Shown piece by piece: positions 1 to 64,000 of a DNA stretch of 64,000 nt. The stretch is from Oscillospiraceae bacterium (GTDB lineage Bacteria > Bacillota > Clostridia > Oscillospirales > Oscillospiraceae), in the NCBI GenBank assembly GCA_015067665.1, contig SVLZ01000003.1, positions 1 to 64,000 on the forward strand. The letters run 5' to 3'. The notes beneath the pieces were generated by a model. It was not told where the DNA came from, searched no databases, and saw only the letters and a list, made by a program, of their open reading frames with translations. Position 1 is the stretch's first letter. Every line of letters starts with the position of its first letter. The translations under genes were made by a program, and so were the position numbers.

Positions 1-650
1 AGCTGTTAGAGAGTGATCTTAGTATGTATTCTTCTGTTATGTACGATGCGTCCAGTCTGCCAATGGAGGAAAATATTGCAAAAACAAAGGCGTATGTCCA
101 GCGTAAGGGCAACGAAATACTAATCGAGGGTGCTTGCGACGAAATTGTGGATGCCACAGGCGAAGCGCGATGCGAAATTACCGATGCGGATAAATGCGAG
201 CGCTATATGAAGGAAACCGGTGTAGACATTGTTGTCGCCAACTTGGGTACGGAACACCGGGCATCCGGACAAGATCTGCATTATTATTATGATGCCGCAC
301 GAGCCATTCGGGATCGCATTGGCCCTCGCATTTGTCTGCACGGCACATCTTCTGTATCCAACGATCAGATCGGCAAGCTTTTTGACGACGGTATCTGCAA
401 GGTCAATATTTGGACGGCCCTTGAGCGGGACGCGTCTCCTGCGCTGACCGAGTGGACCGTAAAAAATGTAGCGAAGTGCGGCGGCCCCAAGACGGAGCAA
501 AAGCTGATCGACGAGGGGTATCTCACGGAAGCATCCAGGGCGGGCGAAAAATCTTCGCTGCAGCACTTTACAACGACAGCCCGTCAGGAAATCATCTTCC
601 GGGAAATGAAGCAGATCACCCGTGGTTATTTAGACCTTTGGTATCGCTGA
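1..650 (+). CDS. class II fructose-bisphosphate aldolase-like, 5' truncated by window edge
   Basis: C-terminal part of a class II (zinc-dependent) ketose-bisphosphate aldolase. The frame is open from base 3, before the first ATG at 24, and encodes a family-typical stretch ending in SVMYDASSLPMEENI, so the gene starts outside the window. Family landmarks are GTEHR, the glycine-rich HGTSSVSNDQI segment and KVNIWTAL, which in this family carry metal and phosphate contacts. Class II aldolases cleave ketose bisphosphates to dihydroxyacetone phosphate and an aldehyde in the cytoplasm. The exact substrate (fructose-, tagatose- or another bisphosphate) cannot be told from this part. The sugar-uptake operon downstream fits a catabolic role. 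Confidence 0.85.
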   Translation, partial: LLESDLSMYSSVMYDASSLPMEENIAKTKAYVQRKGNEILIEGACDEIVDATGEARCEITDADKCERYMKETGVDIVVANLGTEHRASGQDLHYYYDAARAIRDRIGPRICLHGTSSVSNDQIGKLFDDGICKVNIWTALERDASPALTEWTVKNVAKCGGPKTEQKLIDEGYLTEASRAGEKSSLQHFTTTARQEIIFREMKQITRGYLDLWYR

Positions 651-699
651 TCCCTGTTTTTCCTGATCTGACCGTCGGGGATTACCGGAAAAGAAGTAT

Positions 700-726
700 A
701 AAAATCGGTACCTGAAAGATACCGAT
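700..726 (-). terminator. probable terminator of the XRE regulator gene
   Basis: A 7-bp inverted repeat (704-710 with 720-726) is followed on the minus strand by TTTTA. It sits between the convergent aldolase gene and XRE gene and reads best as the end of the leftward XRE transcript. The stem is short, so it is moderate evidence only. Confidence 0.45.
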
Positions 727-751
727 CTTATCCGAATTGTTTTTTTGACGA

Positions 752-994
752 CTATTTGATTTCTTGTTCCAAGGTGTTAAATTCCGGGGTATTAAAGAAC
801 TCTGCAAGGGTGATACCTAAACCGTCACATATCATTTTGATAGTGATAAGCTTCGGGTTTTGACTTTTGCCGTACAGTATGTTCTTGATGCTCGACGGTG
901 GCAATGCACAGATCGTAGCAAGCTTGTTGATACTGATATCATGCTTTCCGCAGAGCTCCAGTATTCTGTTTTTTACAGCAGTGACGGTATCCAT
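752..994 (-). CDS. XRE-family helix-turn-helix regulator, 80 aa
   Basis: A small single-domain Cro/CI-type DNA-binding protein. Helix-turn-helix residues lie at about 20-45 (INKLATICALPPSSIKNIL) and are followed by the usual GLGITLAEFF end of the fold. No sensor domain is present. GGAAGGAG precedes the ATG at 994. The gene diverges from the sugar-uptake operon, and the space between holds a palindrome overlapping promoters on both strands, so it may regulate itself and that operon. The target assignment is inference. Confidence 0.85.
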   Translation of the reverse strand: MDTVTAVKNRILELCGKHDISINKLATICALPPSSIKNILYGKSQNPKLITIKMICDGLGITLAEFFNTPEFNTLEQEIK

Positions 995-1040
995 TTGTAG
1001 TCTCCTTCCAAATCTTTGCTGTTAGCATATAAGATTTGGT

Positions 1041-1085
1041 TTGACATTATAGGCTATGCGTGCTACTATTAGGCTATGCATAGCC
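1041..1085. promoter_or_regulatory. overlapping divergent promoters with palindromic operator
   Basis: On the plus strand TTGACA (1041-1046), a 17-nt spacer and TACTAT (1064-1069) form a near-consensus sigma-A promoter. On the minus strand TATAAT (complement of 1046-1051) serves the XRE gene, with a poor -35. A perfect 14-bp palindrome GGCTATGCATAGCC lies at 1072-1085, over the expected plus-strand start, and its half-site GGCTATGC recurs at 1052-1059. This layout suits repression by the adjacent XRE protein, which is inferred. Confidence 0.6.
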
Positions 1086-1238
1086 GAAAAAGGAAATGTA
1101 TAGGGAGTGCAGGCTTGCGCATTTTGGACATAAGGCGCGACGCAGCATAAATAAAAAAGTTCTTATTAAGGCAATTGTGGCTGTTCTGAAAATGGAAGGT
1201 CGGGATTGCTGTGCTGCGGATAAGTCACCAAATTACGG

Positions 1239-1267
1239 TTGCTTTTTTCGTTTATTTAGTATATAAT
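1239..1267 (+). promoter_or_regulatory. promoter of the sugar-uptake operon
   Basis: TTGCTT (1239-1244), a 17-nt spacer and a perfect TATAAT (1262-1267) lie about 110 bases before the ATPase gene. The leader then contains a small 5-bp hairpin near 1284-1303 and the ribosome site GGGAGGAG before ATG 1378. No recognised riboswitch is seen in the leader. The rest of 1086-1238 holds nothing convincing. Confidence 0.6.
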
Positions 1268-1377
1268 CCTATTGTGCAATCTCCATAAATTTTGGTGGAG
1301 CCCTCGTAAAAATTTTGTTCAATTAAGCGTTACATAGTCTTTCATAAGCTTATTTTCTGGGAGGAGCATTATTTATA

Positions 1378-3090
1378 ATGGCAAATGTAGAAAAAAAGGC
1401 ATTGAAGCTCGAGGAAAAGAATGCAAAAATCAGAGCCAAGGCTTTGGAAGAGCAGAGAACCAGAGTGTATAATCAGATGGTTGCTGCGCAGAAGCGCAGC
1501 AAGAAGCAAAAGAAGATTGCGCCAAAGGAAGCGTATATCTCCCTTCAGAATATCAATAAAATATATCCCAATAAGGTGCAAGCGGTTTTTGACTTTAACT
1601 TGGACATTAAGAAAAACGAGTTTATTGTTTTTGTCGGCCCTTCCGGATGCGGAAAGTCTACCACCCTTAGAATGATTGCTGGTTTGGAGGATATTACCGG
1701 CGGCGATTTGTATATCGACAATGTGTATGCAAATGATTTGCAGCCTAAGGACAGAGATATCGCAATGGTATTTCAGTCCTACGCACTTTATCCCCATATG
1801 TCGGTTGCGGGCAATATGTCCTTCGGTCTGAAGATCAGAAAGGTTCCTACCCTGATGAAGGATAAGGAAGGGAATCCCGTTCTGAAAATCAACAAAAAGC
1901 TGATTGGCGACCACCGCAAGGAGCTCAAGAATCTGAAAGATGTTTTGCAGGAAGCGGAAAATAACGGTGATACTGCAAAAGTAGAAATGTACACAAAGTA
2001 CATTGCGGAGGTAGAGAAGAAGGTAGAATATTTTGAAACCACCCCGGTTCCGGTATATGTCAACCGTCACATTCCGAAGAGCGAAATATCCAAGCGCGTT
2101 GGTGAAGTGGCCTCCATCCTGCAGATTGACGAATATCTCGAAAGAAAGCCCAAGGCATTGTCCGGCGGTCAGTGTCAACGCGTTGCTTTAGGAAGAGCCA
2201 TTGTCCGAAATGCAAAGGTGTTCTTAATGGACGAGCCCCTTTCCAACTTGGATGCGAAGCTCAGAGTTCAGATGCGAAGTGAAATTGTAAGACTTCACAA
2301 CAAGCTCAATGCAACCACCATCTATGTTACCCACGACCAGACAGAGGCTATGACCATGGCGACGAGAATTGTCGTTATGAACAAGGGATATGTGCAGCAG
2401 ATTGGAACACCGGCAGAAATTTACAATCACCCGGCCAACTTGTTTGTGGCAACCTTCATTGGCTCACCAGCTATGAATTTGTTTGAAGTAGTATATAAGG
2501 ACAATGCTATTCGGTTTGAAGACGGAACGGAGTTTGTTCTGCCCAGCGGCTTTGATAAGCTGATTGATGATTTCTATAAAAATGAGCTTGCGTCCTGTGA
2601 AGCGGAATTGGATAAGCTGGATCGAGACTTTGTTGAAAGAAACCAGATATTGGAGAGTATAGCTGAGCTTCCTCACTCTGGCAAGACAACGGAAGAAATC
2701 CGGGTGAAAAAAGAGGAATTGACCCAGAGATTAAAGCAGGTTGAAATCAGCAACCAGAAGCGTGTGGATTTGATTGACAGGATCAACAAATACAAGGCAC
2801 ACGATTCCTCTGCGTCAAGACAGGTGATCTTTGGCATCAGACCCGAGGACATTTATAATGCAAACGAGTCTGTTTTTGAAGAAGATATGACAGAACCTGT
2901 TGAATTTGAGATTCAGTTGGCAGAACTTATGGGTTCGGAATATTTCATACATACAGATTTTGCGGGCAAGGATTTGGTAAGCAAAATCAGCACGAAAAAA
3001 CTGCTTAATAGCAAAGATAAGATTGCTCTAAGTTTTGACTTATCAAGAGCGCATATCTTTGATAAGGTATCTCAAAAATTAATCAAATAA
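1378..3090 (+). CDS. CUT1-type sugar ABC transporter ATPase with two large insertions, 570 aa
   Basis: Nucleotide-binding subunit of an ABC importer, MsmK/UgpC type. Walker [10 protein letters not shown] is at 87-95, Q-loop Gln at 133, signature LSGGQ at 261-265 (followed by Cys), Walker B VFLMDEP at 281-287 and the switch His at 319. Relatives have about 370 residues. The extra length comes from a charged N-terminal extension (1-50), about 75 residues between the Q-loop and the signature (157-233), and a coiled-coil-like insert of about 90 residues ahead of the C-terminal TOBE-like region. It is first in the operon with both permeases and the binding protein, so it should energise them rather than rely on a shared housekeeping ATPase. 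Confidence 0.9.
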
Positions 3091-3104
3091 TAAGGGTGAT
3101 TTTT

Positions 3105-4418
3105 GTGATAAAGAAGCGTAGAGAGTTATCAAAATACAGCACATTTATAACAAGCAACGGCACCAGAAGATTTTATGCTGCACTCATCAATGCGCTCCTC
3201 TTAATTGTGGTAATGTTTGGATCCTCTGTCCTGTGCAATGTGATTTTGTCCAATATCGACAGCTACAGCGCCGAGATGGAAATGACAAATCAAAATAGAA
3301 TTGCATGCTATAAAATATCCGAGGAATCCAAATTATACACCTTTAAGGAAAATGGTGATGGGCAATATGATAATTTGGTTGCTATGGATAAGCTGTTTGA
3401 AGAATATGCCTTGTCTCACATTCTGCTTTCTTATGAAAAATATCCCGAGACCTTCGAGATATACAAAATTCAAGTTGAGAACAGCCTGAATGTGGAAGTG
3501 GCAAGTTATACTTCTGACCAGTTGGCGTATTTCTATACAGAATATGCGACCAAATATGATGTTGTAGACTTTGACGGTGATGACCCGAGGCTTTATTACA
3601 TTAAGCGCATCAAAGATACTTCGCCCAAAACAGATTACTGGGTGTTTGACGAGCGTGGACTGGAAATGCCGGTGCTTAAGGGCGAATTTGCCGTTGATTT
3701 GTACAGATATTTGTTTGGTGGGGAGGAAGATTACCAAACCGGCTTGACCAATTACAATTATTTGGCCACCGGATTCAATCAACTTTGGCAGCAGCAAGCC
3801 GGTGAGCTTAGAAATTCCGAAAGGTATCGTGCGGTTTATGATAAATATTTGGAGCACTATGCAAATTGCTCCTATGTGTTAGATATTGCACATATTATCG
3901 GATATATCGTCTCTTTCGCGATTGTAATGCTTTTGCCGGTGCTGATCACCAAGCGCAGGGAGACCATCGGAAATATTTTGATGAAGATTACGACAATAAG
4001 AAGTGACGGCTGCGAAATGCTGACCTCAGATAAGCTTTTGAAATTGTCCATCGAGCTGTTTTTGTTCCTTCCTATTGTGGCAGTTTCCACCTTCTTCTCC
4101 GGAGGCCTGTATAGCGGTCTATATTATCCGATTATCGTCATTGATGAAATAGGCATTTCGTTTATTAACATATGTTTGTTCTTTTTAATCTTTGCTTTCA
4201 TTAACATAGTAATGAGTGGTATAAAAGAAAAAAGAACCATTACGGATTTGCTGTCCCGCACAAGAGTTTGCGACTTGAGATTTGATTCCCATGTGAAAGA
4301 GTCGGATTCCAAAAGTGAGGGCGAGGGCGAACTGGAAAAGCTTAGACATCAATACAACAGTACTGACGGCTCGTTGTATTTTGATTCTACATGCTTTAAT
4401 AACACAGAAAGGAAATAA
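3105..4418 (+). CDS. RDD-like membrane protein with large extracytoplasmic insertion, 437 aa
   Basis: Hydrophobic segments lie near the N-terminus (about 21-43), at about 265-285 and at about 310-375. A mostly soluble region of about 220 residues separates the first two, probably outside the cell. The membrane part resembles RDD-family proteins: TRRFYAALINAL at the start, then KRRETIGNILMKI after the second segment, and TITDLLSRTRVCDL after the last, matching the usual basic and D-x-(L/I)-x-x-T pattern. RDD proteins have no single established function. GTG 3105 is preferred because AAGGGTGAT sits 10 bases upstream; a GTG at 3096 is also in frame. Lying between ATPase and permease genes, it may be an accessory transporter component (inference). 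Confidence 0.6.
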   Translation: MIKKRRELSKYSTFITSNGTRRFYAALINALLLIVVMFGSSVLCNVILSNIDSYSAEMEMTNQNRIACYKISEESKLYTFKENGDGQYDNLVAMDKLFEEYALSHILLSYEKYPETFEIYKIQVENSLNVEVASYTSDQLAYFYTEYATKYDVVDFDGDDPRLYYIKRIKDTSPKTDYWVFDERGLEMPVLKGEFAVDLYRYLFGGEEDYQTGLTNYNYLATGFNQLWQQQAGELRNSERYRAVYDKYLEHYANCSYVLDIAHIIGYIVSFAIVMLLPVLITKRRETIGNILMKITTIRSDGCEMLTSDKLLKLSIELFLFLPIVAVSTFFSGGLYSGLYYPIIVIDEIGISFINICLFFLIFAFINIVMSGIKEKRTITDLLSRTRVCDLRFDSHVKESDSKSEGEGELEKLRHQYNSTDGSLYFDSTCFNNTERK

Positions 4419-4426
4419 GGAGGAAA

Positions 4427-5401
4427 ATGAATAAAGAAAATACCTTGCAATTATCGCAAGAAGACTTTATTAGCAAGCCGAAAGCACAGTCATTTTTCAG
4501 CAAATACAAAATTACCTTATTTCTGATGACCTTGCCGGCACTGATATATATCGTAATTTTCCACTATGTTCCCATTGGCGGACTGGTAATTGCTTTTAAG
4601 GATTATGATTCTTTCAGTGGAATCTGGGGTTCCCCATGGACAAGTATGGGAGGTTTCCAGCACTTTGTAGACTTCGTTAACTTGCCGAACTTTGGGGTTA
4701 TTCTTAAAAATACACTGACGCTGAGTGTGCTGTCTATCGTATTTAACTCTCTGCTGCCAATTGTATTTGCCTTATTCCTCAACGAAATCAGAGCACATAG
4801 ATATAAGAGATTTATCCAAACGATTATGTATGCGCCGTACTTTATATCCACAGTGGTACTGGTTGGTATGCTGTTTGCTTTCTTTAACGGTGACAACGGT
4901 ATATTTACAAGATTACTGCGGACCTTCGGGTACGACGGTGGAAGCGTAATGGAAAACCCGGATTACTTCGCAGCTATCTATGTAATCAGTGGTGTGTGGC
5001 AAGGACTTGGCTGGTGGTCGATCGTCTATATGGGCACACTGGCAAATGTCGATCCCAACCTTCATGATGCAGCCATTATAGACGGCGCGGGCAGATTAAG
5101 AAGAATTTTTTATGTTAATTTCCCAGCCATTGTTCCTTTGGCGGTTACCATGTTTATCATGTCCATTGGTAATGTGTTAAATGTTGGATTTGAGAAGGTT
5201 TGGCTAATGCAGCTTCAAACCAATCTCTCGTCCAGCGAAATAATATCCACTTATGTATACAGAGTGTCATTCCCTGATTTTGGATTGCCTCAATTTTCCT
5301 ATGCGACGGCCATTGGCTTATTCAATAGTGCAATTAACATAGTAATTTTGATCATAGCAAACAAGATATCCAAAAAGGTCAGTGAAACTTCGTTGTGGTA
5401 G
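4427..5401 (+). CDS. CUT1 sugar ABC transporter permease, LplB type, 324 aa
   Basis: Membrane-spanning subunit of the importer with about six transmembrane segments. The N-terminal region (LPALIYIVIFHYVPIGGLV) is typical of the LplB/YteP group. The cytoplasmic coupling loop DAAIIDGAGRLRRIFYVNFP is the EAA-type motif that contacts the ATPase. AAGGAGG precedes ATG 4427. The partner permease gene begins immediately after the stop. This group often serves oligosaccharides from plant polysaccharides, which suits the enzymes encoded downstream. Confidence 0.92.
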   Translation: MNKENTLQLSQEDFISKPKAQSFFSKYKITLFLMTLPALIYIVIFHYVPIGGLVIAFKDYDSFSGIWGSPWTSMGGFQHFVDFVNLPNFGVILKNTLTLSVLSIVFNSLLPIVFALFLNEIRAHRYKRFIQTIMYAPYFISTVVLVGMLFAFFNGDNGIFTRLLRTFGYDGGSVMENPDYFAAIYVISGVWQGLGWWSIVYMGTLANVDPNLHDAAIIDGAGRLRRIFYVNFPAIVPLAVTMFIMSIGNVLNVGFEKVWLMQLQTNLSSSEIISTYVYRVSFPDFGLPQFSYATAIGLFNSAINIVILIIANKISKKVSETSLW

Positions 5402-5409
5402 GAGGGTTT

Positions 5410-6273
5410 ATGAACAGAAAATCAACAGGCGGGGAATTGGTATTTGATATTGCCCTGATGATTATATTTGGCATTATCGGACTACTGTTCTTCATACCAT
5501 TTTTGCATGTTATAGCCTGCTCGTTCTCCACTCCCACTGAGGTCGTTTCGGGCAATGTGGGCATATTCCCTGTTAAGTTCAGCCTGGAAGGCTATAAAAA
5601 TGTTTTTGCCAAGGAATCCCTTTTAACAGGATTTTTGAATTCCTTATTCTATACCGGGTTGGGAACGGTGATTCAGGTTTCCTTGCAAATGCTTTGTGCA
5701 TATCCTTTAAGCAGAAAAGACTTTAAGGCAAAGGGAATTATCAATGTTATTCTGGTGTTAACGATGTTTATTTCAGGCGGTATGATACCCACATACATCC
5801 TGATTTCGCAACTGCATATGCTCAATACAATATGGGCAATCATCATTCCTGGCTGTGTGAGTGTATTTAATATCATTGTTATCAGAACTTACATAACATC
5901 CTCTATTCCGTACGAGCTTCAAGAGGCGGCGAAGATTGATGGGTGTGGCGATTTCGGCATATTCTTAAGAGTGATCTTGCCGTTATCCAAACCAATTATT
6001 TTGGTAATGATCCTATATGCCATTGTTGGATATTGGAACAATTACTTTAATGCACTCATGTACATTCAGGACAGCGAGCTGTTTCCTCTCCAAAGAGTAC
6101 TTCAGGATTTGCTAATAACAAATTCCGGTGCGTTGGGAGGCACAGACATAAATGCAAATGAGCAACTTAAATATGTTATTATTGTGGTATCGTCCATACC
6201 GCTTTTAGTAGTATATCCATTCTTCCAAAAGTACTTCGAAAAGGGAGTTACGATTGGCGGAGTAAAAGGTTAA
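5410..6273 (+). CDS. CUT1 sugar ABC transporter permease, YtcP type, 287 aa
   Basis: Second permease of the importer. Family marks are the N-terminal IPFLHVIACSFS segment and the EAA loop QEAAKIDGCGDFGIFLRVIL. ATG 5410 is chosen because GGAGGG ends three bases before it; an in-frame GTG at 5395 overlaps the preceding gene and lacks a ribosome site. It forms a heterodimeric channel with the preceding permease. The solute-binding protein gene follows after 11 bases behind its own AGGAGG. Confidence 0.92.
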   Translation: MNRKSTGGELVFDIALMIIFGIIGLLFFIPFLHVIACSFSTPTEVVSGNVGIFPVKFSLEGYKNVFAKESLLTGFLNSLFYTGLGTVIQVSLQMLCAYPLSRKDFKAKGIINVILVLTMFISGGMIPTYILISQLHMLNTIWAIIIPGCVSVFNIIVIRTYITSSIPYELQEAAKIDGCGDFGIFLRVILPLSKPIILVMILYAIVGYWNNYFNALMYIQDSELFPLQRVLQDLLITNSGALGGTDINANEQLKYVIIVVSSIPLLVVYPFFQKYFEKGVTIGGVKG

Positions 6274-6284
6274 GGAGGTAAAAT

Positions 6285-8012
6285 ATGAAAAGAAAGATTT
6301 TGGCTATTCTGATGATCCTTTGCACCCTTATGTCCCTTGCGGCCTGCGGTGGCGGCGACAAGAAAACCTACGATCCGGACAATTTCTTGCCCAACGGCAC
6401 ACCGGAGAACCCCTATCAGATCGTCAAAGAACCTGTCACAATTGAAATCTTCGCACCTCATAGCGCAGGAAATCCTGACTATGATGAGCTTGTGATGTTC
6501 AAGCATCTGGAAAAATTGACAAATCTGAGATTTTCCTTTACAACAGCAGATACTTCTGCATATTCAAACAGAAGAAGTGCTATTTGGAACGATCCCAACT
6601 ATAGACCTGACCTCTTCCTGTTTAACAATGCTATAGCGGAACAGGTTCAGTTTATGGAGAAGAACTACAATGCCTTTGTTCCGTTTAATGACGCATCCTA
6701 TACAGTGAAGGCGAATTCCACACTTGTTAAGTATGGCGAGAACCTTTCTGTCGGCAATCTGATTGATCAGTATATGCCTAATTACAAGGCGGGGCTGGAA
6801 GCAAACTTTGGCATTGACAAAAATGTTTCCGATGCAACAGAAACCGTTACCTTGTCCAACGGCAAGATGTATGCCACGCTGTCTGTCAATGACGTTTCCA
6901 GAGATTTGACATATAAGATGTTTATCAACCAGCAGTGGATTGATAACCTGAATGATCTGTATTCTTTGAAGTTGCCCAATGCCAACGAAATCAATACGAT
7001 TGAGGAGTATCTCGATGTCCTCAGAGCATTTAAGAAGTACGATGCAAACGATAACGGCGACCCCAACGATGAAGTTCCTGTAACCAGCAAGTCCCTGGAA
7101 TATTTGAGAAACTTTATCATTCAGTCCTATGGATATGTAAGCAACACAATGGAAATTGAGGCGGATGGTTCTAAGTATGTTTATGTTCCTTCCACAGAAG
7201 CATATAGAAAATACCTCCAGACCATTAACACCATGTGGAAGGAAGGCCTGATTGACAATACGACCTTCTCGATCACCACAGATGCCCAAATGGCGCAAAA
7301 GGGACAAAAGAATCAGCTTGGTAGCTTCGTAAGTGCTGCGGCATACATTACCGTTGGTATGGAATATGAAGACCAGTATGTAACCCTCGCCCCCGTTACT
7401 TCCTCTTATTATAAAGGAAACCCCGTTCAGCTTGGTTTTGACTACTTCAAGCCTGACGGAGCATGCATCCCCCAGACCAGTATTTATGTACGGGAAGTAG
7501 CAAGATTGCTTGACATTATGTACAGTGACATTGGTAAGCAATTGATCAGCTACGGTGTTGAGGGCGAAAACTTCACCTGGGACAATGAAGAAAAGACAAG
7601 CTGGACATTCAATGTACCGGAATCCTTTACAGGTACGCAGGAAGACTACAGAGCTACGATTACTCCCAATGTAGGCAGTGCTTCTGCGCTCTATTGGTCC
7701 AAGGACTTTGTAGAAAAGATGAATGACGAAATCATCACCGAGCTCAACAAGATGAGTGCTTCCTATATGCAGTACATCAAGATTCCTGAGCCGGACAAAT
7801 ACGAGTTTACAAGCAGTGAGTATGAGAAAATTTCCAAAATAAAGGCCACACTTGACCCGCAGATTTTGTACATGGAATCCTGCTTCGTTAAGGGCGATCA
7901 GAACTATGATCCCTTCAATGATGCTGACTGGGCAGGCTACCTTACGAGCCTTGAAAGATACGGATACAAGGATTTGGTTGATATTTATAATTCCATGCTG
8001 GATAGAAAATGA
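6285..8012 (+). CDS. extracellular solute-binding lipoprotein of the CUT1 transporter, 575 aa
   Basis: The N-terminus is a lipoprotein signal peptide with lipobox LAAC ending at Cys21. The mature part has the size (about 550 residues) and style of LipO-type binding proteins that pair with LplB/YtcP permeases, for example a segment with ANDNGDPNDEVPVT, an aspartate-rich loop often seen in the group. It should sit on the outer face of the membrane and hand an oligosaccharide to the two permeases. The ligand cannot be read from sequence; the operon points to a plant cell-wall oligosaccharide. Confidence 0.9.
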   Translation: MKRKILAILMILCTLMSLAACGGGDKKTYDPDNFLPNGTPENPYQIVKEPVTIEIFAPHSAGNPDYDELVMFKHLEKLTNLRFSFTTADTSAYSNRRSAIWNDPNYRPDLFLFNNAIAEQVQFMEKNYNAFVPFNDASYTVKANSTLVKYGENLSVGNLIDQYMPNYKAGLEANFGIDKNVSDATETVTLSNGKMYATLSVNDVSRDLTYKMFINQQWIDNLNDLYSLKLPNANEINTIEEYLDVLRAFKKYDANDNGDPNDEVPVTSKSLEYLRNFIIQSYGYVSNTMEIEADGSKYVYVPSTEAYRKYLQTINTMWKEGLIDNTTFSITTDAQMAQKGQKNQLGSFVSAAAYITVGMEYEDQYVTLAPVTSSYYKGNPVQLGFDYFKPDGACIPQTSIYVREVARLLDIMYSDIGKQLISYGVEGENFTWDNEEKTSWTFNVPESFTGTQEDYRATITPNVGSASALYWSKDFVEKMNDEIITELNKMSASYMQYIKIPEPDKYEFTSSEYEKISKIKATLDPQILYMESCFVKGDQNYDPFNDADWAGYLTSLERYGYKDLVDIYNSMLDRK

Positions 8013-8032
8013 TTGGTAGATTGGAGATTAAT

Positions 8033-10264
8033 ATGAAAGGAAAGGCGTTTATATTATTACTTATTGCACTGTTGTTATTTACAGCGTGCAGTAGGGGAGA
8101 TGACCCCGGTAATCCCAGCCAACCCACGATCCCGGACAGTACAGAACAGCCTAGTACCCCGGACGGCACAAAACCTGAGAATGTGCTTACGGATATATTA
8201 GTTTCCTTGTCAAAAACTGAATTTTATGTTGGCGAAGAGGTATTGATGACGATTCAACTCCAGCCTTCGTCTGCAAGTGATAACTACATTATTTCTGTCG
8301 CGGACGAGAGCATTGCGTCTCGTTCCGGAAATAAACTCGTGGGATTAAAGCCGGGCACAACCAAATTAACAGTAAGCAGCGAAGATACAAAAATTGTTAA
8401 GGAAGTAGAGATTACAGTTTTGGAAAGATTGACGAATGTGTCTCAAAATGCATTTCTGAACTCTATTCGTGAGGATGTTTATACGAGACCGATCGTAACG
8501 GATTCTTTTGGTAGCTTTAGCGCCTCAAATAACGGAATTATTAAGGATGACTTCTTATACGAGGTAAAATATCCGGTTCCGGAAGATGGAATTGTGTACA
8601 ATGCTTCCGACTATAATATTACTTCAAATAACAAAACAAACGCGGAAAACCTACGGAATCTCCTTACAAGCCTGGAGGATGTAGAGGGGACAAAAATTAT
8701 TAAGTTCTCCGAGCCGGTTTACTATTTTTCACAGTCCATTGTAGGCTCCAATCTTGAAGATGTCTACTTTGTGGGTGAAAACAATACGAAGTTTATCTAT
8801 ACAGGCTGGTTGACCTATTTCAAGATAACTTCATCGAAAAATATACATATAAATAACATAACCTTTGATATGGATCCGTCTCCTACCATATCGGGAAATG
8901 TGCATAGCGTAGTTTATGAGGATAGCACAAAGGCCACGATCGCCATTGATGTAGATGATAACTTCGATATGACAAATCCTGCTTATGCAAACTGGAAATC
9001 AACAATGTCCGGATCCTACGCAGAATATATATATGATTCTAAGTATAAAACCTATGTTCCGGATAACAATGCCAATCTGTTTTATTCAAACGGTGTAGCT
9101 TCCGGAACAAGCGGAATATTGGATATTGTATATTCACAAAGTGACAAATTGCTTCATATTACTTTATCTAAAAAGTTTGGTGCATGCGCCTACAAAACAC
9201 CTGAAATTGGCAAGCGGGTTGCAATCGGATTTAAGGTATATGAGAGCGCAGGATTTTTGTTCACCGAATGCGAAGATACCTATATGGAATCCGTAACAAC
9301 CTATGTTGCGGCAGGTATGGGATTGCGCACGAATCTCGGAAAGAATTTGTATCTCAATCGAGTGCATTTTGTAAGAGATAATGCAACCAACAGACTTCTT
9401 ACCTGTACTGCCGATATTCTCCACACAGCAGCGCTCAAGGGTGAGTTGATTATTTCCAACTCCTATTTAGAGGGAAGCCACGATGACGCAATCAATGTGA
9501 AAACCTTCTATACAAAAATCGACAGCGTACGGTCAGAGGTTATTGAGGTTGTTCAAACACAATCTGAGGTGATCATTGGTTTTGAGGTTGGAGATGAAAT
9601 AGACATCATCAACCCCACAGGCTTTGCACCGGTGGCGAGAAGAAAGATTGTTGCAATCACAAAGATCGGAACAGTTTATCAATTGACACTGGATGAAAAA
9701 GTTTCCATTCGATACAAAGGCTTCTTGGTAGGCAACCATACCCAGGCAACAAGAATGACGCTGGAAAATACCTTGATCGCTAACAAGCGTAACAGAGGCA
9801 TTTTGTTACAGGGCAGAGAGAGCGTTATTAAAAACTGCACTTTCCAAAATGTTACAATGGGTGCGATCCAGGTGCTTGCTGTTGCTGACTCCTTCAACGA
9901 AGCGATTGCTCCGCAGAATATTGTAATTGAAAACACAAAATTCTTGCAGTGCAATTCTCCCTTAAGAGTATTCTCCTATGATGGATCCCAGCAGTCAACC
10001 ATTGGCGCGATTCGTGATGTTGAATTGCTGAATAACTATTTCTACAGCTGTTACGGAAATGAAATTTACCTCTTGGGTGTAGAGAATGCGACGATCAAAA
10101 ATAATTTGTTCGATTGCTTCTCTAACAAGACGGTTATCAGCGTTAATACATCCGGTAATGTAGCGGTAGAGAATAATTGTACGGTTTCTGCATCGGGCAT
10201 ATCCACAAAATTCCTCTATGTAGATGAAAATTCTATCAATGTAACCGAAAAAAACAATAAATGA
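8033..10264 (+). CDS. surface lipoprotein with Big_2 domain and right-handed beta-helix, 743 aa
   Basis: Lipobox FTAC with Cys19 is followed by a low-complexity Pro/Ser/Thr linker, a bacterial Ig-like (Big_2) domain at about 60-145 and a long parallel beta-helix. The helix carries repeated short beta-strand turns such as NRGILLQGRESVIKN and a conserved SHDDAINV motif (D484, D485). That Asp pair resembles catalytic motifs in beta-helical glycosidases, including the GH110 type; enzyme activity is unproven. ATG 8033 is used because TTGGAG precedes it and the signal peptide begins there; an upstream ATG at 8009 overlaps the previous stop. It is a paralogue of the next gene product. Confidence 0.8.
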   Translation: MKGKAFILLLIALLLFTACSRGDDPGNPSQPTIPDSTEQPSTPDGTKPENVLTDILVSLSKTEFYVGEEVLMTIQLQPSSASDNYIISVADESIASRSGNKLVGLKPGTTKLTVSSEDTKIVKEVEITVLERLTNVSQNAFLNSIREDVYTRPIVTDSFGSFSASNNGIIKDDFLYEVKYPVPEDGIVYNASDYNITSNNKTNAENLRNLLTSLEDVEGTKIIKFSEPVYYFSQSIVGSNLEDVYFVGENNTKFIYTGWLTYFKITSSKNIHINNITFDMDPSPTISGNVHSVVYEDSTKATIAIDVDDNFDMTNPAYANWKSTMSGSYAEYIYDSKYKTYVPDNNANLFYSNGVASGTSGILDIVYSQSDKLLHITLSKKFGACAYKTPEIGKRVAIGFKVYESAGFLFTECEDTYMESVTTYVAAGMGLRTNLGKNLYLNRVHFVRDNATNRLLTCTADILHTAALKGELIISNSYLEGSHDDAINVKTFYTKIDSVRSEVIEVVQTQSEVIIGFEVGDEIDIINPTGFAPVARRKIVAITKIGTVYQLTLDEKVSIRYKGFLVGNHTQATRMTLENTLIANKRNRGILLQGRESVIKNCTFQNVTMGAIQVLAVADSFNEAIAPQNIVIENTKFLQCNSPLRVFSYDGSQQSTIGAIRDVELLNNYFYSCYGNEIYLLGVENATIKNNLFDCFSNKTVISVNTSGNVAVENNCTVSASGISTKFLYVDENSINVTEKNNK

Positions 10265-10280
10265 AAGGAGAGGGAATGAA

Positions 10281-13244
10281 TTGAAAAAGGTAGTAAGCAT
10301 AATACTCTTGTTTGCGCTTTTGGTGCTTCCGCTGTCAGCATGCAAGCCAAATCAAAATGCTGTAGATTTTTCTGTTAGCATCAGTAAGTCTCCCATTTCC
10401 GTTAACGAAACGGCACAAATTGTTGTAACAGGCTTAGATGACACTTCTGCTCTGATGTACAGTTCTCAGAACCCGAGTGTTGCTTCGGTTAGCGATACAG
10501 GTTTGATAACAGGCTTAGCGCCTGGTGTGGCAGTATTTGAGGTGCGCCTGAATGATACTGTCAAAACGGTTCAGGTAGAGGTTAAGGACCTTACAGAGGG
10601 TGACGGCGATGAAGACAGCAAAGTATCCGCCGACGATATCGCAAACCTTCTTCTCTCCAGTCCGTTTACGCAAGAAATCAAGGATGAGGGCGCATTTGGT
10701 CTGGCGAACGCTTCCAATGTAGGCGTAATTAAGGATGAAATTGTCGAAAAATACAAGATTCCCAGTGATGCTGAATTTGATGGCGAAATCATTGTTGTAA
10801 ACAATTTGACCCTGCAGGATGTTCAGAGCGTTATGCCAAACGAAACGGAACTGACTGACTATAATAAAATCCAGTCCGCTATTTATTTGGCAAAGGAAAA
10901 GTCTCAGACGAAATCTGTAAAGGTCAAATTCGAGGGTGAATACAATGTAAACGTACAGGGCATTACAACAGCTCAGGTATTCCAGCTTGACGGCGTCAGA
11001 AATACTTATTTTGAGGGCAATGGCGCTACTATCAAGCTGAATATCACCGATTTAAAATGGTACGGCTATTTTAACGCTTCCAATTTGGAAAATGTTTACT
11101 TTCATAGCCTGAAGCTGGAATTGAGCTTAGCACCCTTCCTCACCGGTACTGTAGAGTCCTCTGATGAGGCAAACAAGAAAATCACGCTGACCGTCGATCC
11201 TGAATTCAACGTTCTGTGTGAAAAGCTTCTTGGAAACAAGAAAAGCATCCGTTCCTATGTGGAATATGACGCAAAGACGAAGGCGCCCAGAGACGGCGGT
11301 AACTTTGTTGTTGACGGATTTACGGGCTATGAGCTTAAAAAGGCCGATGACAAATATGTAATGGAGATTCAGTTTAAGAATGGAATTTCCGTGCCGAGAA
11401 AGGGAACCTATGCCTCTGTTCAGTTCACGCAGTACGACAATTATGGTTTTTCAGTTTCCAACTCTAAGGATGTGTATATTGAAAACCTTACAATGCACCA
11501 TGCTGCCGGTATGGGCCTTGTGGGCAACAGTATCGAAAACCTTTATATCAACAGATACAACTTGGTATTAAAGGAAAATAGTAATGCACTTATGACTGCA
11601 ACTGCAGATGCTTCTCACTTCTCTATGATTAGCGGCAAGTTCTACTATACCAATTCCCTGATCGAAAATTCTCATGATGATGCTTTGAATCTGAAGCACG
11701 GCTATTGGTATAAGCTTGACAGTGTCAGCGCTAAGGATAAGACATTTACCTTGACAAAATTGACATCTGCAATGCCTATGCCTAAGGTAGGTGACAAGAT
11801 TTCAATTTATAATGAGTCCACATTCGAGAGCTACAACCCGAACAGCGGCTATTATACAATTGAATCTGTGACAGCCGTAACAGGCGGCTTCCAGGTCGTT
11901 GTTAAGGAAAGACCTTCCGGCAGTGCCGGCTGGGGCAACGCAAGAGCTACCTTTATTTCCAACACACCGGAGTTCGTATTCAGAAACAACATTATTAGAA
12001 ATAAGCGCAACAGAGGCATCCTCGTTCAAGTGCCGTATGCGGTCATTGAAAATAATCTGTTTGAAAATGTCGGACACGGTTCCATTCAGGCAGCAACTGC
12101 CATGGATATTTACAATGAGGCTACACTGCCCCAGGCAACCATTATAAGAAATAATAAGTTCATCAATAACTGCTATATTAAGCCGGAGCCGCTCTACGGA
12201 GATGTTTCTGTATTTGCAAACGCAAACAACGGCAGTGTCGGTCCTGCAGGTACATTAAAGGGGATTGTTATTGAAAATAACCTCTTCGCAAAGAATGGTA
12301 ACAGCAGTATTACATTGCGTGCGACCGCCGATGCAGCAGTTAAGAATAATCTGTTCTATGAATGCAGTAGAACTTGGCCCAGCGGTAATATTTTCAACTG
12401 TCTGATCGATTTGTATAACAGCAACGGTATTCTTGTGGAGAAAAATTACAACCAAAATACCTTAGACCTTGGCTTGGTCGGCATATCCCTTCAGGGTCTG
12501 ACTACAGAAGAGTGTGTTACTTTGACAGATAATACCAATATCACTCTGCCGGGTAACGAGGACGCAGGTCCTGTAGTCAATGTCTCCAAGCTGACCTCTA
12601 CCATAACGGTCGACGGCGATCTGTCCGAATGGGACAGTGCCAATGCTGTGGATGTAGAGTTCATTGGCGCCAGCACAGCAGAAGGCGAGGAGGTTTCCCT
12701 CTCCGATATCGCAAGCTACTTTAAGATCAATAAGTTTAAGCTCGCATACAATGACGAGGGTATCTACTTTGCCTTTGACATCTACGATGACAAGCTGGAG
12801 GTCAAGACGATCAACGATTTCTGGCTCGGTGACTGTGTAGAGATCCTGATGTCCTCTGTAACAAATATGCCCAATGCAGATATGCAGGTATATAAGGAGC
12901 AGGGCGGTGTCGTGCAATTGGCTTTGGCACCGACTTGGACGAGCAGTGGCTATAAGACCCTTTCTAATGTAAGAACCAACTCCGCATATCTGGAAAACGA
13001 AAACCTGATCCAGGCAAACCTTGTCAGAACGGAAAACGGCTACAAGGGAGAGGTTTTCATTCCCTTTGCCTTTGCTCCTGACTTTAAGACAGCGATCGAT
13101 GCAGATCAGCCCATCGATATTGCCTTTATTGTTGGTGACGCAGAGAGAAGCGACATTAAGCGTGTACAGGTAGGCAATGTTCCTCACTTTGTGGAAAGCT
13201 ACAAGACAAAGACCGCAAAAATGCCCCAGTACATCTTTAATTAG
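10281..13244 (+). CDS. surface lipoprotein: Big_2, beta-helix, C-terminal CBM9-like domain, 987 aa
   Basis: It starts at TTG 10281, directly where the signal peptide begins, with AAAGGAGAGG upstream; a nearby ATG at 10276 is closed at once. Lipobox LSAC has Cys21. A Big_2 domain (about 30-105) is followed by a beta-helix of about 500 residues with SHDDALNL (D466, D467) in the same place as in the upstream paralogue. A C-terminal region from about 770 (ITVDGDLSEWDSA, then YFAFDIYDDKLEV) resembles family 9 carbohydrate-binding or DOMON-type modules. It probably binds, and possibly cleaves, a polysaccharide at the cell surface. Confidence 0.82.
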   Translation: MKKVVSIILLFALLVLPLSACKPNQNAVDFSVSISKSPISVNETAQIVVTGLDDTSALMYSSQNPSVASVSDTGLITGLAPGVAVFEVRLNDTVKTVQVEVKDLTEGDGDEDSKVSADDIANLLLSSPFTQEIKDEGAFGLANASNVGVIKDEIVEKYKIPSDAEFDGEIIVVNNLTLQDVQSVMPNETELTDYNKIQSAIYLAKEKSQTKSVKVKFEGEYNVNVQGITTAQVFQLDGVRNTYFEGNGATIKLNITDLKWYGYFNASNLENVYFHSLKLELSLAPFLTGTVESSDEANKKITLTVDPEFNVLCEKLLGNKKSIRSYVEYDAKTKAPRDGGNFVVDGFTGYELKKADDKYVMEIQFKNGISVPRKGTYASVQFTQYDNYGFSVSNSKDVYIENLTMHHAAGMGLVGNSIENLYINRYNLVLKENSNALMTATADASHFSMISGKFYYTNSLIENSHDDALNLKHGYWYKLDSVSAKDKTFTLTKLTSAMPMPKVGDKISIYNESTFESYNPNSGYYTIESVTAVTGGFQVVVKERPSGSAGWGNARATFISNTPEFVFRNNIIRNKRNRGILVQVPYAVIENNLFENVGHGSIQAATAMDIYNEATLPQATIIRNNKFINNCYIKPEPLYGDVSVFANANNGSVGPAGTLKGIVIENNLFAKNGNSSITLRATADAAVKNNLFYECSRTWPSGNIFNCLIDLYNSNGILVEKNYNQNTLDLGLVGISLQGLTTEECVTLTDNTNITLPGNEDAGPVVNVSKLTSTITVDGDLSEWDSANAVDVEFIGASTAEGEEVSLSDIASYFKINKFKLAYNDEGIYFAFDIYDDKLEVKTINDFWLGDCVEILMSSVTNMPNADMQVYKEQGGVVQLALAPTWTSSGYKTLSNVRTNSAYLENENLIQANLVRTENGYKGEVFIPFAFAPDFKTAIDADQPIDIAFIVGDAERSDIKRVQVGNVPHFVESYKTKTAKMPQYIFN

Positions 13245-13280
13245 TGCCAAAAAAATTTATATAAGAAAGGAAAAACGAAC

Positions 13281-16151
13281 ATGAAAAAGATCTTAGCAGT
13301 TCTCTTGACAATCGCGATCCTCAGCACATTGGCAGGCTGTATTGGCACACAACCTGTCGAGCCAACAGATCCTTCTACTCCGCAGGATATTGCGGTAGAA
13401 AGCATCGTATTGGCAGCCCAGTCAACCGCACTTGTTGTTGGTGAAACAACACAGTTGACTGTAACCGTAACCCCTGAAAATGCTACTGACAAGACAGTTA
13501 TCTACACTTCCGGTGATGTTGCAGTAGCTACCGTATCTGAGACTGGCCTGGTCACAGCAGTTTCTGCCGGTACCGCAACCATTACCGCAACCGTCGGCGA
13601 TAAGACCGACACCGTAGAAATCACCGTTGCAGAGCCCGCTTCCTCTGACGTTAGTGTTGAGAGCGTTGAGGTTTCTGCACAGGTCAGCAAGCTCAACCCC
13701 GAGCAGACCACGCAGCTTACAGTAAATGTATTGCCTGCAAATGCCACCAACAAGGCTGTTTCTTTCACTTCTGACAATGTTGCAGTAGCGACTGTATCCG
13801 AGACCGGTCTGGTTACAGCAGTCGGCGCAGGTACCGCAACCATTACCGTTACAACTCAGGATGGCGCAAAGACCGATACCGTTGTGATCACGGTAGAGCC
13901 TCCTGTTGCTGACCCCCTGATTAGCCTTGCGGGCGAACTCAGCTACACAGTCAATGCGGGCGAAGACCTCGTGCTTCCCACCGTTACCGCTACGGACTAT
14001 AACGGCACGGATCTGACCGCTGCCATTGAGATGGAAGATTATGATGATGCGAAGTCCATCAATCTTCAGACCAACAAGTTTAATTCCAAGATCGCCGGTC
14101 AGCACACCATCGTGTACTTTGTTTACAGCGAAGCAACGGGAAGAGAAGCAGATCTTGAGATCACTGTCGACGTTGTTCCTGCTGCTGCAGAGAGCTTTGA
14201 TGTTTCCGGTTACACCGATATCAACGCCCTGAGCAATTATGGCACCTTCAAAGAAAACTTTGAAAAGGGCGCAAGTGCCATTTTGGCTAAGCGGACCGAC
14301 TCTAACAACGCTTCCCACATTTCCGGCACCTCCGATGCGATTTCCGGCAACTCCCTGATTATTAACTTCAACAAGACTGCCGGTCATGCAGCAAATCAGG
14401 TGTTTATGAATGCCTTCGGCGATGTTTTCAAGCGCGGCGTTAAGACCACTTACACAGTCGAATTCGACTATAAGGTTATTTCCGCGAACGGCAACACCGG
14501 TGATGTATATCTCCAGCTCGGTTGGGATGGCTTTGACGGCTACAACCTGCCCTTCGTTGCTGACAGCACCGTCGGTAAGGTCAACCACTTCACAGCGAAA
14601 TTCCCCGAAACTACCGTTGCTGCCACCGGTAATGCTTGGTTCTCCTTCTTCAAGCTTTCCGGCTCCAATGATGAGTGCATCATCGCGATCGATAACATCG
14701 TGGTAAAGGCTACGGAAACCGCAGTTACTACAACCGTTATTCCCACCTCCGATCAGCTCCAGGCAGGCTTCACATACGATTGGAAGGACACCTGGTGCGG
14801 CATCGGTAACGGTGAGACCAACATCGTTAACAACATCGAAAATGAAACCGTTAAGAACGCGATCCTGGCTGACACAGAGCATTTCGGTGAAAACGTAATG
14901 CATCTCATTAATGCCGACGGACATATCGTAGCAGGTATCAATGATACCAATATGCTTCCCGGCTATGTTCTGGATGTAGAGTTCTATTTCTACTCTGTAA
15001 ATCACGGCGGTCTCCATGCCATTATGATGGTTGGCGGCGTTGGCGCGACCCAGACCCTCAATGTTGAGCATTTGGGCAACAACATCTATAAGGGTACCTT
15101 CACTTACATCGTAGGCTCCGGTGCAAACGGAATCAACATCTACGCAGCAGGTAACTCTTCCTTCGATATCTATCTGGGCAAGCTCTCTGCTAAGCTCACC
15201 GAAAAGGAAGAAGAAAAGGGTAAGACTCCTAACGGTTACCAGGCTGGTGATAGCTGGGAATTCAATTCCAGACAGTGGGGCAACGAGGATAAGGGTGGCG
15301 TAGGCACCTTTGCTTTCGACGGTAATAACGATGCGATCGCTAACGCCAATATGGGTACTGCTCCCACCAAGTTTGTCTTTACTAAGGGCAATAGCAATAT
15401 GGAATGGGCTCAGATGGGCAACAAGTTTGAGGTCGGCTATACCTACAAGATCACAGCTTACTACTACGTTTCTGAAGTAGTTAATGCAGGCAGACTTTGC
15501 TACAATTTAGATAACAGTGTATTCCTTGACATCAATGCTACTACTGCAGGTTATCATACATATGAAATTGAGTGGACCGCAACAAAGACTGTTGACTTCT
15601 TCTCCATTTACACTCCGGGCGATGGCTTCCTCGGCACGCTTTACCTCGCTGGCATCAAGATTGAGTTGATGCCCTTTGAAACCGAAAAGGCAACAGCCAA
15701 TGGTTACAAGGAAGGCGATAGCTGGGAATTCACTTCCAGACAGTGGGGCAACCAGGATAAGGGCGGCGTAGGCACATTTGCTTTCGATGACAATGCTGAC
15801 GCAATTGCCAATGCCAACATGGGCACTGCTCCTACCAAGTTTGTGTTCTCTCAGACAAATCAGAACATGGAATGGACTCAGATGGGTGGCAAGATGGAAA
15901 CTGGCCACACATATAAGATCACAATGCATTACTATGTTTCTGAAGTTACACAGGGCGGCAGACTTTGCTATAATTTCGATAATGCCGAATTTATTGGTAA
16001 CGCAGATGTAACTGTAGGTTATCATGCATACGAGCTTGAGTGGACAGCAACAAAGAATGTTGACTTCTTCTCTTTGTATGTTCCCGACGGTGGCTTCCTC
16101 GGCACCTTCTATTTGGGAAGCATTGTTGTTGAATTGGTATCTGTGAACTAA
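13281..16151 (+). CDS. surface lipoprotein with two Big_2 domains and duplicated C-terminal module, 956 aa
   Basis: The lipobox LAGC (Cys20) is followed by two tandem bacterial Ig-like domains (about 37-115 and 123-205), each with the VATVSETGLVTAV core. A further Ig-like stretch and a carbohydrate-binding-like domain (about 320-480) come next, then another beta-sandwich-like region. The last 300 residues are two copies of one module beginning NGYxxGDSWEF. No catalytic motif is recognised, so the role is probably adhesion to or binding of the glycan. It is rich in Thr and Val, and its codon use is more C-ending than in neighbouring genes, suggesting strong expression. Confidence 0.78.
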   Translation: MKKILAVLLTIAILSTLAGCIGTQPVEPTDPSTPQDIAVESIVLAAQSTALVVGETTQLTVTVTPENATDKTVIYTSGDVAVATVSETGLVTAVSAGTATITATVGDKTDTVEITVAEPASSDVSVESVEVSAQVSKLNPEQTTQLTVNVLPANATNKAVSFTSDNVAVATVSETGLVTAVGAGTATITVTTQDGAKTDTVVITVEPPVADPLISLAGELSYTVNAGEDLVLPTVTATDYNGTDLTAAIEMEDYDDAKSINLQTNKFNSKIAGQHTIVYFVYSEATGREADLEITVDVVPAAAESFDVSGYTDINALSNYGTFKENFEKGASAILAKRTDSNNASHISGTSDAISGNSLIINFNKTAGHAANQVFMNAFGDVFKRGVKTTYTVEFDYKVISANGNTGDVYLQLGWDGFDGYNLPFVADSTVGKVNHFTAKFPETTVAATGNAWFSFFKLSGSNDECIIAIDNIVVKATETAVTTTVIPTSDQLQAGFTYDWKDTWCGIGNGETNIVNNIENETVKNAILADTEHFGENVMHLINADGHIVAGINDTNMLPGYVLDVEFYFYSVNHGGLHAIMMVGGVGATQTLNVEHLGNNIYKGTFTYIVGSGANGINIYAAGNSSFDIYLGKLSAKLTEKEEEKGKTPNGYQAGDSWEFNSRQWGNEDKGGVGTFAFDGNNDAIANANMGTAPTKFVFTKGNSNMEWAQMGNKFEVGYTYKITAYYYVSEVVNAGRLCYNLDNSVFLDINATTAGYHTYEIEWTATKTVDFFSIYTPGDGFLGTLYLAGIKIELMPFETEKATANGYKEGDSWEFTSRQWGNQDKGGVGTFAFDDNADAIANANMGTAPTKFVFSQTNQNMEWTQMGGKMETGHTYKITMHYYVSEVTQGGRLCYNFDNAEFIGNADVTVGYHAYELEWTATKNVDFFSLYVPDGGFLGTFYLGSIVVELVSVN
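15231..16148 (+). repeat. intragenic tandem duplication of a binding-like module
   Basis: Copy 1 spans about 15,231-15,671 and copy 2 about 15,699-16,148. Long nearly identical DNA blocks (for example SRQWGN, KGGVGTFAFD and ANMGTAPTKFVF at matching positions) show a recent duplication of a module of about 148 residues. Confidence 0.85.
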
Positions 16152-16162
16152 ATCTTTATGGG

Positions 16163-16193
16163 GTAACTGCTAGGGATTTTCCCTAGCAGTTAC
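16163..16193 (+). other. intercistronic hairpin with 14-bp perfect stem
   Basis: The arms 16,163-16,176 and 16,180-16,193 pair perfectly over 14 bp around a 3-base loop. There is no following T-run, so it is not a classical terminator. It lies between the surface lipoprotein stop and the ribosome site of the GH127-like gene. An mRNA-stability or processing element that lowers enzyme relative to lipoprotein output is likely (inference). Confidence 0.7.
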
Positions 16194-16211
16194 CTTTAGA
16201 AGGAAGTAATT

Positions 16212-17714
16212 ATGATTAAGCTTAACGGAGAATTATTAGAAAGAATCCAAGCAAATAGGAAAAGAATTGCGGATAAGCAATATTGTGTTCCTGAGGTCTT
16301 TGCCAACGGTGGCGATTGGCCCGGCGATTGGCAGGGAAGAACGATTCTGTCTCTTGCATCCCTATACAATGCTTTAGAGGGCTTTGATAATGAGAGAAAG
16401 GGCGTTCTAAAGCAGCTTACGGATATCCTTGATGCGTTAGATAAAGAAACGAATCCGTACGGCTATTTTGGCGCGTTGCTCGATCCTGAAAAGGTGGATG
16501 AGCAGCAGATCAGCGGAAACTCCTGGTTTTTACGGGGACTTTGTGAGTCTTACCAGATTACCAAGGACGAAAAGATATTCGATAGAATTCATAGTATCAT
16601 AAATAATTATTTACTAAAGCTGTCCGATGCTTATGATAGGTATGAAATCAAAAAGCGTCATTCGGGCGAAGTGAGCGGCTGCTTAAGCGATGAAGTTGAC
16701 AATTGCTGGAAATATTCCAGCGATGTAGGCTGTGCATTTATTATGCTCGACGGTATGTCACATTGCTATGCCCTTACAAAAAATGAAGAACTGAAAAAAC
16801 TGATAGATAAGCTTGTAGATAGATTTGTAGCCACAGATTATGTGGGCCTGTCATTCCAAACGCATGCAACCTGTTCCTGCACAAGAGGAATAATCAGAAT
16901 GTATGAAAATACAGGGGATGATGCGTATCTGTCTAAGGCAATCGCAATTTTTGATAATTACTTAAACTTCGGTATGACCAAGGATTATTGCAATATAAAC
17001 TGGTTTAATAAGCCGAATTCCTGGACAGAGCCTTGTTGCATAGTGGATTCCTATATTATCGCAGCAAAGCTATATAAAATAACAAATGACCATAAGTACT
17101 TAACGATTTTGAATCGGATCTACTTAAATGCCTTGCCTGCTTCGCAAAGAAGCAACGGCGGTGCAGGGTGCAATACTTGCCTGAACGATGAAAATAATGT
17201 ATTAAAGTGTTTCCTTTACGAAGCATTTTTCTGTTGCTCTATGAGATTGTCAGAGGGCCTTAAGTGCATTGTAGAAACTATCCATACCGATAATAGATTT
17301 TTGTTCTTCTTTGAAGGACGGATAGAGACCGAGGCTTATAGTGCCGAAATTACGGGCGATGTATACAAGGATAATGAGATCGTTTTTGAAAGAAAGGACG
17401 ATAGGGATGGTTTGATTAGTTTGGCCTTCTATTTGCATAAGGACTACGATCTGCTATCAGAAAATGTGCAAAGAAACGGCAACTTTGTGACAATTTCCCT
17501 GAAGCCTTTTGAGAAAATAACCGTTGGTATTCGGAGAAGCCATCATTTGGAGGGAGATGTTTATTATCTTGGAGATAATATTCTGTTTAAGAACACCGGC
17601 GATGTTGCCAATAGTTCTCCTAAGGTCACAATTGATGGCACGCAATGCGAGTACATTATGAATTATTTGCATGTCAAAGAAGAGGATGCTGAAAAGGTGG
17701 AGCAGCGTTTATGA
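16212..17714 (+). CDS. GH127-like glycoside hydrolase (beta-L-arabinofuranosidase type), 500 aa
   Basis: A cytoplasmic protein without signal peptide that looks like an alpha/alpha-barrel enzyme. It contains WTEPC (Glu273, Cys275) and FFCCSMRL (Cys341, Cys342). This Glu-x-Cys plus Cys-Cys set matches the zinc-bound active site of GH127, in which a cysteine is the nucleophile. At 500 residues it is shorter than typical members (about 640). GH127 and related families remove L-arabinofuranose and similar sugars from plant glycans or glycopeptides. AGAAGGAAG precedes ATG 16,212. The stop overlaps the next start by four bases, so the two enzymes are translationally coupled. Confidence 0.65.
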   Translation: MIKLNGELLERIQANRKRIADKQYCVPEVFANGGDWPGDWQGRTILSLASLYNALEGFDNERKGVLKQLTDILDALDKETNPYGYFGALLDPEKVDEQQISGNSWFLRGLCESYQITKDEKIFDRIHSIINNYLLKLSDAYDRYEIKKRHSGEVSGCLSDEVDNCWKYSSDVGCAFIMLDGMSHCYALTKNEELKKLIDKLVDRFVATDYVGLSFQTHATCSCTRGIIRMYENTGDDAYLSKAIAIFDNYLNFGMTKDYCNINWFNKPNSWTEPCCIVDSYIIAAKLYKITNDHKYLTILNRIYLNALPASQRSNGGAGCNTCLNDENNVLKCFLYEAFFCCSMRLSEGLKCIVETIHTDNRFLFFFEGRIETEAYSAEITGDVYKDNEIVFERKDDRDGLISLAFYLHKDYDLLSENVQRNGNFVTISLKPFEKITVGIRRSHHLEGDVYYLGDNILFKNTGDVANSSPKVTIDGTQCEYIMNYLHVKEEDAEKVEQRL

Positions 17715-19978
17715 ATAATTACTTTTCATTGGCTAAGCCGATTTGGTCAAAGGGACATCTGAATGAGATGAATATAAGTTTGTATTTTTCTTTGGATTTC
17801 AAAAAAGAAGAGTGCAAAAAGATGGTAATTACCGCAAATAATTTCTATAGAATTTATTTGAACGGCAAGTTCATTGCATATGGTCCTGCAAGAGCAGCGC
17901 ACGGTTATCAACGGGTGGACTATTATGACCTTTCTGATTTGGAGGATGAAAATAGGCTGGTTGTTGAGGTAAGTGGATCAAACTGTGTTACTTTTTATGC
18001 ATTAAATACCACACCGTTTCTGCAAGCAGAGCTTTTAGACGAGGACGGTCAAGTTAGATATTATACGGGTAGAGATTTTAGTTGCTACCTAAATGCGTCG
18101 AGACTTCAAAAAGTTGTTAGATTTTCTTATCAGAGAGCCTTTTCAGAATCCTACCGCCTGAATCAGATGCGGTTTGACTTCCTGAAACGGAATAACGGCG
18201 CTTACCAGGAAATCGAAACGGTTTCCGTGGCAGAAAGCAAGCATTTGGACAGAGTCGTGCCGTATTGTAGCTTTCCGGAGGTTCGGTTTGATCTGTTTGA
18301 ATCGGGAACTGTCAGCATCAACGAAAGTAACAAGGTATACGAAGATAGATATATGTTCCTTGAGGGCTTGAAGGTTTTTCCGCAAGATCAGTGGGTTGTG
18401 GATCCCAATAGGGATGTGTCCCTTATGGATTTTTGCAGAGGATGCGAAACCAAGCGCGAACTCAGCAACTACGAATTTTCGACCTATGTCTATCAGGAGA
18501 GCTCTTCGGGTTTTATAACGCTGAATGTGGATGTGCTGGAAAAGGCGAGAGTGTATGTCATCTTTGATGAAATTAACACATCCAAGGAAAAGGATTGCTG
18601 TGAAATTAGCTTTTATAGAAACACGACCCATAACATCATTGACTATGATTTGGATCCCGGAAAGTATGCGTTAATTTCCTTTGAGCCATATACAGCAAAA
18701 TACATTCGTGTGATCGTGGCGACCGGCAAGGTTGTTGTGAAAAATGTAGGGATGGTTTTGTATGAAAATCCTGATAAGTTAAATTTTGAATATCGCTTTG
18801 CTAATAAAAAGATTTCGGACATTGTCCATTCTGCGGTAAATACCTTTGCGCAAAACGCAGTGGATTTGCTGAGCGACTGTCCCAGCAGAGAAAGAGCAGG
18901 CTGGTTGTGTGACTCCTACTTTACATCAAAGGCTGAACAATATATCACGGGAGAGAATAAGGTAGAAAGGGCATTTTTGGAAAATTATGTCCTTTGTAAA
19001 AAGGATGATATTCCCGCTGGAATGATTCCAATGTGCTATCCTGCGGACTTCTTTGACGGTAATTTTATCCCCAACTGGACGCTTTGGTATGTTTTGGAGC
19101 TTGCAGATTATTATTTGAGAACGGGAGATAACGATCTTGTCCAACAGAGTAAGCGCAATGTTTTGGGTATTATGGATTATTTCTCGAAGTTTGAAAATGA
19201 GGACGGCTTGTTGGAAGATTTAGAGGGATGGGTGTTCGTTGAGTGGTCAAAGGCGAATGATGCAGATCATATTTGTGGTGTAAATTATCCTTCCAATATG
19301 CTCTATTCCAAAGCGCTTAAAGTTGCTGGCGAGTTGTACGGAATGGGAGATTATATCGAAAAGTCCGAGGTAATTAAAAAAGTGATCCTGACGCAGGGAT
19401 TCAATGGCGAGTTCTTTGTGGATAACTCCGTTAGAAAAGATAAGAAATTGGTTTTGACCAACAACCTTACCGAAACGGCACAATATTATGCGTTCTATTT
19501 CAATATTGCTACAAAGGAAAGCCACCCGAAGCTGTTTGATACTTTGGTCAATCATTTTGGCCCATATCGGGATTACAAGACTATATATCCGGAAATTGAA
19601 AAAAGCAATGTGATGGTCGGTGATGTTTTCAGATTAAGTATCCTGAACGATAATGAAAAAAATCATATCGCATTAAAGGAGACTATTGCTTATTTCCATA
19701 ATATGACCGTGTTAACAGGCACATTATGGGAGCACGATTCTTTCCATGCTTCGCTCAATCACGGATTTACCAGCTTTATTATTAACTTAATTATTTCTTC
19801 CATATTTGGTATGAAACATATTGATAACACCAATAAAACGGTGGTGTTTGACAGTCATTATTTGGACGAGGATGCCTTTGTTAGTATACCGGTACTCGGT
19901 GGGAAATTGGAACTGTGCATCTCTAATAATGAGCGGAAAATATCCTTACCCGAGGGTTACAAAATGATTCTTAAGTAA
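17711..19978 (+). CDS. GH78-like alpha-L-rhamnosidase family protein, 755 aa
   Basis: No signal peptide, so the enzyme should act on imported oligosaccharides in the cytoplasm. An N-terminal beta-sandwich (FYRIYLNGKFIAYGPARA, typical of the galactose-binding-like domain of GH78) precedes an alpha/alpha-barrel with DCPSRERAGW (Asp389, Glu394) and TLWEHDS (Glu674). These correspond to the acidic motifs DCPxRDERxGW and WE of alpha-L-rhamnosidases. The first is one residue shorter than usual, so activity on rhamnose should be tested. Together with the GH127-like gene it suggests a pectin-side-chain or similar substrate. It is the last gene of the operon; no clear terminator follows. Confidence 0.75.
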   Translation: MNNYFSLAKPIWSKGHLNEMNISLYFSLDFKKEECKKMVITANNFYRIYLNGKFIAYGPARAAHGYQRVDYYDLSDLEDENRLVVEVSGSNCVTFYALNTTPFLQAELLDEDGQVRYYTGRDFSCYLNASRLQKVVRFSYQRAFSESYRLNQMRFDFLKRNNGAYQEIETVSVAESKHLDRVVPYCSFPEVRFDLFESGTVSINESNKVYEDRYMFLEGLKVFPQDQWVVDPNRDVSLMDFCRGCETKRELSNYEFSTYVYQESSSGFITLNVDVLEKARVYVIFDEINTSKEKDCCEISFYRNTTHNIIDYDLDPGKYALISFEPYTAKYIRVIVATGKVVVKNVGMVLYENPDKLNFEYRFANKKISDIVHSAVNTFAQNAVDLLSDCPSRERAGWLCDSYFTSKAEQYITGENKVERAFLENYVLCKKDDIPAGMIPMCYPADFFDGNFIPNWTLWYVLELADYYLRTGDNDLVQQSKRNVLGIMDYFSKFENEDGLLEDLEGWVFVEWSKANDADHICGVNYPSNMLYSKALKVAGELYGMGDYIEKSEVIKKVILTQGFNGEFFVDNSVRKDKKLVLTNNLTETAQYYAFYFNIATKESHPKLFDTLVNHFGPYRDYKTIYPEIEKSNVMVGDVFRLSILNDNEKNHIALKETIAYFHNMTVLTGTLWEHDSFHASLNHGFTSFIINLIISSIFGMKHIDNTNKTVVFDSHYLDEDAFVSIPVLGGKLELCISNNERKISLPEGYKMILK

Positions 19979-20114
19979 TAACCGGATTTAATTGCATGCT
20001 CGCACATAAAAACACCTTGACTAGTGAATTTGAGCAGGACTCTATAGATTTAGCGGTTCCGTCACTTAACTCGGTTTGCAGTACGGAGCGCATCTAATGA
20101 AGGAAATTAGCTGA

Positions 20115-20152
20115 CAAAAGATACGCCTTCACATCTATGGATGCGGGGGCGT
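20115..20152 (-). terminator. possible terminator downstream of the frameshifted small gene
   Basis: On the minus strand a hairpin (arms 20,123-20,127 and 20,148-20,152 with a second inner stem) is followed by ATCTTTTG. The remaining bases 19,979-20,114 show nothing recognisable. Confidence 0.4.
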
Positions 20153-20159
20153 GTTGCTA

Positions 20160-20625
20160 TCAGAAATGCTTTCCTTCTCCGGGACGATCTTCTCCTTCGC
20201 CTATGAGATCTTCAACCGGATGGTCAACGATCTCTGCAGGTTTCGCAGTTTCGAAGGGATTTGGTTGTCCGCTGGGTTGCGATTTATATTCCGATAGGCT
20301 CTGATTGCCCATGTCTACGCACTGAACTGTTTCTTCGGATTCTGCGACGTTCGAGTTTTCTGCTTCCTCAGTACACTCTTTCACTGGCGTTTTCTGCACC
20401 GCGGGCTCTGCTTTTGTTGCTACTTCGCTTTTGGTTGGAATCGGCTCGCCGGTAGCTTCTGCGATTTGCTCAACCTGTTCTGTGTGTTTCTGGAAATTCT
20501 TCTCTCTGCTCCATTGCCGCATTCGGCGGTGTTCCTTCGGTTACTCTCGATGATTGCCCTGTGCGCTGTTTTAGTGTGACGAATAACATAATTGTAATTG
20601 CGAGGAAGATGACTAATTTCTTCAT
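20160..20625 (-). pseudogene. frameshifted small secreted/membrane protein gene
   Basis: A minus-strand start at 20,625, with GGAAAGGAAC upstream, opens a signal-anchor sequence (MKKLVIFLAITIMLFVTL). After about 50 codons this frame runs out at 20,470. Another frame, open down to 20,160, continues with a Glu/Pro/Thr-rich tail ending EDRPGEGKHF. Joined near 20,510-20,530, the two frames would give one protein of about 150 residues with an N-terminal anchor and an acidic, glycine-containing end. The architecture recalls small proteins of the DUF6550 type found in conjugative elements (weak resemblance). It is either a real pseudogene or a sequencing or assembly indel. Confidence 0.5.
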
Positions 20626-20754
20626 ATCTATGTTCCTTTCCAAGCCTGCCTTTCGCAGCACACCACAAGAATAAACAGAAATTTCAATTAGTCCAGAGAG
20701 AATCGGCACAAAAATGAAATAAATTGCGTATATTTGTTCTATTCGTTTTATTAG

Positions 20755-20802
20755 TCACCATCGGGCGGTATCGAGAGATGCCGTCTGGCGGTGATGTTTT
20801 TT
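20755..20802 (+). terminator. strong hairpin with T-run, orphan terminator
   Basis: Outer arms 20,755-20,759/20,790-20,794 and inner arms 20,764-20,772/20,777-20,785 form a hairpin followed by TTTTTT. No intact plus-strand gene lies just upstream, so it may be a leftover of a lost gene or the end of the long sugar operon. Confidence 0.55.
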
Positions 20803-20817
20803 GAGGGAAGAAAAGAC

Positions 20818-20845
20818 TTGTAATTTATAAAATGTATGGTACAAT
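20818..20845 (+). promoter_or_regulatory. possible promoter before fucU-like gene
   Basis: TTGTAA (20,818-20,823), a 16-nt spacer and TACAAT (20,840-20,845) lie about 70 bases before the damaged fucose mutarotase reading frame. Confidence 0.45.
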
Positions 20846-20918
20846 CACGAAACCCTGGAGAGGGACGAGCCGTCTTCTCTTGAAGAAGAGAAAATTGCCT
20901 GACCCATATTTTTGACCC

Positions 20919-21338
20919 ATGTTGGATTTGGGCGGGAAGGTTCTGTGCGAAATGGGTCATAGTGACCGTATTTGCATTGGAGATGGCAACTTTCCCGGTG
21001 CTGCTATGGCAAAAGCCAAAGGCGCGATCTTCCTCCGGGCTGACGGCCACGGCGTCCCCGAACTGCTGGATGCTATTTTGCAAGTCATCCCCACCGATAC
21101 ATATGTAGAAAAACCGGTCATCCTGATGGAAAAGATGGAATGCGACAAGGATATCGATATCCCCATATGGGAAGCCTACAAGGAGATCGTTGCCAAGTAC
21201 GACGACCGTGGCGCAGATGCCGTAGGCAACATCGACCGCTTCCAATTCTACGACGAAGCTAAGGATTGCTACTGCGTTATCCAGACCGGTGAAACCGCCA
21301 TTTATGCCAATGTCATCGTCCAAAAGGGTGTTATATAG
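20919..21338 (+). CDS. fucU: RbsD/FucU family sugar mutarotase, 5' end damaged, 139 aa
   Basis: Clear L-fucose mutarotase family: LCEMGHSDRICIGDGNFP near the N-terminus, then FLRADGHGVPELLDAI, and an RFQFYDEAKDCYCVIQTGE-type C-terminus. FucU interconverts alpha and beta anomers of fucose or related sugars. The first 10-15 residues expected in the family are abnormal. The ATG at 20,919 has no ribosome site, an in-frame stop lies just before it (20,913), and a family-like Leu-Thr-His-Ile stretch sits upstream in another frame (20,898-20,915), as if one or two bases were gained or lost near 20,916. It is probably a recent pseudogene or carries a sequencing error. Confidence 0.75.
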   Translation: MLDLGGKVLCEMGHSDRICIGDGNFPGAAMAKAKGAIFLRADGHGVPELLDAILQVIPTDTYVEKPVILMEKMECDKDIDIPIWEAYKEIVAKYDDRGADAVGNIDRFQFYDEAKDCYCVIQTGETAIYANVIVQKGVI

Positions 21339-21401
21339 GTTTTTCTTTGCTTTTGCATCGCGCTAAGAAACAAAGGTCCCATTCTAATAATGCGAATAGT
21401 T

Positions 21402-21435
21402 AAGCCGTGAACGACGTGTTGGTCGTTCACGGCTT
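21402..21435. terminator. hairpin between convergent fucU and transketolase genes
   Basis: Perfect 14-bp arms at 21,402-21,415 and 21,422-21,435 flank a 6-base loop. It lies between genes that converge and could act on both strands. The T-content after the stem is poor on either side. Confidence 0.5.
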
Positions 21436-21444
21436 CTTATAGTG

Positions 21445-21528
21445 TTACAGCATCGGGATCGCCATTGCGATCAGACCCAGCAGCAGAACAGCTGCCATAA
21501 TCAGTGCAAGAATCTGCTTGAAATTCAT
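21445..21528 (-). CDS. 27-residue hydrophobic peptide downstream of transketolase
   Basis: A short open frame with ATG at 21,528 and stop at 21,445-21,447. AAGGAG sits at a good distance upstream. The product starts MNFKQILALIMAAV and is one continuous hydrophobic helix, predicted to lie in the membrane. It begins 12 bases after the transketolase C-subunit stop and ends just before the hairpin, so it would be the last gene of that operon. No family is recognised. Good start signals and helix length favour a real small membrane protein, but no conservation test was possible. Confidence 0.5.
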   Translation of the reverse strand: MNFKQILALIMAAVLLLGLIAMAIPML

Positions 21529-21540
21529 TTTTGTTTCTCC

Positions 21541-22482
21541 TTACTTGCCACACAGCTCTTTGGCTACGGCAACAATATTTTCACAGGACAGGCCAAACTG
21601 CTTCAAAAGATCCACAGCAGGACCGGAGTGACCGAACTCGTCATTGACACCGATTCGGCGCACCAAGGTGGGGCACTTCTCAGCCAGCAGAGAGCAAACA
21701 GCTTCGCCCAAACCGCCGATGATAGAGTGCTCTTCGCAAGTGATGATCTTGCCACATTCCTGAGCGGCCTTCAAAACCAGCGCCTCGTCCAAAGGCTTAA
21801 TGGTAGCCATATTGATCACGCGGGCGTGGATACCCTGCTTCTCCAGCTCTTCACCGGCAAGAATTGCTTCATAAGTCAGCAGACCGTTAGCGATGATGGC
21901 AACATCGTTGCCTTCCTTCAGCACTTCGCCCTTGCCGATCTCGAACTTGTAGTCCTCGCTATGGAATACCGGCACAGCCAGTCTGCCGAAACGCAGATAT
22001 ACGGGGCCGTTCATCAGGTAAGCGGCCTTAACGGCAGCCTTTGCCTCGACGTCATCAGCGGGGCAGATGACGGTCATACCGGGAATAGAGCGCATCAGCG
22101 CAAAATCCTCGCAGCACTGGTGAGAAGCACCGTCCTCACCGACGGAAATACCGCCATGGGTTGCGCCGATCTTTACATTCAGGTGGGGGTAGCCGATGGA
22201 GTTACGGACCTGCTCGAAGGCGCGTCCTGCAGCAAACATCGCAAAGCTGGATGCAAAAGGCACCAAACCGGCGGTAGACATACCGGCTGCCATACAGATC
22301 ATATTCGCTTCTGCGATACCGCAGTCAAAGAAACGGTCAGGGAAAGCTTTCTTAAAAGTGCCGGTCTTGGTTGCGCCTGCGAGGTCAGCATCCAAAACGA
22401 CTAAGTTTTCGTGCTCAGCGCCCAGCTCTTTGAGCGCATTGCCGTAGCTGTCGCGGGTAGCAACTTTTTTCATATCAGCCAT
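21541..22482 (-). CDS. transketolase, C-terminal subunit (pyrimidine-binding and C-domains), 313 aa
   Basis: Second half of a split transketolase. It contains the pyrimidine-binding domain with the cofactor-activating glutamate region (RFFDCGIAEANMICMAAGM) and the swivel C-terminal domain (ANGLLTYEAILAGEEL). It pairs with the N-terminal subunit encoded two bases upstream to form the thiamine-diphosphate enzyme that moves two-carbon ketol units in the non-oxidative pentose phosphate pathway. The length of about 313 fits the split form common in Firmicutes and archaea. It supplies ribose-5-phosphate and handles pentoses, which fits arabinose use by the upstream locus. Confidence 0.95.
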   Translation of the reverse strand: MADMKKVATRDSYGNALKELGAEHENLVVLDADLAGATKTGTFKKAFPDRFFDCGIAEANMICMAAGMSTAGLVPFASSFAMFAAGRAFEQVRNSIGYPHLNVKIGATHGGISVGEDGASHQCCEDFALMRSIPGMTVICPADDVEAKAAVKAAYLMNGPVYLRFGRLAVPVFHSEDYKFEIGKGEVLKEGNDVAIIANGLLTYEAILAGEELEKQGIHARVINMATIKPLDEALVLKAAQECGKIITCEEHSIIGGLGEAVCSLLAEKCPTLVRRIGVNDEFGHSGPAVDLLKQFGLSCENIVAVAKELCGK

Positions 22483-22484
22483 AA

Positions 22485-23327
22485 TTATGCCTCCAATTCT
22501 GCCAGCTTGGCATTGAGTTCAGCCATTGCCTGCTCGTATTCCGCATCGTTCGGTGCCTTGCCGTGCCAGCCGGCATCGTTTTCCATAAAGGAAACGTCCT
22601 TGCCCTTAATAGAGGTGATCACGATGGCGGTGGGCATGCCTTTGGTTGCCTTTGCGGTGTTGAATGCATCCTCGATGGCATCAAAGTCGTGACCGTCGAT
22701 TGCCAAAGTGTGAAAGCCGAAGGCCTCCAGCTTGCCAACGATGGGGTAGGGACTCATAACGTCCTTAATGTTGCCGTCGATCTGCAGACCGTTGTTGTCC
22801 ACAACGATGCAGAGGTTATCTAATTTATAGTGGGCAGCAGCCATACATGCCTCCCAAACCTGACCTTCCTGAATCTCGCCGTCACCCAGCAGAGAATAGA
22901 CGCGGTTGCTCTTGCCGGTCTGCTTGGCGGCCAGCGCCATACCGACGGCAACAGAGATGCCCTGACCCAGAGAACCGGTGGACATATCTACGCCGGGGAC
23001 CATATTCATATTGGGGTGGCCCTGCAGATAGCTGTCGATCTTGCGGAGTGTCTTCAGATCCTCCACGGGGAAATAGCCGCGATGCGCCAAAGTGGCGTAG
23101 AGGCCGGGGGCGGTGTGGCCCTTGCTCAGAACGAAGCGGTCCCGATCCTCCCACTTGGGATTCTTGGGATCGATGTGCATTTCCTTAAAATACAGATAAG
23201 TAAAGATCTCTGTTGCGGACAGAGAGCCGCCGGGGTGGCCTGCCTTAGCGGAATGGGTGGATTCGATGATGCCCATACGCACCTTGCAGGCTGTGATCTG
23301 CAATTGCTTCTTTTCGCTGGAAGTCAT
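22485..23327 (-). CDS. transketolase, N-terminal subunit (ThDP-binding), 280 aa
   Basis: First half of the split transketolase. The thiamine-diphosphate/Mg motif GDGEIQEGQVWEA runs to the terminal VVDNN, and the N-terminal HSAKAGHPGGSLS segment with its phosphate-contacting histidine is present. AAAGGAGGAG precedes the ATG at 23,327. The product is cytoplasmic and works only together with the C-terminal subunit. Confidence 0.95.
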   Translation of the reverse strand: MTSSEKKQLQITACKVRMGIIESTHSAKAGHPGGSLSATEIFTYLYFKEMHIDPKNPKWEDRDRFVLSKGHTAPGLYATLAHRGYFPVEDLKTLRKIDSYLQGHPNMNMVPGVDMSTGSLGQGISVAVGMALAAKQTGKSNRVYSLLGDGEIQEGQVWEACMAAAHYKLDNLCIVVDNNGLQIDGNIKDVMSPYPIVGKLEAFGFHTLAIDGHDFDAIEDAFNTAKATKGMPTAIVITSIKGKDVSFMENDAGWHGKAPNDAEYEQAMAELNAKLAELEA

Positions 23328-23428
23328 AATGCTCCTCCTTTATTGTTTTGCCATACTTGGCATTTGTTCTCATAGAACGTCACTGTATATTCTACCATCG
23401 ATTTTATTTCCTTGCAATACCTTTTCAC

Positions 23429-23468
23429 TAAAAAAAGCCAAATCCCACCTGAAAACGTCAGGTGGGAT
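23429..23468 (-). terminator. terminator of the BlaI/M56 operon
   Basis: An 11-bp perfect stem (23,442-23,452 with 23,458-23,468) is followed on the minus strand by TTGGCTTTTTTTAG. It stands right after the 90-residue membrane protein gene. Confidence 0.85.
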
Positions 23469-23474
23469 AGGATT

Positions 23475-23747
23475 TTATTCTTTTTTTGTGTGGATAAGGC
23501 GGTAAATACCAATGCCGATCTGTACCGCAGATAGCACCACCGCGAAGAAGATTGGAATCCAGCCAAGGGTGTTGCCGTTATCTGTCAGCAGTACAATGCC
23601 CCACAGAAACAGCGCAATTACACCAATAAAGTTCAAAACAGCAACGAGGGCGATCGCGCCCTTCTTCTTCGTCCATTTGCTCTCAGGGACGATCAGCATC
23701 ATCAGCTCCCCGTAAATCTCCAAAAATATCTCAAAAATAATGTCCAT
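23475..23747 (-). CDS. small two-helix membrane protein, 90 aa
   Basis: Not assigned to a family. Two transmembrane segments (about 31-52 and 64-82) are separated by a short loop with a basic C-terminus (HTKKE). The ATG at 23,747 follows the stop of the M56 peptidase gene directly, so it is the third cistron of that operon and translationally coupled. A hairpin terminator closes the unit. It may be part of the same stress-sensing system, but nothing in the sequence states its role. Confidence 0.7.
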   Translation of the reverse strand: MDIIFEIFLEIYGELMMLIVPESKWTKKKGAIALVAVLNFIGVIALFLWGIVLLTDNGNTLGWIPIFFAVVLSAVQIGIGIYRLIHTKKE

Positions 23748-25394
23748 TTACCGTATATCCTCAATAGAAACACCGTTCTCTGTCAGATAAATCTTTTCGT
23801 CTATAACAGAGATATTCAGCAAATGGGTCACACCCTGCCGCGTGGTGCCCTCTACTCGCGTAATGCCATCGTCATCCGTTTGGAAGCGAGGATCATATAG
23901 CTGTGAATAAAAGAGGGTTTGGTACTTGACCGTTGTTTTTCCCTGCTCTGTTACCACAAAGTCGATGGTGAAAACATCTGCTGCAGGTCCCATACGCAGT
24001 GTGCAGCTTTCCTCTGTGCCGTCGCCGTCAATATCAAAGAGCGCTGTGTGGTAAACTACTTCATAGCCGTCAAAGAGCATACGGCGAACGTTTTCAATAT
24101 ATTCCTGTCTATGCCGTTCATTATCCTGCCCGTTCAACTCCCAAAAATAGGTAGGGATATAGCTTGAATGCATAGGCTGCCAAGGAATAATATATACATC
24201 CTCCTCCCCAATATCGTAGGTACTGAGAACCGTACGCATTTCGTAGCCGTAGCAACCACCTCTTTTAAGAAGTTCCAGCGAATCAAGCGGTTCCTCTGTG
24301 TGAGGCGTTACGAGGAAGGAATAGTTTCCCGGTGCAAATTGAGATACATAAACATCCAATCCGTTTGTGGCATCCAGTCCGAAAAACTGGGGATATTTTT
24401 CCATCATCCTGATTTGGGCATCGGCAAGCTTTGTTGGATCGTTCTCTCCGTACACTTCCGTTTTGGGATCGGTCAAAGAACACGCAGCAAAGAAAACACA
24501 CAACGCCACCGCTGCAACCGTCACCCAAAGGGCAGGTTTCTTATACTTTAACACGGTTTTCACCCTTTCTTTTACACCAACCTCGCCAAAGGCAAGGGGG
24601 CAGGCCGCAATGCTGCGGCGGTTTGCACTACAAGTGAGCAATGCTTGGGAATAGTCTGCTTTTCCCTCTGTATCCAGCTGTTTAATGACCTTTTCGTCGC
24701 AGGCAAGCTCAATATCACGGCAAAGGAGAATATATCCCAGCCACATAAGGGGATTAAACCAATGGAGCGTAAGCAGCAGGAAACCAAGGGGCTTCCACAG
24801 ATGATCCTTGCGGCTAATGTGGGCTTCTTCGTGGGCAACTACGTGGGACAGATCCTCTGCGCTTATTGAAAACGGCAAATAGATCTTCGGTTTTACAACA
24901 CCCAATACAAAGGGCGATACTACATTTTCGCTTTGGTAGATATTACCCCGCAGCAAAACTGCCGTTCCGATCTTTTTTTGCAGCCGCAAATAGCTAATGC
25001 ATATATAGCCCAAAAGAATCAGAATTCCGGCAATCCAGGCTGCCGCCAAGATGGGGATCCACACCTGCAAAGGATTCGCACTTGCACCGGGTGCAGGAGA
25101 GAAGTTTTTTTCGATAATCGGATTTATCGCGCTGTTGATCGCAGAGATTCCTGAATGGATCGCAGGCACTTCGTCGGTCATTATACTGGGACTTACGGTT
25201 TCTGCACTGGGTATCATACTTAGTACGCTCTCGATGGAGAACGGACAAAGCAAACGAATTGCCACGATACCCCAAAGAGCAACCGTAATCCATTTCGGCG
25301 CTTTCTTAAGAAGCAACCGAAAAAGCACTATGGCAACCACGATCCAGCCGGCAGATATGCTCATATTAACGGTTTTCAGAAAAAGGTCTGCCAT
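23748..25394 (-). CDS. BlaR1/MecR1-type M56 membrane metallopeptidase with unusual sensor domain, 548 aa
   Basis: Four predicted membrane helices in the first 310 residues surround the M56 protease domain with HEEAH (His188, Glu189, His192) and the preceding PFVLGVVKPKIYLP motif. In BlaR1/MecR1 systems this protease inactivates the partner repressor when the outer domain senses a signal. Here the outer domain (about 320-548) does not resemble the penicillin-binding sensor and contains FDIDGDGTEE, a calcium-loop-like motif, so the signal is probably not a beta-lactam. The start at 25,394 overlaps the last base of the repressor gene. Confidence 0.88.
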   Translation of the reverse strand: MADLFLKTVNMSISAGWIVVAIVLFRLLLKKAPKWITVALWGIVAIRLLCPFSIESVLSMIPSAETVSPSIMTDEVPAIHSGISAINSAINPIIEKNFSPAPGASANPLQVWIPILAAAWIAGILILLGYICISYLRLQKKIGTAVLLRGNIYQSENVVSPFVLGVVKPKIYLPFSISAEDLSHVVAHEEAHISRKDHLWKPLGFLLLTLHWFNPLMWLGYILLCRDIELACDEKVIKQLDTEGKADYSQALLTCSANRRSIAACPLAFGEVGVKERVKTVLKYKKPALWVTVAAVALCVFFAACSLTDPKTEVYGENDPTKLADAQIRMMEKYPQFFGLDATNGLDVYVSQFAPGNYSFLVTPHTEEPLDSLELLKRGGCYGYEMRTVLSTYDIGEEDVYIIPWQPMHSSYIPTYFWELNGQDNERHRQEYIENVRRMLFDGYEVVYHTALFDIDGDGTEESCTLRMGPAADVFTIDFVVTEQGKTTVKYQTLFYSQLYDPRFQTDDDGITRVEGTTRQGVTHLLNISVIDEKIYLTENGVSIEDIR

Positions 25395-25762
25395 TACGCT
25401 TCCCCCTTTCGGTAACGGTCGATCAGCCGCTGGATCTCGTCAATCTCCTTGTCCGACATTTTTTGATGTTTTGTAAATGCGGCAACGAAGGCGGGCAGTG
25501 ACCCGTCGAAGGTCTTCTTCACCATTTCGTCGATCTCTGCTGCCTGCACCGCATCCTTGCTCACAAGGGAAGATACCACCGTATTTTCGTTCTTCAGCGC
25601 GCCACGTTCGGACAGGCGCTTGATAACTGTGTAGGTGGTCGTAGGCTTCCAGCCCAGCTGCTCCTGGCAGAGCTTCACCAGCTCGCTGCTTTTGATCGGC
25701 TCGTGCTCCCACAAAATGCAGCAAAACCGGTATTCGCTTTCAAATATTTTCGGTGTTTCCAT
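25394..25762 (-). CDS. BlaI/MecI-family transcriptional repressor, 122 aa
   Basis: Winged-helix DNA-binding domain with the conserved WKPTTTYTVIKRLSERG recognition region (about 38-54) and a C-terminal dimerisation helix bundle ending DRYRKGEA. It is of typical family length. It is the first gene of a three-gene unit with the M56 peptidase and sits behind a dyad-symmetric operator, so it should repress its own operon until cleaved by the peptidase. Confidence 0.93.
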   Translation of the reverse strand: METPKIFESEYRFCCILWEHEPIKSSELVKLCQEQLGWKPTTTYTVIKRLSERGALKNENTVVSSLVSKDAVQAAEIDEMVKKTFDGSLPAFVAAFTKHQKMSDKEIDEIQRLIDRYRKGEA

Positions 25763-25773
25763 ATCATGCCCTC

Positions 25774-25825
25774 CTCTAATCTGTTAGAGTAATTATAGTC
25801 TAACACATTAGAGTTCACTTGTCAA
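25774..25825 (-). promoter_or_regulatory. promoter and twin dyad operator of the BlaI/M56 operon
   Basis: Two copies of a CTCTAA...TTAGAG dyad lie at 25,774-25,789 and about 25,799-25,813. On the minus strand TTGACA (complement of 25,820-25,825) and TATAAT (complement of 25,792-25,797) are 22 bases apart. That is long, and a TAGACT box at 17 bases is an alternative -10. The dyads cover and follow the -10, as expected for BlaI-type repression. Confidence 0.75.
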
Positions 25826-25826
25826 G

Positions 25827-25865
25827 AACAAAAAACAGACCGCAATCGGCGGTCTGTTTTTTGTT
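25827..25865 (-). terminator. terminator of the vanZ-like gene
   Basis: A long stem, with CAGACCGC pairing with GCGGTCTG and flanking A and T runs extending it to about 17 bp, is followed by T-rich sequence. It lies between the vanZ-like stop and the BlaI promoter and can work in both directions. Confidence 0.85.
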
Positions 25866-25895
25866 AAAGGGGGTACAATGCCTCCCGGTGGGAGG

Positions 25896-26345
25896 TCATT
25901 TTAGGAATTTATGGAAAATGAAACCGAGCAGCATACCGGAGAAATTGAGGATGATGTCATCCACATCCAGCCGTCCGCGGAGGGAGAAAAGCTGCAGACA
26001 TTCAATCAGAAGAAGCAGAGAAATTGCCCATAGGAAAAAACGCCAAAACGGGCGGAAAAAGCGCCATAAACGGGGGAAAAAGTACCCGAGCGGAATAAAG
26101 AGCAAGACGTTTCCGAGGAGATTTACAGCGCAGTGGCGGATAAGTGCCGTGTTAGAGCTGTTTTGCAAGACCCAAAGGTAATTACGGATGGTATATAGGG
26201 GCTTTATGCTGTAATTTTCTGCAATTTGTGCCCAATAATCCCCCAAACTTGGTTGACGTGTGCCGAAAAATAAAAGAAAAATCATCCAGATGCAGTAAAG
26301 GAAAAAGAGGACATACAGCCCGCGTGCTTTGTTTGGCTTTTCCAC
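25896..26345 (-). CDS. VanZ-family membrane protein, 149 aa
   Basis: Four hydrophobic segments with the VanZ signature: NLLGNVLLFIPLGYFFP in the middle, then the ECLQLFSLRGRLDVDDIILN segment with its conserved acidic pair and Asn, then GMLLGF. VanZ-like proteins can give low-level teicoplanin or lipoglycopeptide resistance, but most chromosomal members have no proven role. It is monocistronic, downstream of the YgiQ-type gene and before a strong terminator. Confidence 0.88.
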   Translation of the reverse strand: MEKPNKARGLYVLFFLYCIWMIFLLFFGTRQPSLGDYWAQIAENYSIKPLYTIRNYLWVLQNSSNTALIRHCAVNLLGNVLLFIPLGYFFPRLWRFFRPFWRFFLWAISLLLLIECLQLFSLRGRLDVDDIILNFSGMLLGFIFHKFLK

Positions 26346-26386
26346 GTTACCACCTCGCTTTACCAGTATAGAAGATTTGATGCCTT

Positions 26387-28276
26387 TTATTTCCGCCGTG
26401 TTTGTTTTTGCGCAGGCTTCGCCGGCTTTTTCGGAGCAGGCTTACTGACCTTCGCCGGAGGACGGGAGACGGGCTTTCCCTGACGGGGCGGCACGGCGCG
26501 GATCAGGCATTTAGGCCCGGAACCGATCAGGTCTTCCCGATGGGCCTTAACCAGCGCTTCCCGGACAAGATAGTAGTTTTTGGGGTTGCGGTACTGGATC
26601 AGTGCCCGCTGCATTGCTTTTTCGTGGGGGTCGGTGGGTACATAGACGCGATCCATCGTCCGAGGGTCAAGACCGGTGTAGTACATTACGGAAGAAAGAG
26701 TAGAGGGTGTGGGATAGAAATCTTGCACCTGCTCCGGGTTGTAGCCCATATCCCGGATGTATTCCGCCAGCTCCACTGCCTCCTTCATCGTTGAGCCGGG
26801 ATGGCTGGACATCAGGTAGGGAACGAGGAACTGCTTTAAGCCGTATTGCTTATTTAAGGCGTAATATTTGTCCACAAAACGGTTATAAACTGCATTTTTC
26901 GGTTTGCCCATCCGGGAGAGGACGGCATCGGAAACGTGTTCCGGGGCGACCTTCAGCTGACCGGAGATGTGGTACTGCACCAATTCCTTAAAGAAGGTAT
27001 CCTTTTTGTCAGCAAGGAGATAGTCAAAACGAATGCCACTGCGGACAAAGACTTTTTTGACACCGGGAATTTTCCGCAGCTTTCGCAGCAGGGCAATGTA
27101 GTCGCTGTGGTCTGCCACCATATTTTTGCAGGGGGTGGGGTAGAGACATTGACGACCGCCGCAAGCGCCTTTCGTAAGCTGCTTTTGGCAGGCAGGCTGA
27201 CGGAAATTGGCAGTTGGGCCGCCTACGTCGTGGATATAGCCCTTGAAATCCGGGTCGCGGGTCATCATTTCCGCTTCCTGCAGGATGCTTTCGTGGCTGC
27301 GGGTCTGGATAATACGACCCTGATGGAAGGTGAGGGCGCAGAAGGAGCAGGCACCAAAGCAGCCCCGGTTGCTGACTAAGCTAAATTTGACCTCTTCAAT
27401 GGCAGGGACGCCACCTAATTTTTCATAGCTGGGGTGATAGGTGCGGCAGTATGGGAGCGCATAAACCGCATCCATTTCCTCGGTAGTAAGAGGCTTTTGG
27501 GGCGGGTTTTGCACCACAAATTCATTTCCGTAGGGCTCACAAAGCCGCTTGGCGGTAAAGGGGTCGCAATTTCCGTATTGGATACGGAAGCTCTCCGCGT
27601 AGGCACGTTTGCTTTTCTGCAGCTCGGAAAAGTCGGGCAGCATAACGGTGGGCAGGCTGTCATCTACCTCCCGGGTCTTAAAGACGGTACCGTCAATGTA
27701 AGTGATGTCCCGGACATTCAGGCCGGAGTTCAGCGCGTCGGCGATCTCCACAACGCTTTTTTCGCCCATACCGTACATTAAAAGATCAGCCTGACTGTCC
27801 AGCAGAATGGACCGTTTCATACTCTCGGACCAGTAATCGTAGTGTGCGAGGCGGCGAAGGCTGGCTTCAATGCCGCCAATGAGGATGGGAATATCCCTAT
27901 AGAGCCTGCGGATCAGGTTACAGTAGACCACGGTTGCGTAATCCGGGCGCTTGCCCATCACGCCGCCGGGTGTAAATGCATCACTTTTGCGGCGGTGCTT
28001 ACTGACGGAATAGTGGTTGACCATAGAGTCCATATTGCCGCCGGAGACCAAAAAGCCCAATCGGGGTCTGCCGAAAATATTGATGGATTGGGGATTTTTC
28101 CAGTCCGGCTGGGAGATGATGCCGACTGTATAGCCCGCATTTTCCAGCACACGGCTGATAATAGCGTGACCGAAGGAGGGATGATCCACATAGGCATCAC
28201 CGATGACATAGACGAAATCGCACTGTGTCCAGCTCCGATCCAGCATTTCTTGTTTCGTAATAGGAAGAAATTCCAT
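26387..28276 (-). CDS. YgiQ-family radical SAM protein (UPF0313), 629 aa
   Basis: Large radical S-adenosylmethionine protein. The cluster motif is [13 protein letters not shown] (Cys-x3-Cys-x2-Cys) in the middle of the chain. It is preceded by the UPF0313 N-terminal domain ([28 protein letters not shown]) and followed by GGPTANFR and the APEHVSD block. The tail from about 590 is Lys/Pro/Ala-rich and basic. The reaction of YgiQ proteins is not established. GGAGG precedes the ATG at 28,276. Confidence 0.93.
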
Positions 28277-28369
28277 AGGGAACCTCCGAAAAGTATTTTT
28301 ATATAGTATAGCACGAAAGATACAAAAAGGGAAGAAGTGAAAAAATAACGGAAAAATAAGAAAAAAGTG

Positions 28370-28398
28370 TTGACAAACAAATGAGGGCGTGCTATTAT
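28370..28398 (+). promoter_or_regulatory. promoter of tRNA-Leu
   Basis: TTGACA (28,370-28,375), a 17-nt spacer and TATTAT (28,393-28,398) lie 30 bases before the tRNA. Confidence 0.8.
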
Positions 28399-28427
28399 AC
28401 TTTAGCGCTTAAGGCGCAACTAAATAT

Positions 28428-28515
28428 GCGCGAGTGGTGGAATTGGTAGACTCGCTAGATTCAGGTTCTAGTGTTCACTGCGGACGTGCGGGTTCAAGTC
28501 CCGCCTCGCGCACCA
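28428..28515 (+). tRNA. tRNA-Leu (anticodon CAG), CCA encoded
   Basis: The gene is 88 bases long. The acceptor arm GCGCGAG pairs with CTCGCGC, and the 3' end ACCA is encoded. A D-loop with GGTAGAC, an anticodon arm CTAGA-TTCAGGT-TCTAG giving anticodon CAG, a long variable arm (class II) and a T-arm with GTTCAAGTC are all visible. It decodes CUG leucine codons, which are frequent in this window. Confidence 0.95.
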
Positions 28516-28516
28516 C

Positions 28517-28558
28517 GAAAAAAGTCACTTTTGTCTAACGACAAAGGTGACTTTTTTC
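28517..28558 (+). terminator. terminator of tRNA-Leu
   Basis: A near-perfect inverted repeat of about 17 bp (AAAAAAGTCAC... with ...GTGACTTTTTT) begins two bases after the CCA end and finishes in a T-run. Its last base abuts the hairpin array. Confidence 0.9.
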
Positions 28559-28729
28559 AATGATATCCGTTCCTGTCGGAACGGGTGATATATCTTCGAT
28601 ATGATATCGCACTGTCGTGCGATGATATATGCCTTCGGCATATGAGGAACGGATATTATATCATGCTTGCGAAGCAAGTATATCATACGGCAGCGCCGTA
28701 TATCATATCGCATCAGCGATATATCATTG
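28558..28729. repeat. array of seven short hairpins with mirrored spacers and closing inverted repeat
   Basis: The hairpins (arm/arm) are 28,567-573/578-584; 28,590-594/598-602; 28,606-612/617-623; 28,627-633/637-643; 28,666-670/674-678; 28,685-691/695-701; and 28,705-711/716-722, with 3-4-base loops. Spacers in the left half read TGATAT and in the right half ATATCA, their reverse complement. The ends CAATGATAT (28,558-28,566) and ATATCATTG (28,721-28,729) pair perfectly. A second GGAACGGATAT at 28,646-28,656 can replace the partner of the first hairpin. The arms differ in sequence while the layout is regular, so structure rather than sequence appears to be selected. It ends exactly where the promoter of the four-helix-bundle gene begins. 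Confidence 0.9.
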
Positions 28730-28755
28730 AAAAGTACAACAACTCATGTTATAAT
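28727..28755 (+). promoter_or_regulatory. promoter of the four-helix-bundle gene
   Basis: TTGAAA (28,727-28,732), a 17-nt spacer and a perfect TATAAT (28,750-28,755). The -35 box shares its first three bases with the last bases of the hairpin array, so the array would lie outside the mRNA. Confidence 0.8.
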
Positions 28756-28777
28756 CATCTTGAAAGAGGGTGCATTT

Positions 28778-29131
28778 ATGTCCGAAAACAGATTACTTGA
28801 CTTATCTTTTGAATTTGCAGTTGCAATTGTTAATCTTGTTGATGGCGTAACTGCACCCAAAAGTTCTTATATGACCGATCAGCTTGCAAGAGCGGGTACC
28901 TCTGTTGGCGCAAATATCCACGAGGCTCAGTATGCGCAGAGTAAGAAGGATTTTGTATCAAAATTGGAAATTGCACTGAAAGAATCCAACGAAACAAGTT
29001 ATTGGCTAAAGCTGTTGTATGAAACAAAGAGAATAGATATGACCACATATCAATATACGGAAAAACTTTGCGGAAACATCCGAAGACTTTTAATTGCTTC
29101 CTGCAAAACCACAAAGGAGAATGCGAAATGA
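28778..29131 (+). CDS. S23-type four-helix-bundle protein, 117 aa
   Basis: Belongs to the family named after the 23S rRNA intervening-sequence protein (S23): LSFEFAVAIVNL at the start, RAGTSVGANIHEAQYAQSKKDF in the centre, then ESNETSYWLKLLYET and a final helix with CGNIRRLL. Relatives form pentameric four-helix barrels, and the accessory protein Avd of diversity-generating retroelements shares the fold; a nucleic-acid-binding role is likely, but function is unproven here. ATG 28,778 is chosen because AGAGGGTG precedes it and family homology begins there. The stop overlaps the start of the next reading frame by four bases. Confidence 0.88.
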   Translation: MSENRLLDLSFEFAVAIVNLVDGVTAPKSSYMTDQLARAGTSVGANIHEAQYAQSKKDFVSKLEIALKESNETSYWLKLLYETKRIDMTTYQYTEKLCGNIRRLLIASCKTTKENAK

Positions 29132-29404
29132 ATTTTCCTGAAATTCTGAACAACGCTTGCGTATTATACTACACACCGCAAGATTATTATGGAACAGTGC
29201 ACTACACCACTGGAGAAATCGCAGATTACATTCGCTATTTGCAAATACAAAAATGACACACAATACTATCTCTTTGGTTGCAATGCAGATTATGAAGTGG
29301 TGAGCGATTCACCATGGGAAAGCGTTGAACAATGCATGTTGGCAGCTAAAAACTCCTATGATTGTGTTATTTCGTGGATAGCAATGAACGAATACTACTT
29401 TTAG
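29128..29404 (+). pseudogene. frameshifted unknown gene coupled to the four-helix-bundle gene
   Basis: ATG 29,128 overlaps the preceding TGA, and AAAGGAGA lies upstream. The first frame (MNFPEILNNACVLYYTPQDY...) stops at TGA 29,254-29,256. The reading continues without obvious loss in another frame (NDTQYYLFGCNADYEVV...) to TAG at 29,402-29,404. Removing one A from the run at about 29,249-29,253 restores a single protein of about 91 residues. No family is recognised; it is rich in Tyr, Asn and Asp. It could be a true mutation, a homopolymer sequencing error or, less likely, a recoding site (the stop reads AAA TGA C). Confidence 0.55.
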
Positions 29405-29536
29405 TCTTTCTTACCTCATTTCTGCTCCATTTGGTTGTTCATAGACAAAAGAACCCGACGGGGATGCTTTTCTTTTGCTTTCGGAAAGCGCGCATCCGGT
29501 TCCGAAAGGGACCCCGCCTCGCGCGCGGAAATTCTT

Positions 29537-29573
29537 AAAAAACAAATCACCGCGCCGATTTTGGCGCGGTGAT
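29537..29573 (-). terminator. terminator for the leftward lipoprotein gene
   Basis: Perfect 11-bp arms 29,546-29,556 and 29,563-29,573; on the minus strand TTGTTTTTT follows the stem. It lies about 260 bases beyond the lipoprotein stop, with intergenic repeats in between. Confidence 0.7.
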
Positions 29574-29579
29574 CTTAAT

Positions 29580-29815
29580 TGGGAGGGTTGTACCGAGAGA
29601 TTGCCACGGATGCAAAGCGTTCCCGCAATGACGGTGAGGGGCGGGACGGGGAACCCGTCCCCTACGGGGGGAGAACGGATCCTTCGGCTTCGCTCAGGAT
29701 GACGTCGTTTTTTCGGTAGGCGGTGGGCGATTTGTGAATCGCCCCTACGGTGAAAAACAAAAGGCGCTACCGGGAGATTGCCACACCAGCGTGCGCGCTG
29801 GTTCGCAATGACAAC
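29580..29815. repeat. cluster of intergenic palindromic repeats
   Basis: No gene is seen in 29,405-29,833. Two related units, each with TACCG(A/G)GAGATTGCCAC and later CGCAATGAC, lie at about 29,591-29,632 and 29,768-29,811. Between them are a GGGACGGG/CCCGTCCC hairpin (about 29,642-29,661), a segment with CCTTCGGCTTCGCTCAGGAT (29,681-29,700) and a GGGCGAT/ATCGCCC hairpin (about 29,726-29,744). A relative of the last one occurs at 48,065-48,085. They look like dispersed short repeats inserted next to one another. Confidence 0.7.
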
Positions 29816-29833
29816 GGGGGATTATTCTGACGG

Positions 29834-30781
29834 TCAGATGCCGCCGACGATATCCAAGCTGATTTCTACATCACAGTTCGGGACGATGAAGGCATAGCAC
29901 CAATAGTCGCCAACTTCTTGCGATTGGATGTTTGTGCCGTTGACGGTGACAACAATATCCGCGTCCATAATTATGTTTGTGTAGAGCTTCATCAGCATAC
30001 CGGAGGGGTACTTTTCAGGAAGCTCGCCGGCGGGGTGAGTCTCCGGGAGACAAACAATAAGCTCGCTGCCCTCGGTAACGGTGATTTGATAGCTGTGTCC
30101 ATCTCCTGTGAAGGGGTCGTAGTCCTCGTGGCTACAGTTTACGCAGCTGCGGATGGTAACGGTCTGCTCTGTGCCGGGAACAGGGTAGGTAGTGCCCTCA
30201 TCGTAGCTATGCGCAAAGAAGCAGGGGTCGATGTGTTCTTCATCATAGTAATAGAAGCCGGTTGCGGGGGCTTCACCGCCTTTGCGCAGCGTAAGCTGGG
30301 TGTTATACTTGTAGTTCTTACCATCGTAAGAGTGGCTTGCGCCGGGTGAACGGTAGATGCCTAAGAACCAAAAGACAAGACTGCCGCCCTCGTCAGTGGT
30401 ACCGTCGGAGTAGACAAAGTAGTAATCCCCGTTTTGGCAATGCTGCGCCAAGGTTTCTGCGGGCTGGAAATAGTAGCTCATAAAAGCGATACTAAGGGAG
30501 CTTTTATAATGACCCCGGGTGCCGAGATACTGGAAATTCTGCGCCTTTAAGTAATCGTAAACGGACTGCACATAGGCATCAAATTCCTCGTTTGTCAGGA
30601 AATCATATACCTTCCAGTCGCTTTGGTTGAGCAGGGTAGGGCCGGTTTGGGGCAGGTCGGGCACAAGACATTCGGTAAGCGTTTCTTCGGAATACCAAAC
30701 GTCCTCCTGATAGCTTTCGCCACAGCCGGCGAGGGCGAAAAGCAGGCAGAGGATAAGAAATAGAGAGAGTTTTCTTGCCAT
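29834..30781 (-). CDS. lipoprotein of unknown function, 315 aa
   Basis: Signal peptide with lipobox LAGC (Cys20). The mature part (about 295 residues) has an aromatic-rich first half (VYDFLTNEEFDAYVQSVYDYLK) and a beta-rich end that includes RSCVNCSHEDYDPFTGDGH, a possible Cys/His metal site, and DADIVVTVNGT. No known family is recognised. It is monocistronic, leftward, with AAGGAG before ATG 30,781, and divergent from the type IV pilus operon. Confidence 0.75.
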   Translation of the reverse strand: MARKLSLFLILCLLFALAGCGESYQEDVWYSEETLTECLVPDLPQTGPTLLNQSDWKVYDFLTNEEFDAYVQSVYDYLKAQNFQYLGTRGHYKSSLSIAFMSYYFQPAETLAQHCQNGDYYFVYSDGTTDEGGSLVFWFLGIYRSPGASHSYDGKNYKYNTQLTLRKGGEAPATGFYYYDEEHIDPCFFAHSYDEGTTYPVPGTEQTVTIRSCVNCSHEDYDPFTGDGHSYQITVTEGSELIVCLPETHPAGELPEKYPSGMLMKLYTNIIMDADIVVTVNGTNIQSQEVGDYWCYAFIVPNCDVEISLDIVGGI

Positions 30782-30907
30782 AAACGGTCACTCCTTTTTG
30801 CGGTATGTTCATCATTAAGTTAACACAAAATTATGATGGTGTAAAGGATGCGTTTTCCAATTTCTGAGGGAAATGCTGCCAAAAGGCAGGGTATGGGGAA
30901 CAAAAGG

Positions 30908-30936
30908 TTGACATTAGGCCATATTTCGAGTATAAT
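30908..30936 (+). promoter_or_regulatory. promoter of the type IV pilus operon
   Basis: Perfect consensus TTGACA (30,908-30,913), a 17-nt spacer and TATAAT (30,931-30,936). The expected transcript has a leader of about 115 bases before the first pilin gene. Confidence 0.85.
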
Positions 30937-31056
30937 TTCCAAGTATAAACGGAAACTGTGCCCAATAGAATTTGAAGCGAAAGCGGAGCGGTTTTGGGCG
31001 ATTGATCGACAGAATTTTCGCTTTTTCCGGCGAATTCGGGGAAGGAGGGCCATCAA

Positions 31057-31584
31057 ATGAAGAAGAAGCAAAGAAAAGGTATGACGCTGGCGGAGATATG
31101 TATCGTTATGGCGGTGGTGGCCATCGTGTCCCTGTCGGTGACCTCTTTTGCCACCATGGCCAGCGGCCGCGGCACAGCTGCCGCCACCAAGCTGGACGCC
31201 ATGGGCGATTTGGAAATCGTGGAAGCTGTCGTGGAAAGCTGGATTTTGGAGGCTGCCAAAGACCCGGAAAATGAGTTTTTGATTGCTGAGGATAAATCCA
31301 ATATAACTGCGACAGATAAGAATGGAATAGTACTGGGAAGTATTATGCGTTCAGGACATACACTAAATGTAATCTTTCCGGGGAATACTGGTGCGGTATT
31401 CTATCAGTTAAAGACTATGAAGAACTTAGAGTTTGCGGCGGTGAAGAATGAAGATGAAACTGCAGCCATCTACTACTGCACCGTGACTTATGAGTACCGC
31501 AATGGTATTGTTACAAAAGAACAGACCTATACATTCTGCGTTTATCCCCGGGTGGGCGAGATCGTGTCTGCATCTGCGCAGTAA
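31057..31584 (+). CDS. type IV pilin-like protein, 175 aa
   Basis: Class III signal: a short basic leader (KKKQRKG), cleavage expected after Gly8 and then MTLAEICIVMAVVAIVSL, with the conserved Glu five residues after the cleavage site. The hydrophobic helix is followed by a globular domain of about 130 residues, probably pseudopilin or pilin. The prepilin peptidase encoded downstream should process it. GGAGGG precedes ATG 31,057. First gene of the pilus operon, directly behind a consensus promoter, so it may be the major subunit. Confidence 0.85.
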   Translation: MKKKQRKGMTLAEICIVMAVVAIVSLSVTSFATMASGRGTAAATKLDAMGDLEIVEAVVESWILEAAKDPENEFLIAEDKSNITATDKNGIVLGSIMRSGHTLNVIFPGNTGAVFYQLKTMKNLEFAAVKNEDETAAIYYCTVTYEYRNGIVTKEQTYTFCVYPRVGEIVSASAQ

Positions 31585-31609
31585 GAAATTATGAAAGGAG
31601 GGCGATCCT

Positions 31610-32062
31610 ATGAAAGAGAATATGAAATCCCGTAGGGGTGTTGCACTTGCAGAAGCTGTGATTGCCCTCGTAGTCATCGGTATTATCAGTGTTGCGACGC
31701 TTACAATAATTTTTAGCTCCGTACAGGTGGAGAATAAGACGATTGTGGCAATGGATGTCCGCAATCAGGCGGAAAATGCCATTGAGTGCTTCCGTTTTGC
31801 TAAGGGCAATGAGGAAACTTTTATTGCGTGTTTGAAGAGAACAACGGCAGATAGCGAGTCGGATTTTATTGAGACTGGTGTGGATACGCATATTTATGCT
31901 CTCGACAAGGGCGGCTATGAAATCGTCATTACTGTGATGGTTGACGATGCGGGCGAAATGACCGGATTTGAATTTGTTGCTGCCTATGAAAATAAGATTG
32001 AAGACCCAATTTATGATTTTGATTTTCCTAAACCCTCCAACGAAGGAGGTAGTGAACAATGA
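31610..32062 (+). CDS. type IV pilin-like protein, 150 aa
   Basis: Prepilin leader KENMKSRRG, then VALAEAVIALVVIGIISVAT with the helix Glu at mature position 5. The globular part is small and ends with an acidic, proline-containing tail. GGAGGG is placed correctly before ATG 31,610. Its stop overlaps the start of the next gene by four bases. Probably a minor pilin. Confidence 0.82.
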   Translation: MKENMKSRRGVALAEAVIALVVIGIISVATLTIIFSSVQVENKTIVAMDVRNQAENAIECFRFAKGNEETFIACLKRTTADSESDFIETGVDTHIYALDKGGYEIVITVMVDDAGEMTGFEFVAAYENKIEDPIYDFDFPKPSNEGGSEQ

Positions 32063-33234
32063 AAAAGAAATTACTTGACCGCCGGGGCGCGGCCATTGAG
32101 CTTGCCATTATGATGATGGTATTCAGCATCTTTATTACTACCATCGTGCTGACCACAGCATTGCTGCAGAATTCCCATAAAGCTAAGGCAGAGCTGGGCA
32201 TCAAGCAGGACATTTTCCTTGAGCAGCTGGGTGAAGATTTCGTGGATGCTGTTTTGAGTGGTGGAATGAATACGGGTTGGAAACCTGAGGGATACAAGGA
32301 CATTACATTTGTTGACACGACTGAGAGACATAACTTTGGCGATAAAGAGACTATAAAAGCTACCTGTACGGAAGATGGGAGAATTATACAAACCTGTCTA
32401 AGCTGCGGTTATCAAAAGCTCATAGAAACGCTTCCTGCGCTCGGACATAATACAACGGGTATCGATTGCCACGAGGCAAACGGAGCGTGCAAAGATTGTG
32501 GTGCGTTAGTGCCGGTAGAACATAGTTGGGTGTCGGATACGGCAGCAAGTTGTACGGAAGAAATAATTGCAGACTGCAAATGTACGGTTTGTGGAGAAGA
32601 GGAAAGGAGAGTTCTTTCCGCTTTAGGGCACAGCTTTGGCGATGAGGTGATTACGAAAGAGCCTAATTGCACAGAAAAAGGCGAAAAAACATTCACTTGT
32701 ACTATATGCGGACATAACGAAGAACAAGAAATTGAAGCAATGGGACACGCCTGGGACGATGGCGTGGCTAAAGATGGGAAAACCTGTGCAGATCAGGATG
32801 GGATTATGTTGTTCTCCTGCACAAACAAGGATTGCAATGCAACAGAAGAGCGCCCTATTCCTCATAAAGAGTGGGATGAAGGTGTTGTTACCAAAGAACC
32901 TTCTCACACAGAAGAGGGTGTAATGACATATACTTGCGTATGTGGCGCTACGGAACTGAAGCCAATTGAAAAGACTAAGGAACACAGCTTTAATGAAAAC
33001 GATATATGTGTATGTGGCGCAAGAAGAAATCATTATATTCTGACAGTCATAACTGCCGGAAAGGATGCGTACAAGCTGCATATACAAGGAATTGATGCAG
33101 TGGAAAATCCCCAAGGCATCCCGGAGGGAAGCTCTGATGTGATAGATGCTTGCGGCTCGGTTGTGCTGAAGATTTCTATTGAGTGGAGCGAAACAGATAA
33201 TGCTTACAAGATTACGGAATGGAGTAAGAAATGA
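32059..33234 (+). CDS. pilin-like protein with tandem Cys-pair repeats, 391 aa
   Basis: The N-terminus (KKKLLDRRG, then AAIELAIMMMVFSIFITTIV) fits a prepilin signal with Glu at mature position 4 rather than 5. From about residue 95 to 330 it carries about five repeats of the pattern GH...C.......C..CG, for example CLSCG, CTVCG, CTICG and CVCG, with spaced His residues, which look like small zinc-ribbon-like or disulphide modules. Similar Cys-pair repeats occur in Clostridia surface proteins and in the lipoprotein at the right edge of this window. A beta-rich end (YILTVITAGKDAYKLHI) follows. It could be a tip adhesin of the pilus; function is inferred from position. Confidence 0.75.
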   Translation: MKKKLLDRRGAAIELAIMMMVFSIFITTIVLTTALLQNSHKAKAELGIKQDIFLEQLGEDFVDAVLSGGMNTGWKPEGYKDITFVDTTERHNFGDKETIKATCTEDGRIIQTCLSCGYQKLIETLPALGHNTTGIDCHEANGACKDCGALVPVEHSWVSDTAASCTEEIIADCKCTVCGEEERRVLSALGHSFGDEVITKEPNCTEKGEKTFTCTICGHNEEQEIEAMGHAWDDGVAKDGKTCADQDGIMLFSCTNKDCNATEERPIPHKEWDEGVVTKEPSHTEEGVMTYTCVCGATELKPIEKTKEHSFNENDICVCGARRNHYILTVITAGKDAYKLHIQGIDAVENPQGIPEGSSDVIDACGSVVLKISIEWSETDNAYKITEWSKK

Positions 33235-34436
33235 GAGGAGTTTTGGCAAGTATGTTTGAAAGTCCTATAAATGCCGTCATCGGCATTGATACAGATGCGG
33301 AAACTTTCAGCTTTTATGTGGATTTGGGCGACAAACGGGAGGCACAGCAGGTGGTTTCTTACCGCTGCCGTCCCTTCTGCGAGGAGTTCTACCAAAAGCT
33401 GGACAAGGCCATTAAGAATTATCAGCAGAGAAACCCCTCTGTTTCTATGGCAAAGGTTGCGATCGTGCTGTCGGACGATGCGTTTTTGATGGACACCATC
33501 AATGTGCCTACCATCAACCGCCGGGCAATGGAAAACTCCTTGGAGGTTGCCATCGGCGCGACCTATAAGAATAAAAAAGAGCTGCGTTACCGCACCTACC
33601 CCCTGAACCAAAATAAGCAGTTCTCTACCTTCGGCCTTGTAGGTGTCCGCAAGGATATTTTAGAAAAGCTGCAGGAGGTTTGCACGGCCAATCAGGTGGG
33701 CATCCACTGCGTTACCTCTGCTGCAAATGCTATGGCCAGCGGCGCGATGGCCCTCAACGGCAGACTGAGAAACGGTACATATCTCCTTCTTGATGTGAAG
33801 GAAAGCTGCTGCCGGTTTGCCTTTGTGAATAAAGGGCGTGTCATCGGCGCGTACCGCCTGCCCTTTGGTGAGGCAATGCTCTATAAGTCCCGCATGGTTT
33901 CTGAGGATCTGCTGTTTGACCACAGCAGCGGCGAGCTTTTGGTTCTCAATGCCAACGAAAAGGCAAAGGCCAAGCACATCACGATGATGGGCGAGGAGGT
34001 TTTGGCAGATCCGGACGCGATGCCGGCGCAGATGGAGGAAGAAGAGGAAGAAGACGAGGCTATGTTTGTTGCGGCTGCCGGTAACGGCAAGCGCACCGGC
34101 AGAAAGCTGCCGAAATTTATGCAGCGTGAGCTGCCGACTGACCGGGAAGGCTTTGTTTATGAGAATTTCCGCATCATCCTCAAATGGACATTAGACCTCT
34201 TAAACGGCAATCCTACCATTACGGCCCAAGGCCCGATCGATATGGTCTATGTCAATATGGCGAAGGAATACGATTTCCTGTTCCCCCGACTCAATTCCGA
34301 GGAGGAAGGCCACCGCGTGAAATTTGTACCGCTGCTGCCCGGTAACGGCTACAGCGATTTGGCTGCCGATGCACACGATTTGGAGCTTTACGGCGGTTTC
34401 CAGCTCCGCCAGTTCGGCAAGCTTAATAGCTTTTGA
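33231..34436 (+). CDS. PilM-like actin-fold type IV pilus assembly protein, 401 aa
   Basis: Begins VIGIDTDAETFSFYVDL, an actin-type phosphate-1 motif. It continues with VAIVLSDDAFLMDTINVP and LLLDVKESCCRFAFVNKGRV, the second phosphate motif, as in PilM/FtsA-type ATPases. A poly-Glu stretch (about 266-275) interrupts the fold. PilM binds the cytoplasmic side of the pilus machine and links it to the inner-membrane complex; no PilN/PilO-like genes are visible next to it. ATG 33,231 overlaps the previous stop; ATG 33,252 with GAGAGGAG upstream is an alternative start. Confidence 0.72.
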   Translation: MRGVLASMFESPINAVIGIDTDAETFSFYVDLGDKREAQQVVSYRCRPFCEEFYQKLDKAIKNYQQRNPSVSMAKVAIVLSDDAFLMDTINVPTINRRAMENSLEVAIGATYKNKKELRYRTYPLNQNKQFSTFGLVGVRKDILEKLQEVCTANQVGIHCVTSAANAMASGAMALNGRLRNGTYLLLDVKESCCRFAFVNKGRVIGAYRLPFGEAMLYKSRMVSEDLLFDHSSGELLVLNANEKAKAKHITMMGEEVLADPDAMPAQMEEEEEEDEAMFVAAAGNGKRTGRKLPKFMQRELPTDREGFVYENFRIILKWTLDLLNGNPTITAQGPIDMVYVNMAKEYDFLFPRLNSEEEGHRVKFVPLLPGNGYSDLAADAHDLELYGGFQLRQFGKLNSF

Positions 34437-34457
34437 TAAAAAATAAGGAGAGATCAT

Positions 34458-35255
34458 ATGGACCCGCAGGAATTTACAATGCTTTGCGTATATATACTTT
34501 CCGGCATATTGGGCCTATGCGTGGGCAGCTTTCTCAATGTGGTGATCTACCGCCTGCCCAATGAAATGAACCTCTCTAAACCCGGCTCTCACTGCACAAA
34601 GTGCAGCTACAGCCTCAAATGGTACGACAATATCCCCGTACTTTCTTATTTGCTCCTTGGCGGCAAGTGCCGTAAGTGTAAGAGCCCTATATCGCCCCGG
34701 TATATGATCGTTGAGATCATAAATGCGGCCCTTTGGCTATTGTCAGCAGCCCTATACTGGGAGGTTAGTCCTGTCTATGCCGGTGCGGTGGCGGTGGCTT
34801 GCTCGGCACTTATTTGCATTTTCTTTATCGACTTGGAGCATATGCTCATTTATAACCGCTTTACCATCCTTGTAGCCATTGCCGGTGTGATCGCCGCGGT
34901 CACGCAGGCAGAGGGCGCGTGGTACGATCACATAATCGGCGGATTAGTTGGCGCAGCGGCATTTCTCGGCATCTACTACGGTGCGATCGCGGTACTGAAA
35001 CAAGAGGGACTGGGCTTTGGCGACGTGAAATATGCCGCTGCAGCGGGACTGCTCTTGGGCTGGCAGAGATTTTTGCTTTCGATCCTTATTGCATCCGTAG
35101 CAGGCGCTTTGGTTATGGTCATTTCTAACCGGATCACCAATGCGGACAAGCGGAAAGAATACCCCTTCGGACCCTTCCTTGTGGTGGGGACGCTGGTGGC
35201 GCTGTTCTTTGGCAATGGGGTGATCTCTTGGTATATCGGACTTTTACTGCAATAG
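34458..35255 (+). CDS. pilD: prepilin peptidase (A24 family), 265 aa
   Basis: Membrane aspartyl protease that cleaves prepilin leaders and N-methylates the new end. It shows the N-terminal VGSFLNVVIYRLP motif, a cytoplasmic domain with two Cys pairs (CTKC and CRKC), the catalytic Asp segments FIDLEHMLIYNRFT and GFGDVKYA, and about seven membrane helices. All expected family features are present. It serves the three pilin-like proteins encoded upstream. Confidence 0.95.
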   Translation: MDPQEFTMLCVYILSGILGLCVGSFLNVVIYRLPNEMNLSKPGSHCTKCSYSLKWYDNIPVLSYLLLGGKCRKCKSPISPRYMIVEIINAALWLLSAALYWEVSPVYAGAVAVACSALICIFFIDLEHMLIYNRFTILVAIAGVIAAVTQAEGAWYDHIIGGLVGAAAFLGIYYGAIAVLKQEGLGFGDVKYAAAAGLLLGWQRFLLSILIASVAGALVMVISNRITNADKRKEYPFGPFLVVGTLVALFFGNGVISWYIGLLLQ

Positions 35256-35274
35256 GAAGGGAGAATGATCCTCT

Positions 35275-36486
35275 ATGCAAAAATATAAATATACAGCAGT
35301 TGACCTGCAAAAACACAAAATTAAGGGTGTCTTTATCGCAAAGGACGAGGCGGACTTGGCAGAACAGCTGGCGAAGCAAAGCCTGTTTCTGATTTCCGCC
35401 AAGCCATACACCGGCGGCACCTCCGGCTCGTTTTTCAGCTTTGAGCAGACGGTTACCATTAAGGAGCTGACCGGCTTCTGCCGGCAGTATGCCATTATGC
35501 TCAATACCCACATTCCCATTTTGGACTGTTTGGATATTCTGAAAAATCAGCCCTACACCAACTACTTTAAGAATGTGATCTCCGTTATTTACGAGGATGT
35601 AGAAAGTGGTATCCTGCTGTCGGAGGCGCTGGAAAAGCACAAGAACGTATTCCCGGATTTCTTCCGCAGTATGATCAAGGTCGGTGAAATTTCCGGTCAT
35701 TTGGATGCGGTGCTGAACTCTTTAGCGGAATACTACGAAACTGAGTCCGAAAACCGTCGGAAGATCAAGAGCGCGCTTTCTTATCCTATGATGCTGATGG
35801 GTATGACGGTTGGCATCGTTGTGCTGATGCTGGCGGTGGTTGTGCCTACATTCCGGGATACCCTCAGCAAGCTGAATGTGGAGCCGGAGGGCTTGACAGC
35901 TGCTATTTATGCAATCTCTGATTTTCTGCTAAATTACTGGCAGATACTCCTGCTGGTGATTTTGGGCGTGGTGCTTGCGATCATGCTGGTTAACCGTACG
36001 GAAAAGGGCAAGTATTTCTTTGATGTCTGCAAGTTGACCATTCCGGTCATTAAGACCATTCAGATCAATACCATCACCTCCCGCTTTGCAAGAGCCTTCG
36101 CACTGCTGCTGAGCAGCGGTCTTGACCTTAACGAAGCCCTTAACGCGACAGAAATTGTTATTGGCAACCGGTACTTATCAAAACGCTTCCACGAGGCGGC
36201 AGAGGCGGTGCGCGGCGGTATGTCCCTGACCAACGCCTTTGAGAGCTATCGACTGTTCCCACCTATGATGGTACAGATGATCACCATCGGTGAAAAGACC
36301 AATGCGCTGGACGATGTACTTACCCGTTCCTGCAAGTTCTTTGACGATCAGGTGGAAATCTCCGTCAACTCCCTCACAAACAAACTGCAGCCGTTGATGC
36401 TGCTGATTATGGGCGCCGTCATTATTACGCTGTTCTTGGCGGTTTACTCTCCCATCCTCTCCATTATGACAGGACTGAACGTATAA
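35275..36486 (+). CDS. pilC: type IV pilus inner-membrane platform protein PilC/GspF, 403 aa
   Basis: Two T2SSF domains: the first with FCRQYAIMLNTHIPILDCLDIL and the second with FARAFALLLSSGLDLNEAL. Three membrane helices include one ending in AVYSPIL near the C-terminus. The platform couples the assembly ATPase to pilin polymerisation. Length and order are typical. It ends 14 bases before the ATPase gene. Confidence 0.94.
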   Translation: MQKYKYTAVDLQKHKIKGVFIAKDEADLAEQLAKQSLFLISAKPYTGGTSGSFFSFEQTVTIKELTGFCRQYAIMLNTHIPILDCLDILKNQPYTNYFKNVISVIYEDVESGILLSEALEKHKNVFPDFFRSMIKVGEISGHLDAVLNSLAEYYETESENRRKIKSALSYPMMLMGMTVGIVVLMLAVVVPTFRDTLSKLNVEPEGLTAAIYAISDFLLNYWQILLLVILGVVLAIMLVNRTEKGKYFFDVCKLTIPVIKTIQINTITSRFARAFALLLSSGLDLNEALNATEIVIGNRYLSKRFHEAAEAVRGGMSLTNAFESYRLFPPMMVQMITIGEKTNALDDVLTRSCKFFDDQVEISVNSLTNKLQPLMLLIMGAVIITLFLAVYSPILSIMTGLNV

Positions 36487-36499
36487 GAGGTAACACACT

Positions 36500-38188
36500 A
36501 TGAATACAAATTTCGAGCTGCTTCAATTTTATATTTATAAAAAGCTCGTCAAGCGTAAGGATGCCCAAACTTTTTTGGAAGAAGCTACCCGCTTGAATAT
36601 CAGCATCCGTGACTATTTGCTGACCAAGGAAATCATCACGGATAATAGCGATTTGGAGGCGCTGGCAGAGTACTACTGCATGCCCAGCGTGGAAATCGAT
36701 ATGCTGGAGATCAATGAGGAGCTGTTTGATCTCTTTACCTTCGATTTTATGAAGAAGCACAAGGTCGTACCGATCAGCTACGACAAAAACGGTGTACTTC
36801 TGGTGGCCTGCGCAAAGCCGCTGAGCTGTCACGCAATGTCCTCCATTTCTTCGCAGCTTGCCTGTAAGTGCCAGTATATTCTGGTGCCTTCCGTGCAGGT
36901 TGAGCGGTATGTTGACTCTGTTTCTGCTGTGGTCTCTACCTCCGCAGCGCTGAGTGACCTGAATACGGAGAAGGAAGAGCAGCAGGTAAATGCTCTGCAA
37001 AGTACCGGTGTGGCCGGCGCCAGCGAGGGCGATGTTATCAACAACCCTGCCGTTCGTCTTGTTGACTCTGTTATCCGTGAGGCGATCCCTTACCGGGCCA
37101 GCGATATCCACATCGAGCCTTTTGAGAAAGCTGTCCGCGTCCGCTACCGTATCGACGGTGACCTGCAGGACCGTGCAGAATTCCCCATTGAGGCATACTC
37201 TGCAATCTGCGCCAGACTTAAGATTATGGCAGGTTTGAATATTGCAGAGCGCCGTGTGCCCCAGGATGGTCGTATCAATATGAATATCGGCGGCAAGGAA
37301 TACGACTTCCGTGTATCTACGCTGCCTACTGTCTTTGGCGAAAAGTTCGTTATCCGTGTGCTGGATAAGACTTCCTTTAACTTTACCCGGCAGGACCTTG
37401 GTTTTACCGATGAAGAAAATGCAGTTGTTGACAGAATGCTTGCCCGCCCCCACGGCATTATTCTGCTGACCGGCCCTACGGGCTGCGGTAAGTCTACCAC
37501 GCTGTACTCCTTCCTGAAGGAAGTCAACAACTCTACGGTTAATATCGTTACTGTTGAAGACCCTGTGGAATATACTATGGCCGGTGTCAACCAGACCCAA
37601 GTCAATACCAAGGCAAATATGACCTTTGCGGCTGCGCTACGCTCTATCCTCCGTCAAGACCCGGATATTATTATGATCGGTGAGATTCGTGACGAAGAGA
37701 CGGCGGAAATTGCAGTTCGAAGCGCAATTACCGGCCACATCGTGTTTAGTACCCTCCATACCAACGATGCACCAGGCGCTATTTTGAGACTTCAGGATAT
37801 GGGCATCGATAACTATCTCGTTGCCGATGCGTTGGTGGGTGTTATTGCCCAGCGTCTTGTAAAGCGTCTGTGCCCGGCTTGTAAGAAGAAGGGCCGTACC
37901 AATGCCAAGGAGATGGAGATCCTTGGTCTTACGGAACCGATTTCCATTGCGCGGCCGCAGGGCTGCCAATTCTGTAACAATACCGGTTACAAGGGGAGAA
38001 TTGCTGTTCATGAGGTTATGTATATGAACGAGGCAATGAAGAGCGCTGCTATGAACGAGCGCAATTTGGACGTTCTGCGCAAGCTGGCAGCAGAAAACGG
38101 TATGAATACCCTGTGGAATTCCTGCCGCAGCTTGGTGCTTAAGGGTGTCACCAGCATTCAGGAGCTCATGTTCTTGAACGCAGAATAA
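36500..38188 (+). CDS. pilB: type IV pilus assembly ATPase PilB/GspE, 562 aa
   Basis: The N-terminal MshEN-like domain (1-150) is followed by a secretion ATPase core with RASDIHIEP, Walker A GPTGCGKSTT, Asp box VTVEDPVEY, Walker B DPDIIMIGEIRDEETA and the His box TGHIVFSTLHTND. A zinc-binding tetracysteine (CPAC ... CQFC) lies in the C-terminal domain. It powers pilus extension. No separate retraction ATPase (PilT) is in the window. Confidence 0.95.
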   Translation: MNTNFELLQFYIYKKLVKRKDAQTFLEEATRLNISIRDYLLTKEIITDNSDLEALAEYYCMPSVEIDMLEINEELFDLFTFDFMKKHKVVPISYDKNGVLLVACAKPLSCHAMSSISSQLACKCQYILVPSVQVERYVDSVSAVVSTSAALSDLNTEKEEQQVNALQSTGVAGASEGDVINNPAVRLVDSVIREAIPYRASDIHIEPFEKAVRVRYRIDGDLQDRAEFPIEAYSAICARLKIMAGLNIAERRVPQDGRINMNIGGKEYDFRVSTLPTVFGEKFVIRVLDKTSFNFTRQDLGFTDEENAVVDRMLARPHGIILLTGPTGCGKSTTLYSFLKEVNNSTVNIVTVEDPVEYTMAGVNQTQVNTKANMTFAAALRSILRQDPDIIMIGEIRDEETAEIAVRSAITGHIVFSTLHTNDAPGAILRLQDMGIDNYLVADALVGVIAQRLVKRLCPACKKKGRTNAKEMEILGLTEPISIARPQGCQFCNNTGYKGRIAVHEVMYMNEAMKSAAMNERNLDVLRKLAAENGMNTLWNSCRSLVLKGVTSIQELMFLNAE

Positions 38189-38206
38189 TCATTTAGGAGG
38201 AGCGAT

Positions 38207-40927
38207 ATGGCAAAGCAGCATTTTTATTCCCGCGTGCCTGCCAAGGGAAGCTTATATAACCGCGCTGACGGCTTTGATACCTTTGCCCATTCTCAGGGTC
38301 TCAGCCGGGATTTTGTGGAGCGGGAGCTTTCTGCCGTTTATGAAAATAAGCTGACAAAGCAGGATGCGGAGGCTGTCCGTACCGGGCAAATGCCGGCGGT
38401 CTACAGCCAAAGCTGCCTGAAATCCGGTGCATTGGTGCAAAGCTGTGTTTCTTACCTGCCAAAGGACTATACCGGTGAGCGCAGTGCCTATCTTTGCCAT
38501 AGCCTGATCCTCTCGGAAGAAGAAAAACAAATGGTTTTCTCCGGTGGGAATGGGCTGCTGAACCCGAAAATGCTTATTTCGGACGCAGGTGCCTTTGATC
38601 TTGCCACCCAAGTGGCAACGGGAGACTATCCGGAAAAGGAATATGTGCCCTGCACTGCGGAGGATCCTAAATTTCTCACAGAGCGCTATGAACCAGCCAC
38701 TGTAAAAGCGTTTTTGTTCGGCATTCTTTCTGCACTGTGCGGCAAGGGTAAAACGGTCTATTTTAAGCTCCCCTGCAAGGACGAACAGGCACCTTTGGAA
38801 GCACTGAAAATGCTGAATATGGCAATTAGTGTGGTGCCGTACCACCTGCGCAAAAGCGTTTCTTTTGTCACTTATGTGACCGATCCTGCGCAGTATGGTC
38901 ACGTGAAGATCAAGTGCGTTTGCGGCGAATGCCCGGAATCCGCACTTAGTAAGGGCATTTTTGTGGATTTTGGCACGGATTTGGTCACCGGTATGCCGGC
39001 GGCGGATGTGATTGCCAAGATTCCTGTAAGTTTCTTCTACTCCCTTTTGGAGGATGCCTCCATCCGCGGCGAGTTTTTACGTTTTGTAAGTAAGGCTGTA
39101 GATGCCGTTCCGGAACTGGAAAAGCTGAATCCCAAGACCCTTTCTGATCTTGTTTTCCTCTTTGGCGGTGCCAGCGGTCTTTACGATCAGGAAAAGATAC
39201 TGCCTACGGACGAGGATGTACTTACTTTCTTATCCAGTTATGAAAAATACCGGGCCGCCTTGGGCGAGGAGTCCCGGCGCAATGCGTATAAGTGTCTGGA
39301 AAGATACCCGCAAAGGCATATAGCGATCCCAAAACCCATCTTTGCAAAGGTATCTAAGCTTTATAATGCGGAAGTGCCCTCCGCCAAGCGGATGGTTATG
39401 AACGTGGCGCTGGAGCTGATCCATACGGATGTGATGCGTGATAAGCTCTTTACCTTCTTGAAAAACAACTACGATGGCGAGAATGCAGATATTCAGGCGG
39501 TAATCACTGCCGACCTGTGCCGGGTCTATTATGGCGGATTTTTGCAGTCCCAAATTCTGGATTTCTTTGCCCAGCATTTTGCCGGCGAGCCGGAGAATAT
39601 CCAGAATGCCATTTTTGAAAAACTGATGCTTACCATTCGCACAGTGGCAATCCAGGATAAGATCCTTTCTGTTGTGGCAGCAAATTACAGTATTCTGACG
39701 GCAAAGCAGAAAGCGCATTTATATGAGACCATTTTCGAGATGATGCCGGAGTGCGATAAGCTGACAGTAGCTTTGGTGACCCGGATCAATGCCCAAATGA
39801 CGGAAGAGGACGAAAAGGTCCGCAGTTATGTAACAGAAAAGCTCACAGAGCTTCTTTCTGCAGACTACAAGAAAAAAGAGCATAAGCTGATGCCGCTCCT
39901 TTGCGCAGAGCCGGGCTTCTGCCGGGATCTTACTGTAAATCTTGCGTTTGGCCCTTGGAGTACACGAAAGATTTATGAGGAATATATCGCCCTGCTTTCT
40001 GTGAAGAAGATCCGTGAGAAGGCGGAAATGCTCCTCTATATCGCAAAAACGGTGCCCGGTGAAAAGACGGACGGTCTGCTGACCTTGGCAGTGGAACCGC
40101 TTTTTGGAGCAGAGAAAGAAAAAGCCACCCTCTATCAATGGATGGATGTAGAGGAGTGCCTGCAAACTGCCTTTGCATCCGGTTGCATTGCAACCTGGGA
40201 ATTGATGCGGGATAAGGTCATCCATCCCGGAATTATGGGCAGGATCAATGATATTTATTCTGTAAAGCTCCATAAAGAGGGCTTGCAGGTGATTTCTCAG
40301 TACGCCAAAAACCATTCCTACCTCCGTGACAGCGCGGCCTATAAGGCCATTGCCACACTCAGGAATCTTGTGGAGGCGGTGGAAAATGCAGATGCGGGCT
40401 GTACATTCCGCACGCTGTGGGCGCTTTTGCAGGAAAAGGGAGATTTTGCCCCTATGGCTGAGTACCTGCTGCACACCCGGCTGAATTGGGAGATCCAGTC
40501 TCCGGAGCAAGGCATTCTCTGGTGCCTGTGCGGGAATGCGCTGAAGGACGGAAAATTCCTTTCTCAGGAGCTGTATCAGCAGGCAAAGGGTCGGTATTCT
40601 CACGCGAAGGCAATTGAGGATCCCAAGCTGACGGGCACAAAGCTGACGGCTGCGGCCAGTGCAGCAGCCGGTGAGCGGATACTCCAGTATTTGATGTGGG
40701 CTTGCGCCGCAGAACCGGCCTTGACGGCGATGGTTTGCGAAGACAGAGAGGGAATTGCATGGCTGCTGCAGGCGCTATGTGAGGATTGCGGACGCAATGC
40801 GGAAAAGTGGGTGCTTGCGACTATGGCAAATGCACCGTCACAGCTTCAGGAGCTGGTGACCGTGTTGCTTACGGAGAATAAGCCAAAGCCCGGCAATATT
40901 TTTGCGAAGCTTTTTGGTAAAAAATAA
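38207..40927 (+). CDS. large GAP1-N2-like protein at the end of the pilus operon, 906 aa
   Basis: No signal peptide or membrane segment. The N-terminal 160 residues (KQHFYSRVPAKGSLYNRADG, then CVSYLPKDYTGERSAYLCHS) resemble the GTPase-associated GAP1-N2 domain, a module described in conflict or signalling systems. The rest is long, mostly alpha-helical and repeat-like, with no motif I recognise. AGGAGGAG stands before ATG 38,207, and the strong terminator follows directly, so it is co-transcribed with pilB. No companion GTPase gene is visible. The domain call is from memory and moderate; the function is unknown. Confidence 0.55.
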   Translation: MAKQHFYSRVPAKGSLYNRADGFDTFAHSQGLSRDFVERELSAVYENKLTKQDAEAVRTGQMPAVYSQSCLKSGALVQSCVSYLPKDYTGERSAYLCHSLILSEEEKQMVFSGGNGLLNPKMLISDAGAFDLATQVATGDYPEKEYVPCTAEDPKFLTERYEPATVKAFLFGILSALCGKGKTVYFKLPCKDEQAPLEALKMLNMAISVVPYHLRKSVSFVTYVTDPAQYGHVKIKCVCGECPESALSKGIFVDFGTDLVTGMPAADVIAKIPVSFFYSLLEDASIRGEFLRFVSKAVDAVPELEKLNPKTLSDLVFLFGGASGLYDQEKILPTDEDVLTFLSSYEKYRAALGEESRRNAYKCLERYPQRHIAIPKPIFAKVSKLYNAEVPSAKRMVMNVALELIHTDVMRDKLFTFLKNNYDGENADIQAVITADLCRVYYGGFLQSQILDFFAQHFAGEPENIQNAIFEKLMLTIRTVAIQDKILSVVAANYSILTAKQKAHLYETIFEMMPECDKLTVALVTRINAQMTEEDEKVRSYVTEKLTELLSADYKKKEHKLMPLLCAEPGFCRDLTVNLAFGPWSTRKIYEEYIALLSVKKIREKAEMLLYIAKTVPGEKTDGLLTLAVEPLFGAEKEKATLYQWMDVEECLQTAFASGCIATWELMRDKVIHPGIMGRINDIYSVKLHKEGLQVISQYAKNHSYLRDSAAYKAIATLRNLVEAVENADAGCTFRTLWALLQEKGDFAPMAEYLLHTRLNWEIQSPEQGILWCLCGNALKDGKFLSQELYQQAKGRYSHAKAIEDPKLTGTKLTAAASAAAGERILQYLMWACAAEPALTAMVCEDREGIAWLLQALCEDCGRNAEKWVLATMANAPSQLQELVTVLLTENKPKPGNIFAKLFGKK

Positions 40928-40930
40928 TAT

Positions 40931-40970
40931 AAGACCGCTTTGGATGCCTCCAAAGCGGTCTTGCTTTTTT
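40931..40970 (+). terminator. terminator of the type IV pilus operon
   Basis: Perfect 14-bp stem (40,931-40,944 with 40,949-40,962) followed by a T-run at 40,965-40,970. Confidence 0.95.
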
Positions 40971-41042
40971 ATTTATGTGTGCTATACTTGAAGTATCTGT
41001 GGTGTGTTGACACCGTAGAGAAGAAGGAAAAGAGAAAGAAAA

Positions 41043-41209
41043 GTGAAAGCGTTTTTTGCTTGGCTATTCAGCGAAAACACCTCCGATCTGCAGATCAGCC
41101 TCTTTAACATTTGGCATTTATTCTATTTGCTGCTTGTGTTTGGCGGGACTGTGTTGCTGTCTGCCTTGTGATCTACGGTACCTATTACGGCCTGCGCCAT
41201 ATGACTTAA
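41043..41209 (+). pseudogene. remnant of a membrane protein gene (YwaF/TIGR02206-like start)
   Basis: A GTG start at 41,043 behind AGAAGGAAAAG opens MKAFFAWLFSENTSDLQ and a membrane helix, stopping at TGA 41,167-41,169. Another frame continues VIYGTYYGLRHMT to 41,209. The N-terminus resembles membrane proteins of about 250-300 residues, so this may be a frameshifted or truncated leftover. A genuine 41-residue membrane peptide ending at 41,169 is the alternative. Confidence 0.4.
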
Positions 41210-41265
41210 AAAAAGAGAAACAGAGAACATAAAACATAAAAATAAATGCAAATGGAGGAGAAAGA

Positions 41266-41748
41266 ATGAAAAAGAAGGTATGTATGCGTGGATTTATAGC
41301 CATCCTGATTGCGGCTGTGGTCTTTTTCGCGGGATGCTCACAAGAGCAGCTTATTGAATTTGCTCTGGAAAATGCACTTCGCGCTGCTGTAGATGCGGCG
41401 GTGGCAGAAAATGAGGATGCTGCCAAGGTTATGGCGCATATGGAGAAAAGAATCGATTTGAAGGTTGTCTCCAGCGAGATTACGCAGTCCGGCGTGACAG
41501 CAGATTGCCGTGTATCCTCCCCGGATCTCACGGGATTTGTAGAAAGCTTTCATGCAAATGATTATGCGACCCGGGCTGAGCTGGTCGATGCGATTTGCAA
41601 AGCTGTCGATACAGCGCCGATCACAACCCATGAAATGACTTTGGGTTTCCGGGTTACGGAAAGTGGCTATGACCTCATTGACATAGAGGATTTCCTGGAG
41701 GCCTACAGCGGTGGCAGCTTTGAAATTCTCCAAGATATGCAGAAATAA
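41266..41748 (+). CDS. small lipoprotein of unknown function, 160 aa
   Basis: Signal peptide with lipobox FAGC (Cys24). The mature domain of about 135 residues is alanine- and glutamate-rich in its first helix (ENALRAAVDAAVAENED) and then alpha/beta. It looks like the small extracytoplasmic lipoproteins common in Clostridia, but no family is recognised. GGAGGAG precedes ATG 41,266. Monocistronic, with its own terminator. Confidence 0.75.
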   Translation: MKKKVCMRGFIAILIAAVVFFAGCSQEQLIEFALENALRAAVDAAVAENEDAAKVMAHMEKRIDLKVVSSEITQSGVTADCRVSSPDLTGFVESFHANDYATRAELVDAICKAVDTAPITTHEMTLGFRVTESGYDLIDIEDFLEAYSGGSFEILQDMQK

Positions 41749-41757
41749 AAGAAATAG

Positions 41758-41790
41758 CAGCCGGGACACCATAACGTCCCGGCTGTTTTA
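41758..41790 (+). terminator. terminator of the 160-aa lipoprotein gene
   Basis: Perfect 10-bp stem (41,758-41,767 with 41,776-41,785) followed by TTTTATT. Confidence 0.92.
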
Positions 41791-41799
41791 TTGATTAGG

Positions 41800-42045
41800 G
41801 AAACCACCGGCTATGCCGGTGGAGGTACTCCGTAAAAAAGCTTTAGCTTCAAGCATCGAGCGAAGCGAGCTACTAGCAAAGGCACTTACAAATTAGTACA
41901 ACGAAGCGATAGAAGGGACAGTGCCCGTTTACGGGCGGCGGAGCAATCAATGCAATCGAAAGCGTATTCAGTGCGTCTTTAGATGCCCGCCAGTAAAATG
42001 CCCTTCTAGGGCTTAATCAAGCCTCCGGCTTAGCCGGAGGTCATG
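41800..42045. mobile_element. possible non-autonomous IS200/IS605-like element (no transposase)
   Basis: Two matching hairpins bound about 240 bases without a gene. The left has arms 41,804-41,811/41,815-41,822 and the right 42,022-42,029/42,033-42,040; both are 8-bp CC(A/T)CCGGC-type stems with 3-base loops. Subterminal hairpins without terminal inverted repeats are the mark of IS200/IS605 ends. The interior has further short hairpins (about 41,927-41,940 and 42,000-42,013), but no TnpA or TnpB reading frame. From 42,046 to 42,328 no gene is evident; a 27-codon ATG frame at 42,118 is not convincing. Confidence 0.45.
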
Positions 42046-42328
42046 ACTGTATAAAGAAAACCACCGGCAGTGTGAAGTTCGGTTTTGGTTTCTTAGGGAA
42101 ATAGAGGGGGTGACGGCATGACAATGGTCGGACAGGAAACTGGCACAATCGCTGCGCACAGATCGGATGTTTGCGGAGGACGAAATGAAACAAGAATGTG
42201 ATACAATACGACTGCTTGTTCTTGCACAAAGGTTTGACATAGTGGGTTATTGTGGACATGATACACGCGAATAACAACAAAAAGTTCAGTTGCCAAAAGA
42301 AATATTTGGAAAATGCTTCAAGTTTTTC

Positions 42329-42415
42329 TTGACAAACGGGAACGGAGGGCGTATAATAAACTGCGGTTAGCGGGAGCTAACTAAGTATTTAGAGATTAGG
42401 TTAGTTTTGGCTAAC
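42329..42415 (+). promoter_or_regulatory. feo promoter with two iron-regulator-type operators
   Basis: TTGACA (42,329-42,334), a 17-nt spacer and TATAAT (42,352-42,357) form a consensus promoter. GTTAG-N6-CTAAC palindromes at 42,366-42,381 and 42,400-42,415 follow at and after the start site. The pattern matches DtxR/IdeR-type operators (TTAG...CTAA), so iron-dependent repression is expected. The regulator gene is not in the window. Confidence 0.85.
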
Positions 42416-42437
42416 TTCCGGAAAGGAGCTCGCGGAT

Positions 42438-42653
42438 ATGGATCTGTGCAAGGCAGAGCTGGGAAAAGAATATATCGTTACTGCTATCGAGACCGATGAC
42501 GAGGAGCTCAACAGCTTTCTGTTTTCTCTCGGCTGCTATAGCGGCGAGCCGATCACTGTGATCTCTCGGCGGCGAGGCGGATGTACGGTGTCTATTAAAG
42601 ACGGCAGATATAATATTGACAATCAGTTGGCAGCAGCGATTCGGATTTTTTGA
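42438..42653 (+). CDS. feoA: FeoA ferrous iron transport accessory protein, 71 aa
   Basis: A small SH3-like protein with the typical end of the FeoA fold (CTVSIKDGRYNIDNQLAAAI). Its neighbours are the iron operators upstream and FeoB downstream. FeoA modulates the FeoB transporter on the cytoplasmic side. GGAAAGGAG precedes ATG 42,438. An extra operator lies in the gap before feoB. Confidence 0.88.
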   Translation: MDLCKAELGKEYIVTAIETDDEELNSFLFSLGCYSGEPITVISRRRGGCTVSIKDGRYNIDNQLAAAIRIF

Positions 42654-42693
42654 AATAGAACGATTGTGCTGCCAACCCTATTTTTGCATTACA

Positions 42694-42709
42694 GTTAGCG
42701 GATGCTAAC
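42694..42709 (+). promoter_or_regulatory. third GTTAG-N6-CTAAC operator, between feoA and feoB
   Basis: GTTAGCGGATGCTAAC has the same 16-base dyad as the two upstream sites. It lies 25 bases before feoB, just ahead of its ribosome site (CAGGAGG), and could add separate iron control of feoB. Confidence 0.8.
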
Positions 42710-42734
42710 TAATTGATATTCAGGAGGTAAATAG

Positions 42735-44756
42735 ATGAGAATTGCGTTTGCGGGCAATCCCAATAGCGGCAAGACCACGATGTACAATGCCCTCACAGGA
42801 CGAAATGAAAAGGTGGGCAACTGGGCAGGCGTTACAGTGGACAAAAAGGAAGCGCCGATTAAGAAGCTCTATGCAGGCGAAATGGACCTGACAGCGGTGG
42901 ACCTGCCGGGTGCCTACTCTATGTCGCCTTTTACATCAGAAGAGAGCGTTACCAGTACATATGTCAAAAATGAGCATCCGGACGTCATTATCAATATCGT
43001 GGATGCGACAAACCTGAGCCGCAGCCTGTTTTTCACTACCCAGCTGCTGGAGTTGGGGATCCCGGTGGTAGTAGCGCTGAATAAAGCAGACATCAACGAA
43101 AAAAAGAAAACCCAGATCGACGAAAAGCTACTTTCTAAAAAGCTGGGCTGCCCCGTGGTAGAGACGGTTTCTACTTCTTCTGAGGGCCTAAAAGATGTGA
43201 TCGATGCTGCGGTCAAATTGATCGGCAAGGGACAGATCGCGCCCTATCATCAGGGGAACATCGACCTGAGCAGCAAACGGGCGGTGACAGAAGCGGATCG
43301 CAAGCGCTTTGACTTTGTTAACGGCATTGTTAAGGCGGTAGAAAGCCGGACTGTCCGCACCCGGGACATCAATTATCAGGACAAAATCGATGCGGTTCTG
43401 ACGCATCCGCTGGTGGGCTTACCGATTTTCGCAGTCGTGATGTTCTTGGTGTTCCAGATTTCTCAGGCATGGCTGGGTGTATGGATCGCAGAGGGTTATG
43501 AATTTGCCAACGGCACCACCATTCCCGGTCTTGTGACCCTGATCGATGCCTTTAAGGAGTGGGTAGCCGGTCTTTTGGAAGGCGGCAATGACTTCTTGGT
43601 GGCGTTGCTGACAGAGGGCATCATCGGTGGTGTTTCCGCTGTGGTTGGTTTCCTGCCGCTGGTTATGGTTATGTACTTCCTGATCGCGCTGCTGGAGGAT
43701 TGCGGGTATATGGCGCGGGCAACGGTCGTACTGGATCCGATCTTTAAGAAGGTGGGTCTTTCCGGTAAATCTGTGATTCCCTTTGTGATCGGTACCGGCT
43801 GTGCCATCCCCGGCGTTATGGCGGCCCGTACTATCCGCAATGAACGGGAGCGCAATGCTACGGCAATGCTGGCACCCTTTATGCCTTGCGGCGCAAAGCT
43901 GCCGGTGATTGCGCTTTTTGCCGGCGCGTTCTTTGATGAAGCCACTTGGGTCGGCACGCTGATGTATTTTGCAGGTATTGTATTTATTCTGCTGGGCGCG
44001 CTGCTTGTCAACAAGATTGCAGGACATAAAAACCGCAAATCCTTCTTCATTATGGAGCTGCCGGAGTATAAGGTTCCCTCTTTTAAGCGAGCTGTGATTT
44101 CTATGTGCAGCCGTGGCTGGGCATACATCGTTAAGGCCGGTACGATCATTCTGGTCTGTAATGCGGTTGTGTTTATTATGCAGTCTTTTAACTGGCAGCT
44201 GCAGCTGGTAGAGGAGGGGATGGAGCATACCTCTATTCTTGCCACCATTGCCAATCCCATTGCGACTCTTCTGGTGCCTGTGGTCGGTATCACAGCTTGG
44301 CAGCTGGCTGCCGGTGCAGTTACCGGCTTTATTGCGAAGGAAAATGTGGTCGGCACACTGGCTGTTTGCTATGGCTTTGTGGTAAATGACGATTTGGAAA
44401 TGGTGGGCTCCGGCAATGAGGTGGCGGCTACAATGGTAGGACTCACAAAAGTTGCGGCCCTTGCATATCTTATGTTCAATCTGTTTACACCTCCCTGCTT
44501 CGCGGCTATGGGTGCAATGAATTCGGAAATCAAGGACAGAAAGTGGTTCTGGGGTGGTATTGCCCTGCAGCTTGCCACTGGCTATACCGCAGGCTTCCTG
44601 GTATACCAAATCGGCACACTGATCACCACCGGCGCCCTTGGCGCAGGCTTTGTGGGCGGACTGCTCTTTGTGCTCGCTTTTGCTGCAGTTCTGATTTATC
44701 TGTGTGTCAGAGCGGATAAGAAGGTCGGGAAGGAATACGCACTGAATAAGGAATAA
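42735..44756 (+). CDS. feoB: FeoB ferrous iron transporter, 673 aa
   Basis: An N-terminal G-protein domain with GNPNSGKTT (7-15), the switch I region, DLPGAYSM and NKAD (G4 motif) is followed by the membrane domain with Gate segments (FVIGTGCAIPGVMA and FTPPCFAAMGAM) holding the conserved Cys residues. It moves Fe(II) into the cytoplasm. Length is at the short end of the family, as in many Firmicutes. It is followed after six bases by the Cys-rich peptide gene. Confidence 0.96.
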   Translation: MRIAFAGNPNSGKTTMYNALTGRNEKVGNWAGVTVDKKEAPIKKLYAGEMDLTAVDLPGAYSMSPFTSEESVTSTYVKNEHPDVIINIVDATNLSRSLFFTTQLLELGIPVVVALNKADINEKKKTQIDEKLLSKKLGCPVVETVSTSSEGLKDVIDAAVKLIGKGQIAPYHQGNIDLSSKRAVTEADRKRFDFVNGIVKAVESRTVRTRDINYQDKIDAVLTHPLVGLPIFAVVMFLVFQISQAWLGVWIAEGYEFANGTTIPGLVTLIDAFKEWVAGLLEGGNDFLVALLTEGIIGGVSAVVGFLPLVMVMYFLIALLEDCGYMARATVVLDPIFKKVGLSGKSVIPFVIGTGCAIPGVMAARTIRNERERNATAMLAPFMPCGAKLPVIALFAGAFFDEATWVGTLMYFAGIVFILLGALLVNKIAGHKNRKSFFIMELPEYKVPSFKRAVISMCSRGWAYIVKAGTIILVCNAVVFIMQSFNWQLQLVEEGMEHTSILATIANPIATLLVPVVGITAWQLAAGAVTGFIAKENVVGTLAVCYGFVVNDDLEMVGSGNEVAATMVGLTKVAALAYLMFNLFTPPCFAAMGAMNSEIKDRKWFWGGIALQLATGYTAGFLVYQIGTLITTGALGAGFVGGLLFVLAFAAVLIYLCVRADKKVGKEYALNKE

Positions 44757-44762
44757 TTGCCT

Positions 44763-44936
44763 ATGAAACCGATCGATTATTTGATTCTTGCGGTTATTGT
44801 ATTGATCCTTGGCGCAGTTATTTGGTATTTACATAAAGCCAAGAAAAAAGGGGTAAAATGCATTGGCTGTCCTGATGGCGCAAAGTGCAGTGGAAACTGC
44901 GCCGGCTGCTCCGGACAATGCGGAAACTGCAAATGA
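44763..44936 (+). CDS. FeoB-associated Cys-rich membrane peptide, 57 aa
   Basis: One N-terminal membrane helix (YLILAVIVLILGAVIWYL) is followed by a basic stretch and a tail with seven Cys residues in pairs (CIGC, CSGNCAGC, CGNC). Such short proteins behind feoB are a recognised family, but their function is not settled; iron handling at the membrane is likely. The start at ATG 44,763 follows the feoB stop by six bases. Confidence 0.88.
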   Translation: MKPIDYLILAVIVLILGAVIWYLHKAKKKGVKCIGCPDGAKCSGNCAGCSGQCGNCK

Positions 44937-44943
44937 TAAAGAA

Positions 44944-44975
44944 AATGTCCCGGAGGAAACTCCGGGACATTTTGT
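44944..44975 (+). terminator. terminator of the feo operon
   Basis: 12-bp stem (44,944-44,955 with 44,960-44,971) closed by a GAAA tetraloop and followed by TTTGTTG. Confidence 0.88.
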
Positions 44976-45002
44976 TGCATTTTCCGGAAAATGTGGTATG
45001 AT
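44975..45002 (+). promoter_or_regulatory. promoter of nadE
   Basis: TTGCAT (44,975-44,980), a 16-nt spacer and TATGAT (44,997-45,002) lie 35 bases before the gene. Confidence 0.6.
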
Positions 45003-45036
45003 AAGGCTATACTGATTGCAATAGGGAGGAATACCT

Positions 45037-46941
45037 ATGCTGGATTTTATTCGCATTGCCTGTGTCGTACCGGAGGTGCGGGTAGGTGACCCGACAAGAA
45101 ATACAGAGGATATATGTGCTTGGCTGGACAAGGCAGAGGCCGAAGGCAGCGATCTGGTGCTGTTCCCGGAGCTGGCTGTGACCGGCTACACCTGCGGAGA
45201 CTTGTTTTTGCAGGATGTGCTCCTTCGCACAGCGGAAGATGGAATTGCGAAAATTGCAGCTTATTCGCAAAAATACCCGGCGCTGACAATTGTGGTGGGC
45301 GTTCCCCTGCGGTTCGGAGGACTGCTGTATAACTGTGCGGCGGTTATCTCCGATGGCGTTATTCGCGGTATTGTGCCGAAAACCTATCTGGCGGGTGAAA
45401 TGGGTGAGAGCCGTTGGTTTGCCACAGTTTCTAAGCTGCTGGTGACAACTGTACGCTGCGCCGGACAGGAAGTGCCGCTGGGTAGTGACCTCTTGTTCTC
45501 TTTGGAGGATGGAACGATATTCGGTGTAGAGATCTGTGAAGATCTGTGGAGGCCTGTATCTCCTTCTGCAAGACTTGTGGCAGCGGGTGCGGAGGTAATT
45601 CTGAATCTTTCTGCCTCCAACGAGCTGGTAGGTAAGCGGGCGCGCCGGCAGGAGCTTGTGCGGAGTCAATCTGCCGCCAACTGCTGCACCTATGTGCTGG
45701 TATCTGCCGGATATACGGAATCTACCCAAGATACGGTCTTTTCCGGCCACAGCATTGTGGCGGAAAAGGGTAAGGTTTTAATGGAAAACAAGCATCTTAT
45801 CGATGCGGGATATATGCTGGTTTGCGACAGCGATTTAGGAAAACTCCGTTACCTGCGGCAAAAGAACGGTCATGCAGGTGTAGCGGCGCAGCCTTGCCGT
45901 GTTGTTTTGTGCGGTGACGCGCCCAGAAGTGATGGTTCCCGGTATGAGCTGACGAAGCTGCCCTTTGTGCCTCAAACCAAGGCGGCCCGTCAGGAGCGCT
46001 GCCGCGAGGTCTTTGAAATTCAGGTTCGTGGCCTTGCCCAAAGACTGCGTGCTGTGGGCGGCAAGGCAGTGATCGGCGTTTCCGGTGGTTTGGACTCCAC
46101 TTTGGCGCTTTTGGTGGCGGTGGAGGCGATGGAGCGGATCGGAAAATCTGCTGCGGATGTCCACGGTATTACAATGCCTTGCTTTGGTACTACGGATCGC
46201 ACCTATCAAAATGCCTGGATGCTTATGGAAAAGCTGGGGGTGACCGCCAAGGAGATTCCTATTCGGGAAGCGGTAAAGCTTCATTTTGCGGATATTGGTC
46301 AGGACCCCAACAAGCTGGATGCCACTTATGAAAACTCCCAAGCACGGGAGCGCACCCAAGTGCTGATGGACTATGCCGGCCTTTGCGGCGGTATGGTGGT
46401 AGGCACCGGTGATCTCAGCGAGCTGGCGCTGGGTTGGTGCACGTATAACGGCGATCATATGAGTATGTACGGTGTCAATGCCTCTGTGCCCAAGACGCTG
46501 ATCCGTTTTGTTATTGAAATGCTGGCGGAAAGTGAGCGGTTTGCCAAAGCCAAGGATGTGCTGTTCGATATTTTGGATACCCCCATCAGCCCGGAGTTGC
46601 TGCCTCCCGATGCCAGCGGCAAGATCGCCCAGCAGACAGAGGATTTGGTTGGCCCTTATGCGCTCCACGATTTCTTCCTCTACTATGTGGTGCGCTACGG
46701 TCTTGCGCCCAAGAAGGTCTATACACTGGCTTGCCGAGCTTTTTCTGACACCTTTGACAGCGCAACGGTGAAAAAATGGCTCATAACCTTCTACCGCCGT
46801 TTCTTTACCCAGCAGTTTAAGCGCTCTTGTATGCCGGACGGCCCCAAGGTCGGCGCAGTATCCTTTAGCCCCCGGACGGATTGGAAAATGCCCAGCGATG
46901 CCTGCAGCGCCCTTTGGCTCAGCGAAGCGGAAAACCTATAA
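45037..46941 (+). CDS. nadE: glutamine-dependent NAD(+) synthetase, 634 aa
   Basis: An N-terminal nitrilase-type glutaminase domain with catalytic triad Glu45 (FPELAVTGY), Lys115 (VPKTYL) and Cys167 (EICEDLW) is joined to an ammonia-dependent synthetase domain with the PP-loop SGGLDS (349-354). It amidates nicotinic acid adenine dinucleotide to NAD using glutamine. Length and motifs are complete. It stands alone with its own promoter and terminator. Confidence 0.96.
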   Translation: MLDFIRIACVVPEVRVGDPTRNTEDICAWLDKAEAEGSDLVLFPELAVTGYTCGDLFLQDVLLRTAEDGIAKIAAYSQKYPALTIVVGVPLRFGGLLYNCAAVISDGVIRGIVPKTYLAGEMGESRWFATVSKLLVTTVRCAGQEVPLGSDLLFSLEDGTIFGVEICEDLWRPVSPSARLVAAGAEVILNLSASNELVGKRARRQELVRSQSAANCCTYVLVSAGYTESTQDTVFSGHSIVAEKGKVLMENKHLIDAGYMLVCDSDLGKLRYLRQKNGHAGVAAQPCRVVLCGDAPRSDGSRYELTKLPFVPQTKAARQERCREVFEIQVRGLAQRLRAVGGKAVIGVSGGLDSTLALLVAVEAMERIGKSAADVHGITMPCFGTTDRTYQNAWMLMEKLGVTAKEIPIREAVKLHFADIGQDPNKLDATYENSQARERTQVLMDYAGLCGGMVVGTGDLSELALGWCTYNGDHMSMYGVNASVPKTLIRFVIEMLAESERFAKAKDVLFDILDTPISPELLPPDASGKIAQQTEDLVGPYALHDFFLYYVVRYGLAPKKVYTLACRAFSDTFDSATVKKWLITFYRRFFTQQFKRSCMPDGPKVGAVSFSPRTDWKMPSDACSALWLSEAENL

Positions 46942-46945
46942 AATC

Positions 46946-46977
46946 AAGCACCCTCCGCGTTTGGAGGGTGCTTTTTT
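46946..46977. terminator. bidirectional terminator between nadE and the spore protein gene
   Basis: 11-bp perfect stem (46,946-46,956 with 46,963-46,973) with TTTTTT on the plus strand; on the minus strand it is followed by GATTTTAT. Confidence 0.92.
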
Positions 46978-46985
46978 GCGGGGGA

Positions 46986-47180
46986 TTACTGCATGTTCTG
47001 CTCGTAAGCCTCGATCATCTTCTTGACCATCTGGCCGCCGACGGAGCCGGCTTCACGGGAAGTCAGGTGGCCGTTGTAGCCGTTGGTCAGGTTAACGCCA
47101 ACTTCAGAAGCTGCCTGCATCTTGAAACGGTCCATTGCCTCACGAGCCTGAGGAACATTGATCTGATTGTTGTTTTTCAT
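46986..47180 (-). CDS. small acid-soluble spore protein, alpha/beta type, 64 aa
   Basis: DNA-coating protein of dormant spores. It has the germination-protease region ASEVGVNL and the DNA-binding signature LTSREAGSVGGQMVKKMI. ATG 47,180 is chosen because AAAGGAGAG lies upstream; the frame continues upstream for another 74 codons without homology. Its presence says the organism, or a close ancestor, forms spores. Expression is expected in the forespore, but a sporulation promoter could not be placed with confidence. Confidence 0.95.
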   Translation of the reverse strand: MKNNNQINVPQAREAMDRFKMQAASEVGVNLTNGYNGHLTSREAGSVGGQMVKKMIEAYEQNMQ

Positions 47181-47431
47181 AGTCTTTCTCTCCTTTTCGC
47201 TTTCTTTGGAAAGATGAAACACTTTCCTAAGAAAGCATTTTTCTTTCCGCAATGGTATTTTTGCCGAATGATGAAAAAATATAGATGTTTCTTTTCGGAA
47301 AAAGATGCAAATTTTGGGGATGACAATGCGATTATTGCAACAAAAATGCAAATAAAAAACGTGATCAATGGCAAAAGGCTTTTGGTGTCGTTTTTTCTGC
47401 ATACTGATCTGATAAAAAGTATATGTCGTGC

Positions 47432-47461
47432 TTGACAGGAGGGGTGAGAAAGCGGTATAAT
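47432..47461 (+). promoter_or_regulatory. promoter of the sipW/TasA-like operon
   Basis: TTGACA (47,432-47,437), an 18-nt spacer and TATAAT (47,456-47,461) lie 55 bases before the signal peptidase start. Confidence 0.75.
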
Positions 47462-47516
47462 TACGGTGTATCTCTATGACATTGTCACTGTAGTGCGTCT
47501 GAGGAGGGCGATAAAA

Positions 47517-48077
47517 ATGCAGCAGACGCTTCGGCGTATTTATAGCGGTTTTACTACGGTTTTGGTAACGGTGGTAGTGATCTTGGCGATTTTACTTGTG
47601 GGTGTGCGGGTGGCAGGCATCGTGCCCTATACGGTACTTTCCGGCTCTATGGAACCTACGTACCACGTTGGCTCTCTCATCTATGTGAAAAGTGTAGATC
47701 CGATGACCTTAAAGGTGGGAGATCCTCTTACATATCGTATGCCTGACGGCACAGTGGTGACCCACCGTATTATTGAGGTGCTGGAGGACTCCGCATCTGA
47801 AAGACGTTTCCGCACCCAAGGCGATGCCAATGAAATTCCCGACGGTTCACCGGTAAATGCCAAAAATATCATCGGAAAACCTCTCTTTACCATTCCCTAT
47901 ATGGGCTATGTGAGCTGGTTTGTGCAAAATCCCCCCGGGACCTATGTGGTACTGGCCGGCGCATTTGCATTACTGATCCTCACAATGCTGACAGATGTTC
48001 TGTTCCCGCCCAAGACAGCAGAGGAAGAACAAAAGGAAGAAGAAAAGACTTCTGCAGAGAATGCGGGCGATTCGTAA
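47517..48077 (+). CDS. sipW: SipW-type signal peptidase I, 186 aa
   Basis: ER-type (S26B) signal peptidase. An N-terminal membrane helix is followed by LSGSMEPTYHVGS with the catalytic Ser, and then by VVTHRI, in which His replaces the Lys of ordinary bacterial enzymes. A second helix (TYVVLAGAFALLILTML) and an acidic tail follow. It should process the TasA/camelysin-like precursors encoded next. ATG 47,517 is preferred because GAGGAGGG precedes it. The last codons fall in a dispersed hairpin repeat (48,065-48,085). Confidence 0.92.
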   Translation: MQQTLRRIYSGFTTVLVTVVVILAILLVGVRVAGIVPYTVLSGSMEPTYHVGSLIYVKSVDPMTLKVGDPLTYRMPDGTVVTHRIIEVLEDSASERRFRTQGDANEIPDGSPVNAKNIIGKPLFTIPYMGYVSWFVQNPPGTYVVLAGAFALLILTMLTDVLFPPKTAEEEQKEEEKTSAENAGDS

Positions 48078-48085
48078 ATCGTCCC
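48065..48085. repeat. short dispersed hairpin repeat overlapping the sipW stop
   Basis: A GGGCGAT/ATCGTCC hairpin nearly identical to one at about 29,726-29,744. It supplies the last codons and stop of sipW. Confidence 0.6.
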
Positions 48086-48188
48086 TGCAAGGGGAACGAA
48101 AAGCCTTCTTATTAGAGGGCGCTGAAACTGTATAAAGTGCTTCGGCATTTTAATATGTAAATTTATTTTTTCTAAGGAGGAAAAAATT

Positions 48189-48995
48189 ATGAAAAACGCA
48201 AAAGTTCTGAAACCCCTGCTGCTCTCCGCAGCGGCCGTGATGCTGGTGGTTGCCACTATGTTTGCAACGATGGCATACCTGACCTCTTCCGCAGCTGTTT
48301 CCAACGTATTTACCGTTGGTAATGTTAAGCTGCATATGTTTGAGAGCAAGGTCACTCCCGATGGCGAAATTGATTCCAGTGTTGAACAGATTAAGGATGG
48401 AATGAAGGTTGCAGATACCAACAGTTATCACCTGCAGCCCGGTGCATCCTACACCAAGGACCCCACTGTTTATGTAGACGCAAACAGTGACGAATCTTAC
48501 CTGTTCATCCGCCTGCGTAACGACCTGAAGAGCATTGAGAAGCAAGGCGATGTCAACCACCCCACTATTGTAGAGCAGCTGAGAAAGAACGGCTGGCTGG
48601 AGATTGAGCGGGCTGACAGCAATGTGGACGCTGTGTTCGTATATGTGGGTGTAGATAAGGCATCAGAGCTGGAAACAGTATTCCAGAGCATTGGCACTGT
48701 AGGCTCTGAATATAGCACACAAGCAGAACGTACCGAGGCTATCCACGCTGCAACAGCTGAGATTAAAGCACACATTGTTGGCGGTAAGGATTCCCGTGAG
48801 GCCTTTGATGTGTTTGAAGAGTTTACTTTGGCGGAAAAGGTTGATAACCTCCAGATATTCGGTGGCGCTCGTGTGGCAATCGTTGCCTACGCAATTCAGG
48901 CACGCGGTGTAACCGAGGATGTGGATATTGGCACGCAGGCAGCTTATCTAAAAGCTTGGGATTATGTAAAGACCGAGCTGCCTTTCGTTGACTAA
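48189..48995 (+). CDS. TasA/camelysin-like SipW-dependent secreted protein, 268 aa
   Basis: Long hydrophobic signal (LLLSAAAVMLVVATMFATMAY) followed by LTSSAAVSNVFTVGNVKL, the usual N-terminal strand of the CalY/TasA group. The mature beta-sandwich carries PGASYTKDPTVYV, typical of the family. It probably polymerises into fibres on the cell surface, as TasA does. The good ribosome site AAGGAGG and the following hairpin fit high expression. Confidence 0.85.
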   Translation: MKNAKVLKPLLLSAAAVMLVVATMFATMAYLTSSAAVSNVFTVGNVKLHMFESKVTPDGEIDSSVEQIKDGMKVADTNSYHLQPGASYTKDPTVYVDANSDESYLFIRLRNDLKSIEKQGDVNHPTIVEQLRKNGWLEIERADSNVDAVFVYVGVDKASELETVFQSIGTVGSEYSTQAERTEAIHAATAEIKAHIVGGKDSREAFDVFEEFTLAEKVDNLQIFGGARVAIVAYAIQARGVTEDVDIGTQAAYLKAWDYVKTELPFVD

Positions 48996-49034
48996 TAAAA
49001 CTTTTTGCAGCTATTAAACATAATTAAAATTTGA

Positions 49035-49060
49035 CCTCAGCCCACGCACGTGGGCTGAGG
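49035..49060 (+). other. intercistronic hairpin after the first TasA-like gene
   Basis: Inverted repeat arms 49,035-49,045 and 49,050-49,060 (11 bp, GC-rich) without a T-run. It may protect the upstream message or reduce read-through so that the first fibre protein is made in excess. Confidence 0.65.
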
Positions 49061-49081
49061 AATCGGGAAGGAGGGAGCAAA

Positions 49082-49636
49082 GTGAATAAAAAGGCCCGTT
49101 TTGCTGTGGCATTTTCTACAATTCTTGCGGTAATGTTTGGCATTGGTGTGACGATAGCATTTCTCGTTGCTTCCTCCAGACCGGTCATTAACACCTTTAC
49201 CATTGGCGATATTCAGCTGACCCTTACGGAAACCACCGGCGAAAGCTATAACCTTGTTCCCGGCACTACGGTGGACAAGGATCCTCAGCTTATTGTAAAG
49301 GCGGGGAGTGATGCTTGCTGGCTGTTTTTTGTGATCGATGCTTCCAGTGATTTAGGAAACTATGTTACCTACGCACCGGCAGCCGGCTGGAAACCGGTAC
49401 CCGGAATAAAGAATGCCTATTACCGGCAGGTAGAGAAATCCAATGAAGATGTGGCATTTTCCTTGTTGCAAGGAGATGTGATCCATGTAAAGGATACGGT
49501 AACAGAAGAGCAATTGTCTGCCATAAAGACAGCGCCTGCGCTGGCCTTTACCGGCTACGCAGTGCAAAAGGTAGAGCTTGCTACAGTGGAAGAAGCTTGG
49601 CAGGCATTATTTAGCGGGGAGGCGATTGACAGATGA
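49082..49636 (+). CDS. TasA/camelysin-like SipW-dependent protein, 184 aa
   Basis: It starts at GTG 49,082 with AAGGAGGGAG upstream. Signal helix FAVAFSTILAVMFGIGVTIAFL, then SSRPVINTFTIGDIQLTL and the family element NLVPGTTVDKDPQL. A smaller relative of the preceding protein, perhaps an anchor or minor subunit. Its stop overlaps the next start. Confidence 0.82.
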   Translation: MNKKARFAVAFSTILAVMFGIGVTIAFLVASSRPVINTFTIGDIQLTLTETTGESYNLVPGTTVDKDPQLIVKAGSDACWLFFVIDASSDLGNYVTYAPAAGWKPVPGIKNAYYRQVEKSNEDVAFSLLQGDVIHVKDTVTEEQLSAIKTAPALAFTGYAVQKVELATVEEAWQALFSGEAIDR

Positions 49637-50373
49637 ATAAAGCAAAGCTGCAAGTTATCTCTGCCGGCGTGTTCTTCGCTCTTTCGCTGCTGATGTTGCT
49701 GGGCACCACCGTTGCGTATTTTTCCGACACCAAGCAAGCTACAAGCACCATTACGGTGGGCAATGTTGCCATTGAACTGACGGAAGCGGCTGTCAAGCGC
49801 GACGGTGTGGGAAATTTGGTGGAAGACACCTCTGTACCTCGTATTAAGGGCGGCAAGGATACCACCCTCCGGGATTACGGTGTGATCTATCCCGGTATTT
49901 CCATTTACAAAGACCCCACCATAAAGAATGTGGGCAGCAGCGAGGCTTGGATCGCAGCCAAGATCACCGTTACCGACGGCGACGGTCAGATCGACCGGAT
50001 CATAGGCTATGACGGCGAGGCGGGCATTGATATCGGAATGCTGCTGAGCGGTGCGCTGCTTAGTGAGCGTTGCCATTTCGGTACTTGGAATGGCATCCCG
50101 GATGTGCGATACAATGATAAGTATGCGATCGTACAGAAATCGGATGCGCTGGTGGGTGAGTATACCTTCTATGTTTTCTTTAGCAATACTTTTGCGCCGG
50201 GGGCGCAGGAGACACTCTTTGATCATTTCAGCATTCCGGATGATTGGTCCAATGAGATGATGCAGGAATTTAGAGAGCTGACCATTCATATTCAGGCCTT
50301 TGGTGTGCAGGTATTCGACCTGGACAGCTGCTACGAAGCTATGACCAAGGCATTTGCAACACATTTTTCTTAA
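49633..50373 (+). CDS. TasA/camelysin-like SipW-dependent protein, 246 aa
   Basis: Signal helix VISAGVFFALSLLMLLGTTVAYFS, followed by DTKQATSTITVGNVAIELTE and IYPGISIYKDPTIKNVGSSE, hallmarks of the family. It has an extra segment of about 40 residues with Lys/Arg/Gly compared with its neighbours. Translationally coupled to the previous gene. Third fibre-type substrate of the SipW peptidase. Confidence 0.83.
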   Translation: MNKAKLQVISAGVFFALSLLMLLGTTVAYFSDTKQATSTITVGNVAIELTEAAVKRDGVGNLVEDTSVPRIKGGKDTTLRDYGVIYPGISIYKDPTIKNVGSSEAWIAAKITVTDGDGQIDRIIGYDGEAGIDIGMLLSGALLSERCHFGTWNGIPDVRYNDKYAIVQKSDALVGEYTFYVFFSNTFAPGAQETLFDHFSIPDDWSNEMMQEFRELTIHIQAFGVQVFDLDSCYEAMTKAFATHFS

Positions 50374-50428
50374 TTTGAATTTTCTGTGACGATCCGTCAC
50401 TTATTTTGGCAGAAAGGAGGATACCGTA

Positions 50429-53400
50429 ATGTCTGATTTCTTCTGGCGTTTTCGCCGCACCATCGCTATGTTTTGCGCTGTGGTTCTTTTCTTAACTGCG
50501 ACCAATTGGGCAACGGTATTCGAAACTTTTGCCTCGGAGCCCAAGGCCTATGTTATTCACAATGAAGCGCGTGTCTCGGCAGTTACGCTGGAGCAGGACG
50601 GCAAGATCCGCCTGCTGGCAGACGGTGAGATCACGGATCAGACAGCTTATTTCTGGCAGATCCGCGATCCTGCCAACGAGGAGCTTTGGGTAAATATCAG
50701 CGGAGCCAACAGTGATACCTTGTGGGTTACCTACGCACTGGTGGGCAGTATGCTGCAGGATAACGGCCAGGCATTGCTGCGCTGCTGCTTAAAGGATGGC
50801 GACAGAGCAGTCTATTCTGATCCTGTTGAAGTTACGGTTTCTTTCCACGCGGAGCTTACTCCCGAAGAGCCGGAAACGGTGGAGGCCAATGCGGCACCGA
50901 TGCTGTTTTCAACACGGGCAGGCGGGGAAGAAACCTTTACGACCCATTCCGTTATCATCAATTATCTCTTTGATAACAATGCGCTGGCTTTTGAGCCTTA
51001 CGGTGCAACTGTTGCCCATGGCAGCGATTTTAAGGATACGATCACCAGCCCCACAGTCGTAGGCTATAAGCCCTTCCGTCGGGTAGGCACAGAGTATATC
51101 GATGCTACTACGGTGGAATTAAACCTGACCAATATTCAGGAAGATGTCATTATTAACGTTGTCTATGAGCCCACGTTGGTAGAGTTTTCCGTGCATCACC
51201 ATCTGCAGAATCTGTATGATGATGAGTACTCCCTCAGCTATGACTATATTACCAAATCTCAAGCCATTACCGGCACGATGGTAGGCGACGGATTAGCGCT
51301 AACAGAGGAGGCACTCCCTGGTTTCCGCCCCCTTGCCTACGAAAAACTGACAGTTGCGGCCGACGGCAGTACGGTAATTGAGATCCGTTATGACCGTAAC
51401 TACTACTTAATTGACTTTGATATGAACGGCGGCTATGGCACAGAGCCCGTATACACCCGCTATGGCTCTGCAGTCGGTGCTAACGACCCGATCCGGCACG
51501 GTTATGTATTTGATGGCTGGGAGCTGGTATCCTATGACGGGCGCACACCTACTGCGGAAGAAGCCTCTAAATATGCCATCTCTTCTGCAAATACGATCAC
51601 GGTGCCTGCAGCAAACCTGCGTTACCGCGCCCGCTGGGTCAACCAGCAGACCACCTATACGATGGTTTTCTGGAAAGAAAACGCCAACGATAACGGTTAC
51701 AGCTACTGGGGCTATTTGGACGATGTGGGCGCATTATCCGGCAGTATCGTAGATGCGCAAGACTGGGCAGATCGCCTGCCTGATGTGGAGGATGATCAGT
51801 ACTTTACGTTCAATAGCCAAATGAGTGATAAGGGCGTACTGGTAGAAGGTGATGGCTCCACCGTTGTCAATGTCTACTACACAAGAAATTACTATACACT
51901 TACATTTAAGGCCAATGCCAAATGTACCATCCCGCAGAATCACACCCACACCGATGCGTGCTATGATATGATCTGCGATGGCGGCAGCCATACCCATACC
52001 GATGCATGCGGTTCTATGCTTTTGTGCCAGATTCCGGAGCATACCGCCCATACCGATGCGTGTATAAAATGCGGTTTAGCGGAGCATATTCACGGCAGCG
52101 CAGATTGCGCCTGCAAGCTCACAGAGCACACGCATACTGTAGCCTGTTGGGGCAGCCGTGTCGGTGACCGTGCAAATCCCAGCAATGCGCCTCGGAATCC
52201 CCAATTGGGTCAGATTTACCGTACCAGCGGCTGGTTTAACCGCACCACGTATATTTATCTGCTGGGAAGCTGGTATATCTACTCCGGCAGCGGCGTGTCT
52301 ACCGGGGATATTGTGGACCCCTCCTGTGGAGAGGCAGAGCATATCCACGGCACCAACTGTAGCTGTGATGCCACTGCGCATACCCATACGGATTCCTGCT
52401 ATCGGGATACGCTCCACACCCATACGGCCACGTGCTATACCTACTCCTGCGGTGAGGAAGCACATGTGCACACCGATGTTTGCAAGCGGCTGAAGTGCGG
52501 AATTCCGGTAGGACATACCCACAATAATAACTGCAACAGCGCCAGCAAATCCAATACGATTAAGATCGCCTACTGTAAGTATCAGCAATCTATCAGCGAT
52601 TTGTGGCCTGTAACGGATGATACAGGCAAGGTCTACAACAATGGTGAACGCTGGGAGCCTTCCGGTTCCTCTTACTATAGTGCAGTGCTTGTCTACATGT
52701 CCAAAATGCCACCGGAGAGTATGACCTTGACCCTGAATACTGCCAATTATGATAACTATAAGATGGAGTATTATCTGGAGGTATTGCCCAGTCAGTCCTA
52801 TGACGTTTTTGTCAATAATAAGTATTACAAGCTGAGCCATACGGTGAATGCGAAGTATAATTATATCACCTACGGTGAGGACTTTTATGAGATCGCCGGT
52901 TTCGTCCGCAGCTCGAGCGATCCTTCCTTTACAAATAACCAGATTGACATAAATGGCGGCGGTACAGTCAAATTCTACTATGACCGCGGCAAAGATAATC
53001 CACTGACCTTTAATAACAATGGTATCATCTTAGATGATAAGACGGTTGCGGAGAACCTTTTCGAGGCTCCCCTGAAGGACAAGTTTTTCAAACCGGATTA
53101 TCCTTCCAATTTGGAACCCGGTGCATTTACCTTCGCCGGCTGGTATACTTCTCCCGGTTGTTTTGAAGGCACAGAGGTCGACTGGGACACCATCATTATG
53201 CCGGAGGGCGGTTTGCAGCTCTATGCAAAATGGACTCCCATAACGCACCAAATCCGTGTCTTTAAGGATGCCTCTATGCAGGAGCAGATTGGCAGTACGC
53301 AGACGGTTGCGCACAAGGCTTTTGCCAACGCACCTGAGGGAAATGTCACCAACGGCAACTATGTCTTCCAGGGCTGGTTCTACAAGGATATCGTAGATGG

Positions 53401-55021
53401 CAAGGAAGTGGAAAAAGCCTTTGTATTTACCGGCATTCCCGTTACAGAAGACCTGGATATTTATGCCAAGTGGAGCTCTCACATCAATGTAGAATATCGA
53501 ATCGAGTATAGGCTGAAAAACACCGGTGAAACAATTGCAGATCCCACTGTAGGTGTGGCAATTGCAGGCAATAATAAGACCTTCTCTGCTAAGGCGGGAG
53601 ATCAGCTGTATGCAGGCTATCAAACCGGTTATTACCCTCTCGTCAGTAGCCACACCATCACAATGAGCGCAGATGGCACCCACACGTTCACCTTTGAGTA
53701 CGTTTATGTAGAGTCTGTGCCTTACAAGGTACAGTACGTTGATGCGCTGACCGGAGCGGTACTCCTCGAAAAGGAAGTAAGGGATAATACGCTTTCTGTG
53801 GTCACTGAGACCTTTGTGCGTATGGATGGCCAAATGCCCGATGCTTACCAAAAGCGCCTTGTGTTGGTTGCCGGCGGTACAGATGCAGACGGGGATGGTA
53901 TACTGGATGAAAATACCATTATTTTCAAATATAGCGCCGACAGTGAGCACGCTTATTATCGCGTTGTGCACTACATCCAGAATATGAGCGGTGACGACTA
54001 CCGCGAGTATCACTCCAAGGAAACCGTTGGCAACATCGGAGAAACCTATACCTTTGATGCGCTGACCCTCGCAGGCTTTGTTTTTGACGGAAATTTGACG
54101 AAGATCAATGGTGTCCTGCAACCCACGACCGGCAATCAGGTTTCTGCAGAGCTGGGCAGTAACGGTATGCTGGTTGAGCTGTATTACCAGAGAGATAAAG
54201 TTGATTATCTGGTGCAGTATGTCGATAGCATTACTCTGGAGGAGATTTATACCGCCAAGACCGGCAGCGGTGTATTTGGCGAGCAGATTGCAGAGTATGC
54301 TGTAGATCTGAAAGCGCTTGGTTATGAGCTGGTCGGTGAAGAAGCACGAACGCTGACACTCTCTGCCAACGAGGAGTACAACGTGCTGGTGTTCAAATAC
54401 CAGGAACGGACAATTTCGCTGAAATATCAGGTAGTTGGACCCGATGGTTGCGGCACACTAAGCCAGACATCGCAAAACGTACTGGCCATCAGCGGTCAGG
54501 CGGGTGGCTCTGTGCCGACAGCAAACAAGGGATTTTTGTTTGAAGGCTGGTATTTGGACTCTGTTTGTACGGTTCCTGCGCCTGAGAGCTGGGTAAATCC
54601 TGCAGATCAGAAGCTGATCCCGGTGAAAACCGGAGATGTGTGGCAGGATGCCACGTACTATGCAAAGTTTATCGCGCTGGAGACAGATCTTACTATTGCG
54701 GTACAGGGTGCTGACGACCGTGATGCGCAGCAGACCTTCTTGTTCCAAATCGTGGGCAAGGCAGGCACAGATACCGCAGGCGTGAACCTGACAGTGGCGG
54801 TAACCGGCAATAACGCTGTTACCATTACCAAGCTGCCTACCGGTCAGTACACGGTTACAGAGTTGGAATCTTGGGCTTGGCGATATGACAGTATCGAGGA
54901 AAGCCGCGAGATGGAGCTTCAGTACAGCGAAACCGGTACAACAGTAGTTTTTGAACACAGCCGTACGCAAGACAAGTGGCTGGACGGCAATGCAGGCAAT
55001 ACGAATTTGTTTGTAAATTAA
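50429..55021 (+). CDS. giant secreted multidomain protein with His/Cys-rich block, 1530 aa
   Basis: An N-terminal signal with long helix (TIAMFCAVVLFLTATNWATV) is followed by InlB-type/Flg_new beta-repeats (about 170-410), a block of about 200 residues (about 500-710) packed with HTHTDAC-like units and Cys pairs, more InlB-type repeats (about 890-1020), MucBP-like repeats beginning YKVQYVD, YRVVHYI and YLVQYVD (about 1080-1330), and a C-terminal Cna-B-like domain (about 1405-1510) with KLPTGQYTVTE. There is no LPXTG or other sorting signal. Its place inside the SipW/TasA cluster suggests it binds the fibres rather than the wall. The His/Cys block is probably metal-binding (inference). Confidence 0.8.
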   Translation: MSDFFWRFRRTIAMFCAVVLFLTATNWATVFETFASEPKAYVIHNEARVSAVTLEQDGKIRLLADGEITDQTAYFWQIRDPANEELWVNISGANSDTLWVTYALVGSMLQDNGQALLRCCLKDGDRAVYSDPVEVTVSFHAELTPEEPETVEANAAPMLFSTRAGGEETFTTHSVIINYLFDNNALAFEPYGATVAHGSDFKDTITSPTVVGYKPFRRVGTEYIDATTVELNLTNIQEDVIINVVYEPTLVEFSVHHHLQNLYDDEYSLSYDYITKSQAITGTMVGDGLALTEEALPGFRPLAYEKLTVAADGSTVIEIRYDRNYYLIDFDMNGGYGTEPVYTRYGSAVGANDPIRHGYVFDGWELVSYDGRTPTAEEASKYAISSANTITVPAANLRYRARWVNQQTTYTMVFWKENANDNGYSYWGYLDDVGALSGSIVDAQDWADRLPDVEDDQYFTFNSQMSDKGVLVEGDGSTVVNVYYTRNYYTLTFKANAKCTIPQNHTHTDACYDMICDGGSHTHTDACGSMLLCQIPEHTAHTDACIKCGLAEHIHGSADCACKLTEHTHTVACWGSRVGDRANPSNAPRNPQLGQIYRTSGWFNRTTYIYLLGSWYIYSGSGVSTGDIVDPSCGEAEHIHGTNCSCDATAHTHTDSCYRDTLHTHTATCYTYSCGEEAHVHTDVCKRLKCGIPVGHTHNNNCNSASKSNTIKIAYCKYQQSISDLWPVTDDTGKVYNNGERWEPSGSSYYSAVLVYMSKMPPESMTLTLNTANYDNYKMEYYLEVLPSQSYDVFVNNKYYKLSHTVNAKYNYITYGEDFYEIAGFVRSSSDPSFTNNQIDINGGGTVKFYYDRGKDNPLTFNNNGIILDDKTVAENLFEAPLKDKFFKPDYPSNLEPGAFTFAGWYTSPGCFEGTEVDWDTIIMPEGGLQLYAKWTPITHQIRVFKDASMQEQIGSTQTVAHKAFANAPEGNVTNGNYVFQGWFYKDIVDGKEVEKAFVFTGIPVTEDLDIYAKWSSHINVEYRIEYRLKNTGETIADPTVGVAIAGNNKTFSAKAGDQLYAGYQTGYYPLVSSHTITMSADGTHTFTFEYVYVESVPYKVQYVDALTGAVLLEKEVRDNTLSVVTETFVRMDGQMPDAYQKRLVLVAGGTDADGDGILDENTIIFKYSADSEHAYYRVVHYIQNMSGDDYREYHSKETVGNIGETYTFDALTLAGFVFDGNLTKINGVLQPTTGNQVSAELGSNGMLVELYYQRDKVDYLVQYVDSITLEEIYTAKTGSGVFGEQIAEYAVDLKALGYELVGEEARTLTLSANEEYNVLVFKYQERTISLKYQVVGPDGCGTLSQTSQNVLAISGQAGGSVPTANKGFLFEGWYLDSVCTVPAPESWVNPADQKLIPVKTGDVWQDATYYAKFIALETDLTIAVQGADDRDAQQTFLFQIVGKAGTDTAGVNLTVAVTGNNAVTITKLPTGQYTVTELESWAWRYDSIEESREMELQYSETGTTVVFEHSRTQDKWLDGNAGNTNLFVN

Positions 55022-55045
55022 GGATCAAAAGAAAGGAGGCACCTT

Positions 55046-55600
55046 ATGAATGAAAATGTGAAGCAAAATAGTATGAAAACATGGGTGCTCCTCCTTTTTC
55101 TGCTGGCAATGGTGCTCAGTACCATTGGCGGTGCGTATGCTTACATTACTGCCAAAACCCAAGAGATCTCTAACCGATTTGAACCGGTTGAGGTGACTTG
55201 TCAGGTCGAGGAAACCTTCGATGGGGCAGTGAAGCAGGATGTATGCATCCGTAATACCGGCGATATTAACGGTTTTATCCGCGCAATGCTGGTGTTTACT
55301 TGGGTGGACGGTGATGGCAAAGTCCTCTCCGATGCACCTGCGGAAGGTACGGACTATACCATCGAGTGGGGCAGCGATCAGTGGAAAAAAGGCAGTGACG
55401 GCTTTTGGTATTATTCTGCATCAGTCGCGCCGAATGCTACCACTGAGCTGCTGATCAAGTCTGTAACACCGACGGAAGCACCGGAAGGCCACGAGCTGCA
55501 GGTGCAGATCTTTGCAACTGCAATTCAGGCAGATCCTCCCACGGTGGTGGCAGGTGCTTGGGGAGTCACGGTGACGGATCATATGATCACACCTTCCTGA
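55046..55600 (+). CDS. TasA/camelysin-like SipW-dependent protein, 184 aa
   Basis: Signal helix TWVLLLFLLAMVLSTIGGAYAYI, then a beta-sandwich with the family pattern DVCIRNTGDINGFIRAMLVFTW. Last gene of the cluster, behind AAAGGAGG and before a strong terminator. Probably the fourth fibre subunit or an anchor for the giant protein. Confidence 0.82.
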   Translation: MNENVKQNSMKTWVLLLFLLAMVLSTIGGAYAYITAKTQEISNRFEPVEVTCQVEETFDGAVKQDVCIRNTGDINGFIRAMLVFTWVDGDGKVLSDAPAEGTDYTIEWGSDQWKKGSDGFWYYSASVAPNATTELLIKSVTPTEAPEGHELQVQIFATAIQADPPTVVAGAWGVTVTDHMITPS

Positions 55601-55614
55601 GTGGAAAGAGAATA

Positions 55615-55647
55615 TAAAAAAGCAGGGAATTTATCCCTGCTTTTTTG
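55615..55647 (+). terminator. terminator of the sipW/TasA-like cluster
   Basis: Stem of about 13 bp (55,616-55,628 with 55,634-55,646) centred on GCAGGGA/TCCCTGC and ending in a T-run. It also serves the convergent GNAT gene. Confidence 0.93.
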
Positions 55648-55661
55648 CTGTTTATCCCCGT

Positions 55662-56153
55662 TTATTGTAGCTTTTTTATCATATATTTTCCGTGACCTTC
55701 TTGCCGCAAAACGTGATAACCGCATTTGTCGTATAATGCGCGTGCCGCGGTATTTTTATCTGAAACGAACAGCACACTCTCCTGACAGCCTGCTTCTACG
55801 GCATTCTTTTCTGCGAGGCAGAGCGCTTCCTGCCCGTATCCTTTGCGGCGCGCGGGCTCCCAAATGGCAAAATCGCATAGAAAGCTTTGTTTTCTGCCGT
55901 CTGTTTCCTCTTGAAGGGTCCAGATAAAGCCGACGGTTTCTGTGGTTTCTGTATCTATAATTGACGATAAACAGTGGTCTTTCGTATGAAGTCCATCCGG
56001 GAGCATCTCTCCCACTTCTGCGATGGCTTTGTTTATTGCTTCATCCCGGGAAGTGTGCAATTCATCCATCAGTTCTACTGCGTGGTGCGCGATGCTCCAC
56101 TGATAGAATGCCTTAAACGCATTCTGTGTCATTTTGCGGAGAATAACGGCCAT
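55662..56153 (-). CDS. GNAT-family N-acetyltransferase, 163 aa
   Basis: Acetyl-CoA binding motif ARRKGYGQEAL (motif A, R/Q-x-x-G-x-G/A) follows the strand TVGFIWTLQEE, and ARALYDKCGYHVL is the typical C-terminal element. The start at 56,153 (MAVILRKMTQ) is chosen because GGGAGG precedes it at the right distance; an ATG 11 codons upstream has no ribosome site. Acceptor substrate unknown. Confidence 0.88.
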   Translation of the reverse strand: MAVILRKMTQNAFKAFYQWSIAHHAVELMDELHTSRDEAINKAIAEVGEMLPDGLHTKDHCLSSIIDTETTETVGFIWTLQEETDGRKQSFLCDFAIWEPARRKGYGQEALCLAEKNAVEAGCQESVLFVSDKNTAARALYDKCGYHVLRQEGHGKYMIKKLQ

Positions 56154-56217
56154 AAAATGCGCCTCCCAAGCTTGTGTTTGCCCCAAATATCAACGAAAGG
56201 AGAAGGGGAGCAATTGG

Positions 56218-56541
56218 TTATTTGAAGGAAATGATGCGCTCACCGCGGTAGGTGAGTTTGCCCTCTTCGCGCAGCCTGTAACCGCCGTAGGAAAACTCGG
56301 AAACAGTAAAGGCTTTTTTCTTGCCCTTTATGGAGAAAACAATGATGTATTCCACGCTTTTTCCGTTTCCGTTGTATTTTGAAAAGCGCTCGATCGTATG
56401 CTTATCCACAACGACTGCGTTGACAGTATGTAAGGGACCGTACTTGCTCCTTATGCGCTTGGAGAGAAAACGGAACGCTGCCAGCAGCCAAAGACCGATC
56501 AACAATGCGGCAAAGATATAGCTTAGAATATCACCCAGCAT
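56218..56541 (-). CDS. DUF2500-like membrane-anchored protein, 107 aa
   Basis: One N-terminal membrane helix (ILSYIFAALLIGLWLLAAF), then a small beta-domain with TVNAVVVDKHT and EYIIVFSIKGKKKAFTV and ending GKLTYRGERIISF, as in DUF2500 proteins. Function unknown. The second ATG (56,541) has the better spacing to GGGAGG than the first (56,547). Confidence 0.72.
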   Translation of the reverse strand: MLGDILSYIFAALLIGLWLLAAFRFLSKRIRSKYGPLHTVNAVVVDKHTIERFSKYNGNGKSVEYIIVFSIKGKKKAFTVSEFSYGGYRLREEGKLTYRGERIISFK

Positions 56542-56649
56542 ATGCATACCTCCCTCTTAAAGATACTGTATCATATATGGGCTTGACTTTCAATAATCTG
56601 CACGATGATATATTATAGTTTTTTGCGTATACTATGTGCGGTGATATAA

Positions 56650-57960
56650 ATGGATACTATATGGCAAAAGGACGCATCTGTGCCCGCATTTCCAAAACTT
56701 ACGGGAGCTTCACGCACGGATGTACTGGTTGTAGGCGGCGGTATGGCGGGGCTAATGTGTGCCTATTGGCTTGCGCAGAAGGGGATCGACTGTGCGCTGA
56801 TCGAAGAAACTCGGATCATGCAGGGCGTCAGCGGCAGAACAACGGCAAAACTGACCTCTCAGCACGGACTTATTTACGGAAAGCTGTTACAGACCTTAGG
56901 CGCGGAAAAAGCAAAAGGATACTATGTGGCAAATGAAGAAGCATTATCTGCTTTTCGTATGCTGGCAGAGGGGGCAGATTGCGATTTTCAACGCCAAAGC
57001 AACTATATTTACGAAACAAACAGCACGGAAAAGTTAGAAAAAGAAATGGCGGCTTATGAAAAGCTGCACATTCCTTATTCTTGGGAGAGAGATCTGCCAC
57101 TGCCATTTTCGGTGTCCGGGGCGCTGAAATTTGGGGATCAGGGACAATTTCATCCGCTGAAATTGGCGGCGCACATTGCCAAAAGCCTCAAAATATACGA
57201 AAATACGAAAGCCCTCGCTTTCGGAGACAATTGGGTGGAGACACCAGAAGGGAAGATCACGGCCGAGAAGATCATTATTGCCACCCATTTTCCGCTTATC
57301 AATAAGCACGGCGCCTACTTTCTAAAGCTGTACCAGCAGCGCTCTTATGAGATCGCACTGGAAAATGCGGAAATCTTAGACGGAATGTATTTGGACTGCG
57401 CAGAAAATGGACTGTCGCTACGCAGTGCAGGAGAATGGCTTCTGCTGGGCGGCGGTGGACACCGCACCGGGAAAACGGGGGTGGGCTGGGCGCTATCGGA
57501 GATGGCAGCGAAAAAATACTATCCGGGTGCCCGAATTGTGACCCGCTGGGCAACGCAGGACTGTATGACCTTGGATGGTATGCCCTATATTGGGCAGTAC
57601 AGCAAGGGAACACCGAATCTGTATGTGGCAACAGGTTTTCAAAAATGGGGAATGACCGCCTCGATGCTGGCGGCTAAGCTGCTGACGGATCTCGTACAGG
57701 GGAGGGAAAACCCCTATGCAGGTCTGTTTTCACCTACCCGGAGCATACTGCATAAACAGCTCTTCCTAAATGGCATAGAGTCTACTGTCAATTTGTTGCG
57801 TCCCACAAAACCCCGGTGTCCCCACCTGGGTTGTGCCCTAAACTGGAATGCGGCGGAGCACTCTTGGGACTGCCCCTGTCACGGCTCTCGTTTCGACGTG
57901 AAGGGTAGGGTGCTCAATAACCCGGCAACGGATGATCTTAAACATCCGCCGGAGCTGTAA
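56650..57960 (+). CDS. FAD-dependent oxidoreductase with C-terminal Rieske [2Fe-2S] domain, 436 aa
   Basis: Dinucleotide-binding GGGMAGLMCAYWLAQKG near residue 30 and a DadA/glycine-oxidase-type FAD domain (GRTTAKLTSQHGLIY; GMPYIGQYSKGTPNLYVATG). The end carries a Rieske motif, Cys390-x-His392 and Cys408-x-x-His411, spaced as in the family. Fusions of this kind are known in Firmicutes, but substrate and electron partner are not established. It is monocistronic, immediately upstream of the first structured RNA. Confidence 0.9.
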   Translation: MDTIWQKDASVPAFPKLTGASRTDVLVVGGGMAGLMCAYWLAQKGIDCALIEETRIMQGVSGRTTAKLTSQHGLIYGKLLQTLGAEKAKGYYVANEEALSAFRMLAEGADCDFQRQSNYIYETNSTEKLEKEMAAYEKLHIPYSWERDLPLPFSVSGALKFGDQGQFHPLKLAAHIAKSLKIYENTKALAFGDNWVETPEGKITAEKIIIATHFPLINKHGAYFLKLYQQRSYEIALENAEILDGMYLDCAENGLSLRSAGEWLLLGGGGHRTGKTGVGWALSEMAAKKYYPGARIVTRWATQDCMTLDGMPYIGQYSKGTPNLYVATGFQKWGMTASMLAAKLLTDLVQGRENPYAGLFSPTRSILHKQLFLNGIESTVNLLRPTKPRCPHLGCALNWNAAEHSWDCPCHGSRFDVKGRVLNNPATDDLKHPPEL

Positions 57961-58004
57961 AATTGCAAAGCCGGCGGCTGCAACCGGGATTTTGTCATTT
58001 TTAG

Positions 58005-58033
58005 TTGAATTACCTGCAAATTTATGATAGACT
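58005..58033 (+). promoter_or_regulatory. promoter of structured RNA copy 1
   Basis: TTGAAT (58,005-58,010), a 17-nt spacer and TAGACT (58,028-58,033) with an extended -10 TGA. The same arrangement stands before copy 2. Confidence 0.7.
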
Positions 58034-58037
58034 AAGT

Positions 58038-58260
58038 ATGCCAAACCAACTTAATAATGCGGAGAAGCGCCATTTTATCCATAGGGATACTATACCTTGG
58101 GGGTGCTATACCCTTTACGCGCCGACAGAAAAGAATTTGGTAAAAAATGCAAATTCCGTTTCTGTTGGAGCGAAGACTTGTCTTTTCTGCAGAGTTGGTT
58201 TGGCGACTATCGGAGTTTGCTTTTTTGTGCGGCTGCTTCGGTAGCCGCACTTTTTATTTT
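58038..58260 (+). ncRNA. structured RNA, copy 1 (class not assigned)
   Basis: About 220 bases between an extended -10 promoter and an intrinsic terminator. A closing stem joins CCAAACCAACT (58,041-58,051) to AGTTGGTTTGG (about 58,193-58,203), and inner stems and a GGGTGCTATACCC hairpin lie between. GCAAATTCCG (58,149-58,158) can pair either with GAATTTG (58,133-58,139) or, as a pseudoknot, with CGGAGTTTGC (58,211-58,220), which is followed by TTTTTT. The final hairpin GTGCGGCT/AGCCGCAC ends at 58,250, then a T-run. Sequence blocks at both ends are near-identical to copy 2, while the middle keeps pairing with changed bases. A raiA-type RNA is one candidate; a riboswitch is another. Confidence 0.8.
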
Positions 58261-58307
58261 TAAGCAGATAGCTTACAAAAAAGGCGGGAGAATCAGAACG
58301 AATGTAG

Positions 58308-58979
58308 GTGATAGGCTTGAAAAAGTACGACAGCTTAATAGGGAAACGCTTCGATCGGTTAGAAGTAATTGCGCAGGCGGAATCCACCCTCCGGGGACAG
58401 CGGCAATGGCTTTGTAAATGCGATTGCGGCAACACCTGCATTGTAACAACAGCTAATCTCAACAGAGGTCATACCACCAGCTGTGGTTGCAAGAAGTCCC
58501 CAGATTTAACGGGGAGAAAATTTGGCAAATTAGAGGTTCTTGGACGCGCTGACAAGAGAGGACCCAGAGGAAGACGAACAACACCTATGTGGGAGTGCAG
58601 ATGTGAATGCGGAGAAATTACCTATAAGGCTACGGACACCCTCAAAAATCCGGATAAAAGTATGTGCGTGAAGTGCGCGGGTAAATATGCGGCTGAGCGA
58701 GCGAGAATATTTGCAGGCTTTGTGGAGGGAACGCAGATCACGAAAATAAAGAATATGAAACCAACAGCAGCCAATACAAGCGGTGTGCGAGGAGTTTCGC
58801 TTGAAAAGCGCAGCGGCAAATGGCGGGCGCGCCTGAAATTCAAGGGTGAAACGATAAACCTCGGTATATATGACTCGTTTGTGGAAGCGGTTTCTGCAAG
58901 AAAACAAGCAGAGATGCTTTATTACGGCGATTTTCTGAAAGAACAAGGCGTGGAGATTGAAGCGCAAGCGAAGGCATAA
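58308..58979 (+). CDS. AP2-domain-like DNA-binding protein with Cys-rich motifs, 223 aa
   Basis: Two similar N-terminal units (GKRFDRLEVIAQAE... and GRKFGKLEVLGRAD...), each followed by Cys residues in the pattern CKCDCG / CGC and CRCECG / CVKC, probably zinc ribbons. The C-terminal AP2-like domain reads SGVRGVSLEKRSGKWRARL with KGETINLGIYDSFVEA. Such proteins are common in phage- or mobile-element-related contexts and near homing endonucleases, but no nuclease motif is visible here. The start is uncertain: GTG 58,308 or TTG 58,317 with AGGTGAT upstream. The terminator at its end is duplicated at 59,277. Confidence 0.75.
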   Translation: MIGLKKYDSLIGKRFDRLEVIAQAESTLRGQRQWLCKCDCGNTCIVTTANLNRGHTTSCGCKKSPDLTGRKFGKLEVLGRADKRGPRGRRTTPMWECRCECGEITYKATDTLKNPDKSMCVKCAGKYAAERARIFAGFVEGTQITKIKNMKPTAANTSGVRGVSLEKRSGKWRARLKFKGETINLGIYDSFVEAVSARKQAEMLYYGDFLKEQGVEIEAQAKA

Positions 58980-59013
58980 AAGGCTGCCTCACCGGCAAGG
59001 TGAGGCAGCCTTT
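58980..59013 (+). terminator. terminator after the AP2-like gene (repeat copy 1)
   Basis: Perfect 14-bp stem (58,980-58,993 with 58,999-59,012) and 5-base loop, beginning one base after the stop. The same hairpin sequence recurs at 59,277-59,309. Confidence 0.85.
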
Positions 59014-59276
59014 AGCGCGTCAAAAAAGCCGCCAACCGTCAAAACGCAAGGAAAAGAATGGATTATAGCTTGCGCCTTCTCCCTCGGGAGAAGGTGACAA
59101 AATCTTTGATTTTTGACGGATGCGGGGTGAAGAAGCTTGCTGCGCAAGGCATTTTGACTTACATCGCAATCCGCACTCTACCGTACCACCTGTACGCTGA
59201 CGAGTGCGGATTGCTTGTCTTGACGGCTCCTTTGACCTCTGCCAGTCTGTCAAAAAACAAGTTCTTTGACAGACTG
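59014..59276. repeat. non-coding segment bounded by identical terminator hairpins
   Basis: No gene is seen. Inside are a CTTCTCCC/GGGAGAAG hairpin (about 59,080-59,096), a 13-bp inverted repeat (59,166-59,178 with 59,202-59,214) and a TCTGTCAAA/TTTGACAGA hairpin (about 59,246-59,274). The concentration of palindromes suggests a dispersed intergenic repeat that carried a second terminator copy with it. Confidence 0.6.
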
Positions 59277-59314
59277 AAGGCTGCCTCACCGGCAAGGTGA
59301 GGCAGCCTTTTCTA
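59277..59314. terminator. terminator, identical repeat copy 2
   Basis: Stem 59,277-59,290 with 59,296-59,309, identical to copy 1, followed by TTTCT on the plus strand. It lies just past the end of the leftward aconitase X operon and could end that transcript too. Confidence 0.7.
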
Positions 59315-59331
59315 TAGGATCATTCTGCAGA

Positions 59332-59775
59332 TCAGTCAACGCAGACAATGCCGTCTTCCTTGACGGTGATGGTCATACCGTCCTTGACATAGTCTAAAAA
59401 TTCGTCGCCTAAGCTGTCCACAACAGGCATCGATACACCGTCCAGCCATACAGAGGCTAAGATCGAGCCGGCAGCAGCCAAGGAGTCGATAGGCTTGCTA
59501 AAGAGCATACAGGCAGGCTGACGCTCCATAGCGCAGGCACAGTAGAGCACCAAGCCGCCGGTGGTCGAGCCGATGGTCTGGGGAAGACAGAGTGCTTTTC
59601 CCAGCATTTCCTTGTTATAAAGATCGGGGTTATTCTGGTCACCGCAGGTGGCCTTCTTGTCACCGAATTGCAGCGCCTTTTGGAAGGACGCCAAGGTGTT
59701 AAGTCCTCCGTGGGAGACCAGCGCAGGAGCGGTAACAGTTCCGGGGGCGACAACGCGACCTTTGAATTCTTTCAT
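59332..59775 (-). CDS. aconitase X small subunit (DUF126 swivelling domain), 147 aa
   Basis: Typical DUF126 protein: KGRVVAPGTVTAPALVS at the start, then the loop TIGSTTGGLVLY, and PACMLFSKPIDSLAAAG. It is the mobile domain of two-subunit aconitase X enzymes, which in bacteria dehydrate cis-3-hydroxy-L-proline and in archaea mevalonate 5-phosphate. It pairs with the large subunit encoded two bases upstream. Confidence 0.92.
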   Translation of the reverse strand: MKEFKGRVVAPGTVTAPALVSHGGLNTLASFQKALQFGDKKATCGDQNNPDLYNKEMLGKALCLPQTIGSTTGGLVLYCACAMERQPACMLFSKPIDSLAAAGSILASVWLDGVSMPVVDSLGDEFLDYVKDGMTITVKEDGIVCVD

Positions 59776-59777
59776 AC

Positions 59778-61052
59778 TTAGTTACCTCCCTTTGTGATCT
59801 TTACGAGGATCTCGTCCTCGGTGTAGAAGCGCGCGGTGGTGTAGGTCCGCAGCTTATTGGAGCAGGTGATAACGGGCATCTTGCCGGCCAAGGGGTTATT
59901 CATATACATCAGCGGGCAGATATAGGAGAGGATCACACCGGTCTTTTCCAGCCGCTTTGCATATTCGGTTTTTTCAAATTCCTTCTTAACGGCAGGTGCA
60001 GTGGTAAACACGGTGGGGATCAGCACTTTCTTATTGCCGGAAGCTGCCAAACCTTCCTCTACGCGGACCGTCCAGTCAATGAGCTGTTGCATAGACATAT
60101 GGGGGCAGCCGATGAAGCACAGCTTGGGCGTGGCATCGGCATTTTTCCACATAACGGGGTAATTGTTTTTCACTCTTTCCAGCTCGGCATCGTCGATCAC
60201 ATAAACTTTTGCGCCCTCTGCGATCAGAGCGGCACCCAGCTCCTTTGCCTCGGGGGTAAGATTTTCGATGTGGTAAAGACCGACAGCACCGTTAGATGCA
60301 GTGGCTGCGCCAAAGTCCTTCAAATATGCACAGTTCTCGTCGTTGAGCTCCGTGCCCAGCCAAGTGTTCATACCGGTAACGTAGGGAACATCCTCCATCA
60401 CCTTCATACCGATGGCGGAGCCGAGAAGCTGGGCTTCCGGCTTCTTGGTGCATTGAACCTTTACGATCCAAGTGGCCTTACGACCTTCATCGGTCAGCAG
60501 TCCAAAGTGGGGGACGCAGCCGGCAATAGAGCCCATAATGTCCATAATGCCGGAGTTCCGGTTGCAGCGCGCGCCCAAAACGGAGTTGGCATAAACAACG
60601 GCAGAGGATTCTGCCCAGCTCAGCACATCACCCTTTTGGGGCTTGTTGCCCATCTGATCTAAGTAGCAGGCGCAGGTAAAAGCATCCTCGTTCATAAGAC
60701 CCAGCTGCTGCAGCTGCTTTTCATAGTCCGCCTGCTTCGAGTACATAAAATTATTGAAGATGAAGTTCATCAGGAAGTTAGCGGGCACATTTTTGTCCAG
60801 CGGCCGGGGGTCTACGGAGAACTTCTGTCCGGAAACCGTACCGGCATCGATAAGCTGCTGCATCAGGTCAAAGACGGGCTTCATCATCTTAAGACCGAAG
60901 GATGTAACGAGGTGGTTATATTCGGATGTAACAGGCACCATCTTGTCAGCACCGAAGGTCTCGCCGTACATTACCAAGGTCTTCATAACCTTGGCCATGG
61001 TCTCGCCCTTGGAGCCGCTTAGAATGGCTTGTTGTTCGTCGGTTAAATACAT
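59778..61052 (-). CDS. aconitase X catalytic subunit (DUF521), 424 aa
   Basis: Begins MYLTDEQQAILSGSKG, a standard DUF521 start. Family features include CACYLDQMGNKPQKGDVLSW and the cluster-region segment ARCNRNSGIMDIMGSIAG, and later FIGCPHMSMQQL. It should bind an iron-sulfur cluster and dehydrate a hydroxylated acid. ATG 61,052 is chosen because AAGGAGG precedes it; the frame extends 15 codons upstream into the preceding gene's end. Which substrate (hydroxyproline or another) is open. Confidence 0.92.
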   Translation of the reverse strand: MYLTDEQQAILSGSKGETMAKVMKTLVMYGETFGADKMVPVTSEYNHLVTSFGLKMMKPVFDLMQQLIDAGTVSGQKFSVDPRPLDKNVPANFLMNFIFNNFMYSKQADYEKQLQQLGLMNEDAFTCACYLDQMGNKPQKGDVLSWAESSAVVYANSVLGARCNRNSGIMDIMGSIAGCVPHFGLLTDEGRKATWIVKVQCTKKPEAQLLGSAIGMKVMEDVPYVTGMNTWLGTELNDENCAYLKDFGAATASNGAVGLYHIENLTPEAKELGAALIAEGAKVYVIDDAELERVKNNYPVMWKNADATPKLCFIGCPHMSMQQLIDWTVRVEEGLAASGNKKVLIPTVFTTAPAVKKEFEKTEYAKRLEKTGVILSYICPLMYMNNPLAGKMPVITCSNKLRTYTTARFYTEDEILVKITKGGN

Positions 61053-61063
61053 GATAAACCTCC

Positions 61064-63124
61064 TTAGATTTTCATACAGACATCCCAAGCCTGCCAAATG
61101 ACGCTGCGCAGGTTGCCAACCTTAAAGGCATCGCCAATGATGTGAACGTTCTTGCTCTTTTGGGCAATGGGGGCGCTGCGGTAGCCGGTGGAGAGGATCA
61201 CGCTGTCAGCAGCGATCTTGAAGGGCTTGCCGCTCTTGCCGGTGACGGTAACACCTTCGTCGGTGATCTCGGAAAGGCGGGTCTCCAAGTGGACGGTGAC
61301 CTTATTTGCCTCAAAGAAGTCGCGGAGGAAGCTGGTGTTTGCAAGACAAATGCCGGGTGTGACTACCAAATCGTCCATCATTTCTACGATGGTGGGTGTC
61401 TTGCCCTGCAGGAACAGCTCGTAGGCGATCTCACAGCCGGTCAGACCGCCACCGATGATGGTGACATTCTGTCCTACCTCCTGTTTGCCAAGCAGGAAGT
61501 CAATGGCTTGAATACCCTTTTCAATGCCGGGCACGGGGATGCGGTTGGGGGTAGAGCCGGTGGCGATGATGATTTCGTCAGCACCGAGAGAAGCGATGTC
61601 TGTGACTTCGGTGTTCAGCTTTACCTCAATGGGATACTTTGTCAGCTCCCGACGGTACCAAGCGATCAGATCCCGGTCCTTTTCCTTAAAGGAGGGGGCA
61701 GCCGCTGCGATGAATACACCGCCCAGCTCACCGGACTTTTCGTAAAGCGTGACCTTGTGACCGCGCTTTGCCAGCACCAAGGCCGCTTCCATACCGCCAA
61801 TACCGCCGCCAACAATAGCCACGTTCTTAATCTTCTTGGCAGGTGCAATATAGTGCTTTTTGGACTGCATGGTCTCCGCGTTCAGGGCGCAGCGGGCAAG
61901 ACCCATGGTGTCCTTCAGATCCTGGGTGTTGTAATGACCCTTGGAGGAGGAAAAGTTGAAGCAGCCGGAGTGGCAGCAGATGCAGGGGCGAATATCTTCC
62001 AAACGGTCCTCGAGTAGCTTCGTGATCCAAGCAGGATCAGCAAGGAACTGACGGGCAACGCCCATACCGTCGATCTTGCCCTCTGCGATGGCCTTGGCAG
62101 CTACGTCAGGCTCCATACGGCCGGCGCAGACCACGGGAATGTCCACGAACTTTTTAATATGTGCCACATCCTCCAAGTTGCAGTTTTGGGGCATATACAT
62201 AGGCGGATGCGCCCAGTACCAGGAGTCGTATGTACCGTTGTCGGCATTGAGCATATCGTAGCCGGCATCCTGCAGATACTTGGCAGCACGCTCGGACTCT
62301 GCCATATCGCGACCCTTTTCCTTGGCATTTTCACCGGGAACGATGCCCTTTTGGAAGCCCTTGAGCTTGGACTCTACGGAGTAGCGCAGAGAAACGGGGA
62401 AATCCGCACCGCAGCTTTCCTTGATGGCCTTGACCACCTCAGCGGCAAAGCGGTAGCGGTTTTCAAAGCTGCCGCCGTACTCGTCGGTACGCTTGTTGAA
62501 GAATTCGATAGCAAATTGGTCTAAGAGATAGCCTTCGTGAACTGCGTGGACCTCCACACCGTCAACACCGGCATCCTTGCAGAGCTTTGCAGTTTTGGCA
62601 AAAGCCTCGATAATCTCGTGGATCTGCTTCTTGGTCATCTCAGGACAGACAATGTCCGGTGCCCAACGGGCGGGCTGCGCAGAGGGAGATGCCAGCTCGT
62701 GACTGGTGTCCAGCACGGGCTTTATGAGTGCGCGGGTAAATTTATTCTTGTGCAGAGGACCAACCAGTTCGGTGATCGCCCAAGAACGGCCCATACCGGC
62801 AGTGAGCTGCACAAAAAGCTTTGCGCCGGTCTTATGGATCTCATCCATAAATACTTTCAGTTCCTCGAACATCTTGGGGTTTTGCCACAGCCACTTGCCC
62901 CAGAAGGTGTCACGCAGCGGTGCAATGCCGGGGATGATGAGACCAACGTTATTGTTGGCGCGCTCCAAGAAGAGCTTTGCGGCTTCTTTGTCAAAGCCGC
63001 AGCCGGTCAGCTCAAACCAACCGAACAGGGATGTACCACCCATAGGACACATAACAATGCGGTTTTTGATCTCCACATTGCCGATCTTCCAAGGGGTAAA
63101 CAGGGATTCGTATTTGGCATCCAT
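61064..63124 (-). CDS. Old Yellow Enzyme-type FMN/[4Fe-4S]/FAD oxidoreductase (2-enoate reductase-like), 686 aa
   Basis: Three parts are visible. An FMN-binding TIM barrel carries the VDGVEVHAVHEGYLLDQF active-site region. A cluster motif CICCHSGC with a further Cys (LARCALN) follows. An FAD/NAD domain carries VAIVGGGIGGMEAALVLAKRG and a second nucleotide fold (TIIGGGLTGCEIAYEL). Architecture and length match 2,4-dienoyl-CoA reductase, BaiCD and enoate reductases. It lies 11 bases upstream of the aconitase X subunits, so it probably reduces the unsaturated product of the dehydratase or acts earlier on the same compound. Confidence 0.9.
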   Translation of the reverse strand: MDAKYESLFTPWKIGNVEIKNRIVMCPMGGTSLFGWFELTGCGFDKEAAKLFLERANNNVGLIIPGIAPLRDTFWGKWLWQNPKMFEELKVFMDEIHKTGAKLFVQLTAGMGRSWAITELVGPLHKNKFTRALIKPVLDTSHELASPSAQPARWAPDIVCPEMTKKQIHEIIEAFAKTAKLCKDAGVDGVEVHAVHEGYLLDQFAIEFFNKRTDEYGGSFENRYRFAAEVVKAIKESCGADFPVSLRYSVESKLKGFQKGIVPGENAKEKGRDMAESERAAKYLQDAGYDMLNADNGTYDSWYWAHPPMYMPQNCNLEDVAHIKKFVDIPVVCAGRMEPDVAAKAIAEGKIDGMGVARQFLADPAWITKLLEDRLEDIRPCICCHSGCFNFSSSKGHYNTQDLKDTMGLARCALNAETMQSKKHYIAPAKKIKNVAIVGGGIGGMEAALVLAKRGHKVTLYEKSGELGGVFIAAAAPSFKEKDRDLIAWYRRELTKYPIEVKLNTEVTDIASLGADEIIIATGSTPNRIPVPGIEKGIQAIDFLLGKQEVGQNVTIIGGGLTGCEIAYELFLQGKTPTIVEMMDDLVVTPGICLANTSFLRDFFEANKVTVHLETRLSEITDEGVTVTGKSGKPFKIAADSVILSTGYRSAPIAQKSKNVHIIGDAFKVGNLRSVIWQAWDVCMKI

Positions 63125-63183
63125 CTAAAATACACTCCTTTTTTATCTGATGCGGAATTTTGCTTTCGCACGATACCAATTAT

Positions 63184-63212
63184 AGTATAAACGGAAATAG
63201 AGCCTGCGTCAA
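63184..63212 (-). promoter_or_regulatory. promoter of the enoate reductase/aconitase X operon
   Basis: On the minus strand TTGACG (complement of 63,207-63,212), a 17-nt spacer and TATACT (complement of 63,184-63,189); AAGGAGTG then precedes ATG 63,124. Confidence 0.75.
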
Positions 63213-63253
63213 TGGAATTATGGAAAACGTGCTCAGTTTTGGTAGTATTTCTA

Positions 63254-63282
63254 TTGATTTTTGTATAAGAATGTGGTAAGCT
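63254..63282 (+). promoter_or_regulatory. promoter of structured RNA copy 2
   Basis: TTGATT (63,254-63,259), a 17-nt spacer and TAAGCT (63,277-63,282) with extended -10 TGG. Confidence 0.7.
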
Positions 63283-63286
63283 AAGT

Positions 63287-63479
63287 ATGCCAAGCTAATC
63301 AAATAATGAAAAAGCATCGTTAATATAGGGGTAGTGTACCCTTTTGCTCCCACACTGTGAATTTGTAAAAAGTGCAAATTCCGGCGGTGTGGGCATACGA
63401 TGCTTATATTGATTAGTTTGGCGACTATCGGAGTTTGCATTTTTTGTGCGGCTGCTTCGGTAGCCGCATTTTTATTTTT
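63287..63479 (+). ncRNA. structured RNA, copy 2 (class not assigned)
   Basis: Second member of the RNA seen at 58,038. The closing stem CCAAGCTAATCAA (63,290-63,302) pairs with TTGATTAGTTTGG (63,409-63,421), and AAGCATCGT (63,312-63,320) with ACGATGCTT. A GGGTAGTGTACCC hairpin and a TGC-TCCCACAC arm pairing with GGTGTGGG-CA complete the core. GCAAATTCCG (63,374-63,383) again has two partners: GAATTTG (63,359-63,365) and CGGAGTTTGC (63,429-63,438). The end hairpin (63,446-63,453/63,462-63,468) and T-run match copy 1. Base changes between copies keep the pairing, which supports a real RNA fold. Confidence 0.82.
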
Positions 63480-63492
63480 AGGAGGAAAAAAG

Positions 63493-64000
63493 ATGAAGAA
63501 AAGACAGGTTGTATTTCATAAACTGCTGTGTGCAGCGCTGGCACTTCTTGTGGTCACTGCCCTTACGGCAGGCTGCTCGAAGGAGAAGATAGAGAATGTC
63601 ATTGATAAGCTTCCTCTGACGTGCGAGCACCCGGAATTGGTGGGAGTACCTGCCAAGGCAGTTACTTGTACCGAGGACGGTAACCGTGCCTACTGGTTCT
63701 GCCCGGATTGTAGAACTTATTTCTTGGACGCAGCAGGTACAGCGATCACTACCTATCAGGATGTAATGCTTTACTCGAATGGTCATAAAGAGGAGGTAAT
63801 GCCTGCGGTAGGTTCCACTTTTACAAGCACCGGTCTTACCGAGGGCCTGCGCTGCTCGGAGTGTAAGGAAGTACTGCTGGCACAGAAGGAAGTCCCCGTT
63901 GTAGAACCCGGCCACTTCTCCATTACCTACAACAATGTAAAGGGCGTAACAAATTCGGAGCTTGAGGAGCTTATTATATATAACGAACGAGACGGTTTAG
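63493..64000 (+). CDS. lipoprotein with Cys-pair repeats, 3' truncated by window edge
   Basis: Opens at ATG 63,493 with TTAGGAGG upstream, 14 bases after the RNA's terminator. Signal peptide with lipobox TAGC (Cys27), then a region with CEHPELVGVPAKAVTCTEDG, FCPDCRTYF and LRCSECKEVL, the same kind of paired-Cys repeats seen in the large pilin-like protein. At least 169 residues; the frame is open at the window end. Probably a cell-surface protein; function unknown. Confidence 0.8.
   Translation, partial: MKKRQVVFHKLLCAALALLVVTALTAGCSKEKIENVIDKLPLTCEHPELVGVPAKAVTCTEDGNRAYWFCPDCRTYFLDAAGTAITTYQDVMLYSNGHKEEVMPAVGSTFTSTGLTEGLRCSECKEVLLAQKEVPVVEPGHFSITYNNVKGVTNSELEELIIYNERDGL

Follow-up and report, generated by a model that had tools for sequence, protein, structure and literature searches.

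REPINs are short palindromes that occur as inverted pairs, dispersed in many copies per genome, and their few partner genes (RAYTs) are flanked by their own repeat type, with repeat type matching partner type (PMC3116915). The element described here shares these traits. It differs in that the partner is an S23 protein rather than a Y1 transposase, in that its sites are tRNA terminators, and in that its array has seven hairpins with freely varying stems, the conserved part being the spacer motif, whereas a REPIN has two fixed hairpins. Because the partner is not a Y1 transposase, the element is not a REPIN-RAYT.

A second relative is Gut-1 (RF01706), whose Rfam model fits the left and the right half of the array separately. 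When it was published in 2010, Gut-1 was taken for a likely noncoding RNA and was known only from human gut sequences (PMC2864571). In the present element, it makes up one half of an inverted DNA array tied to S23 and to tRNA terminators. The 23S rRNA intervening sequences with an S23 ORF, such as that of Coxiella, have long been proposed to be mobile and resemble the element in being selfish and in having an S23 gene, short tandem repeats and a stem (PMC4990558). Unlike them, the array element lies outside rRNA, behind tRNA terminators, and has its own promoter. No rRNA match was found at the locus in the window (the whole 64,000-nt stretch of DNA that was analysed), where the element adjoins tRNA-Leu and is not inside a 23S helix. 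Finally, Avd of the diversity-generating retroelements (4dwl, 8ub7) has the same four-helix fold as S23, but no reverse transcriptase, template or variable repeat was found with S23.

We consider it likely that the element belongs to a REPIN-like family of DNA repeats that is targeted to tRNA terminators and has S23 as its dedicated motif-reading protein. To our knowledge, Gut-1 has remained an orphan 'RNA' since 2010, and the function of S23 proteins has not been known since their discovery in rRNA intervening sequences. A link between the two would make of both orphans a protein-DNA system that is open to testing, in which a single residue is predicted to switch the specificity for a single base, and would reveal a gut-bacterial mobile family that spares its host by settling behind tRNA terminators.

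The tRNA-Leu locus and its hairpin array

The features of the locus are as follows.

28428-28515, + strand: tRNA-Leu (CAG), identified by ARAGORN, the host gene upstream of the element
28517-28558, + strand: intrinsic terminator hairpin of the tRNA with its T-run, where homology between elements at different tRNAs begins
28552-29131, + strand: movable block, common to TGATAT elements with S23 at other tRNA genes (blastn), from the T-run to the S23 stop codon
28558-28729, no strand assigned: hairpin array of 172 nt, both halves being Gut-1 (RF01706) matches
28561-28644, + strand: left half of the array, with TGATAT at 28561, 28586, 28602 and 28623 and one variable hairpin behind each motif (H1-H4)
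28645-28664, + strand: array centre, AGGAACGGATAT..ATATCA, the reverse complement of the H1 left arm plus the first motif
28658-28726, - strand: right half of the array, with ATATCA at 28658, 28680, 28700 and 28721 and hairpins H5-H7
28727-28755, + strand: sigma-70-like promoter, TTGAAA-17 nt-TATAAT, read directly from the sequence
28778-29131, + strand: gene for an S23 (PF05635/TIGR02436) four-helix-bundle protein of 117 aa
29128-29404, + strand: variable downstream ('cargo') gene, which here looks broken

The region 28558-28729 has the seven stems, with TGATAT on the left and ATATCA on the right, that a preliminary description had read from it, and the right half is a mirror image of the left on the opposite strand. 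The closing inverted repeat is present as well, although it measures 13 nt (TTTTCAATGATAT/ATATCATTGAAAA) and not 9. Seven local stems lie among the motifs, and positions 28645-28656 of the centre are complementary to the left arm of H1. Because the H1 left arm (TGATATCCGTTCC) together with the first motif is complementary to the centre (GGAACGGATAT..ATCA), H1 and the centre represent two alternative pairings. Compared with shuffled sequences, the array fold gave z values of -6.1 (RNA) and -6.6 (DNA), and none of 200 shuffles folded equally well. The promoter that had been placed at the array end was found, starting at 28727, with its -35 box overlapping the last bases of the array. Outside 28552-29131, the flanks are unrelated between copies, except for tRNA or terminator sequence in some.

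Using Infernal, we observed a Gut-1 match of 59.2 bits on the + strand at 28558-28633, above the gathering score of 50, and one of 46.2 bits, under that score, on the - strand at 28653-28729. With one Gut-1 match per half, the two on opposite strands, what was published as 'Gut-1 RNA' corresponds to one member of an inverted pair. This identity, and the membership of the array in a multi-copy family, had been missed in the preliminary description, whose observation is confirmed as real.

The left-half loops are mostly TTC, TGC, TCC and TAC, and the right-half loops GAA, GCA, GGA and GTA. The latter are the reverse complements of the former, and the array is therefore strand-symmetric. In RNA stems, G·U is expected to be favoured. 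The RNA pattern, in which G·U is tolerated and A·C is not, fails in the array hairpins: internal single mismatches in 360 distinct hairpins comprised 8 G·T and 8 A·C, compared to 85 G·T and 5 A·C in tRNA stems of the same loci counted identically (Fisher p=4e-5). Strand-symmetric loops and stems without an excess of G·T support the DNA-level role that had been suggested. The suggestion that the fold is under selection also gained support, as the arrays do covary: at least one compensatory double change was found in 16 of 59 predicted pairs among 11 TGATAT arrays, which were taken from 10 genomes and lie at different tRNA or tmRNA genes. Across these 11 arrays, the centre is nearly invariant, and the motifs and the H1-centre pairing hardly vary.

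The array could instead be a structured noncoding RNA, made by tRNA read-through or from a promoter of its own, with S23 as its RNA-binding partner. Gut-1 was, after all, called a likely noncoding RNA (PMC2864571), the fold is very stable, the left half has C(UUCG)G-type loops, and Avd, which is related to S23 in fold, acts in an RNA complex. We regard this as improbable, given that the loops and motifs of the right half are the reverse complement of those on the left, that G·T pairs are no commoner than A·C, and that the array has the tRNA terminator on one side and the promoter of S23 on the other. The evidence points to the array being a DNA element.

Dispersal of the arrays

A second array in the window's genome lies behind tRNA-Ser. 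The two arrays are 88% identical, but the terminator stem is not the same and the array stems show compensatory changes; S23 was not seen beside it in the short stretch before the contig end. Within the genus, Gut-1 was present in 76 of 136 genomes with at most 27 matches each, one array yielding up to two matches. Most of the 43 arrays that were inspected start 29-54 nt past a tRNA 3' end, directly after the T-run of the terminator, and others lie behind other terminators. The tRNA terminator is supported as the neighbourhood of the element.

One genome, G251, contains 15 closely similar arrays at different tRNAs, which can be aligned from 'CAGTGAAAT' to 'ATTTCAC' and are divergent beyond. 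It has a single S23 gene and near-identical solo arrays; a dozen or so solo arrays can accompany one S23 gene per genome. The interval between tRNA-Leu and rplS is filled in G251, where it spans ~1 kb with two arrays and S23, and empty in G263 and G266 (173-181 bp). The genomes compared are almost all draft MAGs and the empty loci are those of different species. Neither a duplication of the target site nor an empty site exact to the base could be made out. Dispersed arrays that are absent from orthologous sites agree with the mobile element that had been envisaged.

The window element would accordingly be read as one copy of a dispersed mobile DNA that settles at the terminator directly behind tRNA or tmRNA genes. 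The moving unit would consist of 'motif plus hairpin' repeats in inverted arrangement, with the S23 gene included in some copies and missing from many. That the array is instead a purely local, immobile operator of the S23 operon is very unlikely; the overlap of the -35 box with the array end and the co-evolution of array and S23 would fit an operator, but the many solo arrays without an adjacent S23 contradict it, and arrays are found at a variety of tRNA genes while orthologous sites lack them.

Two further possibilities were set aside. Site-specific integration at tRNA 3' ends, as by an element of the tyrosine-recombinase type that leaves a copy of the 3' end on its far side, probably does not account for the family, because duplication of the 3' end is not general. 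A composite element, with a second array after S23, was seen in 7 of 63 cases compared to 3 with a reversed-motif control, and hence is not general either.

The S23 protein and the motifs of its array

The S23-type protein proposed for the locus scored above cut-off with both PF05635 (84.7 bits, cut-off 33.8) and TIGR02436 (95 bits, cut-off 24). Its predicted model (AF2, pLDDT 91.8) is closest to BT_0352 (2rld, TM 0.89) and also matches Xcc0516 (2gsc); Avd, whether alone (4dwl) or in the retroelement complex (8ub7), is more distant (TM ~0.8, 11-12% identity). The S23 protein of Xanthomonas campestris is a pentameric ring (PMC4990558). In profile searches, S23 of the window matched no Y1 family. 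In the open-access literature, we found no paper tying S23 to tRNA-adjacent or hairpin repeats.

Across the family and genus, where 124 S23 genes were compared, presence of an array pairs with a tRNA within 600 nt upstream (45/15 vs 9/55, p=4e-12). As an independent check, 80 named GTDB loci, mostly from ruminant and herbivore gut Clostridia, were chosen solely for the similarity of their protein to those of the array clade; because the query was built from that clade, the check is limited to it. Enough upstream sequence was available for 74 loci. In 55 of these, the 600 nt upstream contained a same-strand tRNA or tmRNA, with one on the other strand and one downstream, and a motif array was present in 66 of the 74, compared to none in dinucleotide shuffles and 2 of 71 in downstream sequence. 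By genome, S23 was found in 70 of 76 with Gut-1 vs 24 of 60 without (OR 17.5, p=4e-11); the six Gut-1 genomes in which it was not detected include several incomplete ones. Furthermore, the TGATAT clade of S23 and multiple TGATAT arrays occur together (7/9 vs 11/127 genomes, p=7e-6).

No catalytic site is known in S23, so the array may be moved by a different enzyme. Taken further, this would mean that an IS200/REP-type Y1 transposase or a reverse transcriptase is the mover and S23 a passenger or a cis-binding repressor, an alternative that we hold to be somewhat unlikely. The lack of a catalytic domain in S23 speaks for it, as does the association of weaker Y1 proteins with Gut-1 genomes, which is itself weak (OR 2.5, p=0.01). 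However, 26 Gut-1 genomes have no Y1 match, no Y1 protein was found in G251, G351 or G334 despite their high Gut-1 copy number, and the association with S23 is far stronger. IS200-type Y1 transposases and movement driven by reverse transcriptase were both rejected, neither being associated with Gut-1 genomes; RVT_1 is absent from the assembly of the window's genome.

The motif types (TGATAT, TGATG, TGAAG, TGAAAT, TTATAT, TTCACT and others) follow the S23 tree. The motif groups, whose labels were partly hand-assigned, required 14 changes for 13 groups, where the minimum is 12 and shuffled labels gave 65. In TGA-core arrays, the base most commonly preceding TGA depends on residue 4 of S23: it was A in each of the 58 cases in which this residue is Asn or Asp, and G in each of the 20 in which it is Ser. 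This rule holds in 78 of 78 cases, with both states occurring within the TGATG, TGAAG and TGAAA classes, and residue 4 of the window's S23, the motif-matching position, is Asn. On the best tree, made with the first nine residues excluded, residue class and base change 11 times each; strongly supported branches alone give one independent residue/base switch. Because only ~60 nt separate the codon for residue 4 from the array, recombination may have transferred the two jointly, and since array and S23 are physically linked, co-inheritance or co-recombination could yield part of the motif match. The same residue-base rule in distant S23 clades argues for recognition.

The earlier idea that the element has its own nucleic acid-binding protein is supported in that motif co-evolution links S23 to the array, and we infer from this match that S23 reads the motif, as DNA, through a code of residue 4 and the base before TGA. 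In the reading that we favour, residue 4 would contact or select that base, and S23 would serve the array copies of the genome in trans, as RAYTs are thought to serve REPINs, and would take part in their movement. S23 might in addition act as a repressor of its own promoter, where the -35 box and the array overlap. The residue/base match makes the function of the old orphan S23 family directly testable in gut Clostridia.

Two overlapping genes had been described, the second being coupled to S23. As described, the start codon of the second gene lies within the stop codon of S23, with ATGA at 29128 and AAGGAG in the last S23 codons, but its frame ends after 42 codons at 29256. Because the remainder to 29404 is in another frame, the gene looks broken, or there is a frameshift in the assembly. 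The overlap of S23 stop and ATGA start was found in 58 of 139 array-linked S23 genes (in 41 of the 58, the 3' end of S23 also contains a Shine-Dalgarno sequence) vs 6 of 52 in the other S23 class discussed below. A fixed partner is not supported, since the next gene differs in nearly every copy: acetyltransferases (GNAT), HAD, kinase, methyltransferase and unknown genes follow S23, and many copies have none. Two S23 genes from different clades are followed by acetyltransferases that are 69% identical. The 3' end of S23 looks like a ready-made expression junction, which would often supply the ribosome-binding site and ATGA through which an adjoining gene is expressed. As such a junction would express any next gene, it would explain why the downstream genes change; if this reading is true, the element could switch on any adjoining gene.

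A variable downstream gene with an overlapping start, in a tRNA neighbourhood, is also what a defence or toxin-antitoxin island might contain, the array being a decoy or antitoxin and the second gene an effector. We think this highly improbable: S23 matched none of the PADLOC defence models, and most of the downstream genes that were tested are metabolic or of no known kind, with many copies lacking such a gene. Overall, the interpretation given in the preliminary description is partly supported.

A second S23 class and other repeats near tRNA genes

S23 homologues without an array, which had been expected to speak against an element of this kind, do exist, yet they have inverted repeats of another kind, with a period of 7 nt. 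Neither these genes nor the arrays, which covary structurally, amount to the refutation that had been set out. Such repeats flank 44 of 46 S23 genes outside the array clade and none of the shuffles, and 0 of 67 array-linked S23 genes passed the same test. These non-array genes sit between operon genes, e.g., just before purD, ruvA, miaA or iscU. At the loci of this class (class II; L064-L116, e.g., L089, L070 and L076), ruvB, deoD and dnaX are also among the neighbours, and the repeat sequence varies while the two sides remain complementary.

Class II has the layout of the rRNA intervening sequences, in which the S23 ORF occupies the loop of a stem, and it is a closer parallel to them than the array element is. 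In Coxiella, 7-nt repeats precede the S23 ORF of the intervening sequence (PMC4990558). A wider reading, which we offer tentatively as a possibility, is that the S23 family comprises targeting or mobility proteins of an unrecognised class of mobile DNA. Gut-1 arrays, operon insertions with 7-nt repeats and 23S intervening sequences might then be three niches, each read by its own S23 through an N-terminal residue-to-base code.

Several smaller observations were made at tRNA genes. At one locus in G251 (L149, contig C41), tRNA-Thr, its terminator and its array form a tandem duplicate, showing that a tRNA and its array can be copied jointly. A different type of post-tRNA element was seen at L035, L037, L040 and L052, all after tRNA-Leu, and at L155, L156 and L161; in this type, hairpins are bounded by copies of the tRNA 3' end, often inverted, around the terminator. 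In the window's own genome, an S23 copy lies behind tRNA-Tyr (L003, G000:C34) with the heptamer repeats TTCACTA. There, terminator and repeats are duplicated after the downstream gene, and the centre repeats the terminator arm including CCA.

The window also contains a 12-nt copy of the tRNA-Leu 3' end (CCCGCCTCGCGC, 29512-29523), ~1 kb downstream, which may be an old attachment-site remnant; as a general pattern this was absent at other tRNA-linked loci, and tRNA-Leu 3' ends are repeated kilobases away also in G286, G305 and G259. Further downstream, at 29590-29815, a short palindromic repeat occurs twice (GATTGCCAC ... CGCAATGAC) together with a 'GGATCCTTCGGCTTCGCTCAGGATGAC' repeat that has a relative in L001. 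These look like other dispersed repeats of the window's genome.
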